Source: Thiohalobacter thiocyanaticus (GTDB lineage Bacteria > Pseudomonadota > Gammaproteobacteria > Thiohalobacterales > Thiohalobacteraceae). From it: 64,000 bases of DNA. The stretch is taken from positions 2,964,501-3,028,500 of the forward strand of contig NZ_AP018052.1 of NCBI RefSeq assembly GCF_002356355.1, in the 5' to 3' direction. The notes under the pieces are model-generated. The model saw nothing but the letters and a program-made list of their open reading frames with translations, ran no database searches and had not been told where the DNA came from. A program made the position numbers and the translations under genes. Positions 1 to 64,000 of the stretch are shown here, piece after piece; the first letter of the stretch is position 1, and each line of letters starts with the position of its first letter.

Positions 1-229
1 GGTCGATCCCGGCGCTGGCATAGGGCAGGTCGAGCAATGTGTAGAGCATCACCGGCGTGACCACGACCAGCAGGGCCCAGAACAGGATCCCGCGGATGCG
101 GTAGGCGCGGCTGACCACGGAGGCGTCCGCGTCCGCGCGGTCGCGCGCCCGCCGCGCCACGAACAGGAAGGCGATGAGCAGAGCCCCCATGAGGATGAGG
201 CTGAGCTGCCAGGCAAGCGTCTGATACAT
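1..229 (-). CDS. Membrane protein, 3' end cut off by the window edge
   Basis: The reading frame opens at ATG 229 and runs off the window after 76 codons. The visible part has two hydrophobic stretches, about residues 5-25 and 47-66, separated by a short Arg/Asp-rich loop, so it is an inner-membrane protein with a hairpin-like N-terminus. The layout resembles the N-terminal membrane anchor of cytochrome oxidase subunit II-like proteins, but the diagnostic cupredoxin domain would lie outside the window, so this is only a guess. A GGGGA stretch precedes the start. It is divergent from the sigma54 activator at 426, and a sigma54-type promoter at 293-308 points towards it, so it is probably the activator's target. 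Confidence 0.6.
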   Translation of the reverse strand, partial: MYQTLAWQLSLILMGALLIAFLFVARRARDRADADASVVSRAYRIRGILFWALLVVVTPVMLYTLLDLPYASAGID

Positions 230-292
230 AGAAGTCCCCGTCATTCGGTTGAACACAGTCACACCGGGCGGATGCCCGGCGCGCCTCCTGTT

Positions 293-308
293 TGCCAGAA
301 CCATGCCA
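293..308 (-). promoter_or_regulatory. Sigma54 (-24/-12) promoter for the gene at 1-229
   Basis: Read on the minus strand, the site is TGGCATGGTTCTGGCA. Against the consensus TGGCACG-N4-TTGCW it keeps the essential GG and GC dinucleotides with exactly 10 bases between them, and differs at two positions. It lies about 65-80 bases upstream of ATG 229 and beside a divergently encoded sigma54 activator, which is the usual arrangement for an activator and its target. The match is seen in the sequence; activity is inferred. Confidence 0.6.
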
Positions 309-340
309 GATAACAACCAATTGACTTTACGGGATAATTT

Positions 341-352
341 AATACATGTATT
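341..352. promoter_or_regulatory. Perfect 12-bp palindrome, candidate enhancer site of the sigma54 activator
   Basis: AATACATGTATT is a perfect palindrome about 33-60 bases upstream of the sigma54 core promoter, within an AT-rich patch of a GC-rich region. It lies upstream of both divergent genes. Enhancer-binding proteins with a Fis-type helix-turn-helix bind such dyads. That this is the binding site is inference. Confidence 0.35.
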
Positions 353-425
353 CTATATGAATGTTAATATGTGTTCACACTCCCGCCACGCTTGACGTTC
401 ACTCTGAACATCCGGATCTCCGCCC

Positions 426-1790
426 ATGTTCACGCTGAATACCCTGAGCCGGTTCCTGGACAGCCTGGAGGAAGGGGTCCTGTTCCTGGATCGCGAGCGC
501 CGCGTGGTCGCCATCAACGAGGCCGCCAGCGCGCTGCTCGGCCGGGCTCGGGACGAGGTACTGCGCCGGCCCTGTCCTGGCATCTTCGCCGATACCGCCT
601 GCGCCCGCGCCTGCGAGGCGCGCGGCCACTGCACCCTGAGCCAGGCCCACGCCAGCGCCCGCCAGCTGCAGGACATCAGCCTGACCCGCCCGGACGGCCT
701 GGCGGTGCATCTGCGCATGTGGTCGCTGCTGCTGCCGCCCAACCAGGCCGACCTGTACAGCGCCATCATCCTGCGCGACCGCTCGCGCGAGGTGGAACTG
801 GAAGGCGAGGTGCGCGAGCGGCTGCGCCTGGGCGGCATCGTCGGCCACAGCCCGGTGATGCAGACCCTGTACGAGAAGATCCTGCGCGCCGCCACCAGCG
901 ACGCCACCGTGCTGGTGATGGGCGAGTCCGGCACCGGCAAGGAACTGGTGGCCCGCGCCCTGCACGACAATTCGCCCCGCAGCAGCGGCCCCTACATCGC
1001 CGTGCACTGCGCCGCCCTGCCGGAGAACCTGCTGGAGGCGGAGTTGTTCGGCCATGCCCGCGGCGCCTTCACCGGTGCGGCCACGGCGCGCGCCGGCCGC
1101 TTCGAGGCAGCCCACGGCGGCACCCTGCTGCTGGACGAGATCGGCGAGATTCCCCCCAGCATCCAGGTCAAGCTGCTGCGGGTGTTGCAGGAGCGCGAGA
1201 TCGTGCGCCTGGGCGAGAACCACGCCCGGGCGATCGACGTGCGCGTGATAGCGGCCACCCACCGCGACCTGGCCGCCATGGTCCAGCGCGGCGAATTCCG
1301 CGAGGATCTGTATTACCGGCTGCGGGTACTGCCGCTGGAGGTCCCGGCCCTGCGCCAGCGCCGCGAGGACATCGCCATGCTCGCCACCCGACTGCTGGAG
1401 GACGTGGCCCAGAACTATCAACGCCCCCCGCCGGAGTTGGCGCATGAAACCGTGCTGCAGCTGGAAGCCTGCGACTGGCCGGGCAATGTGCGGCAGCTGG
1501 CCAATGCCATCGAATACGCCCTGGTCCACTGCGACGGCGAGCGCATTCTGCCCCGCCATCTCCCGCCGGACATCGCCGGCGACGCGGTGCTGTCCGCAGT
1601 ACCGGCACCGGGCAAGGCCGGCCTGACCCGTTACTACCGCGCTCCGATCAACGACGCCGACGAATGGACACGAATCCGGCAGACCCTGCGCGCAACCGGC
1701 GGCAACAAGGCCGAGGCCGCCCGCCGCCTGGGCATGTCGCGCACCACCCTGTGGAAGCGGCTGCGGGAAAATGCTCGCCGTCAGCGTTGA
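426..1790 (+). CDS. Sigma54-dependent transcriptional activator with PAS sensor (Fis family)
   Basis: A 454-residue enhancer-binding protein. The N-terminal third is PAS-like and carries four closely spaced cysteines (C50, C59, C63, C69), which suggests a metal, Fe-S or redox sensor. The AAA+ domain has Walker A GESGTGKE (about 166-173), the sigma54-contacting GAFTGA loop (213-218) and Walker B LLLDEIGE (234-241). The C-terminus (about 425-448) is a Fis-type helix-turn-helix. There is no receiver domain, so it senses its signal directly rather than through phosphorylation. ATG 426 starts just before the PAS homology. It is divergent from a membrane-protein gene carrying a sigma54-type promoter, its likely target. 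The ligand is unknown. Confidence 0.93.
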
Positions 1791-1960
1791 CTGGTGGATA
1801 TATCCTCGACTGCATCGGTGTGCAAACAAAAAAGCGGAGTTGGATTAATCAGAAACCCCTTAAGTATTGAACGTGTAATCTGGCATTCAGACATGGTACT
1901 TATGATTACTGGAGTTAACCACGAGGATATATGAGAGGTTATTCAATGGAATTATAAGCA

Positions 1961-1989
1961 AACAAATCGTCAGCAATCGCAAGGAACAC
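1961..1989 (-). repeat. Decayed leader-distal CRISPR repeat
   Basis: This 29-base block lies exactly one 61-base period before the first recognisable repeat (2022) and leaves a 32-base spacer-sized interval at 1990-2021. Its last 19 plus-strand bases match the array repeat at 14 positions, including GGAACAC at the end and the GCA and CGC tracts. The first 10 bases do not match. In crRNA orientation the 5' half survives and the 3' half has decayed, as is usual for a terminal repeat. Confidence 0.55.
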
Positions 1990-2021
1990 ATTGTCTCGCT
2001 GCTGGTGTATCGCACAAAGTC

Positions 2022-5000
2022 CGGCTCATCCCCGCAGGCGCGGGGAACACGGCGAATCAGTCAGATATCAGCGCTAACACGGCGGTTCATCCCCGCAGGC
2101 GCGGGGAACACAGCGGGAACCCGGCGGCGGTCGTCACGCCACCCGGTTCATCCCCGCAGGCGCGGGGAACACAGACGGCTTAAAGACTTCTGCGGCGCCA
2201 TGGCCGGTTCATCCCCGCAGGCGCGGGGAACACTCATCGTCCCGCAGCAGGATGGGAAGGACATATGGTTCATCCCCGCAGGCGCGGGGAACACGTCACA
2301 AGCGTCGGCTCTGCTGTGTCTCCTTCCGGTTCATCCCCGCAGGCGCGGGGAACACGGGAGGTGAGGAATGAGCGTGGAACGCGCGGACGGTTCATCCCCG
2401 CAGGCGCGGGGAACACCAGGGGTAGGTGACAGTGGCTGATATTGCCAGCGGTTCATCCCCGCAGGCGCGGGGAACACCGGGCGGCACGAGTTCATACCGC
2501 TGCATGGGCACGGTTCATCCCCGCAGGCGCGGGGAACACGATTATGCCCCGCAACTCTCAGAATCAGAGACCGGTTCATCCCCGCAGGCGCGGGGAACAC
2601 TTCGCCGCCGCTGTTTCTGTGCGGTGTCCTCACGGTTCATCCCCGCAGGCGCGGGGAACACGGCTGCCACCGACCTCTCTACCGTAAAGGGGCACGGTTC
2701 ATCCCCGCAGGCGCGGGGAACACGGTGTGCTGAAGATCTCCGGATCCTGCTGGGCGCGGTTCATCCCCGCAGGCGCGGGGAACACATGCCCGACATAGCC
2801 CGCGTCGGGGAAGGTTTCGGTTCATCCCCGCAGGCGCGGGGAACACGGCGAGCTTACCCAACGGATTGAGAATATCCGCGGTTCATCCCCGCAGGCGCGG
2901 GGAACACACCACAATATAATATTTCACATTTTCCATTTTCGGTTCATCCCCGCAGGCGCGGGGAACACGGAAAAATCGTATTGGAGCGCGGCGGCACTTC
3001 CGGTTCATCCCCGCAGGCGCGGGGAACACGCTGATCGTCGCGCTGTTGCCTGCCGGGTGTTCGGTTCATCCCCGCAGGCGCGGGGAACACGAATTGTGGG
3101 CCTTCAAGGACGGGCACCAGGTCGGTTCATCCCCGCAGGCGCGGGGAACACTCTTGACGTACCTCTTTTAACCAGTCTGCTCTACGGTTCATCCCCGCAG
3201 GCGCGGGGAACACCCGAAAAAAGGTGTATCTTGGAAAGCCGAAGACGGTTCATCCCCGCAGGCGCGGGGAACACATACGGCGGTGCTGCGCGCGCCGCAC
3301 GTGACACCGGTTCATCCCCGCAGGCGCGGGGAACACGCCCCGCTGGTCATCCCCACCCAGGTCGGCGCCGGTTCATCCCCGCAGGCGCGGGGAACACTCC
3401 GGGTCGCCCACAGAGTCCACAGGACGGACCGGTTCATCCCCGCAGGCGCGGGGAACACCATCTGCTGTGTTTCCATCAGTGCCATTATGTCGGTTCATCC
3501 CCGCAGGCGCGGGGAACACGCGCTTCTCGCGGGCGATCTGCTCCAGGTTGGCGGTTCATCCCCGCAGGCGCGGGGAACACCATTCATCAATGGAATGGCG
3601 CTCGCATCCGATCGGTTCATCCCCGCAGGCGCGGGGAACACGATCCCCGATACCACGCCGGCGATTCCGTCGCCGGTTCATCCCCGCAGGCGCGGGGAAC
3701 ACGAGAGGCCAATGGCCCGGTGTGGGAGTTTGTGCGGTTCATCCCCGCAGGCGCGGGGAACACCGCCCCGGTGCGGCGCAGCCAGTCGCGGTAGTCGGTT
3801 CATCCCCGCAGGCGCGGGGAACACTCGGCGGGGCCCTGGCCCTTGCTGTCGGCCGCCGGTTCATCCCCGCAGGCGCGGGGAACACATACTGAGACGCCCG
3901 GTAATGCGCCCTGCCGGCGGTTCATCCCCGCAGGCGCGGGGAACACTGGGCCGTGGACACCACCACGGGGATCATCACCGGTTCATCCCCGCAGGCGCGG
4001 GGAACACAGCTTCGAGCTGGAGGGCGTCGACTCGACAAACGGTTCATCCCCGCAGGCGCGGGGAACACTGCGCTTGTTCCGTAGATTTTCAAGCCCATGC
4101 CGGTTCATCCCCGCAGGCGCGGGGAACACGCCAGGTCAACAGTCACATAGCGGTTGGAGCCCGGTTCATCCCCGCAGGCGCGGGGAACACAAGGCCGCTA
4201 GTCCTGGCGTCGGTTAGAGTGGCGGTTCATCCCCGCAGGCGCGGGGAACACTTGAGCATTGCGTCAGCCCACATGTATCGTGCCGGTTCATCCCCGCAGG
4301 CGCGGGGAACACCGCTCCTGCTGCTCTCCTGCCCAATCGCGGTCCGGTTCATCCCCGCAGGCGCGGGGAACACGGTCTGTGGCGGGCCTACAATACACAG
4401 AGTCCCGGTTCATCCCCGCAGGCGCGGGGAACACGCATTGGCAAGATCCCGAAGTTGGTCAGCAGTGCGGTTCATCCCCGCAGGCGCGGGGAACACGCGG
4501 AGAGCCTGCATGCGGAGCTGATCGACTCTCGGTTCATCCCCGCAGGCGCGGGGAACACCGTTCGAGCATGTCAGTCATGCCCTAAAATTCCGGTTCATCC
4601 CCGCAGGCGCGGGGAACACGCCGAGCGCAATCCTGGTGGAAACATCGGCGGTGGTTCATCCCCGCAGGCGCGGGGAACACTCCTGTCCGGTGCCACTGCC
4701 TGTAGCGCCGACCGGTTCATCCCCGCAGGCGCGGGGAACACCTGCGACAGCCACGAAGTCAGCATGCCGACCACGGTTCATCCCCGCAGGCGCGGGGAAC
4801 ACGGAGTCGGATCGTTGGGATCGCCGGTGCCGATCGGTTCATCCCCGCAGGCGCGGGGAACACGGACAACGTGTTTTACCGGGGCGCCAATGGCGTCGGT
4901 TCATCCCCGCAGGCGCGGGGAACACTGGCCAGTAATTGCCGATTGATCCCGACATGCCGGTTCATCCCCGCAGGCGCGGGGAACACACCCTGATCATCGC

Positions 5001-7122
5001 TGTTGCCGCTGTCGCTGGCGGTTCATCCCCGCAGGCGCGGGGAACACGGGCAACAGGCAGAGCGAATCCCGAAACCGGGCGGTTCATCCCCGCAGGCGCG
5101 GGGAACACGGGCAACAGGCAGAGCGAATCCCGAAACCGGGCGGTTCATCCCCGCAGGCGCGGGGAACACAAGGCCGCCGGCCTGTGGGCGGGCAAATTCG
5201 CCGGTTCATCCCCGCAGGCGCGGGGAACACCTGACAATTGCCAGTCAACGGGCGCCCGGCACCGGTTCATCCCCGCAGGCGCGGGGAACACATCGGCCCC
5301 GAGTATCTGCGCGGTAAAAAAGGCGGTTCATCCCCGCAGGCGCGGGGAACACTCGGTAGTGTCCTGACACCACTTGTGGGCATCCGGTTCATCCCCGCAG
5401 GCGCGGGGAACACCAGGGCGGTAGCACGCCTGAAGACATGCAACGCGGTTCATCCCCGCAGGCGCGGGGAACACTCGAGATATGACACCTTTCCGGCTGG
5501 GGTCATCGGTTCATCCCCGCAGGCGCGGGGAACACAGTGGGTATAGGCGTCTCTCCCGCATGAGCCGCGGTTCATCCCCGCAGGCGCGGGGAACACTCTA
5601 CCAGCACTGCATCGAAATCGGCGCAGACCGGTTCATCCCCGCAGGCGCGGGGAACACTACAGCTACACAATTCCCGGCGACGCGCTCTACGGTTCATCCC
5701 CGCAGGCGCGGGGAACACCGCTGACGCTGCTGGCGTTTGTACTCATCCAGCGGTTCATCCCCGCAGGCGCGGGGAACACTCTTAGGATCACGCTTGAGTC
5801 CCATCAGTCAACGGTTCATCCCCGCAGGCGCGGGGAACACAATCGGCGGCGAGCTTGGCTCGGCGCTTATATCGGTTCATCCCCGCAGGCGCGGGGAACA
5901 CTCCGCTGCTTCCAGGTGTGATACTGAATATGGCGGTTCATCCCCGCAGGCGCGGGGAACACCGGTGGTATTTACTCAGTAGCTCCTGAGCGTCCGGTTC
6001 ATCCCCGCAGGCGCGGGGAACACGCGAAAGTGGCGTAATAGGCATAGTGGCGAACCGGTTCATCCCCGCAGGCGCGGGGAACACACCCGGACCTGTACCA
6101 CATCGAAAAGTATTTACGGTTCATCCCCGCAGGCGCGGGGAACACTCAGCAATGCCAGTGCGGAGGATTTCTACCTGCGGTTCATCCCCGCAGGCGCGGG
6201 GAACACATCGGTCGGGATGCTGCGGCCGTCCGTCCAGGCGGTTCATCCCCGCAGGCGCGGGGAACACGTTCTGCCAGCCCTCATCCCCATTCTGGTTGGC
6301 GGTTCATCCCCGCAGGCGCGGGGAACACAGCGTGGCCTGGCGGTGGTCGATCTCCAGCTTCGGTTCATCCCCGCAGGCGCGGGGAACACGCGCTGCAGGA
6401 AGTTCTGGGCACGGGTGGTGCGCGGTTCATCCCCGCAGGCGCGGGGAACACAGTTCACCTCCCGCCGGGGCGGATGCTGATCACGGTTCATCCCCGCAGG
6501 CGCGGGGAACACCCGATGCTGTTGGCGTTATCGGCACACCAAATCGGTTCATCCCCGCAGGCGCGGGGAACACACCTGCCCTCCTGATCTGATTGACGTG
6601 AACATCGGTTCATCCCCGCAGGCGCGGGGAACACGCGGCCAGGCGGATTCGCGCGCGCCCGTGCACCGGTTCATCCCCGCAGGCGCGGGGAACACTTCGA
6701 TGCGGCCGAGTTCGGCGGCAAGATCAACGGTTCATCCCCGCAGGCGCGGGGAACACTATCAGACCGACACCGGCTCCACCGGCAATGTCGGTTCATCCCC
6801 GCAGGCGCGGGGAACACAAAACACAACAAACAATTGCGGCTGTCACCACCGGTTCATCCCCGCAGGCGCGGGGAACACGGGGAGGTAGCATGAAAGACCT
6901 GATGGCATTGCGGTTCATCCCCGCAGGCGCGGGGAACACTGGATGATGGGTTGGCCGCTCGGAACGACAGCCGGTTCATCCCCGCAGGCGCGGGGAACAC
7001 TGAGCGCGGTCTGTACGTCCGCCGAAAGTTACCGGTTCATCCCCGCAGGCGCGGGGAACACCCAACAGGCAGCACCGCATCTGTCGTAAAGGTCGGTTCA
7101 TCCCCGCAGGCGCGGGGAACAC
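2022..7122 (-). CRISPR. Type I-E CRISPR array, 84 repeats and 83 spacers
   Basis: The 29-base repeat, read on the plus strand, starts CGGTTCATCCCCGC and ends GGCGCGGGGAACAC. On the minus strand it starts GTGTTCCCCGCG and ends GGGGATGAACCG, the classic I-E orientation with a CCCCGC/GCGGGG hairpin and a predicted 8-base crRNA handle AUGAACCG after Cas6e cleavage. By position, 74 spacers are 32 bases and nine are 33. Repeats are nearly invariant: the leader-distal copy at 2022 has one change (C for T at its fourth plus-strand base), and copies at 2266 and 4652 have T instead of C as first plus-strand base. Transcription runs from the leader at 7123-7214 towards 2022. The spacer at 5048-5079 is repeated exactly at 5109-5140. 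Confidence 0.99.
5048..5140 (-). repeat. Duplicated spacer: two identical neighbouring 32-base spacers
   Basis: Spacers 5048-5079 and 5109-5140 are identical (both begin GGGCAACAGGCAG on the plus strand) and are separated by one normal repeat. A repeat-spacer unit duplication by slippage or recombination explains this better than two independent acquisitions of the same protospacer. Confidence 0.97.
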
Positions 7123-7214
7123 ACTTCCTACATCTTTATGATTTATCGAAAGAAAATGACCCGTGAATTTTCCACCGAAAAATCATGCCGATTTTGATGT
7201 ATTTTTCCGAATTG
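7123..7214 (-). promoter_or_regulatory. CRISPR leader
   Basis: This 92-base AT-rich stretch lies between the cas2 stop codon and the first repeat on the transcription side, where the promoter and integration signals of a type I-E array sit. Two sub-features are visible. An IHF-like site, AATCATAAAGATG on the minus strand at 7131-7143, has two mismatches to WATCAANNNNTTR and lies 9-21 bases from the first repeat, about where IHF bends the E. coli leader. An inverted repeat AAAATC-N5-GATTTT lies at 7179-7195. Leader identity is well supported by position and composition; the sub-sites are tentative. Confidence 0.85.
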
Positions 7215-8415
<1,201 letters not shown>

Positions 8416-8450
8416 CGCCTACATGCGCTCGCCTGTGATTAGTTCAGGAT

Positions 8451-9128
8451 CTAGACACGACGAACCATGAGCAAGCCACATCCGAGCCCTTTGGCTGGCC
8501 CTATCCCAGAGAACAGCGCCTCCCTAAAAGCCTGTTCATCGGTGACCGTCAAAAGACCACCAAAGTCAAGCGTACTGAAACTGATGGTTTTTGTCCCACG
8601 CCGTTTGCTGCTTTTGTGCTGCTCGTAACCATCCACAGTGATCAGCCCTTCTTCAAAGCTGAAACCGTGCCGTTCCGCACGCGGCCTCAGCCAAGCGAGT
8701 CCAGCATCGCGGATGATTGCCTGTAGCGACGGGCGCTCACGGGGGGGCATATCTTTGAATCCAATACGTTTTTTATGATCCATCACCACGTCATGACGCT
8801 GACGTCTGCCGTCGCCATTTTTTCGCGTCACCACCGGATTGGCGCGCAGGCTGAAAGCCAGCCTCATCCCCTTTTCGATCCTGGGCGTATAGGGTTTGAT
8901 GTCGATGGTCCAGAGCCCATCATCATCCTGCGGCTCTCGCTCCGAGACGGTGTAATAACGCGGCCAGTGACCGGCATCCTCACGGCGGTAGAGAAAATCG
9001 CGCTCATCCACCCCCTCAAAGAGCCGCCAGACAAACTGATGGTGGCGATAATCATCGACTGCCAGGCTTTTGAGCAAACTTGTCACGCCCGGTCCGGAAC
9101 GGTTAAGTTCGATACGGCTGAGATACAT
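8451..9128 (-). CDS. cas6e: Cascade pre-crRNA endonuclease Cas6e (CasE)
   Basis: A 225-residue double-ferredoxin-fold RNase that cuts each repeat hairpin and stays bound to the crRNA 3' stem in Cascade. Numbered from ATG 9128, the catalytic pair aligned with E. coli Tyr23/His26 is Tyr27 and His30, in a YRHHQFVWRLFEG segment. The C-terminus has the glycine-rich GIGPAKGLGCGLL motif that defines the family. ATG 9128 overlaps the cas5 stop as TGATG and is preceded by a strong GGGGGGAG ribosome site; a GTG one codon earlier is less likely because homologues begin MYLS. Confidence 0.97.
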   Translation of the reverse strand: MYLSRIELNRSGPGVTSLLKSLAVDDYRHHQFVWRLFEGVDERDFLYRREDAGHWPRYYTVSEREPQDDDGLWTIDIKPYTPRIEKGMRLAFSLRANPVVTRKNGDGRRQRHDVVMDHKKRIGFKDMPPRERPSLQAIIRDAGLAWLRPRAERHGFSFEEGLITVDGYEQHKSSKRRGTKTISFSTLDFGGLLTVTDEQAFREALFSGIGPAKGLGCGLLMVRRV

Positions 9129-9865
9129 CACTCCCCCCTACCCGTTGTCGCCATCTGTTCGCTACGGTAATACTCATCGCGCTCACCGAACTGCCATCGC
9201 CTACGGCTGGTCGGTTCGTCGCGTCGCGGGCTGATGTGTAGCGCCTCCATGCCGGGGGCATCTGTCGCCTCCCAAGCAAAAATTCGCTCTTCACTCTCCG
9301 GCAGCAAATCCAGAATCGGTTCTTGCGGAAAGCTCGCCCGGTCAAACGCCTCTCTGAGATTCGCCGCCGTCACGATATGCGGCGCCAGTGGCAGCGCAGG
9401 CGGACAAGCCTTGCGGCCCAGATATAGGGTAAAGTGCGGACGGCGCAAGGCCTCTTCCAGCTGCGCCAGGGTCGGTGCCGGACTCTCTTCTGTGCGCCAG
9501 AGCGCGACGGTGTAGAGGGCATCGGTTCGATAGTCGCGCTGGGAGAGCAGGGTGTTCACCCTGTCGGCGCCAAGCTCGTCGCGGCGGGTGCGGTAGACCA
9601 CCCCCCGGCGTTCCGGCGGCACCTGCACGGTGTGATAGTCGCGCAGCAGTTCACCACTGCGTTCAACACAAACCGCAAGCCCGAGGGAGGAGGCCAGTTC
9701 TCGCTGGCGTGCTTCTTCATCGCGACGGATCCCAAGCGCCGCGGCCAAAAGGCCGATAATAGCGGAACGACCAGGCCAAGCCGCCGAGGGCCGGACTTCC
9801 CCCACGGCAGTCTCGCCCCATGAGGCAAGCGGGCCGTAGAGGCGTAATAACAGATACTCGCTCAT
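9128..9865 (-). CDS. cas5: Cascade subunit Cas5e (CasD)
   Basis: About 245 residues. It caps the 5' handle of the crRNA in Cascade. The N-terminus (EYLLLRLYGPLASWGE) and the PSAAWPGRSAIIGLLAAALG segment match CasD, as do RDYHTVQ and the YLGRKACPPALPL block. ATG 9865 is preferred because GGAG lies eight bases upstream. A GTG at 9874 overlaps the cas7 stop but would have the ribosome site inside it. It ends in a TGATG overlap with cas6e, so the two are translationally coupled. Confidence 0.97.
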   Translation of the reverse strand: MSEYLLLRLYGPLASWGETAVGEVRPSAAWPGRSAIIGLLAAALGIRRDEEARQRELASSLGLAVCVERSGELLRDYHTVQVPPERRGVVYRTRRDELGADRVNTLLSQRDYRTDALYTVALWRTEESPAPTLAQLEEALRRPHFTLYLGRKACPPALPLAPHIVTAANLREAFDRASFPQEPILDLLPESEERIFAWEATDAPGMEALHISPRRDEPTSRRRWQFGERDEYYRSEQMATTGRGE

Positions 9866-9870
9866 GGGGT

Positions 9871-10932
9871 TCACTCCGTGATGCAGTCGATGATCTCCCT
9901 GAGCCCACCCTTGCCGCTGACAAGGTTCATCACCTCTCGTTTGTCGGCACAGGCGCCGTAGGCCTTGTCCATTGCAGACACGGTTTTGTCCAGCGATGTC
10001 ACCGATTGCTCCAAAATATCGGCACCATTTACCGGCTTGAGGAAGGCCACAGAAAGCGAGCGGGGCTGCTGATCACCCACCTCGGCGAGAATGTAAGAGG
10101 CGCGCGCCCGCGAGGCGAAGCTGTTCTGCTTTCCTGTCGGCGCAATGGTCGCGGCCGACTCGGTCAGCGCTGCCAACGCCTTGTCGGCCAGGGCCTCGTC
10201 GCCACCGAGATTATTCTTCAGTAACTCACGATCGACACAGATATATTGATAGAAGAGACCGGCAGCAAATTCGGTTTCACCCATATGCCCGGCTCCGACA
10301 TCCTCTTCGCCGTTATTGAGATCGTCCACGGCGGTGAAAAAATCATCCTCCACCGTCACCTTGTGCACGCTGATGGCATGAGCAACTTGCGCAGCCGCCT
10401 CGGTATTGTACCCTGGGTCACTGGCAAGCATGCGACCAAAAAGCGCGATATCAGCAGCACTGTGGTGTTTGCGCAAAAGGTTCAGCTCATCATTTTCCGG
10501 CCCGTCACCACGCTCGGCCAACTTATCACAAAGTGCGCTGATCGCCTCACGCTCTTCCGGACTGAAGTGCGCAAGCTGCTCGATATCCAGCATATGCAGT
10601 GGATCCTTATTCTTTTTGTCTTCCTTTTTGGCCTTACCGAAAATACCAGCGATAGCTATGGCCCACGCCTTGGCATCCTTCTCCTTCACACCCTTATTGA
10701 CAAGATCCTTGTAGATCTCTCGCCCCATCTCTTTGGTGCGAACGCCCAGATGACCACGCAGCGATTGCTGGAACAACTCCGAAGTCCGCCAAGCTCGTTT
10801 CAGGCTCTGGGAGGAAATACGCAGGCGCTGTGCGCCGCCCATCATGGCGGTTTTTGGCCGACCCAGATCGTCGCGGTTGAGATTGGCCGGCGGGTAGGCA
10901 GTGAGAAGATGAAGTTGTGCAAATCGGCTCAT
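9871..10932 (-). CDS. cas7: Cascade backbone subunit Cas7e (CasC)
   Basis: A 353-residue subunit; six copies of its E. coli counterpart form the helical filament that holds the spacer part of the crRNA. The opening (about residues 1-50) contains NRDDLG, AQRLRISSQSLKRAWR and the surrounding RNA-binding pattern of CasC. The middle contains DIALFGRML and the HAISVHKV/FFTAVDDL segments also seen in E. coli. ATG 10932 follows an excellent AAGGAG at eight-base spacing. The 36-base gap to cse2 holds only this ribosome site. Confidence 0.97.
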   Translation of the reverse strand: MSRFAQLHLLTAYPPANLNRDDLGRPKTAMMGGAQRLRISSQSLKRAWRTSELFQQSLRGHLGVRTKEMGREIYKDLVNKGVKEKDAKAWAIAIAGIFGKAKKEDKKNKDPLHMLDIEQLAHFSPEEREAISALCDKLAERGDGPENDELNLLRKHHSAADIALFGRMLASDPGYNTEAAAQVAHAISVHKVTVEDDFFTAVDDLNNGEEDVGAGHMGETEFAAGLFYQYICVDRELLKNNLGGDEALADKALAALTESAATIAPTGKQNSFASRARASYILAEVGDQQPRSLSVAFLKPVNGADILEQSVTSLDKTVSAMDKAYGACADKREVMNLVSGKGGLREIIDCITE

Positions 10933-10968
10933 GACTTACTCCTTGTTTCGTTAATATGGTTATCTGTT

Positions 10969-11478
10969 TCAGTCCACTACCTTGGGAAAGTAGGCAAGTG
11001 CCCAGCGCTTGCGCACCCTGTCACCCCAGTAATAGATTGACGTGGCCAGGTCGCTGATATTGGCCTTCTCGTCCAGTTGACGGATGACCCGGATCATCGA
11101 AGGATAGATGTCCTCAAACGGTTCCTTGAGCAGGCGGCGGAAACGTAACGAGCTGAGCAGTGGCTTACCCCCTTTCGACTCCGACTCGGCCATCTGCTCG
11201 GCCAGAGGTTTCGACCTCTTGACCCTGACGTGGGCGAGCAGGCCGGCGATAGCCGCCAGGCGGTGAATCTCATATCCCTCCAGCTGTGTGTCATCGCTCT
11301 TTTCTGTCAGTGCGCCAAGGCGCCGGAGTAGACGGTGGAATGCCGGTTCCAGCATTACTTCTTCAGGCGTTTTACAGCGGCGCAACCGCGCTCGCCCGCC
11401 AGTGTCGTTCTGCAAACCCTCCCACCATTCGGCCAGGATCTCGCCGGCGGGCTTGTCTGGGCGGAAGTCAATCTGCAT
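10969..11478 (-). CDS. cse2: Cascade small subunit Cse2 (CasB, Cas11e)
   Basis: A 169-residue all-helical small subunit, close to the usual 160-200. Two copies line the belly of Cascade and stabilise the R-loop and the displaced strand. The assignment rests on the RARLRRCKTPEEVMLEPAFH region, the LRFRRLL segment and its place between cse1 and cas7. It is rich in Arg and Lys, as expected for a nucleic-acid contact. It begins inside the last 11 bases of cse1. Confidence 0.94.
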   Translation of the reverse strand: MQIDFRPDKPAGEILAEWWEGLQNDTGGRARLRRCKTPEEVMLEPAFHRLLRRLGALTEKSDDTQLEGYEIHRLAAIAGLLAHVRVKRSKPLAEQMAESESKGGKPLLSSLRFRRLLKEPFEDIYPSMIRVIRQLDEKANISDLATSIYYWGDRVRKRWALAYFPKVVD

Positions 11479-13096
11479 TAGCGGTCTCCTTTACTCCCAT
11501 TGTCTTAACCTTCTTTGGCTTGGAAAGCCCAAGCAGTTCATACAGCTTGTTACCTTTCAGCCTCTTGCGCAGGTCGATGTGAGCGCGGGCGATGCGCGCC
11601 AGTTCCCCTTCATCGAGCGCGCCGCTCTCGGCGCGCTCCTCGAACAGCCTTTCCGCTTCACTTCGCAGGCGTTGCAGCCAGCGCTCACGTAGTGGGACCT
11701 CATCTCCACCGTTCAGCGCCACTTCATGACTCTCGCGCAGCAGGGTATAGAAGGCTTCCTCGGTTCGCACCATGAACTCATGGCGAATAAAGCTGGTATC
11801 GCCCTTGGCGTCGCCGGGCCTGCTGAACCACGCCTCCTTGACGGCACTCCGGGTGTAATAGGCAGCCTGTGTGGCTGCGTCGATCAGATTGTCCACCTGA
11901 CGGATGAAGCGCCGCCGCCCCTCCCCTTCGGGCAACAGATAGAGTGGAACCGTGGTCTCATACCAGGCTCGCGCCTTCATGTTGTCCATGTCATAGCCAC
12001 TGGACCAGAGGCGCAGTTGCGCATTGTCCATTCTGCGATGCTCATGGAAGTAACTCACCACTTGGGCCGGTTTGCGCGCCTCGCCCGGCGTGATCCAACC
12101 GCTCCAGTGGCGGAAGCTGAAGCCGCCGGGCTGGGCATGGTTTGGCATCGGCATGCCGCTTTTCTCGTCGATGTAGTGGGGTGTCAGCGGATGCTCCCAA
12201 GCACCGCTGTAATTGATACCGTAGTTCTTCGTCACATAGCGGCTCAGCAGCGTTTCACTCGCCGTGGAGCAGATATCGCACTCCCCCTCAACCGGCGCTT
12301 CCAGCTCCAGACGGATGCGCCGCGGCATGCCCCAGTACATCTGCAAGGGGTGGGCATGCTCGGGCAGGGTGTCCTCACCCCCCTTGCCGCTGATTCGTGT
12401 CGGCGCGAGCCAGGGGAAAATGGCGGCCGGTTCGGCGCGCTCGGAGTTACCGGTAAGTTGGCAGATATGCGACTGCGGCAGGATATTGAGCCAGAGATCG
12501 CGCCACAGGGTTGCCGCCACCTTTTCCCCCTTGGGGTCGAGCACCACCAGCGTCGTCAGCGGGCCGCCGCCACGCAAGGAGGTACGGTGCCCCGCGCCGC
12601 CGCCCGGAGCACTGGTTTGCAGCGTAAACAGGGCGGCGGCGGCGCAGGCGGGGCAGATGTGGTTCACACCGCCACGCTTGATGAAGTGGTCGGTGTTGTT
12701 GCGGAGAGTATTGGCGCCAGGGATCTCGATCAGCAACGAGGCGATCGGCTTGGGATCGTCGTCCAGTTCATCAAAATCCTGCAAGAAGCGCGGCCCCTCA
12801 CCGCCCAGTTCAAAATAGTCGACATAGGGACCAACCAGCTCCTGCAGCTGCTGCGGTGAGGGCGGCGCTTCCAACCACTCGTCCCAGTCGATCCCCCTCT
12901 GCGCGTCGGGGGCAGCCGCCGTCTGCAACAGACCGATCAGAAACTGCGCCAGCGCCCCCTGGAAATCGGGCCGGGCAGCGTCCAGGGCGGTGACCGGATC
13001 GCTGTCGTGGCCGTCGGTTAGTTCCCAAGGGGCGATCCGTTCGCGTCGGCCGCTCCTTCTGCGGACGGGGAGCCATTGATCATTAATCAAATTCAT
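11468..13096 (-). CDS. cse1: Cascade large subunit Cse1 (CasA, Cas8e)
   Basis: A 542-residue large subunit that reads the PAM and recruits Cas3. The start MNLINDQWLPVRRRSG is typical of the family. Two CxxC pairs (C148/C151 in HICPAC and C273/C276 in ECDICS) match the zinc-binding cysteines of E. coli CasA. The glycine-rich region around 161-180 corresponds to the DNA-contacting loop. ATG 13096 has AGAGGT eight bases upstream. It is 44 bases after cas3 and overlaps cse2 by 11 bases. Confidence 0.97.
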   Translation of the reverse strand: MNLINDQWLPVRRRSGRRERIAPWELTDGHDSDPVTALDAARPDFQGALAQFLIGLLQTAAAPDAQRGIDWDEWLEAPPSPQQLQELVGPYVDYFELGGEGPRFLQDFDELDDDPKPIASLLIEIPGANTLRNNTDHFIKRGGVNHICPACAAAALFTLQTSAPGGGAGHRTSLRGGGPLTTLVVLDPKGEKVAATLWRDLWLNILPQSHICQLTGNSERAEPAAIFPWLAPTRISGKGGEDTLPEHAHPLQMYWGMPRRIRLELEAPVEGECDICSTASETLLSRYVTKNYGINYSGAWEHPLTPHYIDEKSGMPMPNHAQPGGFSFRHWSGWITPGEARKPAQVVSYFHEHRRMDNAQLRLWSSGYDMDNMKARAWYETTVPLYLLPEGEGRRRFIRQVDNLIDAATQAAYYTRSAVKEAWFSRPGDAKGDTSFIRHEFMVRTEEAFYTLLRESHEVALNGGDEVPLRERWLQRLRSEAERLFEERAESGALDEGELARIARAHIDLRKRLKGNKLYELLGLSKPKKVKTMGVKETANAD

Positions 13097-13140
13097 TATC
13101 CGTACCTCTCACTCCAACTCAACGGTTTTGCGCCACATAA

Positions 13141-15861
13141 TTAGCACTCATCCCCTACCAACAGCCCTTCAAGGCCACTGTAACGCACCGTCACACTATC
13201 GCCATAGCCGTTATCTGCGATCCCCTTATCCTCCTGATCGAGCAGCAGCAGCACGCCCCAGCGCCCTTTGGCGGGCAATGTTTCGAGCGTCTGTTCCCAC
13301 AGTGCTTCGGTAACCGCCGCCGGCCGCTGCGCGGAGGCAATCTTCGCCGTCAACATCGATAACGAGGATAGCTGCCAGGGAAATTCACCCTCCTGTCGCA
13401 GGGGCACGATGTCACCGCCTTCCCTGCGCGCCAGATAAACCGGAGTGCTGTCGCCGAGACGGGTCGGCGCCCTCTCCTCGGACCACCAGCGTCCAACCCC
13501 GGTAGCACCATAATGGGCCGTTATCCTGAAGGCGTTGTAGTCGGCGAGACTCCCTTCACTGCTCTGCACACCGGCTGAAGCGATATCGCTGGTTTCCAAT
13601 CCTGCCGGAAACGCCACGTCGTCACCATAGACACCTTCGATCAGGCCGCGGGCATCATCCGGCATGACGAAGCTGCCTTTCGCCATCAGCAGACGCAGGC
13701 CCAGCCAGAGGCGGGCGTGGTTGGGATAGACGTAGGCGGCCTTTGGGAGAAACGCGGAAAACCATGTTTCTTCAGGCTCGTCCAACGGCTCCGGCGCGTA
13801 GAGGTGAAGCACTGGCGTGCCGCGGCAATCCTCGCCGTCGATGGGATTCCCGGCTTGATCACGCCGGTGGCGATGCAGCCGCCCGGCACGCTGGATGATG
13901 AGATCAATGGGAGCCAGGTCGGATATCATGTAATCGAAGTCGATATCCAGCGACTGCTCTACCACCGGGGTGGCGATGAGAATCTGCCTTTTGCGCACGC
14001 TCGCCCCTCCCTCCTTGCCGAAACGTTTGACTACACGTGTCTCGATGGCCAGTCGATCGCCGAGGGCGTAGCGGGCATGAAAGAGATCGATTTCCCATTC
14101 GGGATGGCGCGCCGTCAGCTCGCGCCACGCCCAGCGGGCGTCGTGAACGGTATTGCGTATCCAACAGAGGCATTCCCCCCGTTCCATCGCCTGAGTCATG
14201 AGCGCCTCGGCCTGCTCCAGGGAATCGATGCGTTCGACTGCAACGGTACGGCAGACCTCGGGACGGGATTCGAGCACCTTCTCCTGCAATGCTTCGCTAT
14301 TGGCACAGGTCATCAACGGGTAGTCCTCTTCGCCTACTCGCTCTATCCGCTTTGTCTGACTTTCGATGCCAACGTAAAAGGCGTCGAGAAGGGCCTGCCG
14401 CTGGTTTTGCGGCAGGGTGGCGGAGAGCAGAATGGCGCTGCCGCCGGAGGAGGCATGGAATGTGAGCAGGGCCTTGAGCAGATGGAAGAGATAGGCGTCA
14501 TAGGCATGAACCTCATCGACGATCAGCACCTTGCCGAGCAGCCCCAGCAGTCGCAGAGACTGGTGTCGCGAAGGAAGCACCCCCAGTACCGCCTGGTCGA
14601 CGGTCCCCACTCCCACCTCGGCCAGCAACGACTTTTTCGGATTATCGGCCAGCCAACCGGCACAGTGGAACTGGGCCGGCTCAGTGCCGTCGCCGTAATC
14701 GTTGTTCCCCGCGACCGGATAGTCCTCGATGGCGTCGCGAAAGCCCCTATGCAGCCGCCGCGCACCATGGGCCAGCACCAGCGACGGCGCCGCCTTCTCG
14801 ATATAAAGATGGCGATAGACCTGTCCCATGCGCTCAAACATGGCATTGGCGGTAGCCATGGTGGGGAGAGCAAAGTAAAGCCCCCGGACACCCTGCTCAG
14901 CCATCAGACGGTGGGCGAGGATGAGTGCCGCCTCGGTCTTGCCGGCGCCTGTGACGTCCTCCAGCAGATAGAGCGCCGGGCCGGAGTACAACTGCAGTGA
15001 CTGGCAGTGGGCCTGAAGGGGTGTCAGAGTCGTAAAGTATGAACCGAAAAGCTCAGTGGGCTTCTTGACAGGCGCAATAGGTGTCGGCACCACCCCTGAG
15101 CGCTGGACCGCCTTTTCCGCCTGCACCAAGGCGCGCTGCCAGTATTCCTCAAGAGGGATGACTTCTTCAACCAAAGGGAAGTATCTCTGATTCGAACCCA
15201 GCCAATCACACAGCACCGCCAACCCGGCCAACCACCAGGAGGCCTTCGCGACCGTTTCCGCCGGGGGTAGCGGCGTATCGGCACCAAGCCCGCGCAACTC
15301 GCGCCAGTCATCAAAGAAGTCCTTGGCTGCTTCCCTGGCGGTCTCGGGAAAATAGGATTCCGGAACCTCTCGCACTGAGGCATCTTTTGCGGAGACAGGT
15401 TTACCATGGTGCCCAAGCACCGTATGCAACCAGTAGTCGGCGGCTGTATCATAAGAGGGACGTCGTCCGCCGGCCGTCAGGCTGAGCAGGCCTCGTTCGG
15501 CACCATAGGGGTACAGTGTGGTGCGCCAAAGCAATTCACCGAGCACATCATGGCGCACATAGGGAAGTTCCGCCTGTTCACCTTGGAGTTTGTTGAACAA
15601 CTCAGGCTGCAATGCCTGAAAATGGCGGGCGAATTTCCCGATATCGTGCAAGCCCAGAAAAAACACAACAAAAGAAACAAAGTCTTCCTCGTCAAGACCC
15701 AACATCTGTGCCAGTTGCCGACGAACATACTCATTTCTAGCGAGGTACACGTCACCTACCGCAGCAACATCCAAACAATGGTATGGTAAGAGGTGGCACA
15801 AGCCCCCCTCTCCGCTCTTCCCCCAATACTTGTAGTAATTTGGATATGTTTTCTGCACCAC
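13141..15861 (-). CDS. cas3: CRISPR-associated nuclease-helicase Cas3 (type I-E)
   Basis: A 906-residue HD nuclease fused to an SF2 helicase, which degrades DNA marked by Cascade. HD residues are seen at H28, in the H72-D73 pair of GLHDIGK, and in HHGK (151-154). The helicase has Walker A GAGKT (305-309), DEVH (449-452), SAT (480-482) and the motif VI QRAGRLHRH. Length is normal (E. coli 888). The best available start is GTG 15861, since no ATG fits; its ribosome site is weak. It is the first gene of the cas operon and is divergent from hicAB across 231 bases. Confidence 0.97.
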   Translation of the reverse strand: MVQKTYPNYYKYWGKSGEGGLCHLLPYHCLDVAAVGDVYLARNEYVRRQLAQMLGLDEEDFVSFVVFFLGLHDIGKFARHFQALQPELFNKLQGEQAELPYVRHDVLGELLWRTTLYPYGAERGLLSLTAGGRRPSYDTAADYWLHTVLGHHGKPVSAKDASVREVPESYFPETAREAAKDFFDDWRELRGLGADTPLPPAETVAKASWWLAGLAVLCDWLGSNQRYFPLVEEVIPLEEYWQRALVQAEKAVQRSGVVPTPIAPVKKPTELFGSYFTTLTPLQAHCQSLQLYSGPALYLLEDVTGAGKTEAALILAHRLMAEQGVRGLYFALPTMATANAMFERMGQVYRHLYIEKAAPSLVLAHGARRLHRGFRDAIEDYPVAGNNDYGDGTEPAQFHCAGWLADNPKKSLLAEVGVGTVDQAVLGVLPSRHQSLRLLGLLGKVLIVDEVHAYDAYLFHLLKALLTFHASSGGSAILLSATLPQNQRQALLDAFYVGIESQTKRIERVGEEDYPLMTCANSEALQEKVLESRPEVCRTVAVERIDSLEQAEALMTQAMERGECLCWIRNTVHDARWAWRELTARHPEWEIDLFHARYALGDRLAIETRVVKRFGKEGGASVRKRQILIATPVVEQSLDIDFDYMISDLAPIDLIIQRAGRLHRHRRDQAGNPIDGEDCRGTPVLHLYAPEPLDEPEETWFSAFLPKAAYVYPNHARLWLGLRLLMAKGSFVMPDDARGLIEGVYGDDVAFPAGLETSDIASAGVQSSEGSLADYNAFRITAHYGATGVGRWWSEERAPTRLGDSTPVYLARREGGDIVPLRQEGEFPWQLSSLSMLTAKIASAQRPAAVTEALWEQTLETLPAKGRWGVLLLLDQEDKGIADNGYGDSVTVRYSGLEGLLVGDEC

Positions 15862-15910
15862 TTCACTTTCTCAGTTATTGTGTTTTCTGAAAGCAGTCTA
15901 CCCCCTCCGG

Positions 15911-15927
15911 GGATCAAAACCTGATCC
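15911..15927. promoter_or_regulatory. Palindrome upstream of cas3, candidate operator
   Basis: GGATCA-N5-TGATCC is a perfect six-base inverted repeat about 50 bases before the cas3 start. It lies in the 231-base divergent region shared with hicAB. Just upstream on the minus strand, a strong TAGGAGG site (15951-15957) precedes a 15-codon GTG frame (15945 down to 15898) that runs through the palindrome. Its position suits an operator or attenuator; the function is unproven. Confidence 0.35.
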
Positions 15928-16038
15928 ACTCCTGCCAATACTCACCGCGGCCTCCTAAAGTCTGGGATTTCTGGCATATCGGTGTCATGCCGTTGAATTC
16001 AGTCCCTACCGAACCTCTGTTCTGAGCGGACATCTGAC

Positions 16039-16067
16039 TTGACGCCCGGACATTATTGTCCGATACT
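16039..16067 (+). promoter_or_regulatory. hicAB promoter with embedded operator palindrome
   Basis: A sigma70-type promoter has TTGACG at 16039-16044, a 17-base spacer and GATACT at 16062-16067. The spacer is filled by a perfect palindrome CGGACA-TTAT-TGTCCG at 16047-16062. A repressor bound there would block polymerase. HicB antitoxins with a C-terminal helix-turn-helix usually autoregulate this way, so HicB is the likely ligand. An extra CGGACA half-site lies at about 16027-16032. Confidence 0.65.
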
Positions 16068-16092
16068 CTTTCCGTTCCCAGGGATCGGGATC

Positions 16093-16308
16093 ATGACCGG
16101 AAACGAGTTGCTCAGAAAACTCAGGCGGTATGCGAAGGAGCACGGAATAAGGCTGCGGCTGGTTTCGCATCGCGGCAAAGGCAGTCATGTCACACTCTAC
16201 CTTGGGGCACGGCGGACTGTGTTGAAAGACCGAAAGCAGGAAATCGGGCCCGGTCTTCTGAACGCGATACTGCGACAGCTGGGCATCGAGAAGCACGACA
16301 TCGACTGA
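16093..16308 (+). CDS. hicA: HicA-family mRNA interferase toxin
   Basis: A 71-residue protein with the compact dsRBD-like HicA fold. It has the conserved GKGSH motif (catalytic-type His at about residue 32), the RRTVLKDRK strand and a C-terminal GLLNAILRQLGI helix. HicA toxins cleave mRNA unless bound by HicB. ATG 16093 is chosen because homologues begin here and GGGA lies just upstream; the frame stays open 18 codons further but without conserved sequence. It is followed 11 bases later by hicB and driven by the promoter at 16039-16067. Confidence 0.9.
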   Translation: MTGNELLRKLRRYAKEHGIRLRLVSHRGKGSHVTLYLGARRTVLKDRKQEIGPGLLNAILRQLGIEKHDID

Positions 16309-16319
16309 GTGTATCAACC

Positions 16320-16769
16320 ATGGCCAAGTCGCAACTCCAATTCGCATATCCCATGCTGGTGACAGAAGACGATGCCGGCCGTCTGCTCGCACGCTTCCCT
16401 GACTTTCCGGAAGCCCTCACGGATGCGCCGGACCTCGAAACCCTTCTGGAGGAGGCGACTGACTGCCTGGATGAAGCCGTGGCGGCCCGCATTGCCGAAG
16501 GCATGCCGCTGCCGCATCCTGCGCAAGCCGTGAAAGGCCGGGTCCACTGGATCATGCTTCCCGCACAGACGGCCGCCAAGGCAGCGCTGTATGCCGCATT
16601 GCGGGATTCCGGCCTTTCCAAATCGGGCCTGGCCCGTCGTCTGGGCTGTGATGAAAAAGAGGTGCGCCGCATGCTCGACCCCCGCCATGCCACCCGTCTT
16701 CCCCGGATTGAAGCCGCCCTGGATGCATTGGGTAAGCGCCTGATCGTCCATACTGAGGATGTCGCCTGA
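16320..16769 (+). CDS. hicB: HicB-family antitoxin with C-terminal helix-turn-helix
   Basis: A 149-residue antitoxin. The N-terminal half (about 8-60) has the partial RNase H-like HicB pattern with FPDFPEALTDAP and a LEEATDCLDEAV helix. The C-terminal half (about 95-140) carries a helix-turn-helix (SGLSKSGLARRLGCDEKEVRRML), which lets the protein bind DNA. It should neutralise HicA and repress the operon through the palindrome at 16047-16062. ATG 16320 lies 11 bases after hicA. Confidence 0.92.
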   Translation: MAKSQLQFAYPMLVTEDDAGRLLARFPDFPEALTDAPDLETLLEEATDCLDEAVAARIAEGMPLPHPAQAVKGRVHWIMLPAQTAAKAALYAALRDSGLSKSGLARRLGCDEKEVRRMLDPRHATRLPRIEAALDALGKRLIVHTEDVA

Positions 16770-16832
16770 CCACAAGGCCCATTTCTGCCTATCCATCTTG
16801 TATCAGGTCTCGGGATCAGAATCCGTCCTCCC

Positions 16833-17837
16833 TTACCGATACCTCGCCAGCGCCGCCTCCAGCCGTGAGCGCACCTGGTGTCGCAGTTCCTCCGGTCCCA
16901 GCACCTCGACCTCGGGGCCGTACTTGAGGATGTCCATGATCAGTTCGGTGGGCTCGCTGTAGGGGATCTTCAGCTCATACCGGCCGTCCCACAACACCTC
17001 GCCCTGCTGGCGGGGATGCCAGTGTTCATCGGCCACCCATCTGGCGGCGGTCTGGCTGAACACCAGGTGGGCGAGCTTGTCCGCCGGACCGGCGAAGATG
17101 CCATAGGCGGCGGCGTAATGGCGGTCCAGTTCATCCTCGTCCCGCTCCAGCGCCGCCTCCTGCAGCACCTCGACGGGCTGGATGCGGTCGACGGCGAAGC
17201 TGCGCAGGCCTGCGCGGAGATGGCACCAGGCATCCAGGTACCAGTTGTCACGGTAGTAGACCAGCCGCTGGGGCGAGACGACGCGCTCGGTGATCGCATC
17301 ACGCGCCCGGCCATGGTAGAGCATGCGCAGGCGCCGGCGCTGCATCATGGCACCGGCAATCCGGCGGAAGAATTTCAGGTCGGTCTGGCGGGTCGCCAGG
17401 GGCAGGATGCGCACCCGTTTCTCGATCTCGTTTGCGCCTATGCGTTCATCGCGCAGCAGCCGCTCCAGGCGCTCGCGCAGGGGCTGGATGCATTCATCCA
17501 GCAGGCCTTCCTGGATGCCGCCCAGAAGATGGTAGGTAGTCAGCAGCGCATGCAGTTCTTCCGCGTTGAACCAGAGCCCTGGCAGCTCATACCGGGGCGT
17601 CTCGTCGCGGGCATAACAATAGCCCTGGCGCTCGGGGTCATAGTCGATGGGGGCGCCCAGGCGCTCACGGAAGTGCCTGATGATGCGCTTGACGGTGGGT
17701 TCCGAGCATTCCAGCTCGGCCACCAGTGTCTTCAACGGCACCGGGTATCGCCGGGATTTGAGGATCCGATCCAGTTCGTAGATGCGGTCGAATTTATCCA
17801 ACTGTCTCTGCTTATTATTTTCACTCACCCCAACCAT
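16833..17837 (-). CDS. WYL-domain transcriptional regulator
   Basis: A 334-residue protein with an N-terminal winged helix-turn-helix (about 15-65: DRIYELDRILKSRRYPVP and ECSEPTVKRIIRHF) and a central WYL domain (about 160-240) containing the signature YRDNWYLDAW, followed by the WCX C-terminal extension. WYL regulators bind nucleic-acid ligands or nucleotides and often control CRISPR-Cas or other defence genes. It is convergent with hicB, 63 bases away, and points towards the hicAB-cas region. Nothing in the sequence proves control of cas. The start at ATG 17837 is reasonable; an in-frame GTG lies three codons on. Confidence 0.9.
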   Translation of the reverse strand: MVGVSENNKQRQLDKFDRIYELDRILKSRRYPVPLKTLVAELECSEPTVKRIIRHFRERLGAPIDYDPERQGYCYARDETPRYELPGLWFNAEELHALLTTYHLLGGIQEGLLDECIQPLRERLERLLRDERIGANEIEKRVRILPLATRQTDLKFFRRIAGAMMQRRRLRMLYHGRARDAITERVVSPQRLVYYRDNWYLDAWCHLRAGLRSFAVDRIQPVEVLQEAALERDEDELDRHYAAAYGIFAGPADKLAHLVFSQTAARWVADEHWHPRQQGEVLWDGRYELKIPYSEPTELIMDILKYGPEVEVLGPEELRHQVRSRLEAALARYR

Positions 17838-17903
17838 AGCATGTCATGGAGCGGCCGGACAGCCTGAGCGCACCATTCTGGTTCGCACCATCGTATGGAC
17901 AAT

Positions 17904-17934
17904 GTTGGGTTACGCTTCGCTCCACCCAACCTAC
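17904..17934. repeat. Dispersed GGGTTACGC-type palindromic repeat, short copy
   Basis: The block reads GTTGGGTTACGCTTCG then CTCCACCCAACCTAC. Complementary TTGGGT and ACCCAA ends can form a small hairpin. The same family recurs at 18859-18943, 25473-25556, 40216-40298, 41196-41281 and 52516-52600, always between genes or at gene ends. Confidence 0.8.
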
Positions 17935-18000
17935 CCTGGATTCACCGGTTAATGGGGACTATGTTCTCTGCATCCCGTTTATGACGAAGGACCGGCGCTA

Positions 18001-18804
18001 ATGCACACGAGGACACAGCAGTGCCTGCTGTTCGATCTCGACGGCGTGCTCTATCAGGGCGAGACGCCTGTCACGGGTGCCGTCGAAACCCTCGCCTGGG
18101 TACGGGAGCAGGATATCCCGCACCTGTTTCTTACCAACACCACCTCGCGCCCGCGTTCGGCACTGGTGGACAAGCTGGGGCGCATGGGCATCGACATCGG
18201 TGCCGACAGGCTGCTCACCCCGCCGGTGGCGGCGGTACGCTGGCTGGAGGCGCATGTTCACGGACCGGTTGCGCTGTTCGTGCCTGAAGCCACCCGGGCG
18301 GAATTCGAGTCACTGGATCTCGTTACGGAGGATACGCTGGAGGCGGCGGCGGTGGTGGTCGGCGATCTGGGCGCGGGCTGGGACTACGCCATCCTCAACC
18401 GCGCCTTCCGGCTGCTGATGCAGCAGCCGCAGCCGGCGCTGGTCGCGCTGGGGATGACCCGTTACTGGCAGGCGGCCGACGGTCTGCGGCTGGACGCCGG
18501 CGCCTTTGTCGCCGCGCTCAGTCATGCCGCGGGAGTGGAACCGGTGGTGCTGGGCAAGCCGGCCGCGCCCTTCTTCCGGACTGCCTGTGACATGCTCGGC
18601 GTCGAACCGGGGCACGCCGTCATGATCGGCGACGATATCCGCGGCGACATCGAGGGCGCGCAACGCGCCGGCCTGCAGGCCGTGCAGGTGCGCACAGGCA
18701 AGTTCCGGCCGGCGGACCTGGAGTTGGGGGTAACGCCCGACGCGGTGCTGGAGTCCGTTGCCGATCTGCCGGGCTGGTGGGAAGGGCGAGCGGTATCGCA
18801 TTAA
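18001..18804 (+). CDS. HAD superfamily IIA phosphatase (NagD/LHPP-like)
   Basis: A 267-residue cytosolic phosphatase. HAD motif I is FDLDGVLY (about 10-17), with the nucleophile and acid/base aspartates. Motif II is FLTNTTS, motif III is the Lys of VLGKPAAPFF, and motif IV is MIGDDIRGDI. The large C2-type cap between motifs II and III places it in subfamily IIA. The closest relatives are annotated as NagD- or LHPP-like phosphatases; the substrate cannot be told from sequence. AAGGA lies about 11 bases before ATG 18001. It is flanked by dispersed repeats and has no operon partner. Confidence 0.88.
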   Translation: MHTRTQQCLLFDLDGVLYQGETPVTGAVETLAWVREQDIPHLFLTNTTSRPRSALVDKLGRMGIDIGADRLLTPPVAAVRWLEAHVHGPVALFVPEATRAEFESLDLVTEDTLEAAAVVVGDLGAGWDYAILNRAFRLLMQQPQPALVALGMTRYWQAADGLRLDAGAFVAALSHAAGVEPVVLGKPAAPFFRTACDMLGVEPGHAVMIGDDIRGDIEGAQRAGLQAVQVRTGKFRPADLELGVTPDAVLESVADLPGWWEGRAVSH

Positions 18805-18858
18805 CCCTCTGGTCACCTCTGATTTACGCTTCATGCCGGTCCGGCCGTGGCGGCAAAC

Positions 18859-18943
18859 GATGGGTTACGCTGCGCTTCACCCATCCTACGCGAACAGGAC
18901 ATCGGGAGGCGACGGGTTGCGCTGCGCTTTACCCATCCTGCGC
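18859..18943. repeat. Two copies of the GGGTTACGC palindromic repeat
   Basis: Copies at 18859-18890 (GATGGGTTACGCTGCG then CTTCACCCATCCTAC) and 18911-18943 (GACGGGTTGCGCTGCG then CTTTACCCATCCTGC) stand side by side between the HAD gene and the RND permease. The second copy overlaps the last codons and the TAA stop of the permease (18929-18931). Confidence 0.85.
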
Positions 18944-21900
18944 GCTCGGCGGGCGGGCGATGCCGAGGTCGTCGAGGATGACGTACAACGCCGGCAGCGC
19001 GATCAGGATCAGCACGGTGGAGACCAGCAGTCCGAACACCACGGCGATCACCAACGGGATGATGGCGGTGGCCTGGGTGCTGGTCTCGGCCAGCAGCGGC
19101 AGCAGGCCGGCGATGGTGGTCGAGGAGGTGATGAAGATGGCGCGGGTACGCTCGCGGCTGGCCCGGCCGGCGGCGGCCCGCACCTCCATGCCCTCGGCAC
19201 GGTACTGCTTGATGAACATCACCAGCAGGATGGCGTTGTTGACCACGATGCCGGCCAGCGAGGCCGCGCCGACCAGCGAGGGCATGGACAGGTTGTAGCC
19301 CATCAGCACATGCCCCCAGATCGCGCCCATGAAGGCCAGCGGGATGGATAACATGACAATGAGCGGCTCGAGGTAGCTGCGGAACTGGAACGACAGGATC
19401 AGGAAGATCCCCAGCAGCCCGAGCAGCAGGCCGCGGGCGATGGACTGGCCGGTCTCGCGCGAGCGCGCGGCCTGGCCCTCGATGCCGACCTCCACGCCGG
19501 GATAGCGGGCGAGCAATTCCGGCAGCCAACTCTGGCTCAGATCGGTGACGATGGCATCGGCATTGGCCCGGCGGCCGTCCACGTCAGCGCTGACCGTCAC
19601 CGTGCGACGGCCGTCGATGCGGGTGATCTGGGCCCAGTCGCGGGCCGCGCGGATCTCGACCACCTCCCCCAGCGGCACGGCATTGCCCTGCCCGTCCAGG
19701 ATCACCGCGTCGCGTAGGAAATCCAGCGTGGCGCGCTCGGCACCGCTCTGCCGCACCAGGATCTCGATGTGCTGATCACCGACCTGGACCGTGTCGACGA
19801 TCTCGCCCAGGATGCCGGTGCGCAGCTGCCCGGCCACATCGGCCGCGGTAAGTCCCAGCGGCAGCGCCCCCTCGGCCAGTACCAGCCAACGCTGCGGCTT
19901 GCCGGGACGCAGGTCATCGAGCACGTTGGACACGCCGCGGTAACCGGCCAGCTTCACGGCCAGCGCATCGGCGGCCTGCTTGAGCCGGTCGAGATCCTCG
20001 CCATAGAGCCGCAGCTCGATGGGGATACCGGCCGGCCCGAAGCCCGGCTCCTGGATCACCAGGCTGATCAGGCCGGGGATGTCACCGATGGCCTCGCGCC
20101 AGCGCCGACTCAGGGTATCCAGATCGGTACTGCGGTTCTCGGTGCTCAGCAGGTCCAGCATGACGGTGGCCACATGCGGCCCGGTCTCACCGGCGCTGGG
20201 GTTGTGACTGAAGCGGGTCTGCACCGCCCGGACCAGCGCGGCACCGCCCGGCTGCTGCGGCGACAACTCGGCGTCGAGCGATTCCGCCGCGACCGTCACC
20301 CGTTCGACCACCGCCTCGGTACGCGCCAGCGGCGTGCCCTGGGGCATGAGGATGCGGGCCTCGAGCACATCGCCGTCGATCTCCGGCATGGCCTCCATCT
20401 TCACATGGCCACCGGCGATGAAGCCGGCCGAGCCCAGCAGCACCGCCAGCATGACGGCCAGCACGGCATAACGATATTTTACACCGCCATCGGCCAGAAT
20501 CCCGATCCGATCGCGGAAACGCTCGAAGGCAGCGGCAAAACGCGCCCGCAGGCGCGAGTCATGTCCCGCGGTCAGGGCCGCCACCCCGCCCTTGAGGTGA
20601 TGCGGCAGGATCCAGAAGGCCTCGACCAGACTGGCCAGCAGGGCGGCGATCAGCACCACCGGCAGCACCTCCAGCACCGACCCGAGTTCGCCGGCGAGAA
20701 AGGACAGCGGCACGAACACCGCGGCGGTGGTGAGAAAGGAAGACAGCACCCCCGGCAGCACCTCCCGCGCCCCCGCGACCACGGCCTCCAGCGGCGTTCG
20801 CCCTTCGCCGGCGTGGCGGGCGATGTTGTCGGTGATGACCACGGCATCGTCCATGACGATGCCGATGGCCATCAGCAGCCCGACCAGGGTGATCATGTTC
20901 AGCGACAGACCGGTCAGCGCCATCACCGCGAAGGCGCCGGCGAAGGCCGCCGGCAGCCCGAACAGCGCCCACAGCGCCAGCCGCGGGCGGAAGAACAGGC
21001 TCAGCACCAGGCCCACCAGTACCAGACCGAGGAGACCGTTCTCCACCAGCATCTGCAGGCGGTCGCGCACGATGGAGGTCATGTCCTGGGTCAGGGTCAG
21101 GCGCACGCCTTCGCCCTGCCGGCCACGCTCGCCGGCGACGAAGGCACGCAGCCGGTCCATGACATCAAGGGCATCGGCGTAGCGGGCCTTGTGCACCTCC
21201 AGCACCAGGGCGCGTTCGCCGTTGAAGCGCACCTGTTCCTCGGCCCGCTCGTAGGTCTCGGTGATGGTGGCGATCTCGCCCAGGCGCAGCTCGCCGCCGG
21301 CCGGACCGGCGATCACCACCAGCTCGGCCAATTCCTGCGGCCGGCGGCGCTGATCGACGAAGCGCAGCTGGATATCGCGGGCTTCGGTTTCCAGCACGCC
21401 CAGCGGCAGATCCACATTCTGCCGGCGCACGGCGGCGGCGATGTCCTCCACCCCCAGTCCGTACTGGCGCAGCCGGTCGCGCGGGACCTCGATCTGCCAC
21501 TGAAGCTGGGACAGGCCGCGGCTGACCACATCCACCACGTCCGGCAGCGCCAGCAGCCGGTCCTCCAGCTGGCCGGCGTAGGTCTCCAGATCCGGCAGGC
21601 GCATGTCGCCGGCCACGGCCAGGGCGGCGACCAGGTCGGTGCGGTGCAGTTCACGGATGATCGGGGCCTCGGCCCGCTCGGGCAGGTCGGTCAGGGCCTC
21701 GATCTCGGTGCGAATGTCATCGAGGAAGCGGCCCATATTCCCGCGCGGATCCATCGCAGCCAGGGCCTCGGCCAGGTTGTCGCGGGCGGTGCAGCGGAAT
21801 TCGTCCATGAACTCCACCCGCGCCAGCGCCTCGCCCAGACGCTGACAGATGGCCTCTTCCACATCGGCGGCGGCCGCGCCGCGGTACTCCATCTGAATGC

Positions 21901-22030
21901 CGACCTCGGGCGGCAGATAATCGGGAAAGGTCTCGCGGGTCAGGGTGGGGGCGGCCAGCGCCCCGACGGCCAGGATCAGGATCAGCAGCAGATTGGCCGC
22001 CGTGGGGTGGCCGGCGAACCAGCGGATCAC
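18929..22030 (-). CDS. RND multidrug efflux permease (AcrB/HAE1 type)
   Basis: A 1033-residue inner-membrane proton-driven pump. It has the RND plan: an N-terminal helix (about 12-30), a large periplasmic loop, helices 2-6 around 330-480, a second loop and helices 8-12 at the end. Helix 4 contains MAIGIVMDDAVVITDNIARH, typical of multidrug rather than metal transporters. It overlaps the upstream adaptor gene by ATGA, so the two form an operon. No outer-membrane factor gene is adjacent, so TolC would be supplied from elsewhere. The stop codon and last few codons lie inside a dispersed repeat, so the C-terminus may differ from that of relatives. Confidence 0.95.
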   Translation of the reverse strand: MIRWFAGHPTAANLLLILILAVGALAAPTLTRETFPDYLPPEVGIQMEYRGAAAADVEEAICQRLGEALARVEFMDEFRCTARDNLAEALAAMDPRGNMGRFLDDIRTEIEALTDLPERAEAPIIRELHRTDLVAALAVAGDMRLPDLETYAGQLEDRLLALPDVVDVVSRGLSQLQWQIEVPRDRLRQYGLGVEDIAAAVRRQNVDLPLGVLETEARDIQLRFVDQRRRPQELAELVVIAGPAGGELRLGEIATITETYERAEEQVRFNGERALVLEVHKARYADALDVMDRLRAFVAGERGRQGEGVRLTLTQDMTSIVRDRLQMLVENGLLGLVLVGLVLSLFFRPRLALWALFGLPAAFAGAFAVMALTGLSLNMITLVGLLMAIGIVMDDAVVITDNIARHAGEGRTPLEAVVAGAREVLPGVLSSFLTTAAVFVPLSFLAGELGSVLEVLPVVLIAALLASLVEAFWILPHHLKGGVAALTAGHDSRLRARFAAAFERFRDRIGILADGGVKYRYAVLAVMLAVLLGSAGFIAGGHVKMEAMPEIDGDVLEARILMPQGTPLARTEAVVERVTVAAESLDAELSPQQPGGAALVRAVQTRFSHNPSAGETGPHVATVMLDLLSTENRSTDLDTLSRRWREAIGDIPGLISLVIQEPGFGPAGIPIELRLYGEDLDRLKQAADALAVKLAGYRGVSNVLDDLRPGKPQRWLVLAEGALPLGLTAADVAGQLRTGILGEIVDTVQVGDQHIEILVRQSGAERATLDFLRDAVILDGQGNAVPLGEVVEIRAARDWAQITRIDGRRTVTVSADVDGRRANADAIVTDLSQSWLPELLARYPGVEVGIEGQAARSRETGQSIARGLLLGLLGIFLILSFQFRSYLEPLIVMLSIPLAFMGAIWGHVLMGYNLSMPSLVGAASLAGIVVNNAILLVMFIKQYRAEGMEVRAAAGRASRERTRAIFITSSTTIAGLLPLLAETSTQATAIIPLVIAVVFGLLVSTVLILIALPALYVILDDLGIARPPSAQDG

Positions 22031-23388
22031 GGCGCCGTCCCGGCAGCGCGCTCGGCCAGCGCCCGCCGGGCCTCGGGATCAGGCTCGACCCGCAGCCGCA
22101 TGCCTTCGATGGCCGGCGCCAGGTCATCGAGGATGACGCGCTCCCCGGGCGCCAGGCCGGCGGCGATGACCGCCAGGTCACGCTGACTGAGCAGCAGTTC
22201 GACCGGGCGGCGGCGCAGCCGGTCCCCGGCATCGGCGACATGAACCTCGCCCTGGTGCACCGCCGCAAGCGGCACCAGGATGCGGGGTGCGGCGGCCGGC
22301 GCTGCCATGACCGCTTCCACGTACATGCCGCGCACCAGCGGCGGCTGCCGGGGCGGGTCGGCGTTGCGATAGGGTGCGGTGACCGTCAACACCACCGGCA
22401 CGGTGCGGGTCTTCGGGTCAAGCGCGCCGGCGATGCGGCTGACCCGTGCCGGCCAGCGCACCAGTGGCGCTGCGCTCAGCCGCAACTCGGCCGCGATGGT
22501 GTCGAACCCCAACCGCTCGGCAAGCTCCAGCGCGACCGGATCGGCTGGCAACTCCGCCGCGCCCAGCAGCTGACGCAGTTGCGGAATGGGCACCTGCACC
22601 TCCACCTCGGCCGTCTCGATGCCGTCGGCGATGAACAGCAGTTCGCCGCTGCGCACCTGCTGGTGCAGTTCGACTTCGGCCTGGTGCACACGGATGTCAT
22701 AGGGGGCGGTGAAGCGGGTATCGGCCAGATCCTCCCGCGCCCGTTCGAGCGCGGTCTGCGCACCGTCCCGACGGGCGCGCAGGTAATCGAGCTGACTCGG
22801 AATCAACCGCAGCCGGTTATCCAGCGACTGCACCGCCTGGCGCTGCGCCAGCGTGGCCCGGGTCTGTTCGTCGCGCCGGGTCTGCGACAGGGCCCCGGTC
22901 CGGGCCAGCCGCTCGACCCGGTCCAGTTCCTGCTCGGCCAGTTCCAGCCGCTGGCGTTCCAGCGCCAGCAGGTCTGCGGTGTTTTCCCGTTCCTGCTCCA
23001 GCTGGCGGATCTCGGTTTCGATCGCGGCCAGTTCCGCTGCGGCCGCGGCCACGGCCAGTTCATAGCGGGTGGGATCGATTTCCAGCAGCCGGGTGCCGGT
23101 CTCGATCAGGTTGCCGCTTTCCAGTTCCGGGTGGCGGTAGACGATCCGTCCGCCGACAGCGGCCACGGCGCGCCAGCTGCGCGCCGGCGTCACACTGCCG
23201 AAGCCGCGCGCCTCGACCCGGTAGGGCAGTGCCTCGGCCTCGATCACCCGCACTGTGCGCAGTGCATCGTCACCGGGTTGCTGCGCCGGCGGCGGTTTCA
23301 GGTTCACCATCAGGATGATGAAGGCGACGCCAATGACCAGCGCACCGGCTGCCGGCAGGACCCTTTTCAGCCGGACTGAACGGCTCAT
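22027..23388 (-). CDS. RND efflux periplasmic adaptor (HlyD/MFP family)
   Basis: About 453 residues. An N-terminal membrane anchor (about 10-30) is followed by a barrel-sandwich/lipoyl half-motif (VEARGFGSVTPARSWR), a long coiled-coil hairpin (about 110-210, rich in Glu, Leu and Arg) and the matching lipoyl half-motif (TRFTAPYDIRVHQ). It links the permease to an outer-membrane channel. ATG 23388 is chosen because the signal anchor starts there; the frame stays open 24 codons upstream with Arg/Cys-rich, non-conserved sequence. ATGA overlap with the permease gene. Confidence 0.92.
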   Translation of the reverse strand: MSRSVRLKRVLPAAGALVIGVAFIILMVNLKPPPAQQPGDDALRTVRVIEAEALPYRVEARGFGSVTPARSWRAVAAVGGRIVYRHPELESGNLIETGTRLLEIDPTRYELAVAAAAAELAAIETEIRQLEQERENTADLLALERQRLELAEQELDRVERLARTGALSQTRRDEQTRATLAQRQAVQSLDNRLRLIPSQLDYLRARRDGAQTALERAREDLADTRFTAPYDIRVHQAEVELHQQVRSGELLFIADGIETAEVEVQVPIPQLRQLLGAAELPADPVALELAERLGFDTIAAELRLSAAPLVRWPARVSRIAGALDPKTRTVPVVLTVTAPYRNADPPRQPPLVRGMYVEAVMAAPAAAPRILVPLAAVHQGEVHVADAGDRLRRRPVELLLSQRDLAVIAAGLAPGERVILDDLAPAIEGMRLRVEPDPEARRALAERAAGTAP

Positions 23389-23686
23389 GCGACCAACACC
23401 GGCCCGGGCCGTCCTTGCAAGTTGACGGAAGCGGCAACCGGGACAAGCAAGCGCGCGCACAGCCCCCGCGGATGAGGACGCGGATCGAAGTTGTGAGTAT
23501 CAGTCATGATGCGCATGATCCGTTCGTTTCCACAGGTGAGGTCGACGCAGCTGAGGGACATCATGGGCCGGCTGGTGCCGGCGGTTCAGCCATGCAGTTC
23601 CTCCCCGTCAGGGAAAAATGAACAACGGCGGACAAGAGGGCGCAGACGTGATGACACATCATGCGGGCGCTGCGTCCCGCCTGAGC

Positions 23687-24340
23687 CTACACCTTCCGCC
23701 CGGCAATATGCACGGCCAGGAATCCGCCCCAGGGCAGCATACCGGGCAGCATCGCCTCGGCCAGCCGCGCCGGCAATCCCCCGTCGGGGAAAAAGATTGC
23801 CGTGCGCTGACGCTCACACACCGGGGCCGGCTCGAGCACAGCCAGCCATTGTCGCACCTGTCGCCAGTCATCCCAGCGGGCGCCGCGGTAACTCCCACGG
23901 TCGTGTTTGCCACGGTACAGCAGACTGCGGCGGTTGAGCAGTCCCAGCACCAGGCCACGGCGACTCACCCGCCACAGTTCCCGCAGCGCCCGCACCGGCT
24001 CCGGCACGAAGCACAGGCTGGTCACTGCAGCGGCGTAATCGAAGCTGGCATCGGGGAAGGGTAAGGCGCGGGCATCGGCCCGGACATAATCCAGATCAAG
24101 GCCGGTGGAAAGTGCGCGTGCTTGGGTGAGCATGGCCGGATCCGGATCCACCCCGGTGACTGCCAGGCCGGCGGCGGCGAAGCGGCGGCTGAAGTGCCCG
24201 GTACCGCAACCCGCATCCAGCAGACTGGCGCCGGATTGCGGACGCAGCAGCCGCAGCATAAGTGCGGCCTCGCGCCCGGCGATCCAGCGTCCGCGCGGGC
24301 TGTGATACCAGGCTTCATAGTCAGCTGGATCGTGTGTCAT
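23687..24340 (-). CDS. Class I SAM-dependent methyltransferase
   Basis: A 217-residue Rossmann-fold methyltransferase of the Methyltransf_11 type. Motif I is LLDAGCGTGHF (about 40-50), the acidic ribose-binding residue is in VTGVDPDP, and the motif around ADARALPFPDASFDYA is typical of small-molecule methyltransferases related to the UbiE group. The substrate is unknown. It stands alone: the 298 bases after the RND adaptor contain no gene, and on the other side lie a repeat and the hydrolase gene. Confidence 0.88.
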   Translation of the reverse strand: MTHDPADYEAWYHSPRGRWIAGREAALMLRLLRPQSGASLLDAGCGTGHFSRRFAAAGLAVTGVDPDPAMLTQARALSTGLDLDYVRADARALPFPDASFDYAAAVTSLCFVPEPVRALRELWRVSRRGLVLGLLNRRSLLYRGKHDRGSYRGARWDDWRQVRQWLAVLEPAPVCERQRTAIFFPDGGLPARLAEAMLPGMLPWGGFLAVHIAGRKV

Positions 24341-24438
24341 GCCGAAGGTCGGTTGTCCACGGAGTCACATGGAACGATGGGTACCCGAACATTCATTCCA
24401 GAAGAACGGATACCATTCCAGAACCAGACCTCCGTCCC

Positions 24439-24469
24439 TCCGCCATCCCGGCGAAGGCGGGGATGACGG
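24439..24469. repeat. Short copy of the CATTCCCG...GGGGATGACGG inverted repeat
   Basis: CCGCCATCCCGGCGAAGGC followed by GGGGATGACGG is a compact hairpin of the family that is full length at 38131-38208. It lies between the methyltransferase and hydrolase genes. Confidence 0.75.
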
Positions 24470-24516
24470 TGTTTGCACAGCACCGGCTCAGGCTGCGCCG
24501 GCCCGATCTGCACGCT

Positions 24517-25425
24517 TTACTCCTGCGCTGACAGAAAACCCTCGACGGCCTCGGCCACGTCATACCAGTAGAGGTCGCGGAACATGTGATCGGCGCCCTC
24601 GATCACCGTCAGGCTGATTCCGTCCGCCTCGGCCACCGGCGCCATGGCCTCTTCCACGCCCGGGACGACCGTATCCGCCGTGCCGGCGATGACCAGCACC
24701 GGCGCCTCGATCTCCGGCACCAGGTGGGCCGTGTCGCGACGCGGATCGGGGGCGTAGTAACTGAGAAAGGCCCCGGCGCTGACCGTGGTGTTCTCGCAAT
24801 ACAGGAAGTCCACGCTTTCCATCAGGGTGCCGCTTTTGCCGTCCTCGACCAGTCCCCGGGCCCGGTCGAGCAGCGGCTGCAGCTCGACTTCATAGCGGTC
24901 CTTGTATTCCTTGCGGTCATATTCCTCGTCCCACAGCATCGGCGCGATCAGCACCACGGCATTCACATCGCTCATGTCGCGCTCGGCCGCGTACCAGGCC
25001 GTCTGGTTGCCGCCGCGCGAATGACCCAGCAGGGTGACCCGGCCCGCGCCCTGCTCGCGCAGCCAGTCCAGCCAGAGCCCGATCTCGTCCAGGGCATCGG
25101 TGTGCCTGTGGGTGTGGGTCTGCGCGCAGTCGTACATGCCGTGACGGTCGTCGATCCCCAGCCCCAGGTTGATGGCCAGGGTGTTGTAGCCGTATTCCCT
25201 GAACACGTTCTGCAGGCCGCGCATGATACCCATGCGCGCATGGGCCAGGGTGCCGTGGGTCATCAGGATCACGCCGTCGGCCAACTCACTTCCCGGCGCC
25301 AGTTCCAGCTCGGCGTTTAGCGTCAGGCCGTCGTGTTCCAGCTTGACCTCCTCGGCCTGCGCCGGACTGAATGCCAGCGCGATCAGGCTCAGGATAGCAG
25401 CGCGCCAGAGGGTGTGGACTCTCAT
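24517..25425 (-). CDS. Secreted alpha/beta hydrolase
   Basis: About 302 residues. An N-terminal Sec signal peptide (hydrophobic core about 8-22, cleaved near AQA-EE) sends it to the periplasm. The nucleophile elbow is GHSRGGN, an oxyanion HGTLAHARMG region precedes it, and the catalytic Asp and His are likely in AGTADTVVP and EGADHMF. This is an esterase or carboxylic-ester hydrolase of unknown substrate. Three ATGs lie in a row (25431, 25428, 25425). AAGGAG abuts the first, so the third has the best spacing (six bases) and is used here. Confidence 0.85.
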   Translation of the reverse strand: MRVHTLWRAAILSLIALAFSPAQAEEVKLEHDGLTLNAELELAPGSELADGVILMTHGTLAHARMGIMRGLQNVFREYGYNTLAINLGLGIDDRHGMYDCAQTHTHRHTDALDEIGLWLDWLREQGAGRVTLLGHSRGGNQTAWYAAERDMSDVNAVVLIAPMLWDEEYDRKEYKDRYEVELQPLLDRARGLVEDGKSGTLMESVDFLYCENTTVSAGAFLSYYAPDPRRDTAHLVPEIEAPVLVIAGTADTVVPGVEEAMAPVAEADGISLTVIEGADHMFRDLYWYDVAEAVEGFLSAQE

Positions 25426-25472
25426 CATCATCTCCTTATTCGGTCTTCCCAGGTGTATAGATTCGTGTCAGG

Positions 25473-25556
25473 CGCAGGATGGGTGAAGGCGTCTGCGCCG
25501 TAACCCATCGATTGACCACGCCACGATGGGTTGCGCTTCGCTCCACCCATCCTACG
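25473..25556. repeat. Full-length GGGTTACGC palindromic repeat pair
   Basis: Two hairpin units in inverted arrangement: CGCAGGATGGGTGAAGGCG to GCCGTAACCCATCG, then GATGGGTTGCGCTTCG to CTCCACCCATCCTACG. The outer ends are complementary, so the whole 84-base block can fold as one structure. It lies between the hydrolase and cysteine desulfurase genes. Confidence 0.85.
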
Positions 25557-25633
25557 ATGCCCCTTTGGGTCAAAGCGCTTCAGAAACGGGCGGCGCGGCA
25601 CTCATTACAGGGTAGACGCCTCAGCCCGGTAAA

Positions 25634-26779
25634 TCAGTCCCGTGCGGAAAGCCTGGCATGCGCCTGCCGCAACACGTCCGCCGCCCGGTCGATATCCCCG
25701 TTTGCCGTGAACCGCCCCACGGACAGACGCACCGCCCCCCGCGCCCGCGCCGGGGACAGCCCCATTGCGGCCAGCACGCCGCTGACCGTCGCGCTGTCCT
25801 CATGGCAGGCCGAGCCGACCGAGGCCGCAATACTGTCCGCGACCGCATCCAGCAGGGCGCGGCCGGTGACGTCCGGGAAGGACAGATTGAGGGTATTGGG
25901 CAGGCGCTGATCGGGATGGCCGTTGAGTCGCAGCCCCGCAATGGCTGCCTGCAGCCGGGCGTGCAGCCGGTCGCGCAGGCCCTGCAGCCGTTCGGCCTCG
26001 GCAACCAGTGATGTGGCGGCAAGACGCGCCGCCGCGCCCAGGGCGACGATGTGAGGGACATTCTCGGTGCCCGGCCGCAGCCCCTGCTCCTGACCGCCGC
26101 CGACCAGCAGCGGCTCAATGGATGTGCCGGGCCGCACATACAGCGCTCCCACACCTTTGGGGGCGTAGAACTTGTGCCCGGCCAGGGTCAGCAGGTCCAC
26201 GCCCAGATCGTCCACGTTCACCGGGATCTTGCCCACCGCCTGGGCGGCATCGGTATGCAGCAGGATGCCGCGCGGCCGGGTGAGCGCAGCCAGTTCAGCG
26301 ACGGGCTGCAGGGTGCCGACCTCGTTGTTGGCCAGCATCACCGACACCAGCACCGTGTCCGGGCGCAGGGCCGCTTCCAGCGCCTGCGGGTCCACCTGAC
26401 CGCACTCATCCACCGGGAGTACTGTAACCGCCCAGCCGTCGGCACGCAGCCGCTCGGCCGGCCCGATCACGGAAGGATGCTCCACCGCGGAGATGATCAG
26501 GTGCCGGCCCGACTCGCGCAGCGCCCGGGCCACGCCGCGCAGGGCCAGGTTGTTGGCCTCGGTGGCGCAGCCGGTGAAACAGAGGCTCCCGGCCGGTGCA
26601 CCGATCAGACCGGCGACGGCCTCCCGGGCCGCGGCCACCGCCTGGGCGGCGCGCCGGCCATAGACATGATCGGAGGACGGATTGCCGAAATGCTCGCGCA
26701 GATACGCCAGCATGGCTTCGGCCACTTCGGGGGCAACCGGGGTGGTGGCGTTGTAGTCGAGATAGATCGGAACGGACAT
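25634..26779 (-). CDS. Cysteine desulfurase (NifS/IscS-like)
   Basis: A 381-residue PLP enzyme (aminotransferase class V) that takes sulfur from L-cysteine as a protein persulfide for Fe-S clusters, thiolation or related uses. It begins with the family signature YLDYNATTP, has the PLP-binding lysine K203 in LAGHKFYAPKG, and the active cysteine C325 in SVGSACHEDS, followed by the TVSGVLAAMG segment. Ser-Ala-Cys in a short loop is the group I (NifS/IscS) form. No iscU, iscR or suf genes are nearby, so it is a stand-alone copy rather than the main isc operon. Confidence 0.93.
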   Translation of the reverse strand: MSVPIYLDYNATTPVAPEVAEAMLAYLREHFGNPSSDHVYGRRAAQAVAAAREAVAGLIGAPAGSLCFTGCATEANNLALRGVARALRESGRHLIISAVEHPSVIGPAERLRADGWAVTVLPVDECGQVDPQALEAALRPDTVLVSVMLANNEVGTLQPVAELAALTRPRGILLHTDAAQAVGKIPVNVDDLGVDLLTLAGHKFYAPKGVGALYVRPGTSIEPLLVGGGQEQGLRPGTENVPHIVALGAAARLAATSLVAEAERLQGLRDRLHARLQAAIAGLRLNGHPDQRLPNTLNLSFPDVTGRALLDAVADSIAASVGSACHEDSATVSGVLAAMGLSPARARGAVRLSVGRFTANGDIDRAADVLRQAHARLSARD

Positions 26780-26823
26780 GGGCGGCGATTATGCCGCCAA
26801 TGCGCAGAGAATGTGAACGAAAA

Positions 26824-26900
26824 TGGTGGCTACGCCCTGATTCGAACAGGGGACCCCATCATTATGAGTGATGTGCTCTAACCAGCTGAGCTACGTAGCC
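26824..26900 (-). tRNA. tRNA-Met (CAT), elongator type
   Basis: 77 bases with encoded CCA. The acceptor stem GGCTACG/CGTAGCC pairs fully. The D-arm is AGCTCAGCTGGTTAGAGCA, the anticodon loop is CTCATAA with CAT, and the T-arm contains GTTCGAATC. It closely resembles the E. coli elongator metT/metU type. The 5' end is at 26900. Confidence 0.97.
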
Positions 26901-26962
26901 GTATTCGGGAAGAGGCGGAATTCTAGGGGTTTGCGGGACGGATGTCCACTCCCGGGCCCGCC

Positions 26963-28054
26963 TCAGACATTGAAGCGGAAATGCATCACGTCGCCGTCCC
27001 TGACCACATAGTCCTTGCCCTCCAGGCGCAGCTTGCCGGCCTCCTTGGCGCCCTGCTCGCCGTTGCAGGCGATGAAGTCGTCGTAGGCGGTGACTTCGGC
27101 GCGGATGAAGCCCTTCTCGAAGTCGGTATGGATGGCGGCGGCGGCCCGTGGGGCGGTGTCGCCCACGCGGATGGTCCAGGCGCGGACCTCCTTCACCCCG
27201 GCGGTGAAATAGGTCTGCAGGCCCAGCAGGCGGTAGGCGGCGCGGATGACCCGGTTCAGACCCGGCTCGTCCTGGCCCAGCTCGTCCAGGAAGGCGGCCC
27301 GGTCCTCGGCGTCCAGGGCCACCAGTTCGGCCTCGATGGCGGCACACACCGGCACCACCTCGGCGCCCTCGTTCGCAGCCAGTTCGCGCACGGCTTCCAG
27401 ATGCGGGTTGTTGTCGAACCCGTCCTCGGCCACGTTGGCGATGTAGAGGGTGGGCTTGATGGTGAGCAGGTGCAGGTCGCGCAGCTGTTTGCGCTCGTCC
27501 TCGGTCAGTTCCAGCGAGCGCACCGGATGGCCTGCATCCAGATGCGCCTTGACCTTCTCCAGCACTTCCAGCTTCGCCCGCGCCTCCTTGTCGCCGCTCT
27601 TGGCCACCTTGGCGGTGCGGGTGAGCGCCTTGTCCACGCTTTCCATGTCGGCCAGCGCCAGTTCGGTGTTGATGGTGTCGATGTCCTCCAGCGGGTGGAT
27701 GCGGCCGGCCACATGGATGACGTTCTCGTCCTCGAAACAGCGCACCACATGGGCGATGGCGTCGGTCTCGCGGATGTTGGCCAGGAACTTGTTGCCCAGG
27801 CCCTCGCCCTTGGAGGCGCCGGCCACCAGGCCGGCGATGTCGACGAACTCCACCGTCGCCGGCAGCACCTGCTGCGGCTTGACGATTTCGGCCAGTTTAT
27901 CCAGGCGCGGATCGGGCACCGGCACCACGCCCACGTTGGGATCGATGGTGCAGAAGGGATAGTTCTCGGCCTGGATGCCGGCCTGGGTCAGGGCATTGAA
28001 CAGGGTGGACTTGCCGACATTGGGCAGGCCCACGATACCGCATTGGATTGCCAT
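26963..28054 (-). CDS. ychF: Redox-regulated ribosome-binding ATPase YchF/OLA1
   Basis: A 363-residue TRAFAC-class P-loop protein that hydrolyses ATP and associates with ribosomes. It starts [17 protein letters not shown] (G1 at about 9-16), with DIAGLV as G3, then a coiled-coil insert (about 130-200) and a C-terminal TGS domain (RAWTIRVG to HFRFNV). ATG 28054 is used; the frame continues 11 codons upstream without homology. It follows pth by ten bases in the usual pth-ychF pair. Confidence 0.97.
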
Positions 28055-28064
28055 ATGAGTGACT

Positions 28065-28670
28065 TCAACCGTTGATGGCGGTATCACCGCCGGAGTTCGG
28101 GCGATGCAGCGCGTTCATGGCCGCATCGAGATCGCCACTGACGATTTTCGGCACCTCGAGCAGGGCGCTTTCGATGGCGGCATCGATGGCGATGCGGTCT
28201 TCGGAACTGGGCCGGTTCAGCACATAGTTGACCACGTCGTCGCGATGCCCGGGATGGCCGATGCCCACGCGCAGACGCAGAAACTCCCTGCTGCCCAGCG
28301 CACTTATCAGATCGCGCAGGCCGTTGTGGCCGCCGTGGCCGCCGCCGCGCTTGAGCCGTACGGTGCCCGGCTCCAGGTCCAACTCGTCGTGCACCACCAG
28401 GATGGCCTCGGGCGGGATCTTGAAGAAACCGGCCAGGGCGGCGACCGACTGGCCGCTGCGGTTCATGAAGGTGGTCGGCTTGAGCAACCGGCAGTCGGCG
28501 CCGTCGATGTCGCAGCGTCCGGCCTCGCCCTGGAAGCGATTCTCCGGATTCAGCGTGCAGTGAAAGCGCCGGGCCAGCCCGTCCAGAAACCAGAACCCGG
28601 CGTTATGCCGGGTCTGGTCGTACTTGGCACCGGGATTCCCGAGCCCGACGATGAGGGCGACAGCGGACAC
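28065..28670 (-). CDS. pth: Peptidyl-tRNA hydrolase
   Basis: A 201-residue enzyme that releases tRNA from peptidyl-tRNAs dropped by ribosomes. It has [16 protein letters not shown] with N12 and the catalytic H22, and the [11 protein letters not shown] motif carrying the Asp partner. It is slightly longer than E. coli Pth (194). The start is GTG 28670, with GGAG eight bases upstream; no nearby ATG fits. Gene order rplY-pth-ychF is standard. Confidence 0.97.
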
Positions 28671-28694
28671 GCGTATGGCTCCGCGGGGTCGGCC

Positions 28695-29330
28695 TCAGGC
28701 CTCGCCCTCACCCTCGGCGGCCTCGCCTTCGACCTCTTCCTCGTCACCGCCGCCCTTGCGCGGATGGATGGTCACCACCGGCAGGTCGTGCTCCTCGCCC
28801 TTGAGCAGCTCGGTGACCTGAGCGCCGGCCGGCAGCTTCAGATCGGAGAGGTGAATGGCCTCGTTCAGACCCAGACCGGAGATATCGACCTCGATGTACT
28901 CGGGCAGATCCTTGGCCTTGCAGGTGATGTCCACCTCGGTCAGCTCGTGAGTCAGCAGACCGCTGGCCTTCAGGCCGGGGGAGGCTTCCTGGCCGACCAC
29001 GTGCAGCGGAATCAGCATGTGGATGGTGTCTTCGCCGCTGACGCGCTGCAGGTCCACATGCACCAGGGTGGGCTTGTAGGGATGGCGCTGCAGATCACGC
29101 AGCACGCAGCTGTGGGGCTTGCCGTCGACCTTGACCTTGAGGATGTGCGAGTAGAAGGCCTCGTAGTCCAGGCTGTGCAGGACCTTGTCGTGATCCAGGG
29201 TCAGCGGCATGGGCGGCTCGCTGCCGCCGTAGAGAATCGCCGGCAGTCTGCCGGCCCGACGCAGGCGGCGGCTCGCACCTTTCCCCTTGTCGGAACGCAG
29301 CTCGGCGTCCAGTTCGAATGAGATACTCAT
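28695..29330 (-). CDS. rplY: Large ribosomal subunit protein bL25, long CTC form
   Basis: About 211 residues. The N-terminal 5S rRNA-binding L25 domain (about 5-95, ILYGGSEPPMPL and DLQRHPYKPTLVHVD) is fused to the TL5/CTC C-terminal beta domain and an acidic Glu/Gly tail. This is the long form found in many bacteria rather than the 94-residue E. coli form. ATG 29330 is the family start; an open frame above it is non-coding. It lies between prs and pth. Confidence 0.96.
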   Translation of the reverse strand: MSISFELDAELRSDKGKGASRRLRRAGRLPAILYGGSEPPMPLTLDHDKVLHSLDYEAFYSHILKVKVDGKPHSCVLRDLQRHPYKPTLVHVDLQRVSGEDTIHMLIPLHVVGQEASPGLKASGLLTHELTEVDITCKAKDLPEYIEVDISGLGLNEAIHLSDLKLPAGAQVTELLKGEEHDLPVVTIHPRKGGGDEEEVEGEAAEGEGEA

Positions 29331-29422
29331 GTTTTGCACTCCGGTTGCCGCCCATGGCGGCGTTGCGTTTACTCCCCCGCGACCAGGGGAGGCCGTAACG
29401 GACAGGCCGGGCCTGTCCGGCG

Positions 29423-30385
29423 TCAGTCCATGAACAGCGAACTGACGGATTCTTCCTCGCTGATGCGCCGCAGCGTCTCGCCCAGCATCTCGGCGATGCT
29501 GAGCTGGCGGATGCGCGAGCACTTCTGCGCGTCGGGGCGCAGCGGGATGGTGTCGGTCACCACCAACTCGTCGAGCTGCGAGCCCTCGATGTTCTTGATC
29601 GCCGGCCCCGACAGCACCGGGTGGGTGCAGTAGGCGGCCACCCGCGAGGCGCCGTGCTCCTTGAGCGCGCCGGCCGCCTTGCACAGGGTGCCTGCGGTGT
29701 CGACCAGGTCATCAACCAGCACGCAGTCGCGGCCCTCGACGTCACCGATGATGTGCATCACCTGCGAGACGTTGGCGCGCGGACGGCGCTTGTCGATGAT
29801 GGCCAGGTCCGCGTCGTCCAGGCGCTTGGCCAGGGCCCGGGCGCGCACCACGCCGCCCACGTCCGGCGACACCACCATCAGATCGGGGTGCTTGTTGCGC
29901 CAGATGTCGCCGAGCAGGATCGGCGAGGCATACACATTGTCCACCGGGATATCGAAGAATCCCTGAATCTGGTCGGCGTGCAGATCCACCGTCACCACCC
30001 GGTCGGCGCCGACCTTGCAGATCATGTCGGCCACCACCTTGGCGGTGATCGGCACCCGCGCCGAGCGCGGCCGCCGGTCCTGGCGGGCGTAGCCGAAATA
30101 GGGCATCACGGTGGTGATGCGCGCGGCCGAGGAGCGGCGCAGCGCATCGACCATGACCAGCAGTTCCATCAGGTTGTCGTTGGTCGGCTCGCAGGTCGGC
30201 TGCACGATGAAGACGTCCTTGCCGCGGACGTTCTCCATGATCTCGACCATCACCTCGCCGTCGCTGAACCGGCCCACCACCGCCTTGCCCAGCGGAATAC
30301 GCAGATGGTTGACGATGTTCTGCGCCAGCTGCGGATTGGCGTTGCCGGCGAAGACCATCATGCGGCCGTCGACATCAGGCACCAT
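29423..30385 (-). CDS. prs: Ribose-phosphate pyrophosphokinase
   Basis: A 320-residue enzyme making PRPP from ribose 5-phosphate and ATP for purine, pyrimidine, His, Trp and NAD synthesis. It shows the family patterns [39 protein letters not shown] and the PRPP-binding [16 protein letters not shown] 30385 is chosen because GAGGTG lies just upstream and the length fits (E. coli 315). The frame runs 13 codons further upstream. The tRNA-Gln and a tandem repeat lie upstream. Confidence 0.96.
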
Positions 30386-30480
30386 CCCACCTCGTCTGTT
30401 GTCTGCAGTGACCATCCGGTTCATTGATGCGGCCGGTTAAAAAACGGCCAGCGGCTCGGCCGCTGACCGGTGATGTGTTT

Positions 30481-30796
30481 GGCTGGGGCGGCAGGATTAC
30501 TCGGCCTGCGGCCTCGCCCCTGCGGGGCCGGCTCCGCTGCGCTGCGCCGTTCTTTCGCGCTGCGCGCTCAAGTCGAACCTTGAGGTTCTCATCCTGCCGC
30601 CCGGTGTTTCTATAGATTCGCTGCGCGAATCGTTGTTTGGCTGGGGCGGCAGGATTACTCGGCCTGCGGCCTCGCCCCTGCGGGGCCGGCTCCGCTGCGC
30701 TGCGCCGTTCTTTCGCGCTGCGCGCTCAAGTCGAACCTTGAGGTTCTCATCCTGCCGCCCGGTGTTTCTATAGATTCGCTGCGCGAATCGTTGTTT
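30481..30796 (-). repeat. Two perfect 158-bp tandem repeats containing the tRNA-Gln 3' end
   Basis: Units at 30481-30638 and 30639-30796 are identical over all 158 bases. Each starts (plus strand) with GGCTGGGGCGGCAGGATT, the complement of the tRNA-Gln 3' end; the third occurrence of this sequence is the real tRNA gene. Each unit also holds a GATTCG-CTGCG-CGAATC hairpin near its far end and a second GGCGGCAGGAT in inverse orientation. On the minus strand an Arg-rich reading frame runs through both units. The rest of the prs-tRNA gap (30386-30480) holds no gene. Confidence 0.97.
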
Positions 30797-30870
30797 GGCT
30801 GGGGCGGCAGGATTCGAACCTGCGCATGCTGATACCAAAAACCAGTGCCTTACCGCTTGGCGACGCCCCA
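30796..30870 (-). tRNA. tRNA-Gln (TTG)
   Basis: 75 bases with encoded CCA. The acceptor stem TGGGGCG/CGCCCCA pairs completely. The anticodon stem is CTGGT/ATCAG around loop TTTTGGT, giving anticodon TTG. The T-arm has GTTCGAATC. It resembles E. coli glnU/glnW. The 5' end is at 30870. It sits between ispE and prs, its common place in gammaproteobacteria, and its 3' end is repeated in the tandem units just downstream. Confidence 0.98.
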
Positions 30871-30893
30871 ATGTTCAATGGCAAAGCGACGGT

Positions 30894-31745
30894 TCACATC
30901 CGGTCCGCTGCCAGTGCGGCATGCAGCGGCGAGCGGTTGCAGCCCCGGGCGATGAAGCCTTCCCAGCCGGCGGGCAGGGCCTGCTGCGCCGCCAGTGCCG
31001 CTGCGTGATCGCGGAAGGCACCGAACACGCAGGCGCCGGTCCCGGTCAGACGCGCCCGCGTCCGGCCGTTCAGCCAGTCCAGCGCAGCGGCGATCTCGGG
31101 ATAGAGCTGACGCACAATGGCCTCGCAGTCATTGCGCGACCGGCCCGCGAGAAAGTCGGATATTGTGATTGGGCGGGAATCCCGTGTCAATTCCGGATGC
31201 TGGAACACCGCGGCAGTGCTGACGCTGACCGGGGGCACGATCACCAGGTACCAGGGCTCGGGCACCTCGACCGGGGTGAGCCGCTCCCCCACTCCTTCGG
31301 CCCAGGCGGCGCGGCCGCGCACGAACACCGGCACGTCGGCGCCCAGCTGCAGGCCCAGGGCGGCCAGTTCGTCCTCGTCCAGTCCGGCTTCCCACAGCCG
31401 GTTCAGCACGACCAGGGTGGTGGCGGCATCCGAACTGCCGCCGCCCAGGCCGCCGCCGAGCGGCAGCCGCTTGTCCAGCCGGATCTCCACCCCCCGCCTC
31501 ACGTCGGCCCGCTGCTGCAGCAGGCGGGCGGCGCGCACCGTCAGGTCCTGATCCGAAGGGACACCCGGCATGGGTGTGAGCAGTCGGATGGCAGGGGCTT
31601 CGGTCAGGGAGAACTCCAGCCGGTCGCCCTGATCCAGGAACTGGAACAGGCTCTGCAGGGTGTGGTAACCGTCCGGCCGGCGGCCGGTGATGTGCAGGAA
31701 CAGGTTGAGCTTGGCCGGCGCCGGCCAGCCGGACTCAGCTCGCAT
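30894..31745 (-). CDS. ispE: 4-diphosphocytidyl-2-C-methyl-D-erythritol kinase
   Basis: A 283-residue GHMP kinase that phosphorylates CDP-ME in the MEP isoprenoid pathway. It has the N-terminal PAPAKLNLFLHITGRRPDGYH segment with the catalytic Lys/Asp region and the ATP loop PLGGGLGGGSSDAA (95-108), plus the C-terminal RLTGTGACVFG. Of two adjacent ATGs (31748 and 31745), the second has better spacing from GAGGCGG. It overlaps the lolB stop region by 11 bases. Confidence 0.96.
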   Translation of the reverse strand: MRAESGWPAPAKLNLFLHITGRRPDGYHTLQSLFQFLDQGDRLEFSLTEAPAIRLLTPMPGVPSDQDLTVRAARLLQQRADVRRGVEIRLDKRLPLGGGLGGGSSDAATTLVVLNRLWEAGLDEDELAALGLQLGADVPVFVRGRAAWAEGVGERLTPVEVPEPWYLVIVPPVSVSTAAVFQHPELTRDSRPITISDFLAGRSRNDCEAIVRQLYPEIAAALDWLNGRTRARLTGTGACVFGAFRDHAAALAAQQALPAGWEGFIARGCNRSPLHAALAADRM

Positions 31746-32340
31746 CATCCGCCTCGTCTGCGGCCGGCAGGTGCTGCCACTGATCAATGATGAGCTTGAC
31801 CCGCACCTCGCCATTGACCAGCTCGATCCTGCGCGGCAGGGCACCGGTCTGGAAGAAATCGGTATAGCGGATATCCCAGCCGGCCTGATGCAGCTCGACC
31901 AGCCGCCCCTGGTCGTCACGGCGGCTGCGGGTCCCGATGTCCGGTACCGGCCGGCCGCGCACCCAGTAGCGCAGACCGCTGACCGGCAGCTGCCAGCCGG
32001 TCTCCTGGTACAACAGGATATCCGGATCGCGGGCCTGGCTGATGCGACCGTCGGCCCGCTCCAGGATCACACCCGCTGCACTGCCGCTGAGTTCCAGCGC
32101 CCCCTGGCCGAGCGGCCCCTGCAGGCGCAGACGATAGCTGCCCGGGCGCTGCTGCCAGACGACGCTGGCATGCCAGCCCTCGTCCTCCAGCCGCAGGGCG
32201 ATGCGTCCCTCCAGGGTCCAGGTGTCCGCGGCCGGCACCCGGGCCGGTTCACGGGTGGCGAGCCCGCTGCAGCCGGTCAGCGCAACCACCAGCACCAGGC
32301 CGGCGAACCGGAGCAGGGCACCGGGCGCAGACATCGGCAT
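31735..32340 (-). CDS. lolB: Outer-membrane lipoprotein insertion protein LolB
   Basis: A 201-residue lipoprotein that accepts lipoproteins from LolA and inserts them in the outer membrane. The signal peptide (about 5-22) ends in the lipobox LTGC, and the protein has the LolB beta-sheet pattern with TWTLEGRIALRLEDEGWHAS and WDIRYTDFFQTGALPRRIELVNGEVRVKLIIDQW. ATG 32340 overlaps the stop of the preceding TPR gene as TGATG. It overlaps ispE downstream, so the three genes form a tight operon. Confidence 0.95.
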   Translation of the reverse strand: MPMSAPGALLRFAGLVLVVALTGCSGLATREPARVPAADTWTLEGRIALRLEDEGWHASVVWQQRPGSYRLRLQGPLGQGALELSGSAAGVILERADGRISQARDPDILLYQETGWQLPVSGLRYWVRGRPVPDIGTRSRRDDQGRLVELHQAGWDIRYTDFFQTGALPRRIELVNGEVRVKLIIDQWQHLPAADEADDAS

Positions 32341-34103
32341 CAGGGCTGGAGGAAACGCTGCATGGTGCGCTCGAGCACCGGATTGTCGGACCCGGCCTCG
32401 AGCGCGGCCTCCCACACCTCGCGGGCTTCGGCCCGGCGCCCCTGCTGCCACAGGACCTCGCCCAGGTGGGCGGCAATCTCCCCGTCCGGCGCCTGCTCCA
32501 GCGCCCGGCGCAGATAGGCCTCGGCCTGCTCCAGGTTGCCCAGTCGGTACTGCACCCAGCCCATGCTGTCGAGGATGGCCGGATCCTCGGGCCGCAGCGC
32601 CAGGGCCTTCTCTATATAGGTCAGGGCCTCACCATAGCGGTCGGTGCGATCGGCCAGGGTATAACCCAGGGCATTGAGGGCATGGGCGTTGTCCGGCTCG
32701 ACCTCCAGAACCCGGCGCAGATCCTGCTCGGTCTGTTCCAGGTTGCCCAGCTTCTCCGCCAGCAGAGCGCGGGCATAGAGCAGGTCCGGGTTATCCGGCA
32801 TGTTTTCCAGCACCGAGTCGTACAGATCCATCGCCTGCTGTTCCGCCCCCACTGAGACCAGCAGTTCGCCCTCCGCGATATACAGCTGCACGGCCATCTC
32901 GGGATTGCGTACCCGCATGCCGTGCAGCTGACGTCGTGCCGCCTCCACCTCACCCAGCTGCGCCCGCAGCCGGGCCGAGCGGAGTTGGGCATCCAGCAGA
33001 TAGTCGCCCTCGCGCACCCGGTCATACCATTCGATCGCCGACTCGGGCGCGTCCTGCGCCTCGCTGATCCGCCCCAGATAGTAGCGTGACTCCTGGGTGC
33101 GCCCGCCCAGTTCGAGCAGCCGTTCGAAGCGTGTCCCGGCGGCATCGTAACGTTCGGCTTCCAGTGCCAGCAGGCCCAGGGAATAGATCGCATCGAGGTG
33201 CTCGGGGTCCTGCTCGACCACCTGCCGGAACTGCTGTTCGGCCGCCTGGAATTCACGCGCCTCCAGCAGCAGCCTGGCGTAGGTCATGCGCACCGGCAGG
33301 GAGTCGGGCTGGCGCTGGACCGCCGCGGCCAGTTCCTGCAGCGCCAGCTCCTGCTCTCCGTCCTGGACCCGCAGCCGGGCCCGCTGGATCAGGGCCTCGG
33401 ACCAGTCGGGACGCAGCGTCAGGGCCCGCTCCACGGCGGCCAAGCCCACCTCGGGCCTGCCCGCATGCTGGGCCAGACGGCTGAGTGCCAGCTGGGCATC
33501 GGGCAGGTCGGGATACTGCTGCGCCAGGCGCTGCATCAGCTGCAGCGCGGCCTGCCGGTCCTCGTCGCGGGCCAGCAGGCCGGTAATCGCGGTGAAGGCC
33601 TGGTCACCGGCGCCCAGTTCGGTGATGATCTGCTCCAGCTGGGTGAAGGCCTCATCCTCGATGCCGGCGCGCAGCGCCAGCACCGCCAGCGACTGGCGCG
33701 CATCCAGGCTGTCAGGCGCCAGTTCCACCCAGCGCCGCGAGGCGGCCAGCGCCGCCCGCTCATCCTTGGCGAAGGCGGCGATACGCAGGGCCCGTTCGGC
33801 CACGCGCGGGTCGCGGCTTGACTCGGCGGCCCGCAGATAGTGCTCCACCGACACATCCAGCCGGTTGCGCTGCCCCGCGATCTCCCCCAGCAGGATATCG
33901 AACAGGACATCGCCGGAAAGCTCGGCCACGGCCGGGGCCGCGGCCGACGGCGGCGCGACTGGCTGGACGGCCTCCGCCCCGGGCGCGGTCTCGGTGGCCG
34001 GCCCGGCGGCCTCCGGGGCCGTCGCCAGGGGTTCCAGGTGCTGGCAGCCGCCCAGCAGCAGCGCGGCCAGCAATCCGGCCGGGATCGAAACGGAAGTCTT
34101 CAT
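32340..34103 (-). CDS. TPR-repeat outer-membrane lipoprotein
   Basis: A 587-residue protein with a lipoprotein signal (lipobox LLGGC at about 16-20), a Pro/Ala/Glu-rich linker (about 25-60) and more than ten tetratricopeptide-like repeats filling the rest, clearest near the end (NAHALNALGYTLADR, DPAILDSMGWVQYRLGNLEQAEAYLRRAL). Such proteins are scaffolds; this one has been seen by synteny next to lolB in many gammaproteobacteria, but its partner is not known. It is first in the operon with lolB and ispE, and divergent from hemA. Confidence 0.92.
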   Translation of the reverse strand: MKTSVSIPAGLLAALLLGGCQHLEPLATAPEAAGPATETAPGAEAVQPVAPPSAAAPAVAELSGDVLFDILLGEIAGQRNRLDVSVEHYLRAAESSRDPRVAERALRIAAFAKDERAALAASRRWVELAPDSLDARQSLAVLALRAGIEDEAFTQLEQIITELGAGDQAFTAITGLLARDEDRQAALQLMQRLAQQYPDLPDAQLALSRLAQHAGRPEVGLAAVERALTLRPDWSEALIQRARLRVQDGEQELALQELAAAVQRQPDSLPVRMTYARLLLEAREFQAAEQQFRQVVEQDPEHLDAIYSLGLLALEAERYDAAGTRFERLLELGGRTQESRYYLGRISEAQDAPESAIEWYDRVREGDYLLDAQLRSARLRAQLGEVEAARRQLHGMRVRNPEMAVQLYIAEGELLVSVGAEQQAMDLYDSVLENMPDNPDLLYARALLAEKLGNLEQTEQDLRRVLEVEPDNAHALNALGYTLADRTDRYGEALTYIEKALALRPEDPAILDSMGWVQYRLGNLEQAEAYLRRALEQAPDGEIAAHLGEVLWQQGRRAEAREVWEAALEAGSDNPVLERTMQRFLQP

Positions 34104-34261
34104 CTGGGGTATTGTGCCAATGCGTAATCCAAACCTCAGTGTACGACGACTTGCCGACCGATTTCTATCAAGCCACGCCCCTCCGGCCGTTCAGGGGTTT
34201 CTTGTAATCCCCCGGCATATCCCGCAGAATTTCCGGTTCGACTGCATCCACCAGCCCTTCC

Positions 34262-35524
34262 ATGTCCCTGATCGCACTCGGCATCAATCACCGCACCGCA
34301 CCGGTCGATATCCGCGAGCGCGTGGCGTTTCCGCCCGAGCGCATGCCCGAGGCCCTGCGCGAACTGACCGCCCTGCCCATGGTGCAGGAAGGGGCGATCC
34401 TGTCGACCTGCAACCGCACCGAGATCTACTGCCACCTGGACCAGACCGGACACCAGCAGCTGCTGGACTGGCTGTCCGCCTATCATCGACTGGGGCGCGA
34501 CCAGCTTCAGCCCTACGTTTATGTGCATCCGGACCTGGAGGCGGTCAAGCACCTGCTGCGGGTCTCCTCCGGGCTGGACTCCATGGTCCTGGGCGAGCCC
34601 CAGATCCTCGGTCAGCTGAAAGATGCCTTCCAGGCGGCCAGCGAGGCGGGCACGGTCTCGCACCTGCTCAACCGCCTGTTCCAGCACACCTTCAGCGTGG
34701 CCAAGCAGATCCGCACCGACACCGCCATCGGCGCCAGCCCGGTCTCGGTGGCCTTCGCCGCGGTGCGCCTGGCCCGCCAGATCTACGGTGATCTCGGCGA
34801 GACCACCGCCCTGCTGATCGGCGCCGGCGAGACCATCGAACTGGCGGCCCGCCACCTGCACGAGCAGCAGCTCGGCCGCATGATCATCGCCAATCGCACG
34901 GTCGAACGCGCCCACGCCCTGGCCAGCCAGTTCAACGGCTACGCCATCGCCCTGGACGAGATCCCCGCCCATCTGGCCGAGGCCGACATCATCATCGCCT
35001 CCACCGCCAGCCAGACCCCGGTGCTGCGGCGCGACACGATCAAGACCGCACTCAAGGCTCGCAAGCACAAGCCGGTGTTCATGGTCGACATCGCCGTGCC
35101 ACGCGACATCGAACCCGAGGTCGGCAAACTCGAGGACGTCTACCTCTACACCATCGACGACCTGCAGCAGGTGATCCAGGAGGGGTTGAAGTCGCGCCGC
35201 GAGGCGGCCCATCAGGCCGAGGAGATCATCGAGGTGCAGGCTTCACACTTCTATGGCTGGCTGCGCTCGCTGGACGCCGTGCAGACCATCCGTGCCTGCC
35301 GCGACCGGGCCGATGCCAGCCGCCGGGAGGTCCTGGACAAGGCCCTGGCCCAGCTGCGCCAGGGCCGGGAACCCGAAGCGGTGCTGGAGTTTCTGGCCCA
35401 TACCCTGACCAACAAGCTGCTGCATGCCCCCAGCGCCAATCTGCGCCAGGCCGGCTACGATGGCCGCGCCGAACTGATCGAGGCGGCACGCGAGCTGTTC
35501 GGGCTGGACGAGTCCGGGAAATGA
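34262..35524 (+). CDS. hemA: Glutamyl-tRNA reductase
   Basis: A 420-residue enzyme that reduces glutamyl-tRNA to glutamate semialdehyde with NADPH, the first step of C5 tetrapyrrole synthesis. It has [15 protein letters not shown] and the catalytic C50 in STCNRTEIY, the same position as in E. coli, then the NADPH domain ([16 protein letters not shown]) and a helical dimerisation tail. ATG 34262 matches the family start. It is divergent from the TPR-lolB operon and followed by prfA and prmC, the standard hemA-prfA-prmC order. Confidence 0.97.
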
Positions 35525-35586
35525 CACTACGCGCCCTCACTGTCGCTGCTACCCCGACACCCTCACCCCGGCCCTACCCAGGAACC

Positions 35587-35661
35587 GGTGGCCGCAGGCC
35601 ACCTGCGACCTTCCCTCGCCCGCACAGCGGAAGAGGGGGGACCGCTCGCAAAGCGAGCGGT
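35587..35661. repeat. Two strong hairpins between hemA and prfA
   Basis: GGTGGCC-GCA-GGCCACC (35587-35603) and ACCGCTCGC-AAA-GCGAGCGGT (35641-35661) are perfect stem-loops in the 190-base hemA-prfA gap. The flanks are CCCTCTCCC/GGGAGAGGG-rich, which looks like a dispersed element rather than a terminator: no T-run follows either hairpin. Confidence 0.8.
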
Positions 35662-35714
35662 GGGAGAGGGAAAGGGAGAAACCGGATAGCTGCGCGATAT
35701 GCGGGCATACCCGC

Positions 35715-36800
35715 ATGAAGGATTCGATCCGGAAAAAGCTCGATCAGCTCAGCGACCGCTTCGAGGAGGTCGGCGCCCTGCTGTCCCAGCCCGAGATCAT
35801 CGCCGACCAGAACCGTTTCCGCGGCCTGTCGGTGGAATACAGCCAGCTGGAGCCGGTGATCAGGTGCTACGGCGACTATCGCCGGGCCCGGGCCGACCTG
35901 GACAGCGCTGAGGAAATGCAGAACGACCCGGACCCGGAGGTGCGGGAAATGGCCGGCGAGGAACGCCGGGCGGCCGCCGAACGGCTCGAGGCGCTGGAAC
36001 TGGAACTGCAGAAGCATCTGCTGCCGAAGGATCCGCACGACAACAGCAATATCTTCCTCGAGATCCGCGCCGGCACCGGCGGCGACGAGGCCGCCATCTT
36101 CGCCGGCGACCTGCTGCGCATGTACAGCCGCTACGCCGAGACGCATCACTGGAACGTGGAGATTCTGAGCGAATCCCCGGGCGAACACGGCGGCTACAGG
36201 GAGGTCATCGCCCGCATCGTCGGCCAGGGCGCCTACTCGCGGCTCAAGTTCGAATCCGGCGCCCACCGGGTCCAGCGCGTGCCGGAGACCGAATCCCAGG
36301 GCCGCATCCACACCTCGGCCGCCACCGTGGCGGTACTGCCGGAACTGGAGGCAGCCGAAGCGGTGGACATCAACCCCGCCGACCTGCGCGTGGACACCTA
36401 CCGCGCCTCCGGCGCCGGCGGCCAGCACGTGAACCGCACCGACTCGGCCGTGCGCCTGACCCACCTGCCCAGCGGCATCGTGGTCGAATGCCAGGACGAG
36501 CGCTCCCAGCACAAGAACAAGGCCCGGGCCCTGTCGCTGCTGGCGGCCAGGCTGGAACAGATCGAGCGCGACCGCCGCGCCAGCGAACAGGCGCAGACAC
36601 GGCGCAGCCTGGTCGGCAGCGGCGACCGCTCCGAGCGCATCCGCACCTACAATTTCCCTCAGGGCCGGGTCACCGACCACCGTATCAACCTGACCCTGCA
36701 CAAACTCGACGAGATCCTGGCCGGCAACCTGGACCCGGTGATCGACCCGCTGATCAGCGAATACCAGGCCGATCAACTCGCCGCCATCCATGCCGAGTGA
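35715..36800 (+). CDS. prfA: Peptide chain release factor 1
   Basis: A 361-residue factor that reads UAG and UAA and triggers peptide release. The GGQ tripeptide is at 235-237 in [11 protein letters not shown]. The codon-reading PxT motif is PET (190-192), where E. coli has PAT; the middle residue is variable in the family. [10 protein letters not shown] and the N-terminal helical domain are normal. It overlaps prmC, whose product methylates the GGQ glutamine. Confidence 0.97.
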
Positions 36801-37656
36801 TGTTCCCCAGACCCTGCAGGACTGGCTGCGCCGGGCCACGCAGCGCCTGCACGAGGCCGGCAGCGACTCCCCGCGCCTGGACGCCCAGATCCTGTTAGGA
36901 CATGTACTGACTCGGCCGCGCAGCTATCTCTATGCCCATGGCGAGGACCTGCTCACCGAATCAGAATGGCAGCAGGCCGAGGCCCTGCTGGAGCAGCGGC
37001 TGACAGGGCATCCCATCGCCCACCTGCTGGGGCGGCGCGAATTCTGGTCGCGGGAACTCGAAGTCAGCCCCGACACCCTGATCCCGCGGCCCGAGACCGA
37101 GATCACCCTGGAACTGGCGCTGGAGCAGATCCCGGTCGGGGCCGACCGGGCGCTGCTGGACCTCGGCACCGGCAGCGGGGCGCTGGCCCTGATGCTGGCT
37201 CTGGAACGCCCCGGCTGCCGGGTGACCGCCATCGACATCTCTTCCGCCGCCCTGGCCGTGGCCCGCCGCAATCGGGAGCGTCTCGGGGTGGATAACCTGG
37301 AACTGCTGGAGGGCGACTGGTTCACGCCGGTCGCCGGCCGGCGCTTCCAGCTGATCGTCAGCAATCCACCCTATGTGGCCGAGCGCGATCCGCATCTGGA
37401 TGCCGGTGACGTGCGCTTCGAACCACGCCGCGCCCTGGCCGCCGGCGCCGCCGGTCTGGATGCTCTCGAACAGCTGATCATGCAGGCGCCGGAGCACCTG
37501 GAGCCCGGCGGCTGGCTGGTGCTGGAACACGGCTTCGACCAGGCCGACAGCGTCGCCAGCCTGTTGAGGGAAAAGGGGTTTATCGACATCCAGTGCCGTC
37601 ATGACCTGGCCGGCCAGCCGCGCGCCACGGCGGCCCGCCACCCCGGCAGCGGCTGA
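36790..37656 (+). CDS. prmC: Release factor glutamine methyltransferase
   Basis: A 288-residue SAM-dependent N5-glutamine methyltransferase that modifies the GGQ motif of RF1 and RF2. The SAM motif is LDLGTGSG (123-130) and the catalytic loop is NPPY (192-195) in [12 protein letters not shown], with the PRPETE motif at about 99-104. It starts 11 bases inside the end of prfA. Homologues are about 280 residues. Confidence 0.96.
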
Positions 37657-37705
37657 AGCGGGCAATTCTGCTTGATTCCTGCCCCGACCCGGCTAGCATG
37701 GAGCC

Positions 37706-38113
37706 ATGAGCGAATTGCAGGAACACATCAAGCACCGCGAGATCCTGTTTCGCGGCCCCCACCATGAGCCGCATCAGGCCCAGGCGGCCGCACTCATCCT
37801 GAGCAATGTCGAAGGCGTGCTCCACATCCACCCGGCCCAGCCCGAACTCCTGCACGTCAGCTACGACGTCACCCTGCTCACCCTGCAGGTCATCGAGGAA
37901 CTGCTGGTGGAACTGGGCTTCCATCTGGACAACAACCTGATGATCAAGCTCAAGCGCGCCCTCTACTACTACAGCGAACAGGCCCAGCAGGAACAGCTGG
38001 GCTGCCTGCGCGGCCGCGGCAACTGCACCCAGGCCGTGTTCATCGAGAAATACCAGCAGCGACCGCACGGCTGCCGCGACGGCCGGCCGGAACACTGGCG
38101 GCGTTACCTCTGA
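37706..38113 (+). CDS. Conserved-looking small protein of unknown function
   Basis: A 135-residue soluble protein that I do not recognise. It has an alternating strand/helix pattern (about 25-75: AAALILSNVEGVLHIHPAQPELLHVSYDVTLL then a VIEELLVELGFHL helix) resembling an HMA-like ferredoxin fold, but lacks the CxxC metal site of that family. The C-terminal third is Cys/His/Arg-rich (C99, C107 and C123), so it could bind a metal. It stands between prmC and a palindromic repeat and is probably monocistronic. The coding assignment rests on length, start context and composition. Confidence 0.65.
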   Translation: MSELQEHIKHREILFRGPHHEPHQAQAAALILSNVEGVLHIHPAQPELLHVSYDVTLLTLQVIEELLVELGFHLDNNLMIKLKRALYYYSEQAQQEQLGCLRGRGNCTQAVFIEKYQQRPHGCRDGRPEHWRRYL

Positions 38114-38130
38114 TCCTATTGCACTTACTT

Positions 38131-38208
38131 CGTCATTCCCGCGAAGGCGGGGATCCAACGCGCGTTTGCCCTGCCAGGCACTGGACTCCCGCCTTCGCGG
38201 GAATGACG
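38131..38208. repeat. Inverted-repeat element with 21-bp perfect arms
   Basis: The left arm (38131-38151) starts CGTCATTCCCGCGAAGG, and the right arm (38188-38208) is its exact reverse complement, ending GGGAATGACG. The 36-base centre is unrelated. The ATTCCC/GGGAAT ends resemble the dRS3-type repeats of Neisseria. Related copies lie at 24439, 41923, 54759, 55746 and 62278. Confidence 0.9.
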
Positions 38209-38340
38209 GGTAAGGTGAAATACGACTCATGCGGGCTGGCATACATCTTCCCCTTAAACTGCATTGTCATACTGCCGCCCCTTCACCTTTGATCGGCCCG
38301 GGGCTACCATCCCGCAATATCGCAACCGTTTACTCTCCCC

Positions 38341-39123
38341 ATGAACGACGATCAACTCCTGCGCTACAGCCGCCAGATCATGCTGCCCGACTTCGGTGTC
38401 GAGGCGCAGCAGCGGCTGAATGACGCACATGTGCTGATTATCGGCGCCGGCGGACTGGGCTCCCCGGCCGCCCTGTACCTGGCCGCGGCCGGCGTGGGCC
38501 GACTCACCATCGCCGATCCGGACCGGGTCGATGTAAGCAACCTGCAGCGCCAGATCCTGCACGGCCAGCGCGACCTGGACCGGCCCAAGGTGGATTCGGC
38601 CCGTGAGCGACTGGCGGACATCAACCCGGACACCCGGGTCGTTCCCATCGCTGAACGGCTGGAAGACGCCGCCCTGCAGGCGGCGGTCGCCGCGGCCGAC
38701 CTGGTGGTCGATGCCAGCGACAACTTCGCCACCCGCTTCGCCGTGAATGCCGCCTGCTGGCAGGCCGGACGAGCACTGGTCTCGGGCGCGGCCATCCGCT
38801 ACGAGGGTCAGCTGAGCGTGTTCCGGGGCGATCTCGCCGCCGGACCCTGCTATCAGTGTCTGTACCGCGACGGCACGGAGGCCGAACAGACCTGCGCCGA
38901 AAACGGCATCCTGGCGCCGATCGTCGGCATCATCGGCAGCCTGCAGGCGCTGGAGGCGATCAAGGTGCTGACCGGGCTCGGCGAGCCCCTGGACGGCCGC
39001 CTGCTGATCCTCGATGGCCGCAGTCTGGAACTGCGCACCCTGAAACTGCATCCGGACCCGGACTGCCCGGTGTGCAGCGGGACCCGCGTGCAGACACCCG
39101 CCCACCCGGCCGGCACCGGCTGA
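38341..39123 (+). CDS. moeB: MoeB/ThiF/HesA-family adenylyltransferase
   Basis: A 260-residue E1-like enzyme that adenylates the C-terminal glycine of a ubiquitin-like sulfur carrier. The nucleotide-binding GAGGLGSP is at 35-42, the catalytic region is RLTIADPDRVDVSNLQRQ, and two CxxC pairs (C171/C174 and C243/C246) bind structural zinc. A candidate catalytic cysteine is C186 in EQTCAENG. It is most like MoeB. No sulfur-carrier gene (moaD or thiS) is adjacent, but a JAMM peptidase gene lies 2.2 kb away. It ends in a TGATG overlap with the next gene. Confidence 0.92.
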   Translation: MNDDQLLRYSRQIMLPDFGVEAQQRLNDAHVLIIGAGGLGSPAALYLAAAGVGRLTIADPDRVDVSNLQRQILHGQRDLDRPKVDSARERLADINPDTRVVPIAERLEDAALQAAVAAADLVVDASDNFATRFAVNAACWQAGRALVSGAAIRYEGQLSVFRGDLAAGPCYQCLYRDGTEAEQTCAENGILAPIVGIIGSLQALEAIKVLTGLGEPLDGRLLILDGRSLELRTLKLHPDPDCPVCSGTRVQTPAHPAGTG

Positions 39124-39599
39124 TGCGCCAACCCGCGACAGCCCGATTCGCCCGCCCGCTGGCGGCACTGTTTCTGCTGCTCGCCCTGAGCGGCTGCGGG
39201 GAAGCACCCTCGGATCCGGAAGCCGCCATCCGCGAACTGATCGCTGCCGCCGAGCAGGCCGCCCAGGACCGCGACCTGGACCTGTTCAGGGACCATATCG
39301 CCGCGGACTACAGCGACAGCCGCGGCAACGACCGCGCCGCGGTCCTCAACCGTCTGCGGCTGCTGTTTCTGCGCTACCGGCAACCGAAGCTGCTGACCCG
39401 CATCCGGGATATCCGCTTTCCCGCCCCCGACCGGGCCGAGGTCGCGTTGTGGCTGGGCACGGCCGACACCGGACGCCTGGCCTTCGACAGCCGGCGCCTC
39501 GAACTCAGTTTGCGACGCACCGGCGGCGACTGGCAGGTGCTGTATGCCCAATGGGAACGCGCCGCGCCTGGAGGCGAGTTGCTGGACTGGGATCAATGA
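39123..39599 (+). CDS. Small lipoprotein, possibly NTF2-like
   Basis: A 158-residue lipoprotein with a signal peptide (about 8-25) and lipobox LSGC. The mature part (about 30-150) begins with a helix (AAIRELIAAAEQAAQDRDLDLFRDHIA), then an alternating helix/sheet pattern ending in strands, consistent with an NTF2/SnoaL-like cone fold. No catalytic motif is recognised. Its ATG overlaps the moeB stop (TGATG) and its stop overlaps the next start (ATGA), so it is translationally coupled to both neighbours. Confidence 0.8.
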   Translation: MRQPATARFARPLAALFLLLALSGCGEAPSDPEAAIRELIAAAEQAAQDRDLDLFRDHIAADYSDSRGNDRAAVLNRLRLLFLRYRQPKLLTRIRDIRFPAPDRAEVALWLGTADTGRLAFDSRRLELSLRRTGGDWQVLYAQWERAAPGGELLDWDQ

Positions 39600-40219
39600 A
39601 GGCCGTGCGGTTCCTGCCCGGCCCCACCGGCTGGCTGTGGCTGGCAATCTATGTCGGGGTGCTGGTGTGGTCAGGCATCGAACCCTACGACCGCCTGACC
39701 TGGTGGATGGAGGTACTGCCGGCCATGCTCGGCCTGGCGGTGCTGATCGCCACCCGCAGGCATTTCCCGCTCACCCCGCTGGCCTACGGCCTGATCCTGC
39801 TGTTCGCCATCATCCTGATGGTGGGCGGGCACTACACCTATGCCCGGGTGCCGGTCTTCGATGTCATCGGCGACTGGTTCGGCTGGCCGCGCAACAACTT
39901 CGACAAGCTGGGGCATTTCCTGCAGGGCTTCGTCCCGGCCATGGTCGCCCGCGAGATCCTGCTGCGGTTCGAGGTCATCCGTGTGCGCGGCTGGCTCGCC
40001 CCCCTCATCCTGGCCATCTGCCTGGCCATCAGCGCCCTGTATGAACTGATCGAATGGTGGGCGGCCCTGGTCAACGAACAGGCCGCCGAATCCTTCCTCG
40101 GCACCCAGGGTTATGTGTGGGACACCCAGTCGGACATGGGCCTGGCGCTGCTCGGGGCGGCGGTGGCGCTGCTGACGCTGTCGCGGGTGCATGATCGGCA
40201 GTTGGCCGCCAGAGGGTAG
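39596..40219 (+). CDS. Inner-membrane protein, DUF2238 (YjdF) family
   Basis: A 207-residue membrane protein with about five to six hydrophobic segments (near 10-28, 35-50, 56-75, 105-130, 140-158, 180-198). The GHYTYARVPVFD and DKLGHFLQGF motifs, and the ELIEWWAA and GYVWDTQSDM segments, match the DUF2238/YjdF family, whose function is unknown. The conserved His and Asp residues in the membrane suggest metal or proton handling, but this is conjecture. It overlaps the lipoprotein gene by ATGA. Confidence 0.88.
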   Translation: MKAVRFLPGPTGWLWLAIYVGVLVWSGIEPYDRLTWWMEVLPAMLGLAVLIATRRHFPLTPLAYGLILLFAIILMVGGHYTYARVPVFDVIGDWFGWPRNNFDKLGHFLQGFVPAMVAREILLRFEVIRVRGWLAPLILAICLAISALYELIEWWAALVNEQAAESFLGTQGYVWDTQSDMGLALLGAAVALLTLSRVHDRQLAARG

Positions 40220-40298
40220 GATGGGTGGAGCGAAGCGCAACCCATCGGCATGTACATGAAGATGGGTTACGGCGCCAGGCGCCTTCACCCATCCTACC
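40216..40298. repeat. GGGTTACGC palindromic repeat pair
   Basis: The left unit GTAGGATGGGTGGAGCG to GCGCAACCCATCGG is followed by GATGGGTTACGGCGCC to GCCTTCACCCATCCTACC. The first bases overlap the 3' end of the DUF2238 gene. It separates that gene from the convergent HAD phosphatase gene. Confidence 0.85.
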
Positions 40299-40323
40299 CG
40301 GCTCCGCGTTCCCACCGCCCGAC

Positions 40324-41166
40324 TCAGCCCCCCAGCCACCCCCGCGTCTCGGGATGGAAATGCACCAGCCCCTCCAGCACCCCGGCGCTGTAGTTGCCGT
40401 TCATGCCCATGAAGTCGCCGGCGGCACAGTACAGGCCTGCGGCCTGGTTGCGCGCCCCGGCCTCGCGCAATGCCTGCTCACGCACGGCATCGGTGGCATT
40501 GGCCACCAGCACGCCGGGGATGTCGCTGGTCAGCACGTTCAGATCGTTGCCGCTGTCGCCGGCGAACACGGTGTGATGCCGGCCCAGGTCCAGTTCCCGC
40601 ATCAGAAAACGCACCGCCCCCAGCTTGGTGGCGCTGGCCGGCAGGATGTCCAGCAGGCCGGTGTTGCTGGTCTCGTCCACGCTCCACACGATCTCGAAAT
40701 CGATATGCAGCTCGCGCAGCCGCCGGCGCAGCTCCAGCAGCACCCCGCTGTCGACCAGGTCCGGCATGGCGTAGTAGCTGAGCTTGTAGTCGTGCTGGTT
40801 GGTCTCCTCCTGCAGCGCCAGTTCCTCGATGTCGTCCAGGCGCGGACGCAGATCGTGGTTGCGGTAATGCCGCCAGTCATGGCCGATCTTCTGCCGCCAA
40901 CTCTCCCACAGGCGCCAGTCGCCGCCCTGCCAGCGGTAGATGGAGGTGCCGACATCGGCCAGGGCATAGGCCGGGTGCGGCAGGTGATACTGTTCGATGG
41001 CCGCTTCGATCAGATCGATGTTACGGCCGGACACATAGGCCAGGATGAGCTCGGGGTGCTGCGCCAGTCGGCGCAGGCGCGGCCGCGCTTCGGGGGATTC
41101 GGGCTGATTGCCGTTGGGCAGGAGGGTGCGATCGAGATCGCTGCACAGCAGCAGGCGTTCGGACAT
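40324..41166 (-). CDS. HAD-IIB phosphatase, sucrose-phosphatase (S6PP) like
   Basis: A 280-residue cytosolic enzyme. HAD motif I is LCSDLDRTLL (about 7-16), motif II is YVSGRN, and motif IV is FAGDSGNDLNVL. The large C2B cap and KLSYY/LDILPASATKLGAVRFL segments resemble the S6PP group (sucrose-6-phosphate, mannosylfructose-phosphate and glucosylglycerate phosphatases). A role in compatible-solute synthesis is likely, but no sugar synthase gene is adjacent. It is convergent with the DUF2238 gene and separated from it by a repeat. Confidence 0.88.
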   Translation of the reverse strand: MSERLLLCSDLDRTLLPNGNQPESPEARPRLRRLAQHPELILAYVSGRNIDLIEAAIEQYHLPHPAYALADVGTSIYRWQGGDWRLWESWRQKIGHDWRHYRNHDLRPRLDDIEELALQEETNQHDYKLSYYAMPDLVDSGVLLELRRRLRELHIDFEIVWSVDETSNTGLLDILPASATKLGAVRFLMRELDLGRHHTVFAGDSGNDLNVLTSDIPGVLVANATDAVREQALREAGARNQAAGLYCAAGDFMGMNGNYSAGVLEGLVHFHPETRGWLGG

Positions 41167-41195
41167 CTTGGACTCCGTGGACTATCATGCGGCTT

Positions 41196-41281
41196 GTAGG
41201 TTGGGTTAGGCGCAACTGCGCCGTAACCCAACGAATCCGGACCCAATGTCGGGTTACGCCCTTCGGACTAACCCGACCTAC
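41196..41281. repeat. Palindromic repeat pair, divergent variant
   Basis: GTAGGTTGGGTTAGGCGCAA to GCCGTAACCCAACG, followed by GTCGGGTTACGCCCTTCGG to ACTAACCCGACCTACG. It has the same plan as the family at 40216 but different middles. It fills the gap between the divergent HAD and JAMM genes. Confidence 0.8.
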
Positions 41282-41316
41282 GATGCTCACAAAAAATATT
41301 CAGAGAACGGAACATC

Positions 41317-41730
41317 ATGCCTGCGCGCAGTATCACCCTGCCCTCTTCCCTGATCAAGCCGCTACTGGAGACAGCGCTGACCACGCCGGAAGTGGAGGTC
41401 TGCGGCCTGATCGGACACCGGCCGGAGGCCGGTTATGACATCTATCCGGTTGCCAATGTCGCGCAGCATCCGCAGTCGCGCTTCGAACTCGATCCGGCCG
41501 GTCAGATCGCCGCCATGCGCACCATGCGCGAGAAAGGCGAGACGCTGTTCGCCATCTACCATTCCCATCCGGACGCACCGGCGCGCCCCTCGACCACAGA
41601 CATCGAGCAGGCCGCCTACCCGGAGGCGCTGAATCTGATCATTTCACTGCAGGACCGGGATGCGCCCGAGGTCAGGGGCTGGTGGATTCGAGGCGGTGAT
41701 GCCAGAGAAGCGGTAATCGTTATTGCGTGA
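41317..41730 (+). CDS. JAMM/MPN metalloprotease (Mov34 family)
   Basis: A 137-residue zinc isopeptidase-like protein. The JAMM motif is complete: E25 or E27 in the PEVEVCGLIG segment, then H82-x-H84-x7-S92-x2-D95 in YHSHPDAPARPSTTD. Short prokaryotic members cleave a ubiquitin-like sulfur carrier from its adduct, as in CysO-cysteine peptidase. With moeB 2.2 kb upstream, both halves of such a cycle are near each other, but no carrier gene is visible. ATG 41317 is followed at once by the conserved strand. Confidence 0.9.
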   Translation: MPARSITLPSSLIKPLLETALTTPEVEVCGLIGHRPEAGYDIYPVANVAQHPQSRFELDPAGQIAAMRTMREKGETLFAIYHSHPDAPARPSTTDIEQAAYPEALNLIISLQDRDAPEVRGWWIRGGDAREAVIVIA

Positions 41731-42096
41731 GCCGCGAATGAACGCGAACAAACCTGGCGGATTCCCTGTCATTGCGAGCTGCGTCAGCGGCGTGGCAATC
41801 TCCTGCCGGTGACCACCGGAAGAGTTCGCCGGCCGGGATAAGCGCAACTTTCCCGGCAACGCGGATAATGCCGGAAACGGGCATCCAGCCCTTATTCCGG
41901 CCTACGGACTACCCAGGAATCCCGTCATCCCGGCGCATGCCGGGATCCATTGACCACCGCGGTTTCTGGATTCCGGCATGCGCCGGAATGACGGAACAGG
42001 AGAGTACACCGACGGGATACACCCAATACCGCTCCGCTTCACGAAGCTTTGCGTCTCTGCGTCTCCGCGTCCTGTGTGTTGCTGTCGCGCAGGCAA
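41731..42096. repeat. Gene-free gap made of mixed repeat elements
   Basis: This 366-base stretch has no credible gene. It contains GTCATTGCGAGCTGCG at 41769-41784, a GGCCGGGATAAGCGCAA element at about 41834-41862, a full inverted-repeat element with CCGTCATCCCGG and CCGGAATGACGG ends at about 41923-41995, and a GCTTTGCGTCTCTGCG fragment of the GCAGAGACGC family at about 42043-42073. All four families recur in the window. Confidence 0.8.
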
Positions 42097-43533
42097 CTAT
42101 TCATTCAACAGCTGCTTGAGCAGCTTGTTGACCTCACCCGGATTGGCCTTGCCCTTGGAGGCCTTCATCACCTGGCCAACGAAGAATCCGAACAGCTTGT
42201 CCTTGCCGGAGCGGTACTGCTCAGCCTGTTCCGGATTGGCGGCGATCACCTCGCGGATCATCTGCTCAATGGCGCCGGTATCGGTGATCTGCTTCAGGCC
42301 CTTGGCCTCGATGACCGCATCGGCATCGCCCTCGCCGGCCCACATGGCCTCGAACACCGTCTTGGCGATCTTGCCGGAGATAGTGTTGTCGTGGATGCGC
42401 GCGAGCAACCCGGCCAGGCCGCCGGCGTCGATGGGCGAATCCTCGATCTCGATGCCGTCCTTGTTCAGCGCGGCCGACAACTCGCCCATGACCCAGTTGG
42501 CGGCCAGCTTGCCGTCCACCTGCGCGGCGGCGACCACAGCCTCGTAATAGTCGGCCATCTCGCGGCTGGCGGTCAGCACGCCGGCGTCATAGGCGGACAG
42601 GCCGTACTGCTCCATGAACCGGCTCTTTTTCGCATCGGGCAGCTCCGGCAGGCTGTTGCGCACCGCCTCGATGAAGGCTTCATCGAGCTCCACCGGCAGC
42701 AGGTCCGGATCGGGGAAGTAACGGTAGTCGTTGGCCTCCTCCTTGGTACGCATGGAGCGGGTCTCGTCCTTGCTGGCATCGTACAGACGCGTTTCCTGCA
42801 CCACGGCGCCGCCGGATTCCAGCACCTCGATCTGGCGCTCGATCTCGAAGTTGATGGCGCGCTCGACGAAACGGAAGGAATTGATGTTCTTGATCTCGGC
42901 ACGGGTACCGAAGCGGTGCTCGCCCCGGCGCCGGATGGAGACGTTGGCGTCGCAACGGAAGGAACCCTCCTGCATGTTGCCGTCGCAGATCTCCAGGTAG
43001 CGCACCAGCGAGTGCAGCTTCTTCATGTAGGCGACCGCCTCCTTCGCCGAACGCAGGTCGGGCTCGGAGACGATCTCCAGCAGCGGGGTGCCGGCGCGGT
43101 TGAGGTCGATGCCGGTGACGCCATGGAAGCCCTCATGCAGCGACTTGCCTGCATCCTCCTCCAGGTGGGCGCGGGTGATGCCGATGCGCTTGGTCTCGCC
43201 GTCATCCAGCTCGATATCGAGATACCCCGTATGGACGATGGGCAGCTCGTACTGGCTGATCTGGTAGCCCTTGGGCAGGTCGGGGTAGAAGTAGTTCTTG
43301 CGCGCGAACACCGAGCGCGGGGCAACAGTGGAATGCGTGGCCAGGCCGAACTTGGCTGCCATGCGCACCACCTCCTCGTTCAGCACCGGCAGCACCCCGG
43401 GCAGGCCCAGGTCCACCGCGCAGGCCTGGCTGTTGGGCGCCGCGCCGTAGGCGGTGGAGGCGCCGGAGAAGATCTTGCTCTTCGTCGCCAGCTGGGCGTG
43501 GATCTCGAGCCCGATGACTGCTTCCCATTCCAT
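42097..43533 (-). CDS. gatB: Asp-tRNA(Asn)/Glu-tRNA(Gln) amidotransferase subunit B
   Basis: A 478-residue subunit that binds the misacylated tRNA and activates the amino acid for transamidation. It opens with the [15 protein letters not shown] family signature. It has [32 protein letters not shown] and the C-terminal YqeY-like tail domain (about 330-478). It is last in the gatC-gatA-gatB order, separated from gatA by a palindromic repeat. Confidence 0.98.
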
Positions 43534-43548
43534 AACTCAAATCCTCAA

Positions 43549-43628
43549 TTCAACGCAGAGGCGCAGAGACGCAGAGGACGCAAAGAATACTTGTATAAGA
43601 CTTTGCGCCTCTGCGTCTCTGCGTTGAA
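43549..43628. repeat. Long imperfect inverted repeat, GCAGAGACGC family
   Basis: The left arm 43549-43585 (TTCAACGCAGAGGCGCAGAG and on to GACGCAAAG) pairs with the right arm 43601-43628 (CTTTGCGCCTCTGCGTC to GCGTTGAA) around a 15-base loop. The left arm has about nine extra bases from a micro-duplication of GCAGAG. It lies between gatA and gatB. Fragments of the family occur at about 42043-42073 and 50290-50360. Confidence 0.88.
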
Positions 43629-43644
43629 ATCCGAATTCCGCAAA

Positions 43645-45099
<1,455 letters not shown>

Positions 45100-45136
45100 G
45101 GGGTATCCGTTGCTGATCGCTGAAATTCGAACCGTC

Positions 45137-45424
45137 TTACTCGATGACGCGCGGCACCAGGTACAGGCCGGCCTCGACGGCCGGGGCGCTGGCCTGGAAG
45201 TGCGTGCGCTGATCAGTCTCGGTGACGGCGTCCGGGCGCAGGCGCTGGGTCGCCTCCAGGGGATGCGCCATCGGGGTCACATCGCCGGTATCCACCGCTT
45301 CAAGCTGCTCGACGAAGGCCAGGATATCGGACAGGTTGCGGGCATAGCCCTCGACATCGGCCGGATCGATGGCCAGCCGGGCCAGATGCGCGATCTTTTC
45401 CACTTCCGCTGGCTTCAGGGCCAT
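45137..45424 (-). CDS. gatC: Asp-tRNA(Asn)/Glu-tRNA(Gln) amidotransferase subunit C
   Basis: A 95-residue subunit that winds around GatA and holds the complex together. The start [19 protein letters not shown] and the central [35 protein letters not shown] are typical. GGAG lies eight bases before ATG 45424. It is the first gene of gatCAB and is divergent from mreB. Confidence 0.96.
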
Positions 45425-46801
<1,377 letters not shown>

Positions 46802-46811
46802 CCTCTAACCT

Positions 46812-46894
46812 CCTCCCCCTTGATGGGGGAGGATTGAGGCGGGGGTGCGTTGATTGACATTCACCCCCTCCCGGCCTCCCCCATCAAGGGGGAG
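46812..46894. repeat. Twin hairpins between mreB and mreC
   Basis: CCTCCCCC-TTGAT-GGGGGAGG (46812-46832) and CCTCCCCC-ATCAA-GGGGGAG (46875-46894). The two hairpins are also reverse complements of each other, so the 83-base block can fold either as two small hairpins or as one long stem. It follows the mreB stop by 10 bases. Confidence 0.85.
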
Positions 46895-47001
46895 AAGTTC
46901 ACCGTCAAACACTGCTGAGTGCTCTACCCATATAGCCCATCCCGCCCCGGACAGGTACCATTACTGCTGGTCCAACACCCGGACACGCGGAGCACGGAAC
47001 C

Positions 47002-47889
47002 ATCAAACTCATCTTCACACAAGGCCCCTCCCTGACTGCCAGGCTGGTGGTCTTCGTCTTCGCCTCCATCCTCCTGATGACCCTCGATCAGCGCCAGCAG
47101 CATCTGGACAGCCTGCGTTCGGCCCTGTCGGTGGTGGTCTTCCCCATTCAATGGCTGGTCGATCTGCCGGCGGCCAGCCAGGACTGGTTTCAGGAGACCC
47201 TCTCCAGCCGCCGGACGCTGCAGGAGGAAAACGCCCGCCTGCGCACCGAGCAGCTCATTCTCAAGGCGGAACTGCAGAAACTGGAGGCGCTGGAGGCAGA
47301 AAATCTGCGCCTGCGTGAACTGCTGGACTCTTCCTTCAAGGTCCGTGAACGGGTCCTGATCGCCGAGATCATGGCCGTGGACCTGGACCCCTATCGCCAC
47401 CAGATTCTGCTCAACAAGGGGCGCTATGCCGATCTCTACACCGGCCAGCCACTGGTCGATGCCAATGGGGTGATGGGGCAGGTGATCCAGGCCGGGCCCT
47501 TTTCCGCCACCGCCATGCTCATCACCGATCCCGCCCACGCCGTACCGGTGCAGGTCAACCGCAACGGCCTGCGCAGCATCGCCCTGGGCACCGGCTCACT
47601 GACCAGCCTGTCCCTGCCCTATCTGCCCAACAACGCCGACATCGAATCCGGTGATCTGCTGATCACCTCGGGACTCGGCGGCCGCTTCCCCCCCGGCTAC
47701 CCGGTGGCGGAGGTACAGAGCGTGATCCGCGACCCGGGCGAGTCCTTTGCTCAGGTCTTCGCCCGGCCGCTGGCCGAACTCAATCGCAGCCGCGAGGTGC
47801 TGCTGGTCTGGTCCCAGGGCGAGGCCGGCATGGATCCGGCCGCAACGGAACCGGCCGCAGACGAACCTGCCGGGGAATCGACACCATGA
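47002..47889 (+). CDS. mreC: Rod shape-determining protein MreC, apparent non-canonical start
   Basis: About 295 residues: a short cytoplasmic part, one membrane helix (about 13-28), a coiled coil (about 55-95, LQEENARLRTEQLILKAEL) and two periplasmic beta domains with LINKGRYADLY-like (LLNKGRYADLYTG) sequence. The conserved family N-terminus (MKxIFxxGPSL) is encoded as IKLIFTQGPSLTARL from ATC 47002. No ATG, GTG or TTG exists in frame between the TAG at 46933 and GTG 47047. A GGAG lies about nine bases before the ATC. If GTG 47047 is used, the conserved segment is lost. It overlaps mreD by ATGA. Confidence 0.9.
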   Translation: MKLIFTQGPSLTARLVVFVFASILLMTLDQRQQHLDSLRSALSVVVFPIQWLVDLPAASQDWFQETLSSRRTLQEENARLRTEQLILKAELQKLEALEAENLRLRELLDSSFKVRERVLIAEIMAVDLDPYRHQILLNKGRYADLYTGQPLVDANGVMGQVIQAGPFSATAMLITDPAHAVPVQVNRNGLRSIALGTGSLTSLSLPYLPNNADIESGDLLITSGLGGRFPPGYPVAEVQSVIRDPGESFAQVFARPLAELNRSREVLLVWSQGEAGMDPAATEPAADEPAGESTP

Positions 47890-48377
47890 GCACACTGGTT
47901 CGACACCAGGGCGGCGGCGTGATCCTGCTCAGCCTGCTGATCGGCCTGGTCCTCGGCATCGTGCCGCTGCCGCGCGTGCTGGAACTCTACCGCCCGGACT
48001 GGGCATTGCTGATCCTGCTGTACTGGAGCCTGGCCCTGCCGCAGCGCATCGGTGTGGGCATCGCCTGGCTGACCGGGCTGTTCCAGGATGTGCTCACCGC
48101 CACCCTGCTGGGTCAGCATGCCCTGGCCTATGCCGTGGCCAGCTACCTCATCATCAACCTGCACCAGCGACTGCGTCTGCACCCCCTGTGGCAGCAGAGC
48201 CTGAGCATCCTGGTGCTGCTGATGCTGGCCCAGCTGATCATCTTCTGGATCAACGGCATCATCGGCCGGCCGATCCAGTCCTGGCTGTACTGGCTGCCCT
48301 CGGTGGTGGGCGCGGCCCTGTGGCCGGCCGTGTTCGTGCTGCTGCGGGGGCTGCGCCGCGCCTTCCACGTCAGCTGA
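47886..48377 (+). CDS. mreD: Rod shape-determining protein MreD
   Basis: A 163-residue inner-membrane protein with about five membrane helices. ELYRPDWALLILLYWSLALP and the GIAWLTGLFQDVLTATLLGQHALAYAV segment are the family signatures. It is part of the elongation machinery with MreB, MreC, PBP2 and RodA. Its ATG overlaps the mreC stop by four bases. Confidence 0.96.
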   Translation: MSTLVRHQGGGVILLSLLIGLVLGIVPLPRVLELYRPDWALLILLYWSLALPQRIGVGIAWLTGLFQDVLTATLLGQHALAYAVASYLIINLHQRLRLHPLWQQSLSILVLLMLAQLIIFWINGIIGRPIQSWLYWLPSVVGAALWPAVFVLLRGLRRAFHVS

Positions 48378-48399
48378 ACCGGCACCGGGACCAACATCC

Positions 48400-50289
48400 G
48401 TGGCACGCAGGATCACACTCAAGGACAACCTCCAGGAAAGCCGCCTGTTCCTGCGTCGCACCCTGGCCGCCATCCTGGTCGTCTTCCTGCTGCTGCTGGT
48501 CCTGCTGGGCCGGCTGGCCTATCTGCAGATCGTCTCCCACGAGCATTTCCGTACCCTGTCCGAGGACAACCGGGTCCGCATCGAGCCTGTGCCTCCCACC
48601 CGTGGACTGATCTTCGACCGCAACGGCGTGCTGCTGGCCGTGAACCTGCCTTCCTACCGGCTGGACATCGTCCCCGAACAGGTCGATGACCTGGATACCA
48701 CCCTGGACCGGCTGGGCGAGCTGATCGAGATCCGGGCGCAGGACCTCGAGCGTTTCCACCGCCTGCGCCAGCGCATGCACCGTTTCGAGGGCGTGCCGCT
48801 GCGGCTGCATCTCAACGACCAGGAAGTGGCCCGTTTCGCCATCAATCGGCATCGCTTCCAGGGCGTGGACATCCAGGCCGGCCTGACCCGCCACTATCCC
48901 CTGCGCAGCCAGGCCGCTCACGCCGTCGGCTATGTCGGTCGCATCAACGAAAACGACCTGCAGGTACTGGACGAGAAGAACTACCGCGGCACCACCCATA
49001 CCGGCAAGACCGGCATCGAGAAGACCTACGAGGACGTCCTGCACGGCACGGTCGGCTACCAGCAGCTGGAAACCAATGCCCAGGGCCGCACCCTGCGGGT
49101 ACTCGAACGTCAGTCCCCGCTCCCCGGCAGCGACCTCTATCTCACCCTCGACGCCCGACTGCAGGCCGCCGCCGAGGCCGCCTTCGGCGAATTCAACGGC
49201 TCGGCGGTGGCCATAAACCCGCGCGACGGCTCGGTGCTGGCGCTGGTCAGCCTGCCGGGCTTCGACCCCAACCCCTTCGTCAAGGGCATCGAATACGACC
49301 GCTACCAGGCGCTGCAGCGCAACCCCGATCAGCCCCTGTTCAACCGCGCCCTGCGCGGCCAGTATCCGCCCGGCTCCACGCTCAAGCCCTTCGTCGGTCT
49401 GGCCGGGCTGGAACTGGGCGTGATCCGTCCGGACAGCCATGTCTTCTGCCCCGGCTTCTATACCCTGCCCGGCAAGGAACGCCTGTATCGCGACTGGAAA
49501 CGCAGCGGCCATGGCCACATGGACCTGCACGACTCCATCGTGCAGTCCTGCGATGTCTATTTCTACGACCTGGCCCGCTCGCTGGGCATCGATCGCATGC
49601 ACGACTTTCTCGCACAGTTCGGGTTCGGCGAACGCACCGGCATCGATATCGTCGGCGAACTGCCCGGGCTGCTGCCCTCCAGCGAATGGAAGCGCCGGGC
49701 CAGAAACGAACCCTGGTTTCCGGGCGAGACCCTGATCAGCGGCATCGGCCAGGGCTTCAACCTGACCACCCCGGTGCAGCTGGCCGCCGCCACCGCGGCA
49801 CTCGCCACCTATGGCGACTTCTATCAGCCGCACCTGGTCAAGGCGCTGCACGCACCCGGCAGTCCCGGCCTGCAGCCGGTATTCCAGCCCCAGGCCCAGC
49901 GCATCCCGCACTCGGACATCCGCAACTGGGACGAGGTCATCCAGGGCATGATCGATGTGGTGCACGGGCCGCGCGGCACGGCCCGCGCCATCGGAGAGGG
50001 GCTGGGTTACCGCATCGGCGGCAAGACCGGCACGGCACAGGTATTCAGCATGCCGCAGGAGGAGGACTACGAATACGATCCCGAGGAGATCGCCTTCCGC
50101 CTGCGCGACCACGCCCTGTTCATCGCCTTTGCCCCGGTCGACAATCCGCGCATCGCGGTGGCGGTCGTGGTGGAGAACGGCGGTTCCGGCAGCGGCGTGG
50201 CCGCGCCGATCGCGCGCAAGATCCTGGACCGCTATTTCGCGGACCATCCTCTGGAACAGGCATCCACGGACAATGACGGACAACCATGA
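48400..50289 (+). CDS. mrdA: Penicillin-binding protein 2 (elongasome transpeptidase)
   Basis: A 629-residue monofunctional class B PBP. A membrane anchor (about 20-42) is followed by the pedestal domain (RGLIFDRNGVLLAVN) and the transpeptidase domain, with the STLK motif at 326-329 (catalytic Ser326), SCD as the second motif, and KTG at 542-544. It cross-links new side-wall peptidoglycan with RodA. The start is GTG 48400; no ATG is better placed. It lies 22 bases after mreD. Confidence 0.98.
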   Translation: MARRITLKDNLQESRLFLRRTLAAILVVFLLLLVLLGRLAYLQIVSHEHFRTLSEDNRVRIEPVPPTRGLIFDRNGVLLAVNLPSYRLDIVPEQVDDLDTTLDRLGELIEIRAQDLERFHRLRQRMHRFEGVPLRLHLNDQEVARFAINRHRFQGVDIQAGLTRHYPLRSQAAHAVGYVGRINENDLQVLDEKNYRGTTHTGKTGIEKTYEDVLHGTVGYQQLETNAQGRTLRVLERQSPLPGSDLYLTLDARLQAAAEAAFGEFNGSAVAINPRDGSVLALVSLPGFDPNPFVKGIEYDRYQALQRNPDQPLFNRALRGQYPPGSTLKPFVGLAGLELGVIRPDSHVFCPGFYTLPGKERLYRDWKRSGHGHMDLHDSIVQSCDVYFYDLARSLGIDRMHDFLAQFGFGERTGIDIVGELPGLLPSSEWKRRARNEPWFPGETLISGIGQGFNLTTPVQLAAATAALATYGDFYQPHLVKALHAPGSPGLQPVFQPQAQRIPHSDIRNWDEVIQGMIDVVHGPRGTARAIGEGLGYRIGGKTGTAQVFSMPQEEDYEYDPEEIAFRLRDHALFIAFAPVDNPRIAVAVVVENGGSGSGVAAPIARKILDRYFADHPLEQASTDNDGQP

Positions 50290-50405
50290 AGACACGCGGA
50301 CCGCAAAGGCGAACAAGGAATATACTTATCCATTCATCCCTTTGCGCACCGTCTGCGCCGTTGCGGTTAAAATGTTTTTGAGCTGAAGGGACGAACGCAA
50401 CCCAC

Positions 50406-51518
50406 ATGGAAATCAACCCCGGCTCCGGCACCCGACGCACCCTGATGCAGCGCCTGCACCTGGACGGCATGCTGTTGCTGGGCCTGCTCGGCCTGTGCAT
50501 GCTGGGCCTGGTGGTGCTCTACAGCGCTTCGGGCCAGAGCGATGCCGTACTCCAGCGCCAACTCATCCGTCTCGGCCTGGCCTTCGTGGTCATGTTCGTG
50601 GTGGCGCAGATCCCGCCCTCGCTGCTGCACCGCTGGACGCCCTGGCTGTTCGGCGCCGGCATCGGCCTGCTGGTGGCGGTACTGGTGATCGGGGATGTCG
50701 GCAAGGGCGCCCAACGCTGGCTTGATCTGGGCGTGATCCGCTTTCAGCCCTCGGAGGTGATGAAACTGCTGGTGCCGATGATGATCGCCTGGTTCCTGGC
50801 CGATGCCCGGCTGCCGCCCGACGCCAAACGGCTGCTGGGTGCCGGACTGCTGATCATCATTCCCACCGTGTTGGTCGCCCGCCAGCCGGATCTGGGCACC
50901 TCGCTGCTGATCGCCAGCGCCGGCTTCTTCGTCCTGTTCCTGGCCGGACTGTCCTGGCGGCTGCTGGCCGGCCTGGGCGTGCTGGCCGGCGCCCTGCTGC
51001 CGGTGCTGTGGTACTTCATGCACGACTACCAGCGCCAGCGGGTGATCACCTTCCTCAATCCGGAGCAGGACCCGCTGGGCGCGGGCTATCACATCATCCA
51101 GTCCAAGATCGCCATCGGCTCGGGCGGCCTGTACGGCAAGGGCTGGCTCAACGGCACCCAGTCGCACCTGGAGTTCCTGCCCGAGCGCTCGACCGACTTC
51201 ATCTTCGCCGTGCTGGCCGAGGAATTCGGCCTGGTCGGAGTGCTGCTGCTGCTCGGGATCTACGCCTTCATCCTGCTGCGCGGCCTGTATCTGGCCACCC
51301 GCGCCCAGGACACCTTCACCCGCCTGCTCGGCGGCAGCCTGTCGCTGACCTTCTTCGTCTACCTGATCGTCAACACCGGCATGGTCACCGGCCTGCTGCC
51401 GGTGGTCGGGCTACCGCTGCCCCTGGTCAGCTATGGCGGCACCTCGATGGTGACCCTGCTGGCCGGATTCGGTATGCTGATGTCCATACACACCCACCGC
51501 AGATTGCTGCAGAGTTAA
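50406..51518 (+). CDS. rodA: Peptidoglycan glycosyltransferase RodA
   Basis: A 370-residue SEDS-family lipid II polymerase with ten predicted membrane helices. It has the DGMLLLGLLGLCMLGLVVLYSAS first helix, KGAQRWLDLG, the functional AEEFGLVGVLLLLG segment with conserved Glu/Glu-Phe, and the LPLVSYGGTSM signature near the end. It works with PBP2. The 116-base gap from mrdA holds a GCAGAGACGC-family remnant (about 50290-50360). Confidence 0.98.
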   Translation: MEINPGSGTRRTLMQRLHLDGMLLLGLLGLCMLGLVVLYSASGQSDAVLQRQLIRLGLAFVVMFVVAQIPPSLLHRWTPWLFGAGIGLLVAVLVIGDVGKGAQRWLDLGVIRFQPSEVMKLLVPMMIAWFLADARLPPDAKRLLGAGLLIIIPTVLVARQPDLGTSLLIASAGFFVLFLAGLSWRLLAGLGVLAGALLPVLWYFMHDYQRQRVITFLNPEQDPLGAGYHIIQSKIAIGSGGLYGKGWLNGTQSHLEFLPERSTDFIFAVLAEEFGLVGVLLLLGIYAFILLRGLYLATRAQDTFTRLLGGSLSLTFFVYLIVNTGMVTGLLPVVGLPLPLVSYGGTSMVTLLAGFGMLMSIHTHRRLLQS

Positions 51519-51524
51519 CCGCCC

Positions 51525-52511
51525 ATGCGCCAGTCCCTGATTCTCGCCCTGCTCGCCCTGCTCTCTGGCCCGGCCGGCGCCGCATCCTATGCCGATCACC
51601 CACAGGCCGACGCCTTCGTGCAGGAACTGGTCGCCGCCGGCTTCGAGGCCGACGAGGTACGCGGCTGGCTGCGCGCGGCGGAGAAGAAGCAGAGCATCCT
51701 GGACGCGATTTCGCGGCCGGCCGAGGCCAAGCCCTGGTTCGAGTACCGCCCCATCTTCGTCAATCGCGAACGCATCGAACTCGGCGCCATCTACTGGGAT
51801 GAGCACGAGACCATCCTGGACCGGGTCGAGCAGGAACTCGGCGTCGACCCCCACGTGATCGTCGCCATCGTCGGCGTCGAGACCCGCTACGGCCGACACG
51901 CCGGCCGCTACCGGGTGCTGGATGCGCTGGCCACCCTGGGCTTTGACTACCCGCCCCGGGCCGACTTCTTCCGCAGGGAACTGCATCAGTTCTTCCTGCT
52001 CAGCCGCGAGGAAGGCATCGACATGGCCGATGCCCTGGGTTCCTACGCCGGCGCCATGGGCCATGGCCAGTTCATCCCCAGCAGCTACCGCCACTATGCG
52101 GTGGACTTCGACCAGGACGGCCAGCGCAACCTGTGGCACAGCCCCGAGGACATCCTCGGCAGCGTGGGCAATTACCTGCAGGTACACGGCTGGGAACACA
52201 GCGCGCCGGTGGCCATACCGGCCCGGGTCGAGGGCAAGGCACATGAGCAGCTGCTGGAAGCCGGGATCAAGCCGAGCGTCCGCGCCGACGAACTGAGCCG
52301 ATACGGGGTCAGCCCCCAGGCGGCCATCGCCCCGGATGCCGAGGTGGGCCTGATCGCGCTCGAGACCGCCACCGGCCAGGAGTACTGGGTAATATTCAAC
52401 AATTTCTATGTCATCACCCGTTACAACCGCAGCCCGCTCTACGCCATGGCGGTACACCAGCTTTCGCGCGCCATCGCCGAGCGGCGCGAACAGGGACGGG
52501 TGCAGGAATAG
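51525..52511 (+). CDS. mltB: Lytic murein transglycosylase B
   Basis: A 328-residue periplasmic enzyme that cuts the MurNAc-GlcNAc bond to give 1,6-anhydro ends. It has a Sec signal peptide (about 1-19, no lipobox), the catalytic Glu119 in IVGVETRYGRHAG, and SYAGAMGHGQFIPSSYRHYAVDFDQDGQ. Six bases separate it from rodA. E. coli MltB is a lipoprotein; this one seems to be soluble. Confidence 0.95.
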   Translation: MRQSLILALLALLSGPAGAASYADHPQADAFVQELVAAGFEADEVRGWLRAAEKKQSILDAISRPAEAKPWFEYRPIFVNRERIELGAIYWDEHETILDRVEQELGVDPHVIVAIVGVETRYGRHAGRYRVLDALATLGFDYPPRADFFRRELHQFFLLSREEGIDMADALGSYAGAMGHGQFIPSSYRHYAVDFDQDGQRNLWHSPEDILGSVGNYLQVHGWEHSAPVAIPARVEGKAHEQLLEAGIKPSVRADELSRYGVSPQAAIAPDAEVGLIALETATGQEYWVIFNNFYVITRYNRSPLYAMAVHQLSRAIAERREQGRVQE

Positions 52512-52515
52512 CAAG

Positions 52516-52600
52516 CAGGATGGGTGAAGGCGCGCAGCGCCGTAACCCATCAACGACCGCCGGACAATGATGGGTTGCGCTGCGCTTCACCCATCTACGC
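52516..52600. repeat. GGGTTACGC palindromic repeat pair
   Basis: CAGGATGGGTGAAGGCGCG to GCCGTAACCCATC, then GATGGGTTGCGCTGCG to CTTCACCCATCTACG. It lies between mltB and rlpA and interrupts an otherwise tight gene cluster. Confidence 0.85.
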
Positions 52601-52658
52601 AATTCAGGCCAGTCACACCGGGACCGATAACGGGATGCTGCACATGAGGAAACACACC

Positions 52659-53480
52659 ATGTCCGTCACACGCCCTCTTCTCTATGGCCTGATCGCCCTG
52701 CTGCTGAGCGCCTGCGGCGGCGGGGCCTATGTCGACCGCGACGGCGCGCCCGGCCGCGATGTGGATGTGGCCTCCATCCCCGACGCCGTCCCGCGACATG
52801 AGCCCCGCAGCCGCTACGGCAACCCCAGTTCCTACGAGGTCTTCGGCAAGCGCTATTACGTCATGGACTCGAGCCATGGCTATGCCGAGCGCGGCATCGC
52901 CTCCTGGTACGGCACCAAGTTCCACGGCCGACGCACCTCCAGCGGCGAGCCCTACGACATGTACGCCATGACCGCCGCCCACAAGAGCCTGCCGCTGCCC
53001 ACCTACGCCCGCGTGACCAACCTGCGCAACGGCCGCTCCATCGTGGTCAAGATCAACGATCGCGGCCCCTTCCACGAGGGCCGCATCATCGACCTGTCCT
53101 ATGTGGCAGCGAAGAAACTCGATATCGTCGCCACCGGTACGGCCCCGGTCGAGGTCGTGGCCCTGAATCCGGGCCAGTCCGAACCGCAGCTGCGCAGCGC
53201 CAGCGCCGCCCCCCGGCCGGCAGTGATGCCGGCCCGCGATGGCAACCCCGATCTGTACCTGCAGGTGGGCGCCTTCAGTTCCCGCCACAATGCCGAACGG
53301 CTGAGCCACCGGCTGCAGGACATCGACCTGCCCGGGATCGAGATCCAGCAGGGCTACAGCGACCAGCGCCCGGTGTTCCGCGTGCGCATCGGCCCGCTCG
53401 CCAGCATCGAGGATGCCGACCGCATGGCCGAATCCCTGACCCGTTTCGGCATCCAGCGCCCCCACGTCGTGGTAGACTAG
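52659..53480 (+). CDS. rlpA: RlpA septal lipoprotein/lytic transglycosylase
   Basis: About 273 residues. Lipoprotein signal with lipobox LSAC, then a double-psi beta-barrel (about 70-165) with ASWYGTKFHGRRTSSGE, and the conserved KINDRGPF, whose Asp is the probable acid. The C-terminal SPOR domain (about 200-273, YLQVGAFSSRHNAERL) binds denuded glycans at septa. ATG 52659 is chosen because GAGG lies nine bases upstream and the signal starts there; ATGs at 52635 and 52644 are alternatives. Confidence 0.94.
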   Translation: MSVTRPLLYGLIALLLSACGGGAYVDRDGAPGRDVDVASIPDAVPRHEPRSRYGNPSSYEVFGKRYYVMDSSHGYAERGIASWYGTKFHGRRTSSGEPYDMYAMTAAHKSLPLPTYARVTNLRNGRSIVVKINDRGPFHEGRIIDLSYVAAKKLDIVATGTAPVEVVALNPGQSEPQLRSASAAPRPAVMPARDGNPDLYLQVGAFSSRHNAERLSHRLQDIDLPGIEIQQGYSDQRPVFRVRIGPLASIEDADRMAESLTRFGIQRPHVVVD

Positions 53481-53546
53481 GGGCTCTCGCGACGTCGTCG
53501 CGACCGCCCCGTTATCAATGTCTGACCGGAACCGAAACGCCAAGCA

Positions 53547-54701
53547 ATGATGAAATCCTTTCTGCACTTCGCCCACAGCTTCCTGACCCTCCTGCTCCTG
53601 CTGTCCTTCCAGACTGCCGCCGCCGCCCCCATGCCGGTGCCCAAGGCCCCCGAAGTGGGTGCCGAATCCTACCTGCTGATCGATCATCACAGCGGTCAGG
53701 TACTGGCGGAGAAGAACAGTCACAACCCGGTGGAGCCGGCCAGCATCACCAAGATGATGGCCGTCTATGTGGTGTTCAAGGAATTACAGAAGGGGGCCCT
53801 GAGCCTCGAGGATCAGGTCAGGGTCAGCGAGCGCGCCTGGCGCATGCCCGGCTCGCGCATGTTCATCGAGGTGGGCAACCGGGTCAGCGTCGAGGACCTG
53901 CTCAAGGGCGTGATCGTCCAGAGCGGCAACGACGCCACCGTGGCGCTGGCCGAGCATATCGCCGGCAGCGAGGACACCTTCGCCGAATACATGAACAAAT
54001 ACGCCGCGGACCTGGGCCTGGAGAACAGCCACTTCACCAACAGTACCGGCCTGCCGGACCCGGAGCATTACATGTCCGCGGCCGATATCGCCAGGGTGGC
54101 CCGCGCCCTGATCCAGGAGTTTCCCGAGCACTACCAGTGGTACTCGCAGAAAAGTTTCACCTACAACGACATTACCCAGCACAACCGCAACAAGCTGCTG
54201 TGGCGCGACGCCTCGGTCGACGGCATCAAGACCGGCCACACCGAGGCGGCCGGCTACTGCCTGGTCACTTCCGCCCAGCGCGAGGACATGCGCCTGATCT
54301 CGGTGGTGCTCGGCACCGGCAGCGAGGAGGCGCGCGCCGACGCCAGCCAGGCCCTGCTCAACTACGGTTTCCGCTTCTTCGAGACGCACAAGCTCTACGA
54401 TGCCGGCGCCAAGCTGGTCGACGCCCGGGTGTGGAAGGGTGCCAGCGAAGTCCTGCCGCTCGGCGTGGAGACCCCGCTGTATCTGACCATTCCGCGCGGC
54501 CGCTATGAAGACCTGCAGGCCAATGTGCAGCGGGCCCCGCGCATCATCGCACCGGTCGCCGCCGGTGAACGCCAGGGCAGCCTGGTTATCAACCTGGATG
54601 GCAATGCACTGACCGAGGTGCCGCTGGTGGCGCTGGAATCCGTGGCCGAAGGCTCCTTCTGGCAGCGCACGGTGGATGAGGTGTGGTTGTATTTCGAGTG
54701 A
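53547..54701 (+). CDS. dacA: D-alanyl-D-alanine carboxypeptidase (PBP5/6 type)
   Basis: A 384-residue low-molecular-mass PBP that trims pentapeptides. Sec signal (about 1-27), then SITK (66-69), SGN (126-128) and KTG (228-230), followed by the beta-rich PBP5 domain and a C-terminal amphipathic helix that anchors it on the membrane (FWQRTVDEVWLYFE). It follows rlpA and precedes dat, a common order. Confidence 0.97.
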   Translation: MMKSFLHFAHSFLTLLLLLSFQTAAAAPMPVPKAPEVGAESYLLIDHHSGQVLAEKNSHNPVEPASITKMMAVYVVFKELQKGALSLEDQVRVSERAWRMPGSRMFIEVGNRVSVEDLLKGVIVQSGNDATVALAEHIAGSEDTFAEYMNKYAADLGLENSHFTNSTGLPDPEHYMSAADIARVARALIQEFPEHYQWYSQKSFTYNDITQHNRNKLLWRDASVDGIKTGHTEAAGYCLVTSAQREDMRLISVVLGTGSEEARADASQALLNYGFRFFETHKLYDAGAKLVDARVWKGASEVLPLGVETPLYLTIPRGRYEDLQANVQRAPRIIAPVAAGERQGSLVINLDGNALTEVPLVALESVAEGSFWQRTVDEVWLYFE

Positions 54702-54758
54702 GGCATTGCGTAGGCCGGATTGGCCAAAGGCATAACCCGACCTACATCACTCACTAAT

Positions 54759-54788
54759 CCGTCATTCCGGCCTGCGCCGGGTTGACGG
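54759..54788. repeat. Short copy of the CATTCCGG inverted repeat
   Basis: CCGTCATTCCGGCCTG followed by CGCCGGGTTGACGG forms a small imperfect hairpin in the dacA-dat gap. It belongs to the family described at 38131. Confidence 0.7.
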
Positions 54789-54827
54789 ACTAAGGCAAAG
54801 ACTCCTCGTTCCTCACTGGACTTTTAC

Positions 54828-55691
54828 ATGCCCACCGTCTTCCTCAACGGCGAATTCCTCCCCCACGACCAGGCCCGCGTCTCCGTCATGGACCGCGGCT
54901 TTCTGTTCGGCGACGGCGTCTACGAAGTCATCCCGGCCTATGGCGGGCACCTGTTCCGGTTGCAGCCGCACCTGCAGCGCCTGGACAACAGTCTGCAGGC
55001 AGTACGCATCCCCAACCCCTACACCGAGCCGCAGTGGCAGGGCATCCTGGAGGAGCTGGTAGGAGAAAACGCGGGAACAGACCAGTCCGTGTACCTGCAG
55101 GTCACACGCGGCGTGATGGAGCGGCGGGATCATGCCTTCCCGGCGGATCTCAAGCCGACCGTGTTCGCCATGAGCAACCCGATCCCTGAACCGGATCCGG
55201 CACTGGCCGAACACGGGATCACCGCGATCAGCCTGGACGACATCCGCTGGCAGTCCTGCCACATCAAGGCCATCACCCTGTTGCCCAACGTGCTGCTGCG
55301 CCAGCAGGCGGTGGAGGCCGGTGCGGCCGAGGCCATTCTGCTCCGTGACGGCGAGGCCACCGAGGGCGCGGCCAGCAATCTGTTCATCGTCCGCGACGGG
55401 CTGTTGATCACGCCGCCCAAGGGCCCGCTGCTGCTGCCCGGCATCACCCGCGACCTGGTCATCGAACTGGCCGCCCGCCACGGCATACCCTACCGTGAGG
55501 GCGCCATCAGCGAGGCAGAGCTGCGCGGCGCCGACGAGGTCTGGCTGACCAGTTCGACCAAGGAGATCATGCCGGTCACCACATTGGACGGCGTGCCGGT
55601 CGGCGACGGCCGCCCCGGCCCGCTGTACCGGCAGATGCACGGGATCTACCGGGAATACAAGCAGGCGGTGCGGGAAGGCCGGGCCGGCTGA
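54828..55691 (+). CDS. dat: D-amino-acid aminotransferase-like PLP enzyme (class IV)
   Basis: A 287-residue fold-type IV aminotransferase. It has VYEVIPAYGG and GFLFGDGVYE, the PLP lysine K147 in SCHIKAITLLPNVL, and EGAASNLFIV. It supplies D-glutamate or interconverts D-alanine. Branched-chain aminotransferases and aminodeoxychorismate lyases share this fold; the dacA-dat-(ybeD)-lipB context supports the D-amino-acid assignment. Stop at 55691; a repeat block follows. Confidence 0.93.
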   Translation: MPTVFLNGEFLPHDQARVSVMDRGFLFGDGVYEVIPAYGGHLFRLQPHLQRLDNSLQAVRIPNPYTEPQWQGILEELVGENAGTDQSVYLQVTRGVMERRDHAFPADLKPTVFAMSNPIPEPDPALAEHGITAISLDDIRWQSCHIKAITLLPNVLLRQQAVEAGAAEAILLRDGEATEGAASNLFIVRDGLLITPPKGPLLLPGITRDLVIELAARHGIPYREGAISEAELRGADEVWLTSSTKEIMPVTTLDGVPVGDGRPGPLYRQMHGIYREYKQAVREGRAG

Positions 55692-55745
55692 AACCAGCCT
55701 GACATTACACAGCAGTCAGGATTATTGGCCACAACATCGAAGACG

Positions 55746-55932
55746 CCGTCATCCCCGCGCAGGCGGGGATCCAGAAACCGCGGCGGTATATGGATTACTC
55801 GCTGCGCTCGCCCTACGTACCCATAGAGCATAAAGGCCGCCGTGCCGGCGTTCAACGCGCTTCGCGCTTTTGTCCCGCTTGCGTGGGAATGACGGGCAGC
55901 GCAGGCCGGGATAAGCGCAGCGTTCCCGGCAA
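55746..55932. repeat. Left bracketing composite repeat of the czc module
   Basis: An element with CCGTCATCCCCGCG (55746) and GGGAATGACGG (about 55894) ends is followed by GGCCGGGATAAGCGCAG (55904) to CCCGGCAA. The same two sequence families occur in reversed order and orientation at 62237-62354, at the other side of the czc genes. The centre holds GGATTACTCGCTGCGCTCG and CAACGCGCTTCGCG. Confidence 0.8.
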
Positions 55933-55948
55933 CCCGCGCCGGGCCCGC

Positions 55949-59104
<3,156 letters not shown>

Positions 59105-60376
59105 CTAGTGGGCGTGCGCCGCGCCGGACTTCTCGATGTCCGCCTTGACCAGGTAACTGTTGCCGGTCACGTACGCCGTGCCCGGCGCCAGCCCGTCGAG
59201 CACCTCGACCCAGCCGCCGCCGCGCCGGCCCAGTTCGAGCATGCGCACCTCGTAGGTCTCGCCGACGCGGGCATAGACGACGTCGAACTCACGGAAGCGC
59301 TGCAGCGCCGATTCCCGCACCGCCAGCGCCGCCTCGGTCTCATCGACGGTGACCGCGCCGCGCACGAACTGGCCCGGGCGGAAACGGCCCTGCGGATTGG
59401 GCAGCACCACCCGGGCGACCACGCTCTGGCTGGCGTGGGCGGCCAGCGGCGATACCCAGTCGATCACCCCGTCGGCGTTGGCGCCGTCCAGGGTCTCGAC
59501 CCGCACCGGCTGCCCCGGCCGGACCCGGCCGAGCGCGCGGCCGAACAGATCCAGCTCGACCCACACCTGCGACACATCGGCGATGACGAACAGCGGCGTC
59601 TCGCCGGTGTTCTCCCCCGGCTGGGCATCGCGCCGGAGCACGACCCCGGCGATCGGCGCCCGCACTGCGTAGGTCTGCAGGCTTTCATGGCTGCGGATGC
59701 GGGCCAGCACCTGGCCCTCCTCCACCGCTGCACCCAGCCCGACCTCGATCGACTCCAGCTGACCGGCATAGCGCGGCCGCACCCGCGCCAGGCGGTCGGG
59801 GTCGGTGCGCACCCGGCCGGTGACGGCCAGCCGTTCGGCGAGGGTCTGCGGGCCGGCCGTCTCCGTGACGATGCCCATCTCCTGCGCCAGTTCGGCGGGG
59901 ATGCGGGTACGGCCCTCATGGCTGGAGTACTGCCAGTGATGCTGTTCACCGGCAATGACGGCATTCACCTCCACGTCGAAGGAATGCGGCTCGCCGACGC
60001 TCTCGCGACTGCGCAGGTAATCATCCTGCGGCATGAAACTGTAATACTCGATCTCTCCCCCCAGCCGGGTGAGCCATACCTCGACCTGCATGTCCTCCGG
60101 GGCCACGGGTTTTCCCGCATGCCGGGCATACACGTGAAACCGCGGCGGCACGCCCTGTTCGAACACACTCAGTTCGAGCCGGGTGTCGCCGGCGTGCAGC
60201 AGCCGGCCGCCGTGCGGGCCGGTTTCGGGCTCGGCAGCGTGCCCCTCGCCCCCCTCGGTATGGCCGTGCCCATGATCGGCCTCGCCGGCGGCATGCGCCG
60301 GCTCGTGCCGGGTCAGCCAGACGGCGGCGGTGGCCGTCAGCGCCACAATGGCAATGATCAGAATCAGGTTTCGCAT
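59105..60376 (-). CDS. czcB: Metal efflux periplasmic adaptor (CzcB/CusB family)
   Basis: A 423-residue membrane-fusion protein with an N-terminal anchor (about 4-22), then a His-rich stretch (HGHGHTEGGEGH at about 40-51) likely to bind metal, then the adaptor domains with VTGRVRTDPDRLARVRPRYAGQLESIEVGLG and APIAGVVLRRDAQPGE. This longer N-terminus with histidines is common in CzcB. ATG 60376 overlaps the czcC stop (TGATG). Confidence 0.93.
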   Translation of the reverse strand: MRNLILIIAIVALTATAAVWLTRHEPAHAAGEADHGHGHTEGGEGHAAEPETGPHGGRLLHAGDTRLELSVFEQGVPPRFHVYARHAGKPVAPEDMQVEVWLTRLGGEIEYYSFMPQDDYLRSRESVGEPHSFDVEVNAVIAGEQHHWQYSSHEGRTRIPAELAQEMGIVTETAGPQTLAERLAVTGRVRTDPDRLARVRPRYAGQLESIEVGLGAAVEEGQVLARIRSHESLQTYAVRAPIAGVVLRRDAQPGENTGETPLFVIADVSQVWVELDLFGRALGRVRPGQPVRVETLDGANADGVIDWVSPLAAHASQSVVARVVLPNPQGRFRPGQFVRGAVTVDETEAALAVRESALQRFREFDVVYARVGETYEVRMLELGRRGGGWVEVLDGLAPGTAYVTGNSYLVKADIEKSGAAHAH

Positions 60377-61641
60377 CAGGGTTGTACTCCAGCGTCAGGC
60401 CCGACGCCGATCAGACGGTCGAGCTCAACGCGTGACAGGTGATAGTCGGTCGCGGCGGCGAGCGCCTCGCGCCGCAGTTCCAGCAGGGTGCGGCGGGCCT
60501 GGGTCAGATCCAGCAGCGAGTAGCGCCCCCGGGCATAGCCGCGGCTGTAGTCATCCAGTACCCGCTCGGCGGCGGGGATGATCTCGCCGCGCAGCCGCAG
60601 GGTCCGCTCCCGCGCCTGCCGCAGTTGCCGGTGGATGGCATAGAGGGCGGCATGCAGTTCCAGCCGCTGCTGCTCCCGCTGCCAGGGTGTGAGCAGGGCC
60701 AGGTTGTCGGCCTCGGCCCGGTAGGGCTCGGCGCGCGAACGGCTGCCCAGCGGGATGCGGGCCGAGAACAGCAGTGCCGCCTCATCGCCCTCGCCCAGGT
60801 AGCGCAGCCCGCCGCCGAGCTCGACGTCGGGGGTCGCCCGCGCCGCGGCCAGCCGCTGGCGGGCCTCGGCCAGCCGCGCCCGGGTGGCGAAGCGGGCCAG
60901 GTCGGGGTTGCGCTCCAGCTGCGCGGCATAGTGGTCGAAGGGCTCGACCCCGGGCAGCCGGAACAGATCGGCCTCGGCGCGGTTGAAATCCGGCGTGGTG
61001 GCCGCCCAGTGAACGGCCAGCCCGAGCCGGGCGCTGTCCAGCTCGCTGTGCGCCTGCGCCAACGCCAGTTCGGTGCGATCCACGGCGATGTCGGCCCGCG
61101 CCAGGTCGGCGTCGGGACTGCGCCCGGCCTCTACCCGACGACGCACCGATTCCCGGTTGGCGCGCACCAGCTCCAGTTCGTCCCGCGCCAGCCCGACCTG
61201 CTGCTGCAGCCCGACCACGCGGACGAACTGCCGCGCCGCCGCAGCCAGCACGTCCAGACGGCGGGCATCCTGCTCGGTGCGCAGCTGCCCGAGCCGGGAG
61301 CGTGCCAGCTCGGCCCGATGACCGGGCTTGCCGCCTGTCTCCAGCACCCGCGACAGGCTCAGGGTGGCCTCCGGCGTGTCCATCCCCTCGAAGGGGCCGG
61401 TGCCCAGGATGTTCTCCAGTTCCAGGCCCAGTCGGTAGGGCGTGCCCTGCCCGGCCTGGCGGACCCGGGCGCCGGCGGCGCGCGCCTCGGTGTCGAACTG
61501 CTGCAGCTGCGGGTTGCGGGCCAGCACCCGGCCGACCACCTGCTCCAGCCGCAACCCGGCATCGGCCTGTGTCGCCGCGACCGGCGTCATGGCGACCAGC
61601 AGGCAGGCGCCCAGCAGTGGCGCAACAATGGCATTTTTCAT
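60376..61641 (-). CDS. czcC: Metal efflux outer-membrane factor (CzcC, TolC family)
   Basis: A 421-residue outer-membrane channel. Signal peptide (about 1-24), then two OEP repeats rich in long helices (about 40-230 and 250-410) with RNPQLQQFDTEARAAGARVRQAG and the ELRREALAAATDYHLSRVELDRLIG end typical of the family. ATG 61641 begins the signal sequence; an open extension upstream is not conserved. First gene of the czcCBA operon. Confidence 0.92.
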   Translation of the reverse strand: MKNAIVAPLLGACLLVAMTPVAATQADAGLRLEQVVGRVLARNPQLQQFDTEARAAGARVRQAGQGTPYRLGLELENILGTGPFEGMDTPEATLSLSRVLETGGKPGHRAELARSRLGQLRTEQDARRLDVLAAAARQFVRVVGLQQQVGLARDELELVRANRESVRRRVEAGRSPDADLARADIAVDRTELALAQAHSELDSARLGLAVHWAATTPDFNRAEADLFRLPGVEPFDHYAAQLERNPDLARFATRARLAEARQRLAAARATPDVELGGGLRYLGEGDEAALLFSARIPLGSRSRAEPYRAEADNLALLTPWQREQQRLELHAALYAIHRQLRQARERTLRLRGEIIPAAERVLDDYSRGYARGRYSLLDLTQARRTLLELRREALAAATDYHLSRVELDRLIGVGPDAGVQP

Positions 61642-61743
61642 GGATATGACTCCGTCTGTCCGGCTCGTTCGAGCCGACGCGCCGGGCAGCGGACACGAAT
61701 GCCCGCGCCGGCTCACGCGACCAGGGTTATAACGGGAACGGAA

Positions 61744-62139
61744 TCAGGAACGCGGCGGTGCGCGCAGGGGGGGCAGCAATGCAGCCGGATGGGCGTGTGG
61801 CGGCGTGACCGAACGGGCCGGGGCATGATCCGGCCGCGTCAGGGACAACGGCAGCAGCAGGAGCAGCACCAGCAGCAGAGCCGCTGCCGGCTCCAGCGGA
61901 TCGGTGAGCTTCTTGACCAGGGTGTCCCCGCCCATGTCGACCACGTGGCGATGTTCGCCCACATGGTCGGGATCCAGGGCGAAATGGGCATGCACCCCGT
62001 GCTCCGCGGCCGCATGCCCGTCCGCCGGCGCGTGATACACATGCAGATGGGCCGGCAGCAGCGACAGACACAGGAAGGCCGCGATCATGCACAGGATGAT
62101 CAGCGGGTGTCTGCGTGCCATGTGTCGCCAGTAGTGCAT
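61744..62139 (-). CDS. His-rich small membrane protein upstream of czcCBA
   Basis: A 131-residue protein with two hydrophobic segments (about 12-29 and 82-98) and a loop between them containing many histidines (HLHVYHAPADGH, HGVHAHF, HVGEHRHVVD). The tail is Pro/Ala/His-rich (PPHAHPAALLPPLRAPPRS). It stands about 100 bases before czcC on the same strand, so a metal-sensing or metal-binding role is plausible. I do not recognise a family. Start at ATG 62139; ATG 62121 is an alternative. Confidence 0.65.
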   Translation of the reverse strand: MHYWRHMARRHPLIILCMIAAFLCLSLLPAHLHVYHAPADGHAAAEHGVHAHFALDPDHVGEHRHVVDMGGDTLVKKLTDPLEPAAALLLVLLLLLPLSLTRPDHAPARSVTPPHAHPAALLPPLRAPPRS

Positions 62140-62457
62140 AGCGGTTTCAGCCTACCGGCCGCGGGCCCTGGAAACAAGGGGAAAGGCAGGCAGTCGCCAT
62201 AGGACAGCGGCGCACCCCGCCCCCGGCCATGCACGGATTGCCGGAAACGCTGCGCGTATCCCGGCTTGCACAACCATCCGTCATTCCCGCGAAGGCAGGA
62301 ATCCACGGCTCGGAGAACTCACAAACATGGATCCCCGCCTTCGCGGGGATGACGCGGCTGAAGTAAGCGAGGTCACGAATTTCTCCGGGCTTTCGGAGTC
62401 GGAAGCCTTCCGAACCGGGTCTGAAAACCCGCGCGGTTTCGCGATATACTTCCAAGC
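62140..62457. repeat. Right bracketing composite repeat and gene-free gap
   Basis: The 318-base gap between the His-rich gene and ybeD holds no gene. A GCCGGAAACGCTGCGCG to ATCCCGGCTT element (62237-62266) is the reversed partner of 55904-55932. The element with CCGTCATTCCCGCG (62278) and GCGGGGATGACGCGG (about 62356) ends is the partner of 55746-55895. The order is the mirror image of the left side. The ybeD promoter must lie in the last 100 bases. Confidence 0.8.
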
Positions 62458-62727
62458 ATGGATTCCGACGACGAAACCCTGCTGGAATTCCCCTGCGATT
62501 TCCCCATCAAGGCCATGGGCGCCTGGACCGAGGAGTTCGAGGGTCTGGTGGTCAGCCTGGTGCGGCGCCACGTGCCGGACCTCGGCGAGGGCGCGGTGCG
62601 CACCCAGGCCTCGGCCAAGGGCAACTACCTTTCCGTAACCGTCACGGTGCGCGCCACCAGCAAGGACCAGCTCGATGCCATCTATCGCGAACTGACCGCG
62701 GCCGATGAAATCGTGATGGTCTTATGA
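62458..62727 (+). CDS. ybeD: YbeD/DUF493 family protein
   Basis: An 89-residue alpha/beta protein with an ACT-like fold: [13 protein letters not shown] at the start, then the strand pattern of [25 protein letters not shown]. Its function is unproven, but it sits before lipB in most gammaproteobacteria, suggesting a link with lipoate metabolism. It overlaps lipB by ATGA. Confidence 0.94.
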
Positions 62728-63362
62728 CCTCAGTGGACAAGCTGATCGTGCGCGACCTGGGCCTGCGCGACTATGAACCGGTCTGGCGGGCAATGCAGGA
62801 CTTCACCGCCAACCGCGGCCCCGACACACCCGACGAGCTCTGGCTGGTCCAGCACCCGCCGGTGTTCACCCTGGGCCAGGCGGCGAAGCCGGAGCATCTG
62901 CTCGCCCCCGGCGACATCCCAGTGGTGCAGATCGACCGCGGCGGTCAGGTGACCTACCACGGCCCGGGCCAGCTGGTGGCCTACCTGCTGGCAGACATCC
63001 GCCGCCGCGGGCTCGGCGTGCAGGCCCTGGTGCGCAAGCTGGAACAGGCCATCATCGAGGTGCTGGCGGGTTACGGCATCGAGGCCTGGGCCGATCGCGA
63101 GGCCCCCGGGGTCTATGTCGAGGCCGGCAAGATCGCCGCCCTGGGCCTGCGCATCAAGCGCGGCGGCAGTTATCACGGCCTGGCCTTCAACATCGACATG
63201 GACCTGGAACCCTTCTCCCGCATCAACCCCTGCGGCCACCCCGGCATGGCCGTTACTCAGTTGAAAAACCTTGGGATTTCCCATGATATCCACAGGGTGG
63301 CGGCGGACCTGGTCTCGCAAATCACCCGTGAAATGGGCTACACTGGGGCCTCCTCCGATTGA
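62724..63362 (+). CDS. lipB: Lipoyl(octanoyl) transferase
   Basis: A 212-residue acyltransferase that moves octanoate from ACP to the lipoyl domains. It has the [18 protein letters not shown] signature, the catalytic Lys136 in EAGKIAALG and the nucleophile Cys170 in [10 protein letters not shown]. It overlaps ybeD by four bases and is followed by lipA after 63 bases. Confidence 0.97.
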
Positions 63363-63425
63363 GCAACACCCCGCCCCGCCGCGGGAATCGGCAATTTTTC
63401 TCCCCGTACATCAGGTAGTCAGCAG

Positions 63426-64000
63426 ATGAACGAGACCCCGATCAAGCGCCAGCGCGGCGCCGACAAGACCGCCCGCATCCCGATCAAGATCGAGCCGACC
63501 GAGAAGCCGCTGCGCAAGCCCAAATGGATCCGCGCCAAATCCCCGGCCGGCCCCGAGGTGCAGCGGCTCAAGCAGGTGTTGCGCGACAACCGCCTCTACA
63601 CCGTGTGCGAGGAGGCCTCCTGCCCCAACCTGGGCGAGTGCTTCGGCCACGGCACGGCGACCTTCATGATCATGGGCGACATCTGCACCCGGCGCTGCCC
63701 CTTCTGCGACGTCTCCCACGGCCGGCCCGATCCGCTGGATACCGAGGAGCCGCTCAACCTGGCCCGCACCATCAAGGCCATGGGCCTGAACTATGTGGTC
63801 ATCACCTCGGTCGACCGCGACGACCTGCGCGACGGCGGCGCCGGCCACTTCGTCGCCTGCATCGGGGCGGTGCGCGAGCACAACCCGCAGACCACGGTCG
63901 AGGTGCTGGTGCCCGACTTCCGCGGCCGCATGGACCGGGCGCTGGACATCTTCACCCAGGCACCGCCGGACGTGTTCAACCACAACCTGGAGACGGTGCC
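63426..64000 (+). CDS. lipA: Lipoyl synthase, 3' end beyond the window
   Basis: The first 191 codons of a radical-SAM enzyme that inserts sulfur into octanoyl groups. The auxiliary cluster cysteines are C61, C66 and C72 in [12 protein letters not shown]. The radical-SAM cysteines are C87, C91 and C94 in CTRRCPFC. The frame is open to the edge of the window. ATG 63426 fits the usual N-terminus. Confidence 0.97.

Follow-up and report, generated by a model that had tools for sequence, protein, structure and literature searches.

The first description of tRNA-linked repeats (TLRs) dates from 1978 (Egan and Landy 1978; see also Rudd 1999, both cited in PMC8144298). They are recognized by a 3' end of 18-19 bp that matches that of the upstream tRNA or rRNA exactly (PMC8144298). 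Escherichia coli K-12 carries 22 TLRs at ten loci, in both tRNA and rRNA operons, and no function was known for them as of 2021 (PMC8144298). One member is RtT (Rfam RF00391), represented by RttR of the E. coli tyrT operon; a starvation phenotype was first reported for E. coli rtT and later withdrawn (PMC8144298). Here we describe a pair of such elements behind a tRNA-Gln gene of Thiohalobacter thiocyanaticus, and compare them with their relatives in other bacteria.

The tRNA-Gln(UUG) array and its identity

The window, a stretch of 64,000 nucleotides, contains a tRNA-Gln(UUG) gene on the minus strand at 30796-30870 (anticodon TTG, CCA encoded), found by ARAGORN and supported by a match of 58.9 bits to Rfam RF00005. 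Directly 3' of this host tRNA and on the same strand lie two 158-bp units identical in sequence, the tRNA-proximal unit 1 at 30638-30795 and the distal unit 2 at 30480-30637, with borders that we set in register with the CCA ends. Tandem Repeats Finder places the array at 30476-30814 with a period of 158, 2.1 copies, a 100% match and a score of 678. Together with ARAGORN, it bears out the arrangement proposed in the preliminary description, in which two perfect tandem units directly follow tRNA-Gln and each includes the end of the tRNA: a copy of the last 19 nt, CCA included, terminates each unit. These 19 nt and the sequence AACA make up a 23-bp direct repeat, AATCCTGCCGCCCCAGCCAAACA, which occurs on the minus strand at 30792-30814, where it overlaps the 3' end of the tRNA gene, and again at 30634-30656 and 30476-30498.

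A scan for terminators finds an intrinsic terminator-like hairpin of 11 bp with TTTTTT at 30445-30469 (minus strand), closing the array, and no terminator-like site on the minus strand between tRNA-Gln and the array. Because such a hairpin follows the array and none precedes it, the array would lie in the tRNA-Gln trailer, within the same transcription unit. The neighboring gene products, read by eye from the sequence, are ispE and prs. Since the genome is assembled as one contig of 3,233,441 bases, a collapsed or invented repeat is less likely, as judged at the level of the assembly, reads apart. Elsewhere in the window, at 2327-7061, Tandem Repeats Finder reports a long CRISPR-like array with the repeat CGGTTCATCCCCGCAGGCGCGGGGAACAC at a spacing of ~61 bp, which may be type I-E-like.

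Each unit gives a full-length match to RF00391 of 52.4 bits (cut-off 45, E 2.5e-07; 30638-30771 and 30480-30613), so that a chance resemblance to RtT can be dismissed. A covariance model built from 27 aligned relatives of the window element, termed R1, scores 97.5 bits against each unit (30638-30763 in unit 1); the tRNAs of these relatives are Gln (TTG, CTG), Tyr, Ser, Val, Glu, SeC (by eye) and Lys. In the reciprocal search, R1 recovers the annotated RttR of E. coli K-12 at 78.0 bits (E 2.9e-17). From these two results it follows that the window element is RtT, that is, a tRNA-linked repeat, and the likeness to the tyrT repeats that had been noticed from the sequence is one of homology. The array is an additional example of a kind already known.

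The window units have in common with RttR the core GGATGAGAACC / GGTTCGA / GAGTAATCC, the tandem arrangement with a tRNA 3' end closing each unit, and the ATG at which an Arg-rich open reading frame begins. They differ in that the host is tRNA-Gln(UUG) rather than tRNA-Tyr, that there are two identical units of 158 bp, and that the sequence of the outer stem, P1, tracks tRNA-Gln. Such an equivalent at tRNA-Gln had been singled out as being of interest; it is a true equivalent but a less unusual one than was thought, as Ser and Gln are the commonest hosts in our sample and E. coli TLRs are known at several tRNA and rRNA operons. Like the E. coli TLRs, which occur in one to several copies, the window units end in 18-19 bp of the upstream tRNA and lie on its strand, in its putative transcription unit, whereas no report for the window lineage was found in the literature examined. 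The rrn-linked TLRs RrA, RrB and RrF have module X in common with the window units (R1 positions 34-106, 36.7 bits), but their host is 5S rRNA, and R1 has no match in their P1/P2 arm region. At E. coli K-12 rrnB (L456 288-356), R1 matches X, without the P1 and P2 arms, between both rrnB terminators.

The host-matched outer stem and module X

Read on the tRNA strand, each unit consists of the arm GGGCGGCAGGAT, GA, GAACC-TCAA-GGTTC, GA, the module X ending in GAGT, and AATCCTGCCGCCCCAGCCA. The predicted fold of the unit has a free energy of -77.9 kcal/mol (z = -5.16). The 5' arm of unit 1 (30749-30760, minus strand) is the complement of the T-stem and acceptor 3' strand of tRNA-Gln and is predicted to pair over 12 bp with 30644-30655; that of unit 2 lies 158 bp downstream at 30591-30602. 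On this model, P1 would be a false T/acceptor stem of 12 bp ending in CCA, formed by the 5' arm and the tRNA-derived 3' arm. Within it, the P2 hairpin GAACC-TCAA-GGTTC (30733-30746 in unit 1), with GA on either side, is kept across the family. Between GGAT and GAACC stand two bases, in most cases GA, TT or TC; each of these could pair with the GA that follows GGTTC, in sheared, wobble or Watson-Crick fashion, respectively. When a collection was scanned with a broad pattern, matches with a tRNA upstream numbered 21 of 34 for GA, 10 of 39 for TT and 6 of 67 for TC, against 2 of 108 for all others, so the pattern yields mostly noise unless the two free bases are one of these three pairs.

The 5' arm follows the host. 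Of its 8 variable positions, 5.27 pair with the host tRNA of the same element across 78 genome-by-tRNA cases, and 4.02 ± 0.12 when the hosts are permuted (0 of 10,000 permutations), in a test with crude arm detection that ignores kinship. Arm and host tRNA match at 10 of 10 positions in many elements, and in 72 of 89 the 3' arm and the host tRNA are identical over 10 nt. Substitutions that keep the 5' arm paired point in the right direction, with an enrichment that is not significant. In P1, P2, P5 and P6, two-sided changes are seen in 19 of the 22 pairs, and covariation in these stems lies far above both shuffled and slid controls. The covariation score is 0.357 (0.141 when shuffled; 0 of 500) for an alignment fitted to the model and 0.322 (0.145; 0 of 500) for an unfitted one. 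The arm and covariation tests support a paired structure; by themselves they do not tell selection apart from a host end copied at insertion.

Module X, a variable hairpin module, sits exactly between GGTTCGA and ATCC, where the T-loop of a tRNA would run on. In unit 1 it occupies 30657-30730 (minus strand), with hairpins P3-P6 between the T-loop GGTTCGA and AATCC, and in unit 2 30499-30572. Its sequence varies freely among relatives. The idea that X tracks the identity of the tRNA is ruled out, with a likeness of 0.672 at the same tRNA in other genomes and 0.678 at other tRNAs. Within one genome the likeness between two tRNAs reaches 0.95; in genome G025, X is 95% identical at tRNA-Gln and tRNA-Val, and the arms match each host. 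The nearest X lies in the same genome in only 7 of 41 cases from multi-copy genomes. Mismatches in the X stems have no strand bias (24 G.T, 26 A.C) and thus give no proof of selection on X at the RNA level; at the closing pair of P5 the counts are 24 G.T and 4 A.C.

X also occurs in a second configuration. In genomes G001, G003, G005, G006 and G286, it lies within an apparent second copy of the tRNA 5' of the intact gene, composed of the tRNA 5' body, GGTTCGA, X, ATCC and part of the acceptor strand. The 5' body is 100% identical in the three cases measured. In the minus-strand reading of locus L073, near 3882, a second GGTTCGA follows a tRNA-Gln-like body just upstream of another tRNA-Gln 5' end, and this copy resembles a shortened element of the upstream type from which most of X has gone. 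In the window genome, weak X-like matches are found away from tRNAs at two loci, L410 and L412 (G000 C1:339579-339696 and 2735269-2735394), the latter within an inverted CATTCCCGCGAAGGCGGG-type repeat. A kinship of X with dispersed palindromic repeats is possible.

Distribution and copy number

R1 detects elements in 150 of 370 Gammaproteobacteria (~40%) and in 123 of 273 genera, which is a lower bound, as few candidates per genome were scored. A set of 120 elements from 61 gammaproteobacterial genomes was chosen by a pattern that includes GGTT[CT][GA]A and ATCC. A tRNA lies upstream on the same strand in 105 of them, within 150 nt in 86, the hosts being tRNA-Ser (45), Gln (41), Tyr (8), Arg (6), Glu (4) and Val (1). 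Going by record titles, the core GGATGAGAACC-N-GGTTCGA also stands beside tRNAs in Bacteroidetes, Sphingobacterium, Roseivirga, Gastranaerophilales, Akkermansiaceae, Gemmatimonadetes, Lentisphaerae and Alphaproteobacteria, and 31 of the 38 distinct core matches in later scans have a tRNA upstream. Scans with the exact pattern, which are insensitive, find it in 3 of 247 genomes from the phylum of a Roseivirga genome and 10 of 299 from the phylum of the window. Because exact matches are rare in these broad samples, presence beyond Gammaproteobacteria is either sporadic or under-detected. Judged by sequence matches, the elements are far more widespread than the E. coli examples first known.

Copy number, which the preliminary description had proposed to compare between strains, varies. 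At the tRNA-Gln(UUG) site in the genus of the window there are two units in the window itself, one downstream unit in G001 and none in G002, whose empty site retains a single copy of the 23-bp repeat, as a deletion between the repeats would also leave. E. coli genomes that match the RtT of tyrT do so at 1-9 places (median 2). The same query has no match in 746 of 5426 E. coli genomes, an absence at the sensitivity of a single sequence variant.

The window unit has no match among 50,697 phage records; among plasmids it matches five records labelled E. coli and, over a short stretch, one from Arsenophonus. A contig classed as viral (L159, IMGVR_UViG_3300027542_000775) carries an RtT-like element behind tRNA-Ala, in what may be bacterial flank. 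Elsewhere in the window genome, a region of ~13 kb (L457 1378-1987 and 14305-14567; G000 C1 about 1384.3-1397.4 kb) lies between truncated 3' ends of tRNA-Arg, and behind each of these ends stand a terminator and a TLR. By eye its reading frames are efflux- and transport-like, and the region resembles an island with the TLR as part of its attachment region.

Persistence and origin of the elements

The reading that we consider probable is that these tandem RtT/TLR copies in the putative tRNA-Gln(UUG) trailer encode a host-matched folded RNA that persists mainly as a parasite of the tRNA gene. By its sequence, each unit encodes a folded RNA with P1 as a false acceptor/T-stem on the outside: the 3' strand of this stem repeats the end of the host tRNA, CCA included, and the 5' strand is a complement specific to that host. 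The trailer would be transcribed together with tRNA-Gln, and the repeated tRNA ends would be cut like the tRNA's own, freeing RtT RNAs. An element may enter at the T-loop/3' end, duplicating the tRNA end and leaving the tRNA intact, after which the tandem array could expand, contract and undergo conversion. We favor this history of parasitic insertion and conversion because of the empty site, the upstream forms, and the 95% identity of X in G025 with arms that follow each host. Deletion between direct repeats, or gene conversion among old elements, is a possible alternative history, and the empty site in G002 fits a clean deletion equally well, which counts against the parasitic reading.

Also counting against it is the in vitro binding of Hfq and CsrA by Rr-type TLRs of E. 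coli (PMC8144298), an argument for host use in some cases. A host-beneficial small RNA or sponge, freed during tRNA processing, a role suggested for the rrn-linked TLRs of E. coli, would account for a conserved structure with covariation. RrA, RrB and RrF, the TLRs with this binding activity, are conserved in Enterobacterales (PMC8144298), Northern blots show homologs of RtT, and Arrc21 occurs widely among Pasteurellaceae (PMC4986893). Such a role nevertheless sits poorly with the patchy presence of the elements (150 of 370 Gammaproteobacteria, absence from a congener, no detection in 746 of 5426 E. coli) and with the freely varying X, and the starvation phenotype claimed for E. coli rtT was withdrawn (PMC8144298). 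tRNA-type TLRs moreover score <0.01 for CsrA (PMC8144298), and the CGNAG hairpins of the window unit have GCA loops, not GGA. On the last two grounds we reject a CsrA sponge as the general role, and regard a host-beneficial RNA here as doubtful.

A simple neutral duplication in tandem, which leaves the second RtT unit of the array without a role of its own, agrees with the one unit in one congener and none in another, and with the identity of the two units, as expected after recent duplication or conversion. This would explain the copy number, but not the conserved structure of the unit, its arms or its wide recurrence, and we think it unlikely as an account of the locus. A role at the level of DNA, with the repeated tRNA 3' ends serving as spare or decoy attachment sites or arising as by-products of site-specific integration, is improbable. 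The direct repeats do span the tRNA 3' end, and the ~13-kb region has a TLR after each of its truncated tRNA-Arg ends, but the repeat is short, with 19 nt of tRNA, the 50,697 phage records contain no match to the unit, and an attachment site has no need of a host-specific 5' arm, P2 or covarying hairpins.

The preliminary description had also pointed to an Arg-rich minus-strand frame and a protamine-like peptide. A frame of 31 aa is indeed present (30655-30750, minus strand), beginning at the ATG of the GGATGAG core, the position at which tpr, its annotated counterpart, starts in K-12. The frame is not conserved in the family: 26 of the 91 elements carry the core ATG, their frames part ways beyond P2, and their lengths range from 4 codons up to the 53 that the examined stretch allows. 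A protamine-like peptide gene is therefore highly improbable; we reject a peptide function and regard the frame, which is probably not a gene, as incidental to the RNA sequence.

Taking the parasitic reading further, we tentatively propose that TLRs are tiny mobile elements found across bacteria, with the near-universal tRNA T-loop GGTTCGA^ATCC as their site. Wherever they settle, they might reconstruct a tRNA-like acceptor/T stem out of the host tRNA, with an inverted 5' arm when downstream and a complete 5' body of the tRNA when upstream, and could thereby be carried by many tRNA genes that are left intact. A link to REP/RAYT mobilization is conceivable. In the literature examined, mostly open-access and later than the originals of 1978-1999, we found no account of a false acceptor stem matched to the host, of X placed at the T-loop, of the upstream form or of so wide a spread. 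If each element does form a false acceptor stem matched to its host, then its processing and its movement become testable. Recurrence at the tRNAs of several phyla makes what had been a curiosity of E. coli a general companion of tRNA genes in bacteria.
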